Shown: in pieces, positions 1 to 36,741 of the stretch
How positions within the stretch are numbered: the first letter of the stretch is position 1
Layout: each line of letters begins with the position of its first letter
DNA from: Phycisphaerales bacterium
GTDB lineage: Bacteria > Planctomycetota > Phycisphaerae > UBA1845 > Fen-1342
NCBI GenBank assembly: GCA_020427345.1
Contig: JAGQOO010000006.1
Coordinates: 1-36,741, forward strand
Reading direction: 5' to 3'
Length of the DNA stretch: 36,741 bases
Notes under the pieces: model-generated
Database searches by the model: none
The model's input: the letters and a program-made list of their open reading frames with translations, nothing else
What the model was told of the DNA's origin: nothing
Position numbers and translations under genes: made by a program

Positions 1-2
1 AG

Positions 3-98
3 GACAGCCAGATTACGAGTCTGGTTGTCGTGGATGAGGATCGCCGGCCCATCGGCGTGCTGCGGCTGCTGGACATATTGAAGGCGGGGGTGTCGTAG
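3..98 (+). CDS. C-terminal fragment of KdsD/KpsF/GutQ-type isomerase (CBS domain)
   Basis: An open frame enters from the left edge and stops at TAG 96-98. Its 31 visible residues include SLVVVDEDRRPIGVLRLLDI, the end of a CBS domain. In arabinose-5-phosphate isomerases (KdsD/KpsF/GutQ) the protein ends almost exactly here, with a motif of the form hhDhLxAGv; this fragment ends LDILKAGVS. Family knowledge: these enzymes convert ribulose-5-phosphate to arabinose-5-phosphate for Kdo synthesis, using an N-terminal SIS domain followed by two CBS domains. Only the last beta-alpha unit is visible, so another CBS-domain protein cannot be excluded. Confidence 0.6.
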   Translation, partial: DSQITSLVVVDEDRRPIGVLRLLDILKAGVS

Positions 99-211
99 GG
101 CGCCAATCTGATCGAGTTTCGATCCAACGCCGCCCAGGGTTGGCCGGTGTCAGTGGGCGTGGCTTGCTTTGATGTGGGTCGATGATCCGACCGATGCGCT
201 CGTCACCTTGG

Positions 212-299
212 CTTGCTTGGCCACTGCTCAAGAGCAGTGGCACACATGGGGGTTACTTGCTTGGCACTGCTCAAGAGCAGTGGCACACCTGGAGGTTGG
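212..299. repeat. Two tandem 44-bp repeats carrying a 20-bp palindrome
   Basis: Two copies (212-255 and 256-299) each begin CTTGCTTGG, continue through a palindrome and end GGCACAC plus a G-rich tail. In copy 1 the palindrome CCACTGCTCAAGAGCAGTGG (221-240) is perfect. Copy 2 (265-282) has lost one C at its left end. A degenerate relative of the CTTGCTTGG part lies at about 164-173. The rest of 99-384, between the isomerase and prfB, holds no convincing gene. The element could be a dispersed palindromic repeat, a hairpin acting on the upstream transcript, or a protein-binding site; the sequence alone does not decide. Confidence 0.8.
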
Positions 300-334
300 T
301 TGGAGACGGACGGGGCATGTTCCCGGCGTGCCGG

Positions 335-340
335 TATACT
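335..340 (+). promoter_or_regulatory. Possible -10 element for prfB (TATACT)
   Basis: TATACT stands out in GC-rich sequence 45 nt before the prfB start codon and would give a short leader. No good -35 hexamer is visible 16-18 bp upstream, so this is only a candidate. Confidence 0.3.
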
Positions 341-384
341 CGGCGAACCGCCATTGAGGCGCATCGATTCAGGTCTGGAGCGTA

Positions 385-1504
385 ATGATGCAGGTCGGCC
401 ACACTGATCCGACGACAATTCTCGACGAACTCACGGCTCGCATCACGGCGATGCGGGACTCTCTTTGACCTGCCGGGCAAACTCGCGCGACTCGCTGAGC
501 TGACGGACAAGATGGGGCAGCCGGGTTTCTGGGACGATCAGGATGCCGCCCAGAAAGTCGTGGCTGAGATGAAGCAGCTGCGCGCCATCTCGGAGCCGGT
601 ATCGAAACTCGTCAGCCGCGCGGACGACGCGCAGGTACTGCTGGAACTCGCTCGCGAAGATGGGGGAGAGGATTCGCGCGCCGAAGCGCTGACGGAGCTG
701 GAGTCCCTCGGCCAAGAAACGGATCGCGTCGAGCTACTGACGTTACTCGGTGGCAAGAACGACTCGCTGCCGTGCTTTTTCAGCATTCAGGCCGGCGCGG
801 GCGGGGTGGACGCGTCCGATTTCGCCGAAATGCTGCTCCGCATGTATCTGCTGTACATCGAACGCGCTGGCTACAGTGTCACCGAAGTGGATCGTCGCGA
901 CGGCGAAGAGGCCGGCATCCAATCCGTCACGTTGCGTATCGAGGGGCCGTACGCGTACGGGTATTTTTCTTGCGAAGCGGGCGTTCATCGGCTCGTTCGG
1001 ATCAGCCCTTACAACGCCCAAGGCAAGCGGCAGACGTCGTTCGTTGGCGTGGATGTTGTACCGGAGTTTGAGGAGTCCGACGTCGAAGTCGCCGAGGCGG
1101 ATCTGGATTTTGAGTATTTCCGCCGCGCGTCCGGGGCTGGCGGACAGAACGTCAACAAGCTGGCGACCGCCGTGCGGGTTCGACACAAGCCGTCGGGACT
1201 GATCGTCGAGTGCGTGAACGAGCGGAGCCAGGCGCAAAATAAGCGCATGGCGCTCAGCATCCTGAAAAGCCGGCTGGAGCAGATGGAGCAGGCCCGCCGC
1301 GACGCGGAACTCGCCAAGCTGTACAGCGAGAAGGGTGAGATCGCCTGGGGCAACCAGATTCGCAGCTATGTGCTGCACGGCTCGACCATCCACGTGAAAG
1401 ACCATCGCACAAATCTGGCGATTGGAGATACGCAGCGCGTCTTGAATGGCGATATCCAGCCGTTCATCGACGCCCGGCTGCGGCAGCGCGTTCGGCAGGA
1501 GTAG
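385..1504 (+). CDS. prfB: Peptide chain release factor 2, programmed +1 frameshift
   Basis: RF2 ends translation at UGA and UAA by hydrolysing peptidyl-tRNA in the ribosome. The gene is in two frames. Frame 1 runs from ATG 385 (or ATG 388; GGAG at 377-380 serves either) to CTT TGA at 463-468 and encodes 27 codons ending MRDSL. Skipping T466 joins it to the frame from GAC 467 to TAG 1502-1504, giving about 372 residues; E. coli RF2 has 365. The body shows SIQAGAGGVDASDFAEMLLR, HRLVRISPYNAQGKRQTSF and the catalytic loop GAGGQNVNK. Oddity: the stop-codon-reading tripeptide is SPY rather than the usual SPF. A conventional caller would start it at GTG/ATG 512 and lose the N-terminus. The ankyrin gene follows closely on the same strand. 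Confidence 0.95.
463..469 (+). promoter_or_regulatory. RF2 autoregulatory +1 frameshift site CTTTGAC
   Basis: CTT TGA C matches the classical prfB slippery site exactly. The in-frame stop is the UGA that RF2 itself reads and is followed by C, a weak termination context. When RF2 is scarce the ribosome slips from CUU to UUU and reads GAC. The stimulatory internal Shine-Dalgarno is weak here: CGGGA at 454-458 rather than AGGGGG. Confidence 0.93.
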
Positions 1505-1540
1505 CGCTTTCCGCCGCCGGTGGCCTTTCAGGAGCCGGTG

Positions 1541-2731
1541 TTGCGTATTTCCGCCATTTTGGTGATCACGGTTTTGCTGGTCGGCTGCCGACCGCCGCCG
1601 CCTCAGTCGTCGCTTTTCGACGCGGCTCGGCTCGGTAGCGTCGCACAGATCGAAATGCGCCTGAGTGAGGGCGTCAAGGTCGGTCAGACGGACGCCATCG
1701 GCGCTACTGCGCTTCACTACGCCGCGTTGCGCGGTCACGTGCCGGTTGTCGAACTCCTGTTGAGATCCGGTGCGGATCCGAGCGCGCGCGATGAATCGCG
1801 CAGGACACCTCTGCATTACGCCGCAAGCATGGCGCAGGCGGCCGTGATGCGGCGGCTGGTCGAGGCCGGCGTTGACGTTTCGCTGGTGGATGATCATGGG
1901 ATGACGGCGGCGCACTTGGCCACGGTGTCCGAAGTGCCGCCCGCGCAAGTGATCGACGCGTTGACGGCGCTGCGCGACGCAAAGGCAAATCTGCTGGCGC
2001 GCGATCATGAGCGCCGCACGCCGGCGTATATGGCGGCGGTGACCGGGCAGGTCGGCGTGCTGGAGTTTCTGGTCGAAAGCGGCGCGACCCTGCGTGGGCC
2101 GGACGCGTACGGCATGACGCTACTTCATGCCGCGGCACGGGGGGCGGGGATACGCCGCGACGTTCCGCATCGCGCGATGGTCCATTATCTGTTAGAGCAT
2201 GAACTCGAGATCGACGCGACAGATGTGCAAGGTCGGACACCGCTGCTGTTCGCCGCGCAGGCCGGGGCTGCGGATGTTGCTGAGATGCTCATCAGCCGTG
2301 GGGCGAAAGTGGACGCCCGCGATATTCAGGGGATGGGCGCGCTGCATTACGCGCTGAGCGACAAGGATGCGCCGCTGGAGGAGCGGTTGCGGACACTGAC
2401 CGTGCTGCTCAGCCTCGGCGCGGATGTGGACGCGAAGAACGACTCTGGCGATACGGCGTTGCATATCGCGGCTGATATTGGTGATACGGCGTCGGCGCGG
2501 CTGCTGGTTCGCCAAGGGGCAGCCGTCAACGCCCAGACGCGCGACGGAATGACGCCGTTGCACGCGGCGGCGAAACGCGGTTCGGCGGAACTGGTCGCGT
2601 TTCTGCTGTCGGAAGGCGCCGATGTCGACGCGCGCACCCGGCTCGGCTCGACGCCGCTGAATCTGGCGCAGCGGAACAATCACCCGGCGGTGATCAAGCT
2701 CCTCGAAGCGACCCAATCGAGCGGCGTTTGA
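1541..2731 (+). CDS. Ankyrin-repeat lipoprotein
   Basis: The N-terminus reads RISAILVITVLLVGC, a hydrophobic segment ending in a lipobox-like LVGC, then a proline-rich linker. This predicts a lipid-anchored envelope protein. The rest is a run of about ten ankyrin units with the recurring pattern GxTALHxAAxxGxxxxVxxLLxxGAD, for example TALHYAALRGHVPVVELLL and TPLHAAAKRGSAELVAFLL. Such repeats bind proteins; no catalytic domain is present. Three starts are in frame: GTG 1520, GTG 1538 and TTG 1541. AGGAG at 1530-1534 is best spaced (6 nt) for TTG 1541. The gene starts about 36 nt after prfB and may be co-transcribed. Its partner is unknown. Confidence 0.85.
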   Translation: MRISAILVITVLLVGCRPPPPQSSLFDAARLGSVAQIEMRLSEGVKVGQTDAIGATALHYAALRGHVPVVELLLRSGADPSARDESRRTPLHYAASMAQAAVMRRLVEAGVDVSLVDDHGMTAAHLATVSEVPPAQVIDALTALRDAKANLLARDHERRTPAYMAAVTGQVGVLEFLVESGATLRGPDAYGMTLLHAAARGAGIRRDVPHRAMVHYLLEHELEIDATDVQGRTPLLFAAQAGAADVAEMLISRGAKVDARDIQGMGALHYALSDKDAPLEERLRTLTVLLSLGADVDAKNDSGDTALHIAADIGDTASARLLVRQGAAVNAQTRDGMTPLHAAAKRGSAELVAFLLSEGADVDARTRLGSTPLNLAQRNNHPAVIKLLEATQSSGV

Positions 2732-2769
2732 GCCGCCCCTGCGCGGTTGCGGCGCCGTAACATGGCGTC

Positions 2770-4416
2770 ATGTCATTGCGCGATCCCCGGCAATCTGAAA
2801 CGGTGTGGCTGGCGCGCTCAATCATTCCCGGTTTTCGCGCGGGGGATCGGGCCGCGACGGCGATGATCACGTGCGGCGGCTCCGTTGTCGCGCTGGGGAC
2901 GCGGCGGCAGGCGCTGCGCTGGAAACGCGCTGGCGCGCGTGTAATCGATTTGTCGAATGTCGTCATTACACCGGGCTTGATCGACAGCCATACGCACTTG
3001 TTGTACTGGGCGCTCAACCAGTGCGAGGTTGTAGATCTGCGGGACGCGCGGCGGCCGGTTGATCTTGAGAGGGCGTTTCGCGCGTCGCGAGCCCAGCGCG
3101 CGGCGCGCGGCGAATCCGACTGGGTAGTTGGCGCCCGGTTGTCCGCTCGCGTGTTTGGCGATCGCTTTCCGACCGCGGCTGAATTAGACCGATATGTGCC
3201 GGATCGGCCGCTTTACGTGCGGAGCCATGACGGGCACACGGTGTGCCTGAATACGCGCGCCCTACAGGTCGCCCGCATTCGAAAGACTACGCGCGATCCG
3301 GTTGGCGGGCGGATCGCGCGAGATGATCGCGGCGCGCCGACCGGCGTGCTGCATGAGCGGGCGATCGAGCTTGTGTCCGACCCGGTGCAGCAACTGGCCC
3401 GATCTGAAGATGGAGGAGCGATGGCGCGCGTGGATCGCGCGCTCGATGGCGCATGCCGCGCATTGCGGATGATGGGGATTGTGGCGGTTCACACGATGGA
3501 TGGGCCTGAGTCGTTGCGCGCGATGCAGCGGCGTCGATCGCGGGATTCGCGAGGGCAGGGCGCCGAGGTTCGCGTCACACATGCGATTCCGCTGGCGATG
3601 CTGGATCATGCGACTGCGCTGGGCCTGCGGGCAGGGTTGGGTGATGATTGGCTGCGCGTCGCGGCGGTAAAGATATTCTCCGATGGCGCGCTGGGTTCGC
3701 GCACCGCGCTGATGTTTGAGGCCTATCCCGGAACGAAAGGTGACTATGGTCAGGCCGTGGTTGCGGGCGCGGAGTTGAGAGAAGCCGTTTGTCGAGCGGC
3801 GAGCGCCGGATGGCCGGTGTGGGTACACGCGATCGGCGATCGGGCGGTAAGTGAATCGCTCGACGCGATCGCGGCGGCGCGGAAGGTCGAGCCAACGCCA
3901 CTCCAGCATCGCATCGAGCATGCGCAGTGTGTGCGTCCGCGTGATGTGGCGCGAATGGCCCGATTGGGGGTCATCGCATCGATGCAGCCATGCCACCTGC
4001 CGGGCGATATCGCGAACGCGAACGCGGCCTGGCCGCGGGCGCGGCGCAACGCGTATCCGTTTCGGCGAATGCTGGAACGGGGCGTGACGCTGGCGTTCGG
4101 TTCGGACATGCCTATCGAGGAGCCTGCTCCGTGGCGGGGCCTGTGGGGGGCGACGTATCGCGCTGAATGGGGCGCTGACGCCCACGGCATCTGGTTTCCT
4201 GAACAGCGGACTACGATGCGCGAGGCGCTTTACGCCTTTACGCGCGGGGCGGCCATGTCGGTTGGAGATGAGGCGGGCGGTATTCTACGGCCGGGCGCCG
4301 GCGCGGACATGGCGCTTTGGTCAGACGATCCGCGCCGAACGCGTTCGCGAGAGTGCGCGGCACTGGCGGCGCTGGGTTCGATTGTGGGCGGCGGTGATCC
4401 GATTTGGGCGAAGTGA
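2770..4416 (+). CDS. YtcJ-like amidohydrolase (amidohydrolase 3 family)
   Basis: A 548-residue protein of the metal-dependent hydrolase superfamily. An N-terminal beta-sandwich portion leads to the metal ligands H74 and H76 in VITPGLIDSHTHL. Further family motifs follow: VRSHDGHT, VKIFSDGALGSRTALM, VHAIGDRAV, QHRIEHAQC and LAFGSDMPIE. The last third rejoins the beta-sandwich, with ARGA-type and GADMALWSDDP sequences typical of YtcJ. Family members hydrolyse amide or imide bonds of small molecules, and the substrate cannot be read from sequence. No signal peptide is seen, so it is probably cytoplasmic. The ROK kinase starts 13 nt after its stop, so the two probably form one transcript. Confidence 0.88.
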   Translation: MSLRDPRQSETVWLARSIIPGFRAGDRAATAMITCGGSVVALGTRRQALRWKRAGARVIDLSNVVITPGLIDSHTHLLYWALNQCEVVDLRDARRPVDLERAFRASRAQRAARGESDWVVGARLSARVFGDRFPTAAELDRYVPDRPLYVRSHDGHTVCLNTRALQVARIRKTTRDPVGGRIARDDRGAPTGVLHERAIELVSDPVQQLARSEDGGAMARVDRALDGACRALRMMGIVAVHTMDGPESLRAMQRRRSRDSRGQGAEVRVTHAIPLAMLDHATALGLRAGLGDDWLRVAAVKIFSDGALGSRTALMFEAYPGTKGDYGQAVVAGAELREAVCRAASAGWPVWVHAIGDRAVSESLDAIAAARKVEPTPLQHRIEHAQCVRPRDVARMARLGVIASMQPCHLPGDIANANAAWPRARRNAYPFRRMLERGVTLAFGSDMPIEEPAPWRGLWGATYRAEWGADAHGIWFPEQRTTMREALYAFTRGAAMSVGDEAGGILRPGAGADMALWSDDPRRTRSRECAALAALGSIVGGGDPIWAK

Positions 4417-4429
4417 GAAGGAACGCGCG

Positions 4430-5356
4430 ATGAAGCTGGCGATCGGCGTTGATCTGGGTGGCACGGATATCAAAGTCGGTGTGATGGATCGACCGGGAGT
4501 GCTGCTCAAAAAGGCGACACTTCCGACGCGCGCGGCCGATGGGCCCGATCAGGCGCTGGATCGTCTTGCCGAGCACATTAGGGAGCTGGCGCGGCGGCTC
4601 GGGTTGCGGACGGATGAGATCGCCGCGATTGGTGTCGGCGCGCCGGGGCCGATCGATCGCGACGCTGGAGTGTTGATCGCGGCGCCGAATCTGCCTGGCT
4701 GGGAGAACACGAAGATCTGTCCGCGCCTGTCGGTAGCGCTTGGGGCGCCGGTGTCGTTGGAGAATGACGCGAACGCGGCCGCGTTTGGGGAGTTTGCGCA
4801 TCGCATCGCGGCCGGCGAGCGGATTTCGTCGATGGTGCTGTTTACTTTGGGCACCGGTGTTGGCGGCGGCGTTGTTATCGATCGACGGCTTGTTCGCGGT
4901 TCTTACGACAGCGCCGGCGAAATCGGCCACATGATCGTCGAAGCGGACGGACGCAAGTGCCCATGTGGACAATCCGGCTGCCTCGAACGCTACGCGTCGG
5001 CGACGGGCATCAGCGCGACGTTTCAGGAACGTGGCGGAGCGGCCGTTCAAATGACGCGCGACATCTGCTCGAAAGCGGAACGGGGCGATCCGATCGCGAT
5101 GGGCGCTTTTGACGTGGCGGCCAAGATGCTCGCGATTGCAATCATCAACCTCCAACACTTGCTCAACCCGGAGTTGATCGCGCTCGGGGGCGGCGTCGCA
5201 GCGGCGGGCAATGTGTTGCTTGAGCCTGTGCGGCGTTACGCTCGTGAGCTTACCTGGCGGCTCGTGGATGACTTGCCGCGCATCGAGCTCGCGGTAGCGG
5301 GCAATGACGCGGGAATGCTGGGGGCTGCGGCGTTGGCACTAACAAATCAACAGTAA
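4430..5356 (+). CDS. ROK-family sugar kinase (glucokinase-like)
   Basis: A 308-residue ATP-dependent sugar kinase. The phosphate-binding loop is AIGVDLGGTDIKVGV at the N-terminus. The sugar-binding and catalytic segment LENDANAAAFGE lies near residue 105. The ROK zinc signature combines GHMIVEADGRKCPCGQSGCL (one His and three Cys) with the ROK consensus ERYASATGI. The C-terminal adenosine loop is LIALGGGVAAAG. The frame is open upstream to 4262, inside the previous gene, but ATG 4430 is chosen because AGAAGGA precedes it and the family begins here. Glucokinase is the likeliest role; other ROK members use N-acetylmannosamine, fructose or allose. Confidence 0.9.
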   Translation: MKLAIGVDLGGTDIKVGVMDRPGVLLKKATLPTRAADGPDQALDRLAEHIRELARRLGLRTDEIAAIGVGAPGPIDRDAGVLIAAPNLPGWENTKICPRLSVALGAPVSLENDANAAAFGEFAHRIAAGERISSMVLFTLGTGVGGGVVIDRRLVRGSYDSAGEIGHMIVEADGRKCPCGQSGCLERYASATGISATFQERGGAAVQMTRDICSKAERGDPIAMGAFDVAAKMLAIAIINLQHLLNPELIALGGGVAAAGNVLLEPVRRYARELTWRLVDDLPRIELAVAGNDAGMLGAAALALTNQQ

Positions 5357-5415
5357 TCGGCGACGGTCGCAGCGATCGGTTTATTCACAGGCCCAGTGTC
5401 AAAGCATTCAGGTCG

Positions 5416-5847
5416 CTATGTGCGAACGCGCGGCAAGCACAGCAACGCAATCAGGATTACACCGATTAGCGTTCCGAAGGGAAGATACCACAGCCCCGCG
5501 ATTGCGCACGCCAGCATGGCCCCCCATCCGCTGCGCGCGCGAAACCCGAACATCGCAATCGAGACAAGCCACGCTGCGCCGAGGGCAACGTGAATCAACT
5601 TCATGGCCGTCGATCGGGGCGGGATTCCGACAGCCGCCACCACTTTCGACCACGGTCCCAACTGGCCGGCGAATCTGCCTGAGGCTGGCGTGACATAGTC
5701 CCCCGTTGTGAGCGCATGAACGCCGTCAAACGCCAGCCAGGCGCCTTCGACGAATGCAAGGGACATCACGACATAGGCCAACCAGTGCAGGCGGCGGGGG
5801 CGGGTAGGATCGGGCAATACAGGATTCGGTGTGTTCTGATCACGCAT
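5416..5847 (-). CDS. Small integral membrane protein, unknown function
   Basis: This 143-residue protein is not assigned a function. It has a proline-rich charged N-terminus, then about four hydrophobic segments: LHWLAYVVMSLAFVEGAWLA, MKLIHVALGAAWLVSIAMFG, and two in the C-terminal third around GAMLACAIAGLWYLPFGTLI and GVILIALLCLP. The GLWYLPFGTLIG segment resembles short membrane proteins annotated as hypothetical in many bacteria. It is convergent with the ROK kinase (59 nt between stops, no clear terminator) and lies downstream of the flagellin 1 terminator, so it is probably transcribed on its own. No flagellar role is implied. Confidence 0.7.
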   Translation of the reverse strand: MRDQNTPNPVLPDPTRPRRLHWLAYVVMSLAFVEGAWLAFDGVHALTTGDYVTPASGRFAGQLGPWSKVVAAVGIPPRSTAMKLIHVALGAAWLVSIAMFGFRARSGWGAMLACAIAGLWYLPFGTLIGVILIALLCLPRVRT

Positions 5848-5910
5848 GTCGCGACCCCTGAAGCAACAGCGCCACTGGTATGGGAGCGATGGCTACGCTC
5901 GCATCATACA

Positions 5911-5948
5911 GAAAAACAACGGGCGAGCCTTCCATTGCTCGCCCGTCG
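5911..5948 (-). terminator. Intrinsic terminator after flagellin 1
   Basis: Inverted repeat 5919-5928 / 5937-5946 (ACGGGCGAGC and GCTCGCCCGT, 10 bp perfect, 8-nt loop). Read on the minus strand it is followed at once by TGTTTTTC. GC-rich stem plus U-tract, about 35 nt past the flagellin 1 stop, marks the end of the flagellar transcript. Confidence 0.88.
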
Positions 5949-5981
5949 TTGTGATCAGCGGGGGTCGTCGTTCAGGATCGT

Positions 5982-7397
5982 TTAGCCGAGCAACGCCAAG
6001 GCCTGCTGCGGCTGCTGGTTCGCCAATCGCAGCGTATTCGTCGCCGACTGCGCCAGGATCTGGGCACGCGTCAACTGGCTGGTCTCGAAGGCGAAGTCCG
6101 TGTCGCGGATCGAGCTCTCGGCCGCGGTCGTGTTCTCGTATGAGACGAGTAACGAGTTCGCGGTCGTTTCCAGCGTGTTCTTCTGGAAGGCGCCGATTCG
6201 GCCGCGAAGCTCCGAGACCTGCGTCTGGGCGAGGCGGACGATGCGTTGTGCCGTCAGGTAGTTTCCGGTGTCGAGCGAATTGGCTTGGCCGCTGCCCAGC
6301 GAGGAGAGGAAGCCGACGTTGCCCTTGCCCAGCGAACTTGTTGCGACATTCGAAACGCCAAAGCTGGCCACGCCGTTCAGATTGACTGTCGGAGCGATCG
6401 CGAAGTCCGCCCCGCCGCCGGTGACGTGGAATGTTCGCGTGCCCGGCGCTCCGCCGAATGTCGCCGACAGATCAAGTTCCAGATTGAGCGTCGAAGACTG
6501 GAGGCGGGCGTTGAGACCGCGAACATCGGCCTGTACCCCGTTTACGAAGACGACGGCGTCGACACCGTGATCGTCGGTTCCGGGATCATCGCTGGTCGTC
6601 GCGAATGTGCCGGTCAGCGCGTTGACGGACACGAACTGCGAGGAGCCGAACTCGGTCGAGGACAGCACGAGCGACGTGCCGGAAATGGTAGCCGACACGC
6701 CGGTCAGTTCGGTCGCCTCGTTGACGGCGGTCGCGACAGTCGCGATGGCGGTGCCGGACGCGAAGCTGAAGACTTCGGTGCCCTGATTGCCGCTCACTTC
6801 GATCGTCGTCGTGCCCGTGCCGGTGGCCGAGCCCGAGTAGACCAGTCGGGCGGCCGAGGCGCCGGTGGTGACTTCGACGACGACGGCGCGGGTCGCGTTG
6901 TTCGCGAGGCGGGCGCCGAGGATGTCGACGTTTGTGAAGTCCGCGGCGGCGACGCCGGACGTTGTATAATCGAGTTCGCCGCTGAGCAGTTTCTTGCCCT
7001 GGAACTCGGTGGAGTTAGCGATGCGGTTGATGGACGAGAGGATCGCGTCAATCTGGAGTTGATTGGCGCGGCGCTCGTCATCGCTGATGCCGGCTTCGTT
7101 GGCGCTGTGGTCGACAAGCTCTTCGAGTTCGACGAGGAGCGAGTTGACCTCGATCAGGCCGCCTTCCGCCGTCGCGATGACGTTGTTGGCGCGGCTGATG
7201 TTGGTCAGCGCGGCGTTGATCGCCGTCTTTTCGGCCCGCAGCGTTTCAGAGGCAATCAGGCCGGCCGGGTCGTCCTTGCCGACGTTGATTCGAAGGCCCG
7301 TGCTGAGACGATTCAGCGACGTGTCCAGTCCGCGGTTCTGAGCAGTCAGCACGCGCTGAGCGATCAGGGACTGAATGTTGGTGTTGATGCGACTCAT
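5982..7397 (-). CDS. fliC: Flagellin 1
   Basis: A 471-residue filament subunit, exported by the flagellar type III system and polymerised at the tip. The N-terminal D0/D1 region is classical: MSRINTNIQSLIAQR, then LNRLSTGLRI and DDPAGLIASETLRAE. The C-terminus has the matching helices, AESSIRDTDFAFETSQLTRA to ANQQPQQALALLG. Residues of about 150-380 are a Thr/Ser/Ala-rich central region likely to form the exposed domain. GGAGG at 7411-7407 precedes the ATG by 9 nt and sits in a small hairpin. It is the last gene of the cluster and has its own terminator. Flagellin 2 upstream has similar ends and length, so they are probably paralogues. Confidence 0.95.
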   Translation of the reverse strand: MSRINTNIQSLIAQRVLTAQNRGLDTSLNRLSTGLRINVGKDDPAGLIASETLRAEKTAINAALTNISRANNVIATAEGGLIEVNSLLVELEELVDHSANEAGISDDERRANQLQIDAILSSINRIANSTEFQGKKLLSGELDYTTSGVAAADFTNVDILGARLANNATRAVVVEVTTGASAARLVYSGSATGTGTTTIEVSGNQGTEVFSFASGTAIATVATAVNEATELTGVSATISGTSLVLSSTEFGSSQFVSVNALTGTFATTSDDPGTDDHGVDAVVFVNGVQADVRGLNARLQSSTLNLELDLSATFGGAPGTRTFHVTGGGADFAIAPTVNLNGVASFGVSNVATSSLGKGNVGFLSSLGSGQANSLDTGNYLTAQRIVRLAQTQVSELRGRIGAFQKNTLETTANSLLVSYENTTAAESSIRDTDFAFETSQLTRAQILAQSATNTLRLANQQPQQALALLG

Positions 7398-7404
7398 GTC
7401 CTAT

Positions 7405-7418
7405 AGCCTCCAAAGGCT
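7405..7418 (-). promoter_or_regulatory. GGA-loop hairpin over flagellin 1 Shine-Dalgarno (CsrA-type site)
   Basis: On the mRNA the stem AGCC/GGCU (7418-7415 with 7408-7405) encloses the loop UUUGGA. The Shine-Dalgarno GGAGG spans loop and stem. A second GGA (7401-7399) lies directly before the start codon. CsrA proteins bind GGA in hairpin loops and block ribosomes at such sites. The stem is short and CsrA binding is inferred. Confidence 0.45.
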
Positions 7419-7582
7419 TTCGAACGCCGTCGGCCCGTCAGGCCGACTGGACCCTGCCACGTTCGGCTCGAAATTTTCCGCCGCGCGACCCCTGGTCCCG
7501 CGACTCTGAACGTTTTGGGAATCGTCGCGCGCCGTCAGCGGCTTGATTAGAGGGCCCAGCGGATTCGGGGGCGCGCAAAGCG

Positions 7583-7623
7583 AGTCGGGCGATTCGCGGG
7601 GTTTTCCAGCGGATCGCCCGACT
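7583..7623. other. Long stem-loop between the flagellin genes
   Basis: AGTCGGGCGAT (7583-7593) and ATCGCCCGACT (7613-7623) are perfect 11-bp inverted repeats around a 19-nt loop, 68 nt or more downstream of the flagellin 2 stop. No U-tract follows on either strand. It could stop transcription weakly, protect the flagellin 2 mRNA 3' end, or mark processing. The remainder of 7398-7690 holds the flagellin 1 leader, including a second hairpin (GTCGGCC 7429-7435 / GGCCGAC 7441-7447). No recognisable gene is present. Confidence 0.6.
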
Positions 7624-7690
7624 GCGGGCATGGATGGGCCTGTTTTTATCACGCCTCCACCCTTGCGGCTTCGGCGCGATTTTCTGTCCG

Positions 7691-9118
7691 CTAACCGAGC
7701 AGTTGCAGCACGCTTTGCGGGGTCTGCTGGGCCAGGGCCAGAACCGACGTGCCGGCCTGGACCAGAATCTGGTCGCGGGCCAGTGTCGAGGTTTCCTGGG
7801 CAAAGTCCGCGTCGCGGATCTGCGATTCGGACGCCATCAGATTCTCCAGCGTGATGCCCAACTGATTGACGTTCGTATCGAGCGTGTTCTTTTCGAACGC
7901 GCCGAGTCGACCGCGCATCACGGCCACCTGACGAATCGCCTCTCTCACGATGCGCTGCGCCTGGTGGGTTTCTTTCGCGACGAGCGAGTATTGGCCGCCG
8001 GACTGAATCTGAGTGAGGAAGCCGACGTTGTTATCCCCCAGGCGCGTGGCCGCGACGGACTGAACGCCGACGCCTACCTGCAGATTCGTGTTGACTTCCG
8101 GACCGACCTGGAAATTGGCGCCACCGCTTGTGATGGCAAACGACGTCGTGCCCAGACCGAACGTCTGATCCAGGGCGATCTCCATATCGAGGGTGCCGGT
8201 CTTGATCGACAGATGGTTGCCGTCGCCCAGGCTGGAGGCGCCGTTCACGGTCGCGACGGCGTCGCGCCCGATATCGCGCGTTTGCGGATTGCCATTTACA
8301 TCGACCGTCTGGAACGATCCACCGGTTGAGAGTGTGCGGACCGAAACGAACTGTCGGCTGCCGAGCAGCTGGCTTTCAATCCGGAAGCCCGACGCGCCGT
8401 TGCTGGATAGTGTCGCGGTAACGCCGGTCGCTTCGGCGACAGCATTGATCGCCGCCACCATGGCCGAAGCCGCGGTTCCGGAAGTGAATTGGAGTGTGGC
8501 GACACCGAGATTGCCTTGCAACTCAAGAACAACCGAGCTCGTGACGTTTCCGGCAGGGTAATCAAGAATCGCTGGTTGCGCGGATGTCGTAACTTCAACG
8601 GTCACCGGGACAAACGGTCGCGTGCCGAACGAAGCCGAGTGGATGTTCAGCGCATCGATCACGCTGTAGTCGGTGCCGCTGGTGATGTAGTCGAGCGAGC
8701 CGTTGAGCAACTGCCGTCCGGCGAACGTGGTGCTGTTCGCGATACGGGTGATGCTCTCGATGGCCGAGTCGACCTGAAGCTGGTTTGCGCGGATTTCCTC
8801 TTCGGACAGCGCGCCGTCGTTGGCGGCTTCGACGATGAGGTCCTGCACGTCAACGAGCAGTCGGGCGACTTCGTCCAGCGCGCCTTCTGTAGTCGCGATG
8901 ATCAGGCTGGCGCGCTGCGTGTTTGAGATTGCCTGCCCGACCGCGCTGATTTCAGCTCTCAGGCGTTCGGACACGATCAGCCCGGCCGGATCATCGGCGC
9001 CGCGCGTGATCCGCAGACCGCTCGACAGGCGCTGAATCGTGCTATTGAGGTTCTGATTTGCGGAGGCGAGGTGTCGCTGAGCGACCAGAGCGCCGACGTT
9101 CGTGTTAATACGAGCCAT
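7691..9118 (-). CDS. fliC: Flagellin 2
   Basis: A 475-residue flagellin. The N-terminus is MARINTNVGALVAQRHLAS, followed by IQRLSSGLRITRGADDPAGL. The C-terminus runs through ASESQIRDADFAQETSTLAR to QQTPQSVLQLLG. The centre (about 150-390) is divergent and Thr/Ser-rich, with FAITSGGANFQVGP echoing FHVTGGGADFAIAP of flagellin 1. GGAGGA lies 7 nt before the ATG. The gene follows csrA by 81 nt on the same strand and is probably co-transcribed with it. Two unlike flagellins suggest a composite filament or alternative subunits. Confidence 0.95.
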   Translation of the reverse strand: MARINTNVGALVAQRHLASANQNLNSTIQRLSSGLRITRGADDPAGLIVSERLRAEISAVGQAISNTQRASLIIATTEGALDEVARLLVDVQDLIVEAANDGALSEEEIRANQLQVDSAIESITRIANSTTFAGRQLLNGSLDYITSGTDYSVIDALNIHSASFGTRPFVPVTVEVTTSAQPAILDYPAGNVTSSVVLELQGNLGVATLQFTSGTAASAMVAAINAVAEATGVTATLSSNGASGFRIESQLLGSRQFVSVRTLSTGGSFQTVDVNGNPQTRDIGRDAVATVNGASSLGDGNHLSIKTGTLDMEIALDQTFGLGTTSFAITSGGANFQVGPEVNTNLQVGVGVQSVAATRLGDNNVGFLTQIQSGGQYSLVAKETHQAQRIVREAIRQVAVMRGRLGAFEKNTLDTNVNQLGITLENLMASESQIRDADFAQETSTLARDQILVQAGTSVLALAQQTPQSVLQLLG

Positions 9119-9121
9119 TTG

Positions 9122-9138
9122 CCATCCTCCATGAATGG
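9122..9138 (-). promoter_or_regulatory. Candidate CsrA site at flagellin 2 Shine-Dalgarno
   Basis: The mRNA reads CCAUUCAUGGAGGAUGGC just before the start. CCAU (9138-9135) can pair with AUGG (9125-9122), leaving GGAGG in the loop. AGGAUG matches the core of the CsrA consensus. A further CAGGAAU lies about 23 nt upstream. The four-base stem is weak. Confidence 0.4.
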
Positions 9139-9199
9139 GCCTTGGCCAGATTCCTGGGGGTTACGAATTCCGTTTCGATCAGTATGGGAAGTCGGGTGG

Positions 9200-9436
9200 T
9201 TATTTCCGATTGTGGCCACGCGACGGGGTTGGGGTGGCGGCGTCCTCGGGTTCGAGTCCGGCCGCTTTGCGGTTCTCGCGCTGGATCGCGTCGAAGACTT
9301 CCTTGCGGTGCACAGGAATTTCGTTCGGCGCAATGATTCCCAGTCGTACCTTGTCCCCGCGTATGTCGACGACCGTGATCTGCACGTTGTCGCCGATCAT
9401 GATTGATTCGTCGCGCTGCCGTGAAAGCACCAACAT
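9200..9436 (-). CDS. csrA: Carbon storage regulator CsrA
   Basis: A 78-residue RNA-binding post-transcriptional regulator. The family core is intact: MLVLSRQRDESIMIG, then ITVVDIRGDKVRLGIIAP and EIPVHRKEVFDAIQ. The residues at the RNA-binding edges (L4, R6 and the R44-type position, here the R of VHRKE) are present. The C-terminus carries a polar tail, EPEDAATPTPSRGHNRK, longer than in E. coli CsrA. The Shine-Dalgarno AGGAAGGAG is spaced 7 nt from the ATG. In Bacillus subtilis CsrA represses flagellin translation and is antagonised by FliW. Here csrA sits between fliW and flagellin 2, as expected for that circuit. A GGA-loop hairpin in its own leader suggests autoregulation. Confidence 0.96.
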   Translation of the reverse strand: MLVLSRQRDESIMIGDNVQITVVDIRGDKVRLGIIAPNEIPVHRKEVFDAIQRENRKAAGLEPEDAATPTPSRGHNRK

Positions 9437-9513
9437 CCGCGGCTCCTTCCTGGGTTATGCCGATGCGGTGGGAAGCTCGCCGCCGCACGCCAAAGCGGAC
9501 GCCCTGTAAGTCT

Positions 9514-9532
9514 GCGCGACTTCCTGTCGCGC
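9514..9532 (-). promoter_or_regulatory. csrA leader hairpin with AGGAA loop
   Basis: Read on the mRNA, GCGCGAC (9532-9526) and GUCGCGC (9520-9514) form a perfect 7-bp stem around AGGAA, about 78 nt before the csrA start. A GGA held in a short loop on a strong stem is the textbook high-affinity CsrA ligand. The second GGA cluster, AGGAAGGAG, is the csrA Shine-Dalgarno itself, so one CsrA dimer could bridge both. Binding is inferred. Confidence 0.6.
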
Positions 9533-9579
9533 CGCCGGTGGGGCTTACGAGGCTCGGTTGCGATTGAAACCCACGGTTC

Positions 9580-9585
9580 ATTATA
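9580..9585 (-). promoter_or_regulatory. Possible -10 box upstream of csrA (TATAAT)
   Basis: A perfect TATAAT on the minus strand lies in the fliW-csrA gap. Transcription would start near 9573, giving csrA a leader of about 137 nt containing the hairpin at 9514-9532. The -35 position has no good TTGACA match; a TTTACGACA stretch upstream is too close. Confidence 0.4.
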
Positions 9586-9621
9586 GACAGCCTTGTCGTA
9601 AAGTTCGCTAGTCCGATTTTG

Positions 9622-10071
9622 TCACGCTGTCCGGGCCACCGGGCGCGTGCTGCGGGCCGACATCAGACGATGTCTGGTGCTGTATTTCTTCTCAGAGAGC
9701 ACGAGTTGACGGCCCAGGAGCGAGTTCACCCCGATGACGAGGGGCCCCAGCAGGTTGGCCGTCAGCGCGCCATCCACTTTGTTGACGATGACGAAGACCT
9801 GGCAGGCCTCGACTGCGTCGGCGTCGATCGACTCCAGCTCCTCGCGCCGGATCGTGGCCTGAAAGTCGGGCACGAATGTCAGCGGATCGCAAACGACGAA
9901 CGCCAGTTCGGGCCGATCGACGGATTGCAGCCAGAAGAATGCCGGATCGTTGTTCGTCTGCAGCAGCGCGAAACGCTGTTCGCCCGGGAAACCGGGCATA
10001 CCATCCCTGAACCGCATGATGCGGCTGTCATCCACTTCGATGGATCCGAAGCGCGACGTTTCGATGAGCAT
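9622..10071 (-). CDS. fliW: Flagellar assembly factor FliW
   Basis: A 149-residue protein from ATG 10071, chosen because AAAGGA lies just upstream; a GTG at 10098 would add nine residues. FliW family features are clear: MLIETSRFGSIEVDDSRIM, then F.DGMPGFPGEQRFALL, FFWLQSVDRPELAFVVCDP and a later VFVIVNK. In B. subtilis FliW binds flagellin in the cytoplasm; when flagellin is exported, FliW is freed and binds CsrA, relieving repression of flagellin translation. The order flgL-fliW-csrA-flagellin fits that role. The Lys/Arg-rich tail (KKYSTRHRLMSARSTRPVAR) is family-variable. A structured GGA-rich leader lies upstream. Confidence 0.94.
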   Translation of the reverse strand: MLIETSRFGSIEVDDSRIMRFRDGMPGFPGEQRFALLQTNNDPAFFWLQSVDRPELAFVVCDPLTFVPDFQATIRREELESIDADAVEACQVFVIVNKVDGALTANLLGPLVIGVNSLLGRQLVLSEKKYSTRHRLMSARSTRPVARTA

Positions 10072-10163
10072 TTCCTTTGCTCCCACGGCCCTGGCCACTG
10101 TGATCTTCCTGCCGCTCGACGCGCCGGTCCCAGTGACCGGATCCTCGCTTCATCGAGCCGGAC

Positions 10164-10178
10164 GGATCCTCCGGATCC
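10164..10178 (-). promoter_or_regulatory. fliW leader hairpin with GGA triloop
   Basis: On the mRNA GGAUCC (10178-10173), GGA, GGAUCC (10169-10164) forms a perfect 6-bp stem whose loop is exactly GGA. The motif GAGGATCC occurs three times on this strand (10180-10173, 10171-10164, 10146-10139). A second hairpin, CCGGTC/GACCGG (10140-10135 and 10129-10124), follows. A possible 21-codon ORF (ATG 10244, TGA 10181-10179) ends directly at the first stem. CsrA control of fliW is inferred. The rest of the 205-nt flgL-fliW gap has no gene. Confidence 0.5.
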
Positions 10179-10276
10179 TCAACCGCTTCCCTGCTGTTGA
10201 ATCACCTGTTCCGCATCACCGAGCCGTTGGCGACGCGTGAACATTGCCGCTTTCACTCCACTGCCCTCGTCTTCCG

Positions 10277-12202
10277 CTATTGCAGGAAGTCGAACAGGTT
10301 CAGTCGTAACACCTGGCTGGATGTGCTCAGGTTGGCCTGCAGCGCGATCTGCTGTTGCTGAAACCGCACGATCGCCTCGGCCAGATCCACGTCCCGCACA
10401 TCACTCTGCATAATCTCAGTCGCTGTCTTTTCCGAGGTCAGGCGCTCTTCACGATCCAGCATCGCCCGCGCCTTTGACGCCAGTTGGCCTTGAATCCGCT
10501 GCATAACCGGCATCACGTCCTGCAATCGTTCAGCCGCGAAGCCGATCGCGCGGGTGTCGTCCGCTTGCAGCGCTTCGCGCAAATCGAGCAGCGCTGTGAA
10601 TGGGCTGTCGACGCGAAGCGGGTGGATGTCATCGCCAACCACGCCTCCGGCGAATGTCCCGGATTGAAATCCGAGCGAGTCCAGCGCGGGCGAGACATTC
10701 AGACGCTCGAGTTGCAAGCCGCCCCCGCCCGTGTTGTCGATCAGTTCGATGCCGCTGCCGATGTCCGCGAGTCGCGCGGTGATGGCGCCGCCGCCGGCGG
10801 TGTTCAGCAGATCAAGCAGGTCTTGAATCGTTCCGTTGTCGAGGTCGATCGCGTCAAGGTCGATGTCGATGACTGTGCCGTTCGACGTCGTGATCCGGAT
10901 GTCGTCGCCGTCGACCGAATCGAGGCCGCGGCCTTCGTTCAGTTCTGACAACGGCGTTGTCGGGATACTCGAGCGGATACCGAGCAACTGCGCCGTATTG
11001 CCGCCAAGCTCTTCGATGCTCAGCGCCGGGCCCGAAACGCGGTTGAAAATGTCGATCGACTTGCCGTCGTCGCTGATCTTCGCCTCAACGCCGATGCCGG
11101 ACTGATTGATCCGATTCAGCACATCTTCGATCGTCTCGGCAGAGCTGAGATTGATGTCGGCGGTCTGCTCGCCGACGCGCAGGCGGATCGCCGACGTGAG
11201 CGACAAACCCGCTCCGCCGACAAGGTCGTCGATACGCGTACGGTTTGTGAGAATCGGATCGAGGTCGGCGCCGAGAATCGCCGGCGCCGGCGTCGTCATC
11301 GCGATGCCGAGGTCAACCGCGGTTGTGCCGCCCGCCACGTCAAATACCGTGACATTCAGCGGGCCCACAACGGTCGGCGAGATGTTGATCGCGTTCGCTG
11401 TGAATGTGGCCTGAAGCGTGGGGGGCATCTCGTCATTGAGGCGGTCAATCACGTCACCGATCGTGTCGGCGTTCGTGAGATCGATCGTGCTGGTGGTCGA
11501 GCCGTCGCTGACCTCGATCCGCCCCATGCGGATGCCGTCGGCATTCGCGCCGCGCAGGTCGACGAGCCGGGTGCTGGTTGTCAGCGCCGGGTCGAGATCG
11601 ACCGTTCCCCGCACGCCGGCGGAAACGGCGTTAAAGAACTCCTGCCCCGAAATCGTGAAGAAGTCCTGGCTGTAGTCCGTGTCAATGATCGCCTCACGGC
11701 GGCCGTTATCGCCATTGAACCGCACGCCCTGCGAGTTCAGCTCGAACGGCGGCGCGCTGGTGACGTGACCGCTGAACAGGTAGGAGCCGAGATGGGTTCG
11801 GTTCCCGACGGAGACGAGGCTCTCGATCAGAGAATCGACGATTGTAGCGAGAGCGGCGCGCTCGTCGGGCGAAGCCGTGTCGCCGGCGGTTTGCAGGGCC
11901 AGCGTGTTGGCTTCGATCATCATGTCGAGGGTGTCCTGCATGGCCGATTCACCGGATCGCATCGTGGCGTTGACGGTGTTGAGGTTCTGTTCCACCTGCT
12001 TGATGGTGTCGAGCCGTCGATCGAGGCGCAGGGCCTGCGACGCACTGCGCGGATCCTGGCTGGGCGCCTGGAACTTCAGGCCGGTCGCGAGCTGGTTCTG
12101 AATCCGGAACAGATTCAGATTGCTCGACTGAACCGTATTGAGCAGCGTGAACGACTTGAGGTACTGGCTCACGCGCGCCACATTGACCGGGACGATCGGC
12201 AT
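10277..12202 (-). CDS. flgL: Hook-filament junction protein FlgL, enlarged with IN repeats
   Basis: A 641-residue protein, about twice the E. coli FlgL (317). The ends are flagellin-like: SNLNLFRIQNQLATGLKFQA and SQDPRSASQALRLDRRLDTI in the N-terminal helix, and VDLAEAIVRFQQQQIALQAN to VLRLNLFDFLQ at the C-terminus. Between residues of about 211 and 510 lie three related modules beginning TRLVDLRGANADGIRMG (211), TRIDDLVGGAGLSLTSA (322) and TPLSELNEGRGLDSVDG (416). Each continues with a flagellin-IN type sequence such as ADTIGDVIDRLN, AETIEDVLNRIN and GTIQDLLDLLN. FlgL joins HAP1 (FlgK) to the filament. flgK lies 23 nt upstream, so they are co-transcribed. The repeats should form extra surface-exposed domains. 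Confidence 0.92.
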   Translation of the reverse strand: MPIVPVNVARVSQYLKSFTLLNTVQSSNLNLFRIQNQLATGLKFQAPSQDPRSASQALRLDRRLDTIKQVEQNLNTVNATMRSGESAMQDTLDMMIEANTLALQTAGDTASPDERAALATIVDSLIESLVSVGNRTHLGSYLFSGHVTSAPPFELNSQGVRFNGDNGRREAIIDTDYSQDFFTISGQEFFNAVSAGVRGTVDLDPALTTSTRLVDLRGANADGIRMGRIEVSDGSTTSTIDLTNADTIGDVIDRLNDEMPPTLQATFTANAINISPTVVGPLNVTVFDVAGGTTAVDLGIAMTTPAPAILGADLDPILTNRTRIDDLVGGAGLSLTSAIRLRVGEQTADINLSSAETIEDVLNRINQSGIGVEAKISDDGKSIDIFNRVSGPALSIEELGGNTAQLLGIRSSIPTTPLSELNEGRGLDSVDGDDIRITTSNGTVIDIDLDAIDLDNGTIQDLLDLLNTAGGGAITARLADIGSGIELIDNTGGGGLQLERLNVSPALDSLGFQSGTFAGGVVGDDIHPLRVDSPFTALLDLREALQADDTRAIGFAAERLQDVMPVMQRIQGQLASKARAMLDREERLTSEKTATEIMQSDVRDVDLAEAIVRFQQQQIALQANLSTSSQVLRLNLFDFLQ

Positions 12203-12225
12203 ACTCGTTTCAGCTCTCCGCGCCG

Positions 12226-13929
12226 CTAGAGCAGCGCCAGGATCTCATCCGACAATTGATTCACGGTGCTCAGGTACCGGGCCGCGCCCTGGTATGCCTG
12301 CTCAAACCGCGCCAGGTTCAGCGCTTCTTCATCCAGACTGACGCCGCTGATCGCCTCGCGCTGCGCGATCAAGGCTTGATATGTTGAGTCGTTCGCGTCG
12401 TAAGCGGCTTGTGCCGAGGCGGTTTCCACCGCCAGGTCGGTCACGATCAGCCGCTGAAAGTCCTGTATCGTGCGATTGCCGAGCATTACGCTCACTTTGC
12501 TCGGGTCGGCCAGCTTCGAGAGCAGTCCGGCGTTGTCGCCGTCGCCCTCGGCGCCGGTCAGCGAAGACGCGATCAGGCGTGGGTCGTTGCGGACGAGCGA
12601 GTTGACTTCGATGTCGCTGGCCGTTTGGCCGGTGAAAAGGCCGCCCAGCCCCAGCGCCGCCAACGCGCTCGAACTGTCTTCGCTGAACCAGAATTCGTTT
12701 CCGGTGTCGCCGCTGATGCGAATCAGATTGTCCGCCCCGACACTCGCGTTCAGGCCGGGCACAGCGTCGAGCGCCGCGGCGAGGTCGTTGAGCGTCGTGT
12801 CGTCGCCGTTCAGACCGTCAAGATCGACATCGATCTGGCGTGTAATGACCTGCCCGGTCGCCTTGTCGCGGACGTTCACGATGAAGCTGCCGTTGTTGAG
12901 CGGGAATGGCAGATTCGCGTTGCTCAGAGCCACATCCGGGTCGCTGACGGCGTAGGCGGAAGCCATCGTTGAGTACCCGACGGTTCCGACGCCGGTCGAG
13001 TGAATCTTGTTGACTTCGTAGATGATGCCGGCGGTCAGCTCATCGAGCTTTTCGAGTTGGTCGCGCAGGTGCGTGTCGCGCGCGGTCAGAATGCCGCCGA
13101 ACTCGCCCTCGCCGATGCGGACGATCGAACCGTCGTCGGCGTAGCGGATCTGCACGATTTCAATGCCGTCGACGCGCTCGATTTCTGACGTGAACTGACG
13201 CACACGATTGAACTCGACGAGCGGGTCACTGCCGGTATAGACGTTGACGGTGCCGTTCGGCTGTTCGCGAACGGTCACGTTTACGAGTTCGGCCAGATCG
13301 CGCAGTAACGCGTCGCGGTTGTCGCGCAACGGGCTCGCGAGCGTGCGGCCGTCCGCCTCTTCGCGGACGATCATCTCGTTCAGGCGGCCAATCTCATTCG
13401 CAATCTCGCCCACCCGCCGCGCCGCGACGCCGGCCTGCTCGTTAAGTCCGTCAATCTGATCGAGGAGGCCTTCGCGCTGGCGGCGAATTGTGTTGATCAG
13501 CGAATCCGCGGCCGCAATGATGTTGTCGCGCGCCGTCGATTCGCTCGGTTCAGCCTGCAATCCGCCGAAGGCAGAGAACAACTCGCCGAGGCGGGTTGAA
13601 AGGTCCTGGTCCGTCAGTTCGTTGTAGAGGGATTCGACGCGTGACAGGTTGTCGTAAACGGTTTGCGACGCTGACCGTCCGCCGAGCGATACCCGCAAGC
13701 GATCCTCGATCGCTGAATCGAAATGGCGCTGCAGCGCGTCGATCCGCACGCCCGAGCCCGGCTTGACTCCGCCGATCAGCGTGCCGCCGAACAGCGCGGA
13801 CAGTCGACCGCTCTGGCGCGTGTAGTTGACGTTGCCCACGTTGGCGATGTTCTGTCCGCTGATCGCGATCGCCGCCTGATAGGCGGCAAGTGCGCTGCGT
13901 CCGATTTGGAATGATGCGCCGAGCGTCAT
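12226..13929 (-). CDS. flgK: Flagellar hook-associated protein FlgK (HAP1)
   Basis: A 567-residue hook-filament junction protein. The N-terminal rod-hook motif is present: SFQIGRSALAAYQAAIAISG followed by QNIANVGNVNYTRQ. The helical region carries LYNELTDQDLSTRLGELFSA and LRDNRDALLRDLAELVNV, a strong FlgK signature. The C-terminus ends AEEALNLARFEQAYQGAAR-like (DEEALNLARFEQAYQGAARY) and STVNQLSDEILALL. The protein caps the hook and, with FlgL, supports the filament. It starts 5 nt after the flgN stop, so chaperone and client are translationally adjacent. Confidence 0.95.
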   Translation of the reverse strand: MTLGASFQIGRSALAAYQAAIAISGQNIANVGNVNYTRQSGRLSALFGGTLIGGVKPGSGVRIDALQRHFDSAIEDRLRVSLGGRSASQTVYDNLSRVESLYNELTDQDLSTRLGELFSAFGGLQAEPSESTARDNIIAAADSLINTIRRQREGLLDQIDGLNEQAGVAARRVGEIANEIGRLNEMIVREEADGRTLASPLRDNRDALLRDLAELVNVTVREQPNGTVNVYTGSDPLVEFNRVRQFTSEIERVDGIEIVQIRYADDGSIVRIGEGEFGGILTARDTHLRDQLEKLDELTAGIIYEVNKIHSTGVGTVGYSTMASAYAVSDPDVALSNANLPFPLNNGSFIVNVRDKATGQVITRQIDVDLDGLNGDDTTLNDLAAALDAVPGLNASVGADNLIRISGDTGNEFWFSEDSSSALAALGLGGLFTGQTASDIEVNSLVRNDPRLIASSLTGAEGDGDNAGLLSKLADPSKVSVMLGNRTIQDFQRLIVTDLAVETASAQAAYDANDSTYQALIAQREAISGVSLDEEALNLARFEQAYQGAARYLSTVNQLSDEILALL

Positions 13930-13934
13930 TGCCT

Positions 13935-14465
13935 TTATCCCACCGCGTCAATCAGAAGCTGCGCGCTTCTGCGTTGGTCCTGTCCGGTCGGCCCGTAGCC
14001 GATCGATTCCTGCCCGGTCTTCGCGAGCTCCGCGAAAACGTGTCGCACGTGCATGTGCAACGCGCGTGCCACTTCGCCCGCCAGGTTGTTCTTTTTTTGC
14101 AAATCCGTCGCCAATCGCTGCAAGCCCGCTGTTTTCGCGCGGATTCGCGAGGCGTGCGGCTCCGGCAGATGATTGGCAATCTCAGAAACGCGCGCTGTGG
14201 CCAGATCCGGCGATCGCAACGCTTGCGCGAGCCGGGTAAGAACCGCGCTGCGGCGTCGGTCCAGTTCCGCCATCAGCGTGATCAACGCCGGCTCCTCCTC
14301 CGATACCTCTCGCAGCCGGGCGGCGTTCGCGTTCCGCAGAGCGGCGAGCTTGTCGTCCGCGAGGCGCGTCAGGTCCGACAGGGGCGTTGCCAGCGCGGAC
14401 AATTCGTCCATGAGCGAGTCAACCGCTTCGCGCAGGCCCTGTCGCTCCATGACCGCCTGGGTCAT
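13935..14465 (-). CDS. flgN: FlgN-type export chaperone
   Basis: A 176-residue, mostly helical, charged protein with no signal peptide or membrane segment. Identification rests on modest family resemblance (a heptad-like N-terminal helix LREAVDSLMDELSALATPLS, a LNRKN-like element LQKKNNLAGEVARALHMHV, and a YGPTGQ tail typical of FlgN C-termini) plus position just before flgK. FlgN holds FlgK and FlgL in the cytoplasm and delivers them to the export gate. Its ATG overlaps the TAA of the rod-binding gene by one base (TAATG), indicating translational coupling. Confidence 0.82.
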   Translation of the reverse strand: MTQAVMERQGLREAVDSLMDELSALATPLSDLTRLADDKLAALRNANAARLREVSEEEPALITLMAELDRRRSAVLTRLAQALRSPDLATARVSEIANHLPEPHASRIRAKTAGLQRLATDLQKKNNLAGEVARALHMHVRHVFAELAKTGQESIGYGPTGQDQRRSAQLLIDAVG

Positions 14466-14845
14466 TACGTGACCCTCCCACGCGATATCCGGGGCTCGAA
14501 GTAACGTTCGACGCTTTGAGCGATTCCGCCGGGGTTCGCCGCCGCGACGGCGTCCGCAACGCGAATGTCGAGTTGCTCGCCGAAGACCTCCTCACCGCGA
14601 CCGCCGCTGAACAGTTCGGATTGGAACGGCATTTTCCGCGCTTCCGCGAGCAGCGGCTGGAAGAACAGGTTGGATAGCAGTTCAGACGACGCCTCGCGCG
14701 CCAGTCGCGGATCCTGCGGATTGTTGGCGTCCTTGGCGCGGCCAAGCTCGCGCAAGAATTGCAGGCTGCGCGTGTCGCCGGGCCGCAAGGCCGTTTGCGG
14801 CGCGCTCGGCGCGGCGATGTTCAGTTTGTCGCTGATCGCGTTCAA
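14465..14845 (-). CDS. flgJ: FlgJ-like rod-binding protein (no muramidase domain)
   Basis: A 126-residue protein with the rod-binding domain only. The recognisable core is ASSELLSNLFFQPLLAEARK, then FGEQLDIRVADAVA and ending SVERYF. In Enterobacteria FlgJ also carries a C-terminal glucosaminidase; here it is absent, as in many other phyla. TTG 14845 is chosen as start because GGAG (within the end of flgI) lies 7 nt upstream and the next in-frame start (14935) lies inside flgI. The protein acts in the periplasm during rod assembly. It is tightly packed between flgI and flgN. Confidence 0.85.
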   Translation of the reverse strand: MNAISDKLNIAAPSAPQTALRPGDTRSLQFLRELGRAKDANNPQDPRLAREASSELLSNLFFQPLLAEARKMPFQSELFSGGRGEEVFGEQLDIRVADAVAAANPGGIAQSVERYFEPRISRGRVT

Positions 14846-14849
14846 ACGG

Positions 14850-15974
14850 TTACTCCGTGTACACGAGCTGCGCGTGTAGCGTGCCGGTTCGGTGCAGGTG
14901 CTCGATCGCTTCGACGACGCGCTTGGGCTCGACATTCAGGCGACTAAGCGTGGCGAGCAGCGTTTCGAGCGGGACGTTCTGGTCGGTCTCCGTGCTGAGC
15001 GGGACAAAGCCCGATCCGCCGCCTCCCGCCGCGCCCCCCTGCTGTCCGCCGACTGACACGGAACCGAGGCCGGCGATTTGGAGCGCGGTTGGGGAGATCG
15101 TGACGGCGCCGGTGAAAGAGATGTCGTTGGTTGTGCGGTTGATGACGACGCGAGCCCGTTGGGCCGGCATGTCGACAATCTGTGTTTCGAGCACGCGATG
15201 GATGAACGCGGTCGCCTGGCCTGCGCTGAGCTCGGCGTCAGGAATGCGGACGAGCACGTTCTTGGGGCCGATTGCTGTTGCGATTTTTGCCTGGCGGATC
15301 GGGCGGCCGTTCTCGTCAAACTGTACCTGCCCCATCTCCAGCGGCGACTGTGTGCCGATGTTGATGGCCTTGGCGAGTTGTTGCGCCATCGGGAAACCGG
15401 CGTGCGCGTTGTCGATGATGAGCGTGATGTAGCCATCGACGACGAAGTTGTAGACAAACTCATCCACGAGGGCGCCGCCATTCCGGATAATGGCGCGGCG
15501 CGGATTTTCCGGGTCCGGGATCGTCAATTGGCCGTAGGCGATCGCGAGGGGCTCGCCGCGCTCGATGGTGTGCTGCAGCGGCGTGAACAGCAGTTGCCCG
15601 CCTTCAAGGCTCTTGGCGGGGCCGATCGTGTTGACGACTACATCGAGGCGTTCGCCGTCGCGGCCGCCGTACTCGGGAACGACCAACTCGACGGTGACCA
15701 TCGCGACACTGTTGTTCGCGGCGAGATCATCAATGTTGAGCGTGGGCTGCGAATACAGCTCTTGGAGACGAGCCAGTGCCCGCATCGTCGTCAGGTACTT
15801 GCCGCCATCGCCGGTGCCATTAAGGCCGTTCACCAGACCAAAGCCCATCAGCGGGATTTCGTCCTGTCCCTTTAGCTTGGCGACATCCTGGACGCGCACT
15901 TCGGCGATTGCGCTGACTGCGCTCAGGATCGCGACGATGGCGCCTGTCACCCACACTTTGCAAACACTCCGCAT
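14850..15974 (-). CDS. flgI: Flagellar P-ring protein FlgI
   Basis: A 374-residue periplasmic ring protein. ATG 15974 is preferred over ATG 15986 because GGAGG (15984-15980) is 5 nt before it. A signal peptide MRSVCKVWVTGAIVAILSAV leads to AIAEVRVQDVA. Family motifs follow: LMGFGLVNGLNGTGDGGKYL, NSVAMVTVELVVP, DVVVNTIGPAKSLEGGQLLF, GPKNVLVRIPDAE and VVINRTTNDI. The C-terminus carries LETLLATLSRLNVEPKRVVE, as in other FlgI. A Gly-rich insert (GGQQGGAAGGGGSGF) lies near residue 320. It builds the peptidoglycan-associated bushing around the rod. Confidence 0.96.
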   Translation of the reverse strand: MRSVCKVWVTGAIVAILSAVSAIAEVRVQDVAKLKGQDEIPLMGFGLVNGLNGTGDGGKYLTTMRALARLQELYSQPTLNIDDLAANNSVAMVTVELVVPEYGGRDGERLDVVVNTIGPAKSLEGGQLLFTPLQHTIERGEPLAIAYGQLTIPDPENPRRAIIRNGGALVDEFVYNFVVDGYITLIIDNAHAGFPMAQQLAKAINIGTQSPLEMGQVQFDENGRPIRQAKIATAIGPKNVLVRIPDAELSAGQATAFIHRVLETQIVDMPAQRARVVINRTTNDISFTGAVTISPTALQIAGLGSVSVGGQQGGAAGGGGSGFVPLSTETDQNVPLETLLATLSRLNVEPKRVVEAIEHLHRTGTLHAQLVYTE

Positions 15975-15999
15975 CGTGGCCTCCATGCCTCCGGGTCCG

Positions 16000-16770
16000 T
16001 TAGAACGGGCGCGCCCAGTCCAGGGCCTTCATCATCCAGCCGCGCCGGGCGGCGTCGCGCGCCGCGCCGTTGTGCTGGGACTGAATCGAGAGCCCGAAGA
16101 TCTGCGTGCTAAGTACGGTGTTCTGCGCCGTGACGTCATCGCTGCGACATTCACCCGTCAGCGTGACAACTTCGCGTTCTTCGTCGTTGACGACTTCCTT
16201 GCGCGCTTCCAGCACAAGGTTGCCGTTGGGCTTGACGTCGAGAATGCGCGTGGTCAGCCGCGTGATCAGCGAGTCGCGGCGGTCGACTTTGCCTTCGCCG
16301 CTGTAGTCGTTCTTGAAGTTGAAGTCGACGCCGGGGTTTCCGCGCAGTGGCGATTCGACGAGGCGGGCGTCTTTGTCCAGCCGGAACCAGCGTTTGAGTT
16401 CCGCCTGCAATGTCCAGTCTTTAGAGGATTCGAGCTTCGAATCCGAGGAGGCGCGCTTGTCCTCGCGCACGATGACCGTGACGAGGTCGTTGACCTTGAA
16501 CTTGCGCGGTGGCGGCGCCTCGACGGCGATCAGCGACCAGCGCAGCAACGCGGGGTTCGGCGGCGGCGGCGCGTCAGCGCCGGCGGTTGACGGGCGCGGG
16601 ATCGGCATTGACCGCTGGCCATTCGCCTGCTGTGACGCATTACTCGTCGCCCCAGCTTGTGCCTGGTTCGCGTTGGAGCGCTTTGCGCGGCTATACGGTG
16701 AATTGCTCTGCGCCTCGACGACGGATACACACAGCGCAATCGCGAGCGCCGATAGTAGTACCTGTTTCAT
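16000..16770 (-). CDS. flgH: Flagellar L-ring protein FlgH
   Basis: A 256-residue outer-membrane ring protein. Signal peptide MKQVLLSALAIALCVSVVEA, then a long polar Asn/Gln/Pro linker to residue ~75. The FlgH core follows: FKVNDLVTVIVREDKRASSD, DARLVESPLRGNPGVDFNF, GEGKVDRRDSLITRLTTRIL and LEARKEVVNDEEREVVTLTG, then DVTAQNTVLSTQI. The usual FlgH is a lipoprotein, but the only early Cys (C14) has no lipobox and cleavage after VEA looks better. The start overlaps the end of flgA by 4 nt (ATGA). Confidence 0.93.
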   Translation of the reverse strand: MKQVLLSALAIALCVSVVEAQSNSPYSRAKRSNANQAQAGATSNASQQANGQRSMPIPRPSTAGADAPPPPNPALLRWSLIAVEAPPPRKFKVNDLVTVIVREDKRASSDSKLESSKDWTLQAELKRWFRLDKDARLVESPLRGNPGVDFNFKNDYSGEGKVDRRDSLITRLTTRILDVKPNGNLVLEARKEVVNDEEREVVTLTGECRSDDVTAQNTVLSTQIFGLSIQSQHNGAARDAARRGWMMKALDWARPF

Positions 16771-17948
16771 TGCATCCCCCTTGCCATGTCCGCTTCGGAG
16801 ATCAGTTCCACGCGGCCCGGCCCTACGACGCGGCCAAGCGCCTCCTGGCGATCGCGACGGGACTCGCCGACACGAACGCGGATCGTTTCGCCGAACCCCC
16901 CCGATTCGAGGGCGGAACCGATGAATTCAATGTGGACGCCTCCCTGCGTCTGGATGAGCTTGACGCGCTGCGATCGTTGCACGAGGGCGGCGCGTTTGAT
17001 GTCCTTTTCAGTGACGACTTCGCCGATGCGCATGAAGCGCGACGCCTGCTGGCCGATCACCGCGCCGGGTTCGGCGAGTTCGACGTTCTCCAACGTGTCA
17101 AACGGCCGCTTCTCGACGCGCACGTCCAGCGGCGCAATCACCTGGCCGAGGTTCAGCGGGCGTTCGGCGACGACGACGGGTCGGATCAATCGGACGTGCG
17201 CGACGACAGCGACTTCGCGCTGGTCGCGGCCGTCACGCGATATCGTGACGCGAAACGTGCGCGTGCCGAGCGGAGAGCCGGCGGCGCTCCGCACAGAAAA
17301 GCTGAATGGCGGCGCCATCAGACTCAGCAGCGCCTCACTGCCGACTCCATAGCCGATTTCCGGCTCGCCATAGGGCGCCAGTTCGCGGGCGACATAGGCG
17401 TGAATCGCGTCCTGGAGCGTCGAGACGCCACCTGTGTGCACTCGAGCGGTCGTCGTTGTCGTCTGGCCAGTGACAATTGCCCGGTCATCCGCGGGCGGGG
17501 CCGAAGCCAGCAGCACTGGCGCGGTTTGGAGCGTGTTGTTTGCGGAGGCATCGCCCGATGCGGCGGGTTGCGCGACAGCCGTTACGCGGCAGACGCGGGC
17601 GCCGGTCAACGTGATGAGCGCCATGTTGACGCCGACAGATCTCAGTTGTGCGCGAACCTCGTCGTGCGAGAGCATCAGCGCGCCGGGGCAGGTCGAGGCG
17701 CTTCGCGTCACAGGCAGATCGCGGATCGCTTCGATCAACTGAGGATCCGCGTCGTCGAAGGACAGCACATCGCCGAACGTCACCTGTCCGGGGGCAACGG
17801 CCACCTCCGCATACATGCGAAGTTGGCTGAATGCCGGCCGCATGACGGGCGCCTCTTCCGGCGTAACCTGCGCGACGCCGGTCGATACGCTTGCCATCAG
17901 CGTCGCGACAATCAGGCGGATCGAGATGTTGTGCTTCGTGCGAATCAT
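16767..17948 (-). CDS. flgA: Flagellar P-ring assembly chaperone FlgA
   Basis: A 393-residue periplasmic protein with a signal peptide (IRLIVATLMASVSTGVAQ). FlgA helps FlgI fold and assemble. The C-terminal third shows the SAF-type domain: RPLNLGQVIAPLDVRVEKRP, GAVIGQQASRFMRIGEVVTE and an ending VRVGESRRDRQEALGRVVGP. The N-terminal half is longer than in E. coli FlgA (219 residues). It has a first domain, MYAEVAVAPGQVTFGDVLSF, and an Ala/Thr-rich linker around residues 130-170, suggesting an extra domain. The C-terminal end overlaps the flgH start. Confidence 0.88.
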   Translation of the reverse strand: MIRTKHNISIRLIVATLMASVSTGVAQVTPEEAPVMRPAFSQLRMYAEVAVAPGQVTFGDVLSFDDADPQLIEAIRDLPVTRSASTCPGALMLSHDEVRAQLRSVGVNMALITLTGARVCRVTAVAQPAASGDASANNTLQTAPVLLASAPPADDRAIVTGQTTTTTARVHTGGVSTLQDAIHAYVARELAPYGEPEIGYGVGSEALLSLMAPPFSFSVRSAAGSPLGTRTFRVTISRDGRDQREVAVVAHVRLIRPVVVAERPLNLGQVIAPLDVRVEKRPFDTLENVELAEPGAVIGQQASRFMRIGEVVTEKDIKRAALVQRSQRVKLIQTQGGVHIEFIGSALESGGFGETIRVRVGESRRDRQEALGRVVGPGRVELISEADMARGMQ

Positions 17949-17996
17949 CCGTTCAATCCTCGCGCGCTCCGCGCGCTACTCAGCCGCTAGCCCGGC

Positions 17997-18797
17997 CTAC
18001 CGTCTCAGGTTGGCGACGACCTGCAGCGCTTGGTCGGCGGTTTCGATCGTCTGCGAGTTCATCTGAAAAACACGTTGCGTCTTGATCAGTTCCACGAGTT
18101 CGGTGACGGCTTCGGTCGTGCTCAGTTCGAGGAAGCCGCCCTGCACTGTGCCAAGTCCCTGTGTGCCGGCCGTCGCGACGACCGGGGCCCCTGAAGATGC
18201 GCTCTCGAGAAAGATGTTGGCGCCGTTCTGCAGCAACCCTTGCGGGTTGGCGAATCGGGCCAGTTGAATCTGTCCGAGCTCGGTGATCGACCCGTCTGAC
18301 GCGCGGGCGCTGATACGGCCGTCGCTGGAAATGCTGATGCGGTCAATCGGCACGTCTTCCGGAATCGTCGGCGTATCGACAAGGCGATTTCCCTCGGAGT
18401 TTCCGAGCACGAGTTCGCCCGTGGCGTTGCGAATGAAGTTGCCCGCGCGGGTATAGCCGATCGTGCCGTCCGGCATTTCCACCTGGAAGAAGCCGTCGCC
18501 GTTGATCATGGCGTCGAGCGTCTGTCCCGTGGCCATGGGCGAGCCCTGCGTGAACTGGATTTGCGTATTGCTGGTGAGCACGCCGAGGCCGATCAGTGTG
18601 CCGAGCGGCGCGTTGGTCGTGTCGCTCGTCTGAACTCCCGGCTGGCGGCGAATCTGATACAGCGCGTCCTGGAAGTTCACGCGTGAGGACTTGAAGCCGA
18701 CCGTGTCCGCGTTCGCGATGTTGTTCGCGATCACGTCGATCTTCTGCGACAGTGCGCTCATTCCTGTCGCGGCGGTATGCAGTGCGGTAATCGCCAT
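17997..18797 (-). CDS. flgG: Distal rod protein FlgG
   Basis: A 266-residue axial protein, close to E. coli FlgG (260). The N-terminal rod motif is ALHTAATGMSALSQKIDVIA then NNIANADTVGFKSSRVNFQD. LDAMINGDGFFQVEMPDGTI and YTRAGNF follow in the middle. The C-terminus is FLELSTTEAVTELVELIKTQ then R.FQMNSQTIETADQALQ. It polymerises as the long distal rod that passes through the P and L rings, whose genes follow at once. flgF lies 42 nt upstream. Confidence 0.96.
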   Translation of the reverse strand: MAITALHTAATGMSALSQKIDVIANNIANADTVGFKSSRVNFQDALYQIRRQPGVQTSDTTNAPLGTLIGLGVLTSNTQIQFTQGSPMATGQTLDAMINGDGFFQVEMPDGTIGYTRAGNFIRNATGELVLGNSEGNRLVDTPTIPEDVPIDRISISSDGRISARASDGSITELGQIQLARFANPQGLLQNGANIFLESASSGAPVVATAGTQGLGTVQGGFLELSTTEAVTELVELIKTQRVFQMNSQTIETADQALQVVANLRR

Positions 18798-18839
18798 GCG
18801 TTGGTTCTTTCCTGTCGAGCGCCATTACGGCGCGAGTGC

Positions 18840-19586
18840 TTATGTCGAAACGGCGTTGATCAGTCGACCGATCGACTGATCCTGCATCGTGACCATCTGC
18901 GCGTTCATCTGAAACGCCCGCGCGGATTCCAGCATGTTCGTCAGTTCGGTAATGGGCTCAGCGCCGGATCGCTCAAGCGCGCCCTGTCGTACGCGAGCCA
19001 GCGACGGCGTTGTCTGCTGTTCGGTGCGAAAACGGGCGGCGCCGACCTGCCGTAATTCGTTGTAGTCGTCGACGTCGACAATGCCGAGCCGCCCCACGAT
19101 CGCCGTCCCCTGCCGGATCGTGCCCTCTTCGCTGACGGAAATCTCGCCGCCAAGCGGGTTGACGCGAATCGGCGCGCCGGCGATGTTCAATACAGGCGCT
19201 CCGTCTGTCGCGCTGAGTAGCGCGCCGTCGCGATCTACAACGAACGCGCCATTGCGCGTCAGCAGCGTTTCGCCGTCCTGCTGCACCATGAGGAAGCCGG
19301 AGCCAGCCAGCGCGACATCCGTCGGCTGCTCCGTTCGGACAATGTCGCCTTCGTTGAAGTCGGTACGCGTCGCCCCGAGCCACAATCCGCCGCTGAGTGG
19401 ACGAAGCAGTTCGTTGCTGGGCCCCTGCCGCTCGCCCGCCTGGCTCGCGGGGGCCCGCTCGGCGAAGACCGCGCGCATCGGCTTGAAGCCGACGGTTTCG
19501 GCGTTGGCCAGGTTGTTGGCGAGCACATCCTGCCGGTACTCATTGACCATCATCCCGGCCGCGGAGTGGTACAGGCCGTATATCAC
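18840..19586 (-). CDS. flgF: Proximal rod protein FlgF
   Basis: A 248-residue flagellar axial protein. The N-terminus MIYGLYHSAAGMMVNEYRQD continues VLANNLANAETVGFKPMRAV, and the C-terminus has ITELTNMLESARAFQMNAQM. Between them are DVALAGSGFLMVQQDGE and TRNGAFVVDRDGAL, with gene order as in flgF-flgG pairs. FlgF forms part of the proximal rod. Start is GTG 19586 with GGGAG 8 nt upstream. Its GTG overlaps the TGA of the small upstream ORF (GTGA), so translation is likely coupled. FlgG-like paralogues cannot be fully excluded. Confidence 0.92.
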   Translation of the reverse strand: MIYGLYHSAAGMMVNEYRQDVLANNLANAETVGFKPMRAVFAERAPASQAGERQGPSNELLRPLSGGLWLGATRTDFNEGDIVRTEQPTDVALAGSGFLMVQQDGETLLTRNGAFVVDRDGALLSATDGAPVLNIAGAPIRVNPLGGEISVSEEGTIRQGTAIVGRLGIVDVDDYNELRQVGAARFRTEQQTTPSLARVRQGALERSGAEPITELTNMLESARAFQMNAQMVTMQDQSIGRLINAVST

Positions 19587-19768
19587 GCCTGTTCTCCCAG
19601 GATCGGCGCGGTTGACGCTTCGATCTCTGTGACCGCGCGGCGCATGCCTTCCGCCAAGACGCGCTGACCGAGGCGCGACCAGTCCACGCGCGTCACGATC
19701 TCTCGATCCGGCGGTGGCAGTGTCTGGCTGCGCGGTTTCCGTTGCCGCTTGTCACCCTGTGTCTTCAT
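19583..19768 (-). CDS. Small hypothetical protein coupled to flgF
   Basis: A 61-residue reading frame with an ATG at 19768 and a good Shine-Dalgarno (GGAG, 8 nt away). Its TGA overlaps the flgF GTG, which argues it is real. The first 15 residues are very basic (KTQGDKRQRKPRSQT), followed by LPPPDREIVTRVDW and a helical part, SRLGQRVLAEGMRRAVTEIE. It has no signal peptide or membrane segment. No family is recognised. As first gene of the rod/ring operon it could be a flagellar regulator or export helper; a FlgM-like role was considered but no FlgM motif is seen. Confidence 0.5.
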   Translation of the reverse strand: MKTQGDKRQRKPRSQTLPPPDREIVTRVDWSRLGQRVLAEGMRRAVTEIEASTAPILGEQA

Positions 19769-20002
19769 GTGCACGACTCCATCGTGGATCGCCCCGCGCT
19801 CCGGCGGTGGCAGTCGAGATTGACCGACGGGCGGTTGAGCAAGTCGTGTGCCAAAGACGGCGGCGCGGGGCCTGCTTCGCCGAATGCCGTTACAAGGGGG
19901 AGCGTGACCGGGTGGTTGGCGCATCGGGCGCCTGTGGGCGCAATTCCCACCGGTCAGGGGGGGGATGAAATCGGTTGTGAAGCGAAGTGGCGGCGGATAG
20001 GC

Positions 20003-20008
20003 TACAAT
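20003..20008 (+). promoter_or_regulatory. Possible -10 element for the sigma factor gene
   Basis: TACAAT lies 37 nt before the ATG of the ECF sigma gene. No clear -35 hexamer fits. The divergent gap 19769-20044 otherwise holds no supported gene. A 15-bp direct repeat, TCCGGCGGTGGCAGT, has one copy here (19800-19814) and one inside the small flagellar ORF (19707-19721). Confidence 0.3.
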
Positions 20009-20044
20009 GCTGGCAATTCCTCTTCTCCAAACGGGTTGCGCTAC

Positions 20045-20659
20045 ATGACCGCCGGTCCCGACTTCACATCCAGTCAGCTCAGTCGCGATGAGCAGTTGAT
20101 GCTGGAGCGGTTGCGCGCGCAGGATCGGGTGGCGGTGGCGGCGATCGAAAAGCGGTATGGCGACGAACTGCGCCTGTTTTGCCGCCGAATGCTGAATGAC
20201 GCCGACGCGGGCGACGACATCGTGCAGGACGTGATGGCGACGTGCTGCCGGCTGGACGCCGAGTCGCTGCCGCAGCGCAGCATTCGCGGGTGGTTGTATC
20301 AGGTTGCGCGTCGGAAATGCATCGATGCTCGGCGAAAACGCCATGATAGCGTGCAGGATGCCCGTGGCGTGCGCGACGCGCAGCGGAGCTATGCCAACGC
20401 GGTTGATCCGCTGACGACGCCGGCGGGCCGGGCGCTGAAACGGGATCGGGCGGCGAAGATTCTGCAGGCGCTGGACGAGATGGAAGACGATTTGCGCGAT
20501 GTCGTTCTGATGCGCTATTTCCAGGATCTGCCGCGCGAGGAGATTGCGGAGGCGATCGGGTTGTCGCTGGCGGGGGCAAAGGCGCGACTTGCGCGGGCGA
20601 TGACAGTTTTGCGCGACAAACTGGGGGGACTCGGCGACCTGACCGGCCATGAACTGTGA
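20045..20659 (+). CDS. ECF-type RNA polymerase sigma factor
   Basis: A 204-residue sigma-70 family factor with region 2 and region 4 only. Region 2 shows AIEKRYGDELRLFCRRMLND then ADAGDDIVQDVMATCCRL, and IRGWLYQVARRKCIDARRKR (regions 2.3-2.4). Region 4 shows ILQALDEMEDDLRDVVLMRY, LPREEIAEAIGLSLAGAKAR and LARAMTVLRDKL, a helix-turn-helix that reads the -35 element. The frame is open upstream to 19742, but ATG 20045 begins the family-like part. It overlaps the kinase gene by 11 nt. Planctomycetes encode many ECF factors next to Ser/Thr kinases with presumed signal transfer from kinase to sigma; the target promoters are unknown. Confidence 0.9.
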   Translation: MTAGPDFTSSQLSRDEQLMLERLRAQDRVAVAAIEKRYGDELRLFCRRMLNDADAGDDIVQDVMATCCRLDAESLPQRSIRGWLYQVARRKCIDARRKRHDSVQDARGVRDAQRSYANAVDPLTTPAGRALKRDRAAKILQALDEMEDDLRDVVLMRYFQDLPREEIAEAIGLSLAGAKARLARAMTVLRDKLGGLGDLTGHEL

Positions 20660-23417
20660 GCAGGTTGACTCCCGACTGTTTGAGTTCCTCGAGGATTTGT
20701 GCGAAGCCGACGAATCCGCCGCGATTCGTTCCCACCTTGATAGTTGCGACGCCTGCCGACTGAGCCTGAACGAAGCAAAGGCGCTGATCGGCGATCTCAG
20801 CGTCGCGCGATCGCTACAGGAAGCGCCGTGGGCGTCGGGCGAATCCTCGACGGCGACGGGGCTCGCCGCCGGCGACCAGATCGGCGAGTTTGAGATCATC
20901 GACGAGTTGGGCCGCGGCGGGATGGGGGTTGTTTACCGCGCGCGGCAGGCTTCGCTGAATCGGCTGGTGGCGCTCAAAGTGCTGAATCCCGCGCTGACGC
21001 AGTCCGAGCGGAGCATTCACCGTTTCCTGTCAGAAGCGCGGGCCGCGGCGCGCCTGCATCACACCAACATCGTGCCGATCTATGCGCAAGGGTCGGCGGA
21101 TGGGCGGTTTTATTACGCCATGGAGCTGATCGCCGGCGCGCCGCTCGATCGTGTGCTGCGCGAGGAATCGTCGGCGTATCAGGCGCGGCGCGGGCATACA
21201 GCGGCGGCCGCTGATCCGGAAGCGACGGTGTTGCTCGCGCCGCGGCCGGAAACCGCTTCAACTGACTTCAGTAACTCACAAGCGGGCACGCTGCTGCTGA
21301 GTGGGATTGTGCGCTCGGAACGAAAGACGCGGGACTATCGGCGCGTCGCGCGGCTGGTGGCGGGGGTCGCGGGGGCGTTGCAGCATGCGCATGATCTAGG
21401 GGTCGTGCATCGCGACATCAAGCCGCAAAATCTGCTGCTGGGCGCGGATGACCAGTTACATGTGACCGACTTCGGGCTCGCTCGACTGACGGATGTCGCG
21501 GGCGTGACACTAAGCGCGGAGATCGTCGGCACACCGGCGTATATGGCGCCGGAGCAGATCAATCACGAGCGCGGCGACATTGACGGCCGCACGGATATTT
21601 ATTCGCTCGGCGCCACGCTGTACGAGATGCTCACGTTTACGCGGCCGTTCGACGCGCAATCATATGAGCAGTTGATTCACCACGTGCTCAATCGCGAGCC
21701 GCGCCCTCCGCGTCAACTTGATAGCCATATTCCGGTCGATCTGGAGACGATCTGCCTGCGGGCGCTGGACAAAGCCCCGGCGCGTCGGTTCGACTCGGCG
21801 GAGGCGATGGCGCGCGATTTGCGGCGCTTCGCCGAGGATTTGCCGATCGAGAGTCGGCGGATCGGGCCGGTTGAGCGGGCAGTGCGATGGGTGCGGCGGA
21901 ATCCGGCGCTCTCCAGCGCAATCGCCGCCGCGACGTTGGTTGTGATCCTCGGCCCGTTGCTTGCCGCGGTCACACGGGCTCGGGCGAATGAGCACATCGA
22001 GAACGCCTTCGAGGCGCTGATGGCTGACTATCACGACGGCGCGGCCGCGATCGGGAACATTGGCTGGATCGAGAAGATGGCCGGCGCCGCGGATCGGCGG
22101 GAGTTTGTCGAGGCGTTTGCGCAGGCGTACCACGATCCAGAGGGCGCTTTGAAACGGCTTGAGCCGCTGATTCGCGCGCATCCGCAAGTCGACGATTACG
22201 GCTACCTCAAGGCATGGGCGCTGACACGGCAACTAACATCTGCGACCGCGATCGCCGCGCGCGAGGTCATCAGCGCCGCGGAGGCGCCTCCAGACACGGC
22301 CACGGCGGCGGGCTATCTCCTGCGCGGCCTGGCACAGGTGAAGATCAACCCCGATGGCGCGATGGGATCGTTTGAAACCGCAATCAGCATGCGCCCGAAC
22401 TTCATGCAGGCGATGCTGCACCAGGCGCGGGCGACGAACTACGTCATGTATATGCGACGCGACGTCAGCTACTACCGTGCCGCCGAGGTGAGTCTGCAGA
22501 CCGTTGCGCGTCTGCAGCCGGATGTGGCGTATCCGCGCTACCTGCTGGCCACGACGCATCACCTCGCGGCTTCGTCGTATCTCGGGCGTGGAAAGCCGGT
22601 ATCGGAAGAGGATCTCGCCGCCGCATTGCGGGCGTACGCCGCGAGCGAGGCGTCGGCGCGCGAGGCGCAAGTGTGTGAGCCCGAAAGTCCGCGCGGATAC
22701 GCGGCGGAGGCCGGTTACTGGGAGAGTCGTGGGCAGTACCTCGGTGAATCGGAGTCGTTTCGGCGCGCGATTCAGTCGTGGGAACGATTGGATAAGGCGA
22801 GCGGCGCAGACGAAATGGATCAAGCTGAGCGATGGGGCTATGCGATGCGGCTTCATTTGCGGTTGGGCGAGTGGGAGCAGGCGGAGCGAGCTCGCGCGAG
22901 GCGCTATCTGAATAGCGACGAGGCGGATGGCCCATTTTTTGGGGCGCTCATCTCGATGGCGCGCGGCGATGTCGCGGCCGGAGGTCGAGTTGCGCAGGGC
23001 GCGTTTGCGCGCGAGCCAAGCTGGGAGGGGCGCGCGCTGCTGTATGCGATCGCGGGCGTTTGCGGCGTCGCAGTCGACCCGCCCGAGGTGTCTGACGCGG
23101 ACGCGTTACCTCTCGTATGGACCGGCGACTGGCAGGCGACGCTTGGCGAGTTCCTGGCCGGGCGCCTCGATGAAGCGGGCCTGCTAGCCGCGGCGGATCG
23201 GACGCCTGATGAGCCGATTCCGTACAGCCGGCAACGCGTGCGGTGCGTGGCGCTGTTTCACGCGGGCCTGGCGGCGCTGGCGCAGGGGCAGGCTGAGCAC
23301 GCGCGCGAACTTCTGGAATCTGCCGCGGAAACGCGGGACGTAGAGGACTATTGCTTCCGTGCGCGGGCGGTGGCGTGGACGCTGGCGGCGATGGAAGCCC
23401 CCGCCGACGCCCAATAA
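20649..23417 (+). CDS. Membrane Ser/Thr protein kinase with N-terminal zinc-finger and TPR-like sensor
   Basis: A 922-residue protein. Residues 3-36 form an anti-sigma-like zinc finger (C3, H29, C33, C36; HLDSCDACR). The kinase domain begins near 78: glycine loop GRGGMGVVYRA (88-98), Lys110, Glu129, catalytic HRDIKPQN (254-261), DFG 274-276 and APE 300-302. All key residues are intact, so it should be active. A low-complexity insert (about 174-228) interrupts the lobe before the catalytic loop. A transmembrane helix follows near 419-441. The outer C-terminal half (450-915) is helical and Ala-rich with TPR-like repeats. The start overlaps the sigma gene, and the two probably form one signalling unit controlled across the membrane. 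Confidence 0.93.
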   Translation: MNCEQVDSRLFEFLEDLCEADESAAIRSHLDSCDACRLSLNEAKALIGDLSVARSLQEAPWASGESSTATGLAAGDQIGEFEIIDELGRGGMGVVYRARQASLNRLVALKVLNPALTQSERSIHRFLSEARAAARLHHTNIVPIYAQGSADGRFYYAMELIAGAPLDRVLREESSAYQARRGHTAAAADPEATVLLAPRPETASTDFSNSQAGTLLLSGIVRSERKTRDYRRVARLVAGVAGALQHAHDLGVVHRDIKPQNLLLGADDQLHVTDFGLARLTDVAGVTLSAEIVGTPAYMAPEQINHERGDIDGRTDIYSLGATLYEMLTFTRPFDAQSYEQLIHHVLNREPRPPRQLDSHIPVDLETICLRALDKAPARRFDSAEAMARDLRRFAEDLPIESRRIGPVERAVRWVRRNPALSSAIAAATLVVILGPLLAAVTRARANEHIENAFEALMADYHDGAAAIGNIGWIEKMAGAADRREFVEAFAQAYHDPEGALKRLEPLIRAHPQVDDYGYLKAWALTRQLTSATAIAAREVISAAEAPPDTATAAGYLLRGLAQVKINPDGAMGSFETAISMRPNFMQAMLHQARATNYVMYMRRDVSYYRAAEVSLQTVARLQPDVAYPRYLLATTHHLAASSYLGRGKPVSEEDLAAALRAYAASEASAREAQVCEPESPRGYAAEAGYWESRGQYLGESESFRRAIQSWERLDKASGADEMDQAERWGYAMRLHLRLGEWEQAERARARRYLNSDEADGPFFGALISMARGDVAAGGRVAQGAFAREPSWEGRALLYAIAGVCGVAVDPPEVSDADALPLVWTGDWQATLGEFLAGRLDEAGLLAAADRTPDEPIPYSRQRVRCVALFHAGLAALAQGQAEHARELLESAAETRDVEDYCFRARAVAWTLAAMEAPADAQ

Positions 23418-23555
23418 CAACGGGGTTTCGGGCGTCGGGGCTCGTGATTCCTGCAAGAAAACACCGAAATCGATATCCGTTTGTTGGTGTGTTTCGTCTA
23501 CGATGAGGCGACGGGCGCCACTATGCGCTCATTCTGTCTTATCAGGGAATCAGAC

Positions 23556-25499
23556 ATGGCTCCGACGGTCAACCGACGTGCGCTATCCGCCGCGGCGCTG
23601 ATATTGGCGGCGGGGTTGGTCGCGTCAACACAGGCTCAACCGGTGACGGCGCGAAATCCGCTGACGCCGCCGCTGTTCACAATTGACGCGAACTCCCCCA
23701 CTACGCTGGGCGTGATTGATCCGGCAGATGTGTTGCGCGTGCCGGGGCCGACGATCGTGATCGACAACTTGGGGTTGTTCCTACTCTTTTCGCCGCCTGA
23801 CGAAGTCGACGGGATTTCCTTGCCGATGCCGCCCGAGCCCAACGAGCCGTTCGCGTTTGTGTTCGCGGTGAATCGCAATTCGACAGGCGCCGTCGCGCCG
23901 GACGCGACGCTCACCTCGATGGGGTTCCCATTCAACGTGCAGGATCAGGCGACGAAGGGGCACGCGGCCGGCGACGCGTTCATGTCGCTGACGCTGTTTA
24001 CGCTCGCGGGCGGAGCGATTCCGACGGCGCGCTCGTTGTCGGCGAACAATACGCTTGTGATCAGTCAGGGGGACGCGGGCGGGGTCGACTTCTACCTGAC
24101 GCCGCCAACCTCACCGACGACCAGCTTCGTGGGGACCATCGACGGGCTCAGCGGGTTCGCGGGTGTTTCCGGGTCGATTGCCCCGCCGACGGCGATGTGG
24201 GCTCCGCGTGGCGACTGCAATAACTGCCCGCCCCCGATCAACGATGATCCTCCCGGCGCGATTTTTGTCGACTGCGGATCCGACGTTTTGTCAACCAACA
24301 GCGGCGCGACGCTAAGCCCGAGCGAGCCCGGCTTTTCGTGCGCAGGCCCCTACTTCAACACCGTGTGGTATCGGTTCCTCGCCTTCGAAACGACCGCCCA
24401 GGTTTCGACATGCGGCAGCCAGGCGTCAACGATTCTGGATGTGTTTGATCCGAACACGATGGACGAGTTGGCGTGCGATGTGGACGGATGCGGCGACGGG
24501 CACGCCGTTGCGTGTGTGTCGGGCCTGATCCCGGGCCGCGAGTATCTCATACGAGTCGCTTCACCGACGCCGGCCTCGTCGGGGGCGGTAACTATCTCCG
24601 TGCAGTGTCCGTGCCCGACCGGCGCATGTTGCCTGCCGGACGACACATGCTTCGACAGTGTGAATCGAACTCAATGCGAGGATCCGAACGGTCTGGGTGG
24701 GATTTATCTCGGCGACGCGACCACATGTTTTCAGGCGGAGTGTCCGCCGTTCGAAGTGACGGGCATCTTCTTTACCGTAACGCGGACGAGCCCGTCGCTG
24801 GCGTTCCTGCCTGGCACGAATAGCGGCGCGGATATCTACTTTGACAATGATCCGCGATCACCGGGCGGCGAAACGCTGTTCGCGCAACCGGGTGTGCTTG
24901 GCCTGACCGCCTTTGATGACATTGATGGCATGGTTGTGCTCTCCGCCCCGCTGAGCACGCGCGGGCCGGGCCCGGTGTACAACCCGATGACGGATCGGGT
25001 CTTGTTCACGCTGGATGGCAATTCGCCAAGTGGGACGCCGGGCAACATCTACATTACGACGCCGGGCGGCGGATTCATGTTGTTCGCGTCGGCGGCCACG
25101 CTCGGGCTCAGCGCGTCTGACGACATCGAAGCGCTCGACGTCATCGCGTGCAGCGACGTGATTGAGTGCGTGGAGAACTGGGCGATTGGCGACGTTTGCG
25201 ACAGCCCGGCGCCGGGCCCGGATTGCGACGGCGATGGTCGGCTTGACCGTTGTCAGATTCTGTTTGACGGCGAGCCGGATGTTAACGGCAACCTGATTCC
25301 GGACATTTGCGAGTGTCTGGGTGACATGGACGGCGACGGGATGATCACGCTGAGTGACTTGGCGGGTTTTCTCGGTGTGTTTGGCGAGTGCGCAGGCTCT
25401 GAGGACTACAATCCGCTCGCGGATCTGGATGCCGACGGATGTATCGACCTGGGTGATCTCGCCGGGTTCCTCGCTCGATTCGGCCAGACGTGCCCATAA
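23556..25499 (+). CDS. Secreted repeat protein with C-terminal dockerin-like EF-hands
   Basis: A 647-residue exported protein. ATG 23556 is chosen because AGGGA precedes it by 7 nt and a signal peptide follows (LSAAALILAAGLVASTQAQ). Residues up to about 215 and 420-560 hold related modules with endings LLFSPPDEVDGISL, LGLTAFDDIDGMVVL and LGLSASDDIEALDVI. Between them is a Cys-rich stretch, CPCPTGACCLPDDTCFDS. The last 60 residues carry two calcium-binding-like repeats, DMDGDGMITLSDLAGFLGVF and DLDADGCIDLGDLAGFLARF. This architecture is common in planctomycete exported proteins of unknown role. There is no cellulosome nearby, so a true cohesin partner is doubtful. Confidence 0.85.
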   Translation: MAPTVNRRALSAAALILAAGLVASTQAQPVTARNPLTPPLFTIDANSPTTLGVIDPADVLRVPGPTIVIDNLGLFLLFSPPDEVDGISLPMPPEPNEPFAFVFAVNRNSTGAVAPDATLTSMGFPFNVQDQATKGHAAGDAFMSLTLFTLAGGAIPTARSLSANNTLVISQGDAGGVDFYLTPPTSPTTSFVGTIDGLSGFAGVSGSIAPPTAMWAPRGDCNNCPPPINDDPPGAIFVDCGSDVLSTNSGATLSPSEPGFSCAGPYFNTVWYRFLAFETTAQVSTCGSQASTILDVFDPNTMDELACDVDGCGDGHAVACVSGLIPGREYLIRVASPTPASSGAVTISVQCPCPTGACCLPDDTCFDSVNRTQCEDPNGLGGIYLGDATTCFQAECPPFEVTGIFFTVTRTSPSLAFLPGTNSGADIYFDNDPRSPGGETLFAQPGVLGLTAFDDIDGMVVLSAPLSTRGPGPVYNPMTDRVLFTLDGNSPSGTPGNIYITTPGGGFMLFASAATLGLSASDDIEALDVIACSDVIECVENWAIGDVCDSPAPGPDCDGDGRLDRCQILFDGEPDVNGNLIPDICECLGDMDGDGMITLSDLAGFLGVFGECAGSEDYNPLADLDADGCIDLGDLAGFLARFGQTCP

Positions 25500-25671
25500 C
25501 GAGGGCGCATAGGGTCCCGTAACCGGGCTCGCCGGCGACGGCGGAGGAATGTCGACACTTGCGGCGGCCCAAAGGCCGGCGATTGTGCTTTTATTTCCGA
25601 ACATCGCCGGATACCATGCGCGTCGGCGTTGGTTCATTTCACAGCACACACAGTCGAATAGGGTTCGGGCG

Positions 25672-27147
25672 ATGAGTATCGATCCGCAGTCAATCAACAG
25701 TGACGAATTGAAGTCGGCGTTAGACCGGGAAGTCGGGGACATCACCGACGCGGATGTCGATCGCCTGGTGGACGCCGCCGCCCCTCCTGCGCCAGCGCAG
25801 AGTGACGAGTCGGGGCGCATCCATGGCCGCATCATCGGCGTGCGCGGCGCTGATGTGTTTGTGGATGTCGGCGCGAAGGCGGAGGCGGTGTTGCCGCTGG
25901 AGGAGTTCGACGCGGACGCCCCACCGGAGCCCGGGCAGACACGGACATTCGTGCTGCACGACGTTGACGCCACGTCCGGACTGTTGCGCCTGTCGTTGCG
26001 CGAAGTACGCGCGGTGACCCACATCTCGGATGTGCGCGTGGGTGACGTGATTGAGGCGCGCGTGACCGGCGTGAATCTGGGCGGATTGGAACTCGACGCC
26101 CGCGGCGTTCGCGCGTTCATGCCGAAGAGCCAGGTCGCGATCGAGCGGCTGGATGATTTTGCGCAGTTTGTGGGCCACAAGATGGAGGCTCAGGTCACGG
26201 AAGTTGACCGCAAGGGCAAGCGCGTCGTGCTGAGTCGCCGGCGCGTGCTGGAGAAAGAGCGCGAGGCGGCTCGTGAAGCGATCAAGGGCGAGTTGAGCGA
26301 AGGCCAGGTGCGACCGGGCGTTGTACGACGGCTGGCTGATTTCGGCGCTTTTGTCGATATCGGCGGCGTGGATGGCCTTCTGCACGTGTCGGATATGAGC
26401 TACGGGCGCGTCGGTCATCCGAAAGAGCTGGTGAAGGTTGGCCAGGAACTTCAGGTCAAGGTGCTGAAGATCGACGCGGCGCGCGATCGTATCTCGCTCG
26501 GATTGAAGCAACTCGAGCCCGACCCGTGGAACGTGGTTTCGGCGAACTTCCGCGAGGGCGAAGCCGTTGACGGGCGCGTGACGAAGCTAATGAACTTCGG
26601 CGCGTTTGTTGAGTTGCAGCCGGGCGTCGAAGGCTTGATTCCGATCAGCGAGATGAGTTGGACGCAGCGGATTCGGCATCCGAAGGACATCGTGAAAGAG
26701 GGCGATTCGGTGCGCTGCTCGGTGCTGAAGGTCGAGCCGGAGAATCGCAAGCTGACGCTGAGCCTCAGGGCGCTGGGCGAGGATCCGTGGGCCAACGTCG
26801 CCGACCGGTACGGGCCGGACACGGTTGTCAGCGGGCGTGTGGCGCGGCTGGCGGATTTCGGGGCGTTCATCGAGCTGGAGGAGGGTGTCGAGGGGCTGGC
26901 CCATATCTCCGAACTCAGCGACAAGCACGTGCGTTCGGTGGGCGATGCGGTGGAAGTCGGCCAGGTCGTGCAGTGCCGCATTCTTGGCGTGGACATGGAG
27001 CAGCGCCGGATCAAGCTGTCGCTGAAGCAGGCGGTCGAAAAGGCGACTCCGGCGCATCACGATCATGGCGGGCGCCACGCGGAGGCTCCTGCCGCGCGGC
27101 CGGAGAAGAAGCGGAAAAAGCCGCTGCGGGGTGGCTTGGCGTACTAG
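25672..27147 (+). CDS. rpsA: 30S ribosomal protein S1 (five S1 domains)
   Basis: A 491-residue RNA-binding protein with about five S1 domains at residues of about 50-105, 120-185, 200-275, 290-360 and 375-445. The last three are canonical: VVRRLADFGAFVDIGGVDGL, VTKLMNFGAFVELQPGVEGL and VARLADFGAFIELEEGVEGL. The first two are more divergent (GVRGADVFVDVGAKAEAVLP). E. coli S1 has six domains (557 residues), so this is a shorter version as in several phyla. The C-terminus is basic (KKRKKPLRGG). ATG 25672 is chosen for family fit; no strong Shine-Dalgarno is seen. S1 helps mRNAs with structured leaders to bind ribosomes. A terminator follows. Confidence 0.93.
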   Translation: MSIDPQSINSDELKSALDREVGDITDADVDRLVDAAAPPAPAQSDESGRIHGRIIGVRGADVFVDVGAKAEAVLPLEEFDADAPPEPGQTRTFVLHDVDATSGLLRLSLREVRAVTHISDVRVGDVIEARVTGVNLGGLELDARGVRAFMPKSQVAIERLDDFAQFVGHKMEAQVTEVDRKGKRVVLSRRRVLEKEREAAREAIKGELSEGQVRPGVVRRLADFGAFVDIGGVDGLLHVSDMSYGRVGHPKELVKVGQELQVKVLKIDAARDRISLGLKQLEPDPWNVVSANFREGEAVDGRVTKLMNFGAFVELQPGVEGLIPISEMSWTQRIRHPKDIVKEGDSVRCSVLKVEPENRKLTLSLRALGEDPWANVADRYGPDTVVSGRVARLADFGAFIELEEGVEGLAHISELSDKHVRSVGDAVEVGQVVQCRILGVDMEQRRIKLSLKQAVEKATPAHHDHGGRHAEAPAARPEKKRKKPLRGGLAY

Positions 27148-27176
27148 CCGCCGCTTCGCGAACCTTCAGGATTTTC

Positions 27177-27213
27177 AACGCGTGTCCGCTGTTGGCGGCG
27201 CGCGTTTTTGTTT
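27177..27213 (+). terminator. Intrinsic terminator after rpsA
   Basis: AACGCG (27177-27182) pairs with CGCGTT (27201-27206), with inner CCGC/GCGG, followed by TTTGTTT. It lies about 30 nt past the rpsA stop and before the aminotransferase leader. Confidence 0.75.
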
Positions 27214-27260
27214 GGACCTGGGCGTTATGATGACCGCTCGCACTTTCGGAGATCACGCCT

Positions 27261-28628
27261 ATGTCCGCGCCGCAACGTGTCGACCGCGTTTCGCTCCCCG
27301 TTTGTCAGCATCAGCCGCGACCATACGACGGCCCCCCCGCCGCCGACTTGCGCGCGGCCCGGCGCGAGTTTCTGAATCCGGCACTGTTTCATCTATATGC
27401 CGAGCCGTTGTGCGTGGTCGAAGGGCACATGCAGTATGTCTGGGATGATGCCGGTCGGCGTTATCTCGACGGCTATTCGGGGATCGCGACGGTCAGCGTG
27501 GGCCATGCGCATCCGAAAGTCACCGAGCGGTTGCGCGGGCAGGTCGGGCGACTGACGCATCTGCCGACGGTGTATCTGCATCCGAATCGCGTCGAGCTGG
27601 CGGAAGTGTTGGCGCGGCGAATGCCGGCTGGTTCGGGGCTGACCCAGAGCTATTTTGTGAACTCGGGCGGCGAGGCGAACGACATGGCGATTCTGCTGGC
27701 GCGGACACACACGCGCCGCCAGGATGTGATCGCTCTACGAAACGCTTATCACGGTGCGCTGGCGCTGCCGATGGCGCTGACCTCCATCCCCAACTGGCGC
27801 TATCCGGCCGCGCAGGTCGCGAACGTGTTTCACGCGCCGGAGCCGTACTGCTATCGCTGCCCGTTCGGGCTGCCATATCCATCATGCGAAATGCGCTGCG
27901 CAAAGGCGGTTGCGCACACGATCAAGACCGAAACATCCGGCGAGATCGCCGCGTTCATTGCCGAGCCCATGCAGGGAATCGGCGGCGTTGTCGCGCCGCC
28001 GCTCGAGTATTTCAAAATCGTCTATGACACCGTCCGCGCCCATGGCGGGCTATGCGTCGCGGATGAAGTGCAAACCGGTGTGGCGCGCTTGGGCGAGGCG
28101 TTCTGGGGATTCGAGTATTACGGCGTAACGCCGGACATCGTCACGATCGCGAAGGGCATCGCGAACGGGTCGCCGTTGGGCGCGTGCGTAGCGCGGCCGG
28201 AGGTCGCGGCGTCGCTCGCGCAGCGGTTGCACTTTAACACGTTCGGCGGGAATCCGGTTTCGACGGCGGCGGCGCTGGCGACACTCGAGGCGATTGAGGA
28301 TGACGGTTTACAGGCGAATGCGCGTGAAGTCGGGGGGCATCTGCGAGGAAGACTGCTCGAACTGCAGGAGCGGCATCAATGGATCGGCGACGTGCGCGGC
28401 GCTGGGCTATTGATCGGCGTGGAACTTGTCCGCGATCGCACGCGCGAGCCGGCGCTGGTGGAAACGGCGCGCGTGCTGGAGCTGGCGCGCGAGCGCGGCC
28501 TGCTGCTCGGCAAGGGCGGCATGTACGGCAATGTGCTGCGCGTAAAGCCGCCGTTGTGCGTTTCGCGCGACGATTGCGACTTTTTGGCGGATTGTCTGGA
28601 TGAGTGCCTGGCGATGCTGCGCGAGTAG
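27261..28628 (+). CDS. AGXT2-like class III aminotransferase
   Basis: A 455-residue PLP enzyme. The fold signature is complete: YLDGYSGIATVSVGHAHPKV, NSGGEANDMAILLAR, the ADEVQTG motif (D268) that binds the pyridine nitrogen, and the Schiff-base Lys298 in TIAKGIANGSPLGA. NTFGGNPVSTAAALATLEAI and GKGGMYGNVLRVKPPL follow. The Cys-rich CYRCPFGLPYPSCEMRC is typical of alanine-glyoxylate aminotransferase 2 relatives. The likely reaction is L-alanine + glyoxylate to pyruvate + glycine, in the cytoplasm; beta-alanine or aminobutyrate use is possible. ATG 27261 has GGAG 8 nt upstream. A FAD/Fe-S oxidase that could supply a 2-oxo acid lies 2 kb away, though not in the same operon. Confidence 0.88.
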   Translation: MSAPQRVDRVSLPVCQHQPRPYDGPPAADLRAARREFLNPALFHLYAEPLCVVEGHMQYVWDDAGRRYLDGYSGIATVSVGHAHPKVTERLRGQVGRLTHLPTVYLHPNRVELAEVLARRMPAGSGLTQSYFVNSGGEANDMAILLARTHTRRQDVIALRNAYHGALALPMALTSIPNWRYPAAQVANVFHAPEPYCYRCPFGLPYPSCEMRCAKAVAHTIKTETSGEIAAFIAEPMQGIGGVVAPPLEYFKIVYDTVRAHGGLCVADEVQTGVARLGEAFWGFEYYGVTPDIVTIAKGIANGSPLGACVARPEVAASLAQRLHFNTFGGNPVSTAAALATLEAIEDDGLQANAREVGGHLRGRLLELQERHQWIGDVRGAGLLIGVELVRDRTREPALVETARVLELARERGLLLGKGGMYGNVLRVKPPLCVSRDDCDFLADCLDECLAMLRE

Positions 28629-28631
28629 CCG

Positions 28632-29549
28632 TTATTGCGCCGCTTCGAAGCGGCGCAGCGCGGCTTGCACATCCGGGTCGTCGCAGAATCGCAAGGCGAA
28701 GCGGGCGTTGGCGGATTCGATCGGGTTCGGCGACCCGACGAGTTCGATCAGACGCCGACGCGTTTCGGGATTCCTGGATTGGCCCAGCCAGATGCACGCC
28801 GCGCGCGTGGCGTTGTAGTCGTATGTCCGCGTGTCGATGAGTGGCGCATCGGCGCCGGCAAGCCCGGCACATAAGACGGCACTGTTAGGCGGTTGAAACG
28901 TCCAGCGATCGGCGTAGCGCAGCTTGAGCTGATCGAACAGGTTGGCGTCGATCGGCGCGAGCGGGCGGGCGATCGGCGGCGCCTCGCCACGAGCGCGAAA
29001 CTCGTCAACGCACTTCAATATCGCGAGTCGATCCAGATCGGGATCGACGATTTCCGCTCGGTCGTGATCGAACGGGCCGGGGAACAGGTCGGGCCACGCG
29101 CGCGGAGGCTGGGCCAGCGGCTGCGCGATCGGTCCCAGCCTGCGCCGGGCGACTTTGAAGTCGAGACAAACCAGGCTGTCGCCGGTTTCGAAGCAATAGG
29201 CCGACAGGCGCGGGGCGACGCCGGGGCGCAACAGTAACGCGATGAGCGACGTGTGGATCAGGGTGTCGAGGCTGTCGGGCGGGCTCTGGTAGCGCATCGC
29301 GGGGGCGTTGGCGAGCTGATCGACAGCGTCCGGCCCGAGGGCGATTAACTCGTTGAAAACAGCGGTCCAGTTCGCTTCCGGCTCGAGCGATAAGATCGGG
29401 CGCGCGACAATTTCGGCGCGCGACTTCGCCCGCGATGGGACGGAGGGCGGCTCACCCCGCGCCCCAATGCGGGGCGGCGCGACGCAGCCCGCTGTTCCGA
29501 CGAACGCCACCGTCAGGCAGGCTATCGCCTTGGATGTTCGTAGCGCCAT
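28632..29549 (-). CDS. Putative lipoprotein of unknown function
   Basis: A 305-residue protein from ATG 29549; earlier in-frame starts up to 29642 exist. The N-terminus MALRTSKAIACLTVAFVGTA ends in GC, a plausible but imperfect lipobox. The body is mixed helix, with LAILKCVDEFRARGE, ATRAACIWLGQSRNPETRRR and SPNPIESANARFALRFCDDP. The last part resembles HEAT-like repeat helices. No enzyme motif is seen. The gene is convergent with the aminotransferase (3 nt between stops) and divergent from the potassium channel. Function cannot be assigned. Confidence 0.6.
   Translation of the reverse strand: MALRTSKAIACLTVAFVGTAGCVAPPRIGARGEPPSVPSRAKSRAEIVARPILSLEPEANWTAVFNELIALGPDAVDQLANAPAMRYQSPPDSLDTLIHTSLIALLLRPGVAPRLSAYCFETGDSLVCLDFKVARRRLGPIAQPLAQPPRAWPDLFPGPFDHDRAEIVDPDLDRLAILKCVDEFRARGEAPPIARPLAPIDANLFDQLKLRYADRWTFQPPNSAVLCAGLAGADAPLIDTRTYDYNATRAACIWLGQSRNPETRRRLIELVGSPNPIESANARFALRFCDDPDVQAALRRFEAAQ
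28637..28656. other. 20-bp perfect palindrome at convergent gene ends
   Basis: GCGCCGCTTCGAAGCGGCGC lies in the final codons of the lipoprotein gene, 9 nt past the aminotransferase stop. The RNA on either strand can form an 8-bp stem with a TTCG/UUCG-type loop, a very stable hairpin. No long U-tract follows. It may stop or protect both converging transcripts. Confidence 0.55.
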
Positions 29550-29680
29550 GACGCGATCTCGAATGCCGCAGAATGCCAACCGCCATGGCATGATAGCCCG
29601 GCCCCGCCGACGCGTAGGCGCCCCCCTGACGATAATATGCACGCCGATGATCCGGGCCGGTTTTTCGGAGACCGACGCGA

Positions 29681-30664
29681 ATGGACGCCTGGCGCCGATT
29701 CTTCTTGACGCTTGCCATGCTGCTGGTGTTGTCGATTGTCGGAACAGTCGGTTACATGATCATCGAGCGGGCGTCGTTACTGAACGCGGCCTACATGACC
29801 GTGATCACGATGTCGACTGTCGGATTCAGCGAGACAGTTCCGCTGTCAACGGCCGGTCGCGTCTTTACGATGATGCTGATTATGGTGGGTGTTGGCGCGG
29901 TTTACTATGCGACGGTTGTGCTGTTTTCGATTGTTGTTTCCGGGGAGCTTCAAAACGTGATGGAAGCCTCGAAGATCAAGCGTCGCGTGGAGATGCTCGA
30001 TGGCCACGCGGTCATTTGCGGCTATGGGCGGGTCGGCGAACTCGTCGCGCGTCAGTTAGGCGACGCCGGGACCGACTTTGTTGTGATCGAGCGTTCCGAA
30101 GAGCAGGTGGAACGTGTTCTGGAAGACGGTCACTTGTATGTGCATGGCGACGCTACCGAAGAAGATACGCTGCGCGAAGCGGGAATCGAGCGGGCGCGCA
30201 CGCTGATCGCCGTTCTGCCGGACGATGCGGCGAACGTATTCGTTACGCTGACGGCCCGCGGGCTTCGGCCTGATTTGCTGATCATCGCGCGAGCCGAAAC
30301 CACTACAACGGAGGGCAAGCTGCTTCGGGCAGGAGCCAACCGCGTGGTTTGCCCGGAGGTCATCGGCGCGACGCGAATCTCCAGCCTGGTCACGCGGCCG
30401 AATGTCGTTGACTTTGTGGACATCGCCTGGCGGGGCGTTGATTTGCAGCTCGATGAACTTGTCATTTCCGAGAAATCACAATTGGCGGGCAAGTCGCTGC
30501 GTGACTCGGGCCTGCGCGAGCGGATCAACGCGATTGTCGTCGCCGTCAAGCGGTCGGGCGCGAAGACAGTGTTCAATCCCCCGCCGGACCATGTCTTGCG
30601 CCCGGGCGAAACTGTCATTGTCATTGGCGGACTCGGCACATCCGAGAAGCTCGCCTCGCTTTAG
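29681..30664 (+). CDS. Potassium channel subunit with RCK (TrkA) domains
   Basis: A 327-residue two-helix channel protein. TM1 is about residues 7-28 (FFLTLAMLLVLSIVGTVGYM). The pore loop with filter TMSTVGFSE is at 43-51, and TM2 is about 60-86 (VFTMMLIMVGVGAVYYATVV). The cytoplasmic RCK domain starts near 108 with the nucleotide-binding motif HAVICGYGRVGELVARQLGD, then VVIERSEEQ and HVHGDATEED-like (YVHGDATEEDTL). A TrkA-C region ends with DHVLRPGETVIVIGG. Channels of this class assemble as tetramers and gate K+ flow in response to a ligand bound to RCK. The filter is TVGF rather than TVGYG, as in some other members. GGAG precedes the ATG by 9 nt. Confidence 0.9.
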   Translation: MDAWRRFFLTLAMLLVLSIVGTVGYMIIERASLLNAAYMTVITMSTVGFSETVPLSTAGRVFTMMLIMVGVGAVYYATVVLFSIVVSGELQNVMEASKIKRRVEMLDGHAVICGYGRVGELVARQLGDAGTDFVVIERSEEQVERVLEDGHLYVHGDATEEDTLREAGIERARTLIAVLPDDAANVFVTLTARGLRPDLLIIARAETTTTEGKLLRAGANRVVCPEVIGATRISSLVTRPNVVDFVDIAWRGVDLQLDELVISEKSQLAGKSLRDSGLRERINAIVVAVKRSGAKTVFNPPPDHVLRPGETVIVIGGLGTSEKLASL

Positions 30665-30678
30665 CGCGGCCGATCCGG

Positions 30679-33621
30679 CTAATGCGCGCCCATGCGCCGC
30701 GCGAACGCCTCGTAAGCGATCTCAAGCACATGCCGCGTGGCGACGCCGGTGTGATGCTGAATCTGCTCATGACAACTGAAGCCGGTGACCGCGATTTCGG
30801 CGTCGCCGCGCTCGCGCACTGCCGGAAACAGGCGGTGTTCGCCGATCGCGCGGGCGACATCGTAGTGGGACTTTTCGTGGCCGAAGGCCCCCGCCATTCC
30901 GCAGCAGCCGGTATCCAGCGCGTTGGCATTCAAGCCGAGCGCGGTGAGCAGGTCGATCGTGTCGGTCATTCCGATCAGGGCTTTCTGGTGACAATGGCCG
31001 TGTACGTGGATCGGTCGTTCAGCAGGCCGTGTTTGTTGTGGAATAGCGTCCGGGGCGTCGCGCAGGGTTGCGGCCAGAAGCGAATCAACGAGTCGGACGC
31101 GTTCCGCCAAGCTGTGCGCGTCGTCGGACTTGAGTAGCGCGGGCAGGTCGTCCGTTAACGCGGAGACGCAACTCGGCTCGACGCCGACAATCCAGGCGCC
31201 TTGTTGGATGAAGGGCGTGAGAAGCGCGACGTTCTGCCGCCCGAGGCGCGCGGCCTCGTCGAGAAAGCCGGCGCTGATGCGCGTTCTTCCGCAGCAGACT
31301 GTCGGCGGCATAACAACCTCGAACCCAACGGCTTCGAGCAGGTGAATCGCGGCGATCCCGACGTTCGGCTGAACGTGGTTGGTGAACGTGTCGGGGAAGA
31401 ATGCGACGAGTCCGCGCGACTTTGCATTGCGGCGTGGCGTTCGACGCTTGAACCACGCCCGCAGCGTCTGCTGCGCGAAACGCGGTGGCGGGATGCGCCG
31501 ATCAAGGCCGTATCGGCGTTCGATAAATCCGCGCGCGATCGAAGATTGCGAGATCGCGTTCGCCAAACGCGGCGCGAGCGAGGCGAATGGAAGGCGATCC
31601 GGCATGTGCGCGATGAATCGAGCGGCGCGCGAAGCTCCTCGCTTCTCGTTGCGCGCGGCAAGCCACTCAGCCTTCAGTCGCGCCATGTCGACGCCGGTCG
31701 GGCATTCGCGCTTGCAGGCTTTGCACGAAAGGCACAAGTCCATGACATCGTCGAGTGCGGCGTCGTTGAGTCCGTCGATCAACCCGCCCTCAGAAAGTGC
31801 GACGCGCAGCGCGTTGGCGCGAGCCCGTGTCGTGTGTCGTTCGTCGAGCGTGGCGACATACGACGGGCACATCACGCCGACGAGTTTCTGGCGGCATTGC
31901 CCGACGCCGCTGCACATTTTCGCCATCGCGGCCATGTCGGCGTGCGGCTCGAATCCGAAACGTGTGAGCGGGATCAGGCGAGTGCGCTGTGCATAGCGCA
32001 GGTTCTCGGTCATGGGCGCCGCGTCGACGATTTTGCCGGGGTTGAGAATCCGATCGGGGTCGAACGCGTCTTTGATCTCGCGGAACGCGCGGGTGATGCG
32101 TGGGCCATAAACACGTTCGAGCCATTCCGAACGCACAAGGCCGTCGCCGTGCTCGCCGGTGAATGCCCCGCTGAATTCGCGCACAAGATCGACAGTGCGC
32201 TCGGCGATGCGGCGCATGCGCGACACGTCGGCGGGGGCTTCGAGGTTGAGGGCCGGGCGAACGTGTATCACGCCGACACTTGCGTGGGCGTAGTACCCGA
32301 CTTCCTTGACGTCCTCTTCGGCGAGCAGCGCGTCGAGGCGTTGGATGTACTCCCGCAATCGGCGCGGATCGACAGCGGCGTCTTCGATGAACTCGTGTGG
32401 CTGCGTGGAGCCCGGCTGAGCCATCAACAGGCCGAAGCCGCGATTGCGAATGTTCCAGATTTCGCGCTGCAAAGCTGGTTGATAGACGACGCGGGTCGGC
32501 CCGGCGCCGGGTGGGCGGGCGGAGTGCAGATGACTTTCCAGCGCCCACATGCGCGAACGCAGCGAAGCGTTGTCATTGTCGTACAACTCGCCGATCAGGA
32601 TTGCCGCCGGAAACGGCTCAGGCAGCAAAGCGCGGACCGCCGGGGGAGCGGAGATAAGGCCCTGTGTGAGGATCGAGCGGTTGATGAGTTCGACCGCCGC
32701 GGGGCGATGTTCGAGGTACAGCGGGGCGGCGCCGAGCGCAGAAAAAACGTCGTCATAGCGCGCGATCAGCAGGGCCTTGTGTTTCGGAAGTGGCGTCAGG
32801 CGCAATGTCGCCTCAACAACTAGCGCAAGTGTGCCCTCGCTGCCACAGATCAGCGTTGCCGGGTTCGGCTCCGACGACATGACGAGGCGGTCGAGCGCGT
32901 ATCCGCCGTTTCGGCGCATCACGCGCGGATACTGACGTAACACGTCGGCGCAAAACTCGTCGCGGACGCCGCGCATCGCAGCGTCGATTCGTGCGATCGC
33001 CGCGCTGTCAGGCGTGTTTGTCGCCGGCGGCCACGTTGGCCCCTCCCCCGTCGCCTCTGGCGGCAGATCGGCAAACGGCAGCTGGCGCCATTCGACGACA
33101 TCGCCGCTCGCTAGCACGCACTTCACCGACTCAACATGATCGACCGTCCGGCGATAGAGCACCGAGTGGGAGCCGCATGAGTTGTTGGCGATCATGCCGC
33201 CGATAGTCGCGCGGCTGGCGGTTGCGACGTCGGGGGCGAAGTGCAGGCCGTGCGGAGCGAGCGCCGCGTTCAGATCGTCGAGCACGACGCCGGGTTGCAC
33301 GCGGGCGAGGCGCCGGTCGGAATCGATTTCGAGAATGCCGTGCATGTGCCGGGAGAAGTCGAGCTGGACGCCCGCCCCCACCGCCCCGCCGGCGATGCCG
33401 GTGCCGGCTCCACGCGGGATGATCGACGCGCCGAAGGCGCGACAAACCCGGAGGGTCGCACTTACGTCGTCTGTATCCAAGGGCAGCACGGCGCCAAGCG
33501 GCGGAATTGCGTACAGGCTGGCATCGGTTGAGTAGATCGCGCGGGTCAGGCGATCAAATCGAACGGCGCCCCTGACGGCCTTTTCGAGAGCGGCGTGCAG
33601 CTTGGCAACGTCGAGACTCAT
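30679..33621 (-). CDS. FAD-linked and Fe-S-binding dehydrogenase (GlcD-GlcF-type fusion)
   Basis: A 980-residue single-chain oxidoreductase. The N-terminal half is an FAD_binding_4 domain (IIPRGAGTGIAGGAVGAGVQ, then TIGGMIANNSCGSHSVLYRR). A FAD-oxidase C domain follows, with FSGAFTGEHGDGLVRSEWLE. Next come two Fe-S clusters: CSGVGQCRQKLVGVMCPSY, and CLSCKACKRECPTGVDMARL. The C-terminal third has the paired CCG-type domains (PPTVCCGRTRISAGFLDEAA and DTGCCGMAGAFGHEKSHYDV). Relatives oxidise D-lactate, glycolate or D-2-hydroxyglutarate and pass electrons to the respiratory chain; the substrate is not readable here. ATG 33621 fits the family; a GTG at 33711 would add thirty residues. It converges with the K+ channel. 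Confidence 0.9.
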   Translation of the reverse strand: MSLDVAKLHAALEKAVRGAVRFDRLTRAIYSTDASLYAIPPLGAVLPLDTDDVSATLRVCRAFGASIIPRGAGTGIAGGAVGAGVQLDFSRHMHGILEIDSDRRLARVQPGVVLDDLNAALAPHGLHFAPDVATASRATIGGMIANNSCGSHSVLYRRTVDHVESVKCVLASGDVVEWRQLPFADLPPEATGEGPTWPPATNTPDSAAIARIDAAMRGVRDEFCADVLRQYPRVMRRNGGYALDRLVMSSEPNPATLICGSEGTLALVVEATLRLTPLPKHKALLIARYDDVFSALGAAPLYLEHRPAAVELINRSILTQGLISAPPAVRALLPEPFPAAILIGELYDNDNASLRSRMWALESHLHSARPPGAGPTRVVYQPALQREIWNIRNRGFGLLMAQPGSTQPHEFIEDAAVDPRRLREYIQRLDALLAEEDVKEVGYYAHASVGVIHVRPALNLEAPADVSRMRRIAERTVDLVREFSGAFTGEHGDGLVRSEWLERVYGPRITRAFREIKDAFDPDRILNPGKIVDAAPMTENLRYAQRTRLIPLTRFGFEPHADMAAMAKMCSGVGQCRQKLVGVMCPSYVATLDERHTTRARANALRVALSEGGLIDGLNDAALDDVMDLCLSCKACKRECPTGVDMARLKAEWLAARNEKRGASRAARFIAHMPDRLPFASLAPRLANAISQSSIARGFIERRYGLDRRIPPPRFAQQTLRAWFKRRTPRRNAKSRGLVAFFPDTFTNHVQPNVGIAAIHLLEAVGFEVVMPPTVCCGRTRISAGFLDEAARLGRQNVALLTPFIQQGAWIVGVEPSCVSALTDDLPALLKSDDAHSLAERVRLVDSLLAATLRDAPDAIPQQTRPAERPIHVHGHCHQKALIGMTDTIDLLTALGLNANALDTGCCGMAGAFGHEKSHYDVARAIGEHRLFPAVRERGDAEIAVTGFSCHEQIQHHTGVATRHVLEIAYEAFARRMGAH

Positions 33622-33956
33622 TGGCGCCGAACGTGGGTGGGGTCCCGAGGTTGGTTGCGCATTTGGAGCAGCGACTCCAAGAACATACTCTGCCGGTGGT
33701 TCTTCAAACACTACCGCTATATATAGTAGGGTGAGACTGGGGCACGGTCGATATTCGGCGGTTCGGGCCAGACTGACGCGATTCCGTCAGGGTTCCTTGA
33801 CCGGACGGCGCGGGGCCGGTTACGATTCCGCCGGGTTGGACTCGTTGGCTCAAGCAGGCGGGACGCCTGTTTTCGCCCGATGGCGCGCGGGTTGGGTCGA
33901 TAGGCCTTGCGGTTAGCGCGAAACCCGCGAATCGCGCCGAGTTTCGGACATATCTC
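33622..33956. other. Divergent intergenic region with an A/T-rich patch
   Basis: The 335-nt gap between the dehydrogenase and the next amidohydrolase holds CTATATATAG at 33716-33725, unusual in this GC-rich DNA. It could provide a -10 element for either strand; no good -35 partner is seen. No gene is supported in the rest. An extended GTG start of the dehydrogenase (33711) would sit inside it. Confidence 0.35.
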
Positions 33957-34805
33957 ATGATCGTGGATTGCCACACGCAATTGTTTGATCCCGGGGTGAT
34001 GCGGCCGGGCGAAGCCGTCGTCGTTCAGGCGGACGCGTCGCGCCATGTGCAGTCGCTGTCGCCGGTGGACCGCGCGCTGGTGCACGGGTTTAAGAGTGTG
34101 TACCTCGACACGGAGATCCCAAACCGCACGATCGCCGACTATGTCCGCCAATACTCTTCAAAACTGATTGGCGTCGCCGGGATTGACCCGCTGGCGGCGG
34201 ATTGTCTGGACGAGTTGGCGATCGCCGACGAAGAGTTATCGCTGCAAGGCGTGACCGTGTCGCCGGCGTTGCAGAACTTTCACCCGTGCGCAACCGACGC
34301 GATGCGGGTCTACGCGGCGTGCGCTGAGCGGCGGATGCCGATTTTCTTTGAGCACAATCACCGCAATCCGGCCGCGAAGCTCGACTTTGCCCGGCCGCAC
34401 TTGTTGGACGAAGTGGCCCGCGAGTTTCCGCAATTGCGGATTGTCGTCACGCGTCTCGGCAGCCCATGGCTGGGTGAAACCGTCCTCCTGCTCGGCAAGC
34501 ATCCGAACGTGTATGCCGATGTGTCAGGGCTGTTGCGGCAGCCGTGGACGGCTTACAACGCGTTGATGGTGGCGCATGAGCACGGTGTCATGCACAAGCT
34601 GCTGTTCGGCAGCGACTTTCCGTACCGCTCTTCGGCAGAGTGCATTGAAGCGCTGTACTCGATCAATCAGATCACGCTCGGCACGAATATGCCGGCGATT
34701 CCTCGGGCGGAACTGCGGGGTATTGTCGAGCGAGACGCGCTCGCGCTGCTCGGAATCGCCGATCGCCGCCGGCCTTCGGCCATCATGGAAGACGATGACG
34801 CGTAA
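33957..34805 (+). CDS. Amidohydrolase 2 family (ACMSD-like TIM barrel) protein
   Basis: A 282-residue metal-dependent hydrolase-like protein. It begins MIVDCHTQLFDPG; the family usually has an HxH metal pair here, but the second His is Gln8. Later motifs fit: KLIGVAGIDPLA, FFEHNHRNPAA (a candidate His ligand) and HKLLFGSDFPYRSS, which has the conserved Asp. A VVTRLGSPWLGETVLLLGKH segment matches the barrel. Members decarboxylate or hydrolyse small carboxylates; the missing His makes activity uncertain. It overlaps the following lipoprotein gene by 11 nt, so they are probably co-transcribed. Confidence 0.85.
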   Translation: MIVDCHTQLFDPGVMRPGEAVVVQADASRHVQSLSPVDRALVHGFKSVYLDTEIPNRTIADYVRQYSSKLIGVAGIDPLAADCLDELAIADEELSLQGVTVSPALQNFHPCATDAMRVYAACAERRMPIFFEHNHRNPAAKLDFARPHLLDEVAREFPQLRIVVTRLGSPWLGETVLLLGKHPNVYADVSGLLRQPWTAYNALMVAHEHGVMHKLLFGSDFPYRSSAECIEALYSINQITLGTNMPAIPRAELRGIVERDALALLGIADRRRPSAIMEDDDA

Positions 34806-35358
34806 GCTCATTATCGTTGTGAACAGCGTGTTGTTCGCCGCGATGTGCGGCTGCATCGAGACGCGCTCGCACGTAAAGCTGACGTATTGGCCTGACGGGC
34901 TGACGGCCACGAGCTTTGAGACGGATGTGCCGAAGACGGTGTACCGGCGCGCCGACAACGGGTCGCTTGATATCGCGGGGCGAGTGGTCGAGCGGAACGG
35001 CGACTCGCGCCTGATTCACATCCATGTGTACTGGAAACCTGCGCCGTCGAAGACGTTTGACCATCCGTCATCGGTTGACGCCGTGATTCGCTATGCGGTT
35101 GTATCGCCGACGGGAGCGACGGTTTTCAAAGGCTGCGGCTATGTTTATCCGCGCGATAGGCGGCTGGGGTCGGGCATGGTGGCCCATGTCGAGAGCGGGC
35201 GGCTGAAAATGGTGGATCAGGTCGGCGACGCGCCGCCGCCGGATTCGGGCCCGACTGGGATCGTGGGCGACCTGCTGGCGCGAGAAGACGCCTCTGCGAC
35301 GATGGGGATCATTCGCGAAATCGACATGCTGGTCCCGGCGAGCACGCTGGACGAGTAA
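34795..35358 (+). CDS. Small putative lipoprotein, unknown function
   Basis: A 187-residue protein. The N-terminus MTRKLIIVVNSVLFAAMCGC is a hydrophobic signal with a possible lipobox around CGC. The rest is beta-rich (LTYWPDGLTATSFETDVPK, SRLIHIHVYWKPAPS, GATVFKGCGYVYP). No known family is recognised. ATG 34795 overlaps the preceding gene by 11 nt, with GGAAG just upstream. The frame extends further upstream to 34576 inside the amidohydrolase, but that part is out-of-frame coding. Overlap suggests a shared transcript, not necessarily a shared task. Confidence 0.7.
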   Translation: MTRKLIIVVNSVLFAAMCGCIETRSHVKLTYWPDGLTATSFETDVPKTVYRRADNGSLDIAGRVVERNGDSRLIHIHVYWKPAPSKTFDHPSSVDAVIRYAVVSPTGATVFKGCGYVYPRDRRLGSGMVAHVESGRLKMVDQVGDAPPPDSGPTGIVGDLLAREDASATMGIIREIDMLVPASTLDE

Positions 35359-35400
35359 TCGCAATAACGCCAATTCACCTGCATCGCACATCTCGAACAA

Positions 35401-35820
35401 ATGTCGACGGATCAACCAATTCGAAGGTTCTGTCTGCTGCGCCATGCTCCCGGGCCGGCGAACGCGGAGATCGGCACGCATTGGGACTTGCTGATCGAGT
35501 CGGCGTCCGGCGCCGCGTTGTGGGCGTGGCGATTGGCGGAGGATCCGACGGCGGGCGCCGCTTCGTTAGCTTGCGAACGGAACGCAGACCATCGGCCCGT
35601 GTACCTGACGTTTTCGGGGGAGTTGAGTGATAGGCGCGGCTGTGTTGAACGCGTTGACGGAGGCGTCGTTTCTGTAAGGCCTTCTGACGACGGGCTTTGG
35701 TTGTGCTTTGAGGGCGAAGCGCTCAACGGCGCGTACTCGCTTCAACCGGCTGATGGCGTTGGCCGTTTCACGCGGGCGGGCGGGTTGCCGGGCGCGGGGC
35801 GAAAATCAGCTATCCCGTAA
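35401..35820 (+). CDS. Stand-alone LigD phosphoesterase-like domain protein
   Basis: A 139-residue protein. The order of motifs matches short planctomycete relatives of the LigD 3'-phosphoesterase domain: RRFCLLRHAPGP, then THWDLLIESASGAALWAWRL, VYLTFSGELSDRRGCVERVD, and LCFEGEALNGAYSLQP. In true LigD enzymes the module trims 3' ends at breaks before ligation, using an H...HxDxR pattern. Here the HWD is kept, but the following Arg is Leu, so catalysis is doubtful. There is no ligase, polymerase or Ku gene nearby. The call rests on pattern memory. Confidence 0.55.
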   Translation: MSTDQPIRRFCLLRHAPGPANAEIGTHWDLLIESASGAALWAWRLAEDPTAGAASLACERNADHRPVYLTFSGELSDRRGCVERVDGGVVSVRPSDDGLWLCFEGEALNGAYSLQPADGVGRFTRAGGLPGAGRKSAIP

Positions 35821-35875
35821 CATTCGGGCCGATAACGACTTGTGTCAGCGAGCCCAGATTTTTGGCTGGCGGGGC

Positions 35876-35903
35876 TTGCAACGCGTCGCGGCCGTGGTAT
35901 CTT
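35876..35903 (+). promoter_or_regulatory. Probable rRNA promoter
   Basis: TTGCAA (35876-35881), a 16-nt spacer and TATCTT (35898-35903) give a reasonable -35/-10 pair about 250 nt before 16S rRNA. The spacing suits a sigma-70 promoter, and no gene other than the rRNA lies downstream. Confidence 0.45.
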
Positions 35904-36153
35904 TGCCGATCTGTCACCCCACTGGGCGACACACTGGTCTCTGACAAGTAAACAGTGGACGAACGCCGTGAGAGCGTACGCGAAGCCGACCTCGTTCTAT
36001 TGCTGAACGCGGGGTTGGAGTTCGCGATCCAAATAGGGGCCCGTAAATCCTTTCGGGACCCCGATCGGACGCTCTCGCAATAGACGTGAGTGTTTGAGCT
36101 TTCAAATTTATGTCAGGTAGATGACCAGCCTTCGGGCTGCGAATCGACGAAAC
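35904..36153 (+). promoter_or_regulatory. 16S rRNA leader with paired processing stems
   Basis: The region upstream of 16S is structured. GAGAGCGT (35970-35977) pairs with ACGCTCTC (36069-36076), enclosing a second hairpin with GGGGCCCG and CGGGACCCC arms (about 36037-36062). TGAGCTTTCAAAT (36095-36107) resembles a boxA antitermination element. CAGCC/GGCTG with a TTCG loop (36126-36139) and AAACTCT/AGAGTTT (36150-36156 and 36161-36167) follow. No gene is seen between 35821 and 36153. Confidence 0.45.

Positions 36154-36741
<588 letters not shown>

Follow-up and report, generated by a model that had tools for sequence, protein, structure and literature searches.

Candidate CsrA-binding elements in the csrA and flagellin leaders of a Phycisphaerae bacterium

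In a Planctomycetota genome whose name-identified relatives are Phycisphaerae/Phycisphaerales assemblies, the csrA leader carries a hairpin that presents GGA in its loop, which raises the question of whether csrA is controlled by its own product and, if so, through which RNA elements such control may act. A sequence-only reading of the 36,741-nucleotide stretch analyzed here (the window) had proposed this hairpin as a CsrA site, and its description of the sequence, the coordinates, the perfect 7-bp stem, the AGGAA loop and the GGA cluster at the csrA Shine-Dalgarno (SD) sequence proved exact. Likewise, its assignment of the downstream gene to csrA is borne out by the Pfam CsrA match (Table 1).

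On the minus strand, Pfam matches and translations give the order flgN, flgK, flgL, fliW, csrA, flagellin and flagellin, in which csrA encodes the single CsrA of the host genome. The grouping of fliW, csrA and flagellin expected for flagellin homeostasis is found in the window as well as in relatives. The CsrA translation carries L4 and R44, which act in RNA binding (PMC7652899), as well as I51 and N55, matching the combination of N55 with V/I51 that serves FliW binding (PMC7829508). A scan for the sigma-70 consensus gave no full two-hexamer match; family-wide conservation of the TATAAT hexamer following the fliW stop makes it likely that csrA is transcribed with a leader of ~137 nt, the start of this transcript being assumed. 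A search of Rfam at gathering thresholds returned a 16S rRNA as its sole match, and the 16S rRNA gene at 36154-36741 is truncated by the contig end.

Table 1. Positions of genes and of observed or predicted RNA elements in the window
Feature	Position	Strand	Basis
fliW	9622..10098	-	Pfam PF02623, E 1e-32
TATAAT, likely -10 of the csrA promoter, after the fliW stop	9580..9585	-	column conserved in family alignment
Hairpin GCGCGAC(AGGAA)GTCGCGC, candidate accessory CsrA site	9514..9532	-	exact in sequence; predicted fold
Conserved csrA initiation element; predicted 10-bp stem around SD and start codon	9427..9466	-	order-wide conservation
GCATCGGCAT, upstream decamer of the csrA initiation element	9466-9457	-	
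AGGAAGGAGCC, two overlapping GGA at the csrA SD	9441..9451	-	near-invariant in order
AGGAAGGAG, SD GGA cluster	9451-9443	-	sequence
ATGTTGGTGC, csrA start	9436-9427	-	part of the conserved initiation element
csrA, 78 aa	9200..9436	-	Pfam PF02599 (CsrA), E 2e-24
Flagellin leader element: outer GGCCA/UGGCU, inner CCATTC(ATGGA)GGATGG enclosing the SD	9113..9147	-	family architecture
Flagellin 1, presumed CsrA target	7691..9118	-	Pfam Flagellin_N and Flagellin_C
Flagellin 2	5982..7397	-	Pfam Flagellin_N and Flagellin_C

The hairpin 9532-9514 sits in the 185 nt that separate fliW from csrA, and its stem consists of six G-C pairs and one A-T pair. As the sequence-only reading had suggested checking, we folded the csrA leader; its MFE structure and its centroid alike contain the hairpin. 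In the ~137-nt leader the stem pair probabilities are 0.97-0.98 and the loop bases 0.98-1.00 unpaired, so that its GGA is predicted to be exposed as in a CsrA-binding hairpin. In dinucleotide shuffles of the 185-nt leader, a perfect stem of at least 7 bp with GGA in a loop of 4-8 nt arises with P 0.0054; across the whole window on both strands, 6 such hairpins were found against 3.4 expected, and the location therefore counts for more than the hairpin itself. The stretch from the assumed transcript start to csrA contains just three GGA, one in the hairpin loop and two at the SD.

Two features of the geometry weaken what had been claimed for this hairpin. The loop described for high-affinity CsrA sites is an ANGGAN hexaloop (PMC7652899), and the window loop shares with such RsmE/CsrA hairpins a GGA displayed in a stem loop that starts with A and is closed by C-G; unlike them, AGGAA has 5 nt, with no N between A and GGA, and is one base short of that hexaloop. 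In addition, 71 nt separate the GGA of the hairpin (9524-9522) from that of the SD (9450-9448), beyond the 10-63 nt reported as the range within which a single dimer of CsrA can span two sites (PMC7652899), which makes the proposed bridging by a single dimer less likely; the structured stretch between the two could shorten the path.

We next consider conservation, for which all relatives compared belong to genera other than that of the window. Neither in 26 family leaders (window included) nor in 33 other leaders of the order was the hairpin matched in place and sequence, and when 27 family genomes were searched with the leader DNA, nothing at csrA was shared beyond the 31 nt directly preceding the start. 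Positional conservation within family or order was accordingly rejected, and the raw GGA count of order leaders was not enriched either (155 versus 154). The sequence-only reading had itself named missing conservation of stem and loop GGA in relatives as evidence against its proposal, and for the window copy this is the outcome.

A different picture emerges when hairpins are compared by type across csrA leaders. We defined a CsrA-type hairpin by a loop of the form ANGGAN, AGGAN, ANGGA or NAGGA on a stem of at least 5 bp. In a first set of 75 leaders, mostly from the family and order, 7 carried such a hairpin (6 without the window) compared to 1.5 ± 1.1 in shuffled sequences and none on the reverse strand. 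At a stem of 6 or more the count was 7 against 0.7, giving a stem of the strength seen in the window a chance rate of ~10%. Because the loop rules had been chosen after part of this set had been seen, they were fixed ahead of fetching 58 fresh leaders from the class. Of these, 23 carried a CsrA-type hairpin versus 1.0 ± 1.0 in shuffles and 0 on the reverse strand (17 versus 0.38 for stems of 6 or more), and they span nine families, ten leaders coming from one family and the others from eight more. Since the reverse strand has identical stems, the enrichment lies in the loops. GGA was by far the commonest loop core in the fresh set (31/58), followed by GAT with 13, which overlaps GGAT, against a median of 3; most loops were hexaloops starting with A, and C-G closed 25 of 43. 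By sequence comparison, hairpins of the CsrA type located 5' of the SD are thus a real trait of csrA leaders across the class. In the order of the window they are rare (7 of 75), and GGA-core hairpins in general are not exceptional there (14/75, compared to 19 for CCG and GCG), which places the window copy among a minority. The proposal of a CsrA site is thus strengthened by the class-wide hairpins and by the conserved GGA at the SD, and weakened for this particular copy by its lack of conservation; the hairpin is probably a lineage-specific accessory candidate site.

What is conserved in the csrA leader lies closer to the gene. The pattern GCATCGGCAT..AGGAAGGAGCCG.GG-ATGTTGGTGC is nearly fixed across the order, the remaining leader being scrambled, and the 31-nt block shared upstream of csrA has the form GCATCGGCAT..AGGAAGGAGCC..ATG and contains the SD GGA. 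Hence, a conserved GGA site (AGGAAGGAGCC) overlaps the csrA SD, as would be looked for in an autoregulated leader. A predicted stem joins the upstream decamer to the first ten csrA bases (three G-U), nine of the ten pairs reaching a probability of 0.94. The SD is predicted to lie in its apical part, where the second GGA, 95-100% unpaired, occupies an AAGGAG hexaloop. Across leaders, compatible substitutions were at random expectation (31 versus 30.3), RNAalifold predicted zero pairs in the block, and the inner SD stem gave a weak signal. The duplex z was about -2.3 in leaders with the canonical block, family members that have lost the block show modest complementarity (mean z -1.1), and the stem is absent from other orders. 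The start stem is thus a predicted structure supported by energy and complementarity rather than by covariation.

Queried against all GTDB species, the motif CATCGGCA..GGAAGGAGCCG gave 113 matches, 42 of which are located 3-4 bases upstream of the start codon of csrA; where a title is shown, these are Planctomycetota, except one labelled just 'bacterium', and the remaining matches, not before csrA, look like background. We set aside the idea that an upstream reading frame accounts for the block, because two relatives show a one-base length change within it. Two further observations concern this element. The start-codon element at 9466-9427 combines a near-invariant ATGTTGGTG codon choice with the complementary upstream decamer. 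Second csrA copies that have no fliW directly upstream (L060 and L061) carry GCCAA(AGGAG)TTGGC over the SD, a hairpin of independent sequence with a CsrA-type loop.

In most of the class, the flagellin gene that follows csrA has CAATC(ANGGAG)GATTG at the SD, with the stem replaced elsewhere by sequences such as CAGTC/GACTG, CCATC/GATGG or TAGTC/GATTA. Over 82 distinct sequences the covariation score of this hairpin was 0.232 as compared to 0.131 ± 0.014 in shuffles (0/500); slid positions did not exceed 0.105, and 36 cells were altered on both sides versus 17.7. The form UCANGGAGGA matches the fuller RsmE/CsrA consensus beyond the loop. It also fits the ANGGAN loop with C-G closure described for RsmE (PMC7652899). 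In the family of the window the element reads CC[G/A]UUC(ANGGA)GGAUGG inside AGCCA/UGGCU; the window differs from this consensus (GGCCA, CCAUUC) by changes that preserve the pairs. Its fold has a probability of 0.24 in longer context, where another fold competes. A CsrA-type site over the flagellin SD, as homeostasis would predict, is indicated by the class covariation and by the matching architecture in the window, where the predicted fold is weak in longer context. As evidence for an RNA element, the C(ANGGAG)G hairpin appears stronger than the hairpin 9532-9514.

How is the window hairpin to be understood in the light of these results? It might be a GC-rich palindrome that arose by chance in a leader of high GC content, any CsrA autoregulation using only the conserved SD element. 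The missing conservation in family and order, the number of such hairpins across the window and the unexceptional GGA cores of the order are in line with this, whereas the low probability of the hairpin within this very leader, its loop, which like those of the class-wide hairpins begins with A and is closed by C-G, and the excess of CsrA-type hairpins over shuffles in order leaders point the other way; we regard a chance palindrome as unlikely, though a serious contender. We consider it quite improbable that the conserved element acts as a hairpin at the start codon which adjusts csrA translation on its own or via another factor, its GGA being simply Shine-Dalgarno and CsrA being inactive on its own mRNA. 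The strong predicted pairing of the 10-bp complementarity GCATCGGCAT/ATGTTGGTGC, the duplex energy of canonical-block leaders and the presence of GGA in any SD all agree with such a hairpin, but it would leave the class-wide upstream hairpins with their strand-specific GGA loops unexplained, and its stem is missing in other orders.

On balance, we favor a model in which the csrA leader is under CsrA autorepression within FliW-CsrA-flagellin homeostasis, the hairpin 9532-9514 most likely being an extra, lineage-specific CsrA site. In this autorepression model, we infer that CsrA in excess over FliW would bind the GGA elements at the SDs of flagellin and csrA mRNA and, once bound, would block ribosomes, that flagellin export would free FliW, and that free FliW would remove CsrA; the hairpin may add affinity or recruit CsrA to the csrA transcript. 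More tentatively, and with somewhat less confidence than in autorepression, a two-target CsrA circuit can be envisaged for Phycisphaerae. Here the mRNAs of flagellin and csrA would each display their SD in a loop of the CsrA type, upstream csrA hairpins would come and go between lineages, and in the order of the window a conserved hairpin would in addition hold the csrA start codon, so that CsrA dose and flagellin would be buffered together.

By analogy, the simplest circuit would be the Bacillus one plus csrA autorepression. As in the FliW-CsrA-Hag system of Bacillus subtilis, fliW and csrA are adjacent in Phycisphaerae with flagellin next, a CsrA-type GGA element covers the flagellin SD, and the window CsrA retains RNA-binding and FliW-binding residues; unlike in Bacillus subtilis, the flagellin element, known here from sequence, is one covarying SD hairpin, usually with an ANGGAG hexaloop, and csrA itself is also predicted to bear CsrA-type sites. 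The csrA gene of Escherichia coli is autoregulated through leader GGA sites, one of them overlapping the SD, and CsrA is controlled there by the CsrB/C sRNAs, with no FliW. The window leader likewise has GGA sites with one overlapping the SD, whereas the leader sequences are unrelated. Our search of the open-licence literature on CsrA and Planctomycetes/Phycisphaerae found no study of CsrA targets or csrA leaders. Conserved sites at the csrA and flagellin ribosome-binding sites thus point to a known type of flagellum control in a poorly studied class, and they extend FliW-CsrA flagellin control to a class of Planctomycetota with evidence from conservation and covariation, providing precise RNA elements open to testing. 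The comparison also suggests that upstream csrA autoregulatory sites turn over fast and that SD sites stay fixed.

Two minor observations concern the distal part of the cluster. A short AGCC(TTTGGA)GGCT-like hairpin at 7415-7397 contains the SD of flagellin 2, which may be one more target of CsrA, and 3' of this gene a 10-bp hairpin followed by TTGTTTTTCT at 5946-5911 is the likely operon terminator.
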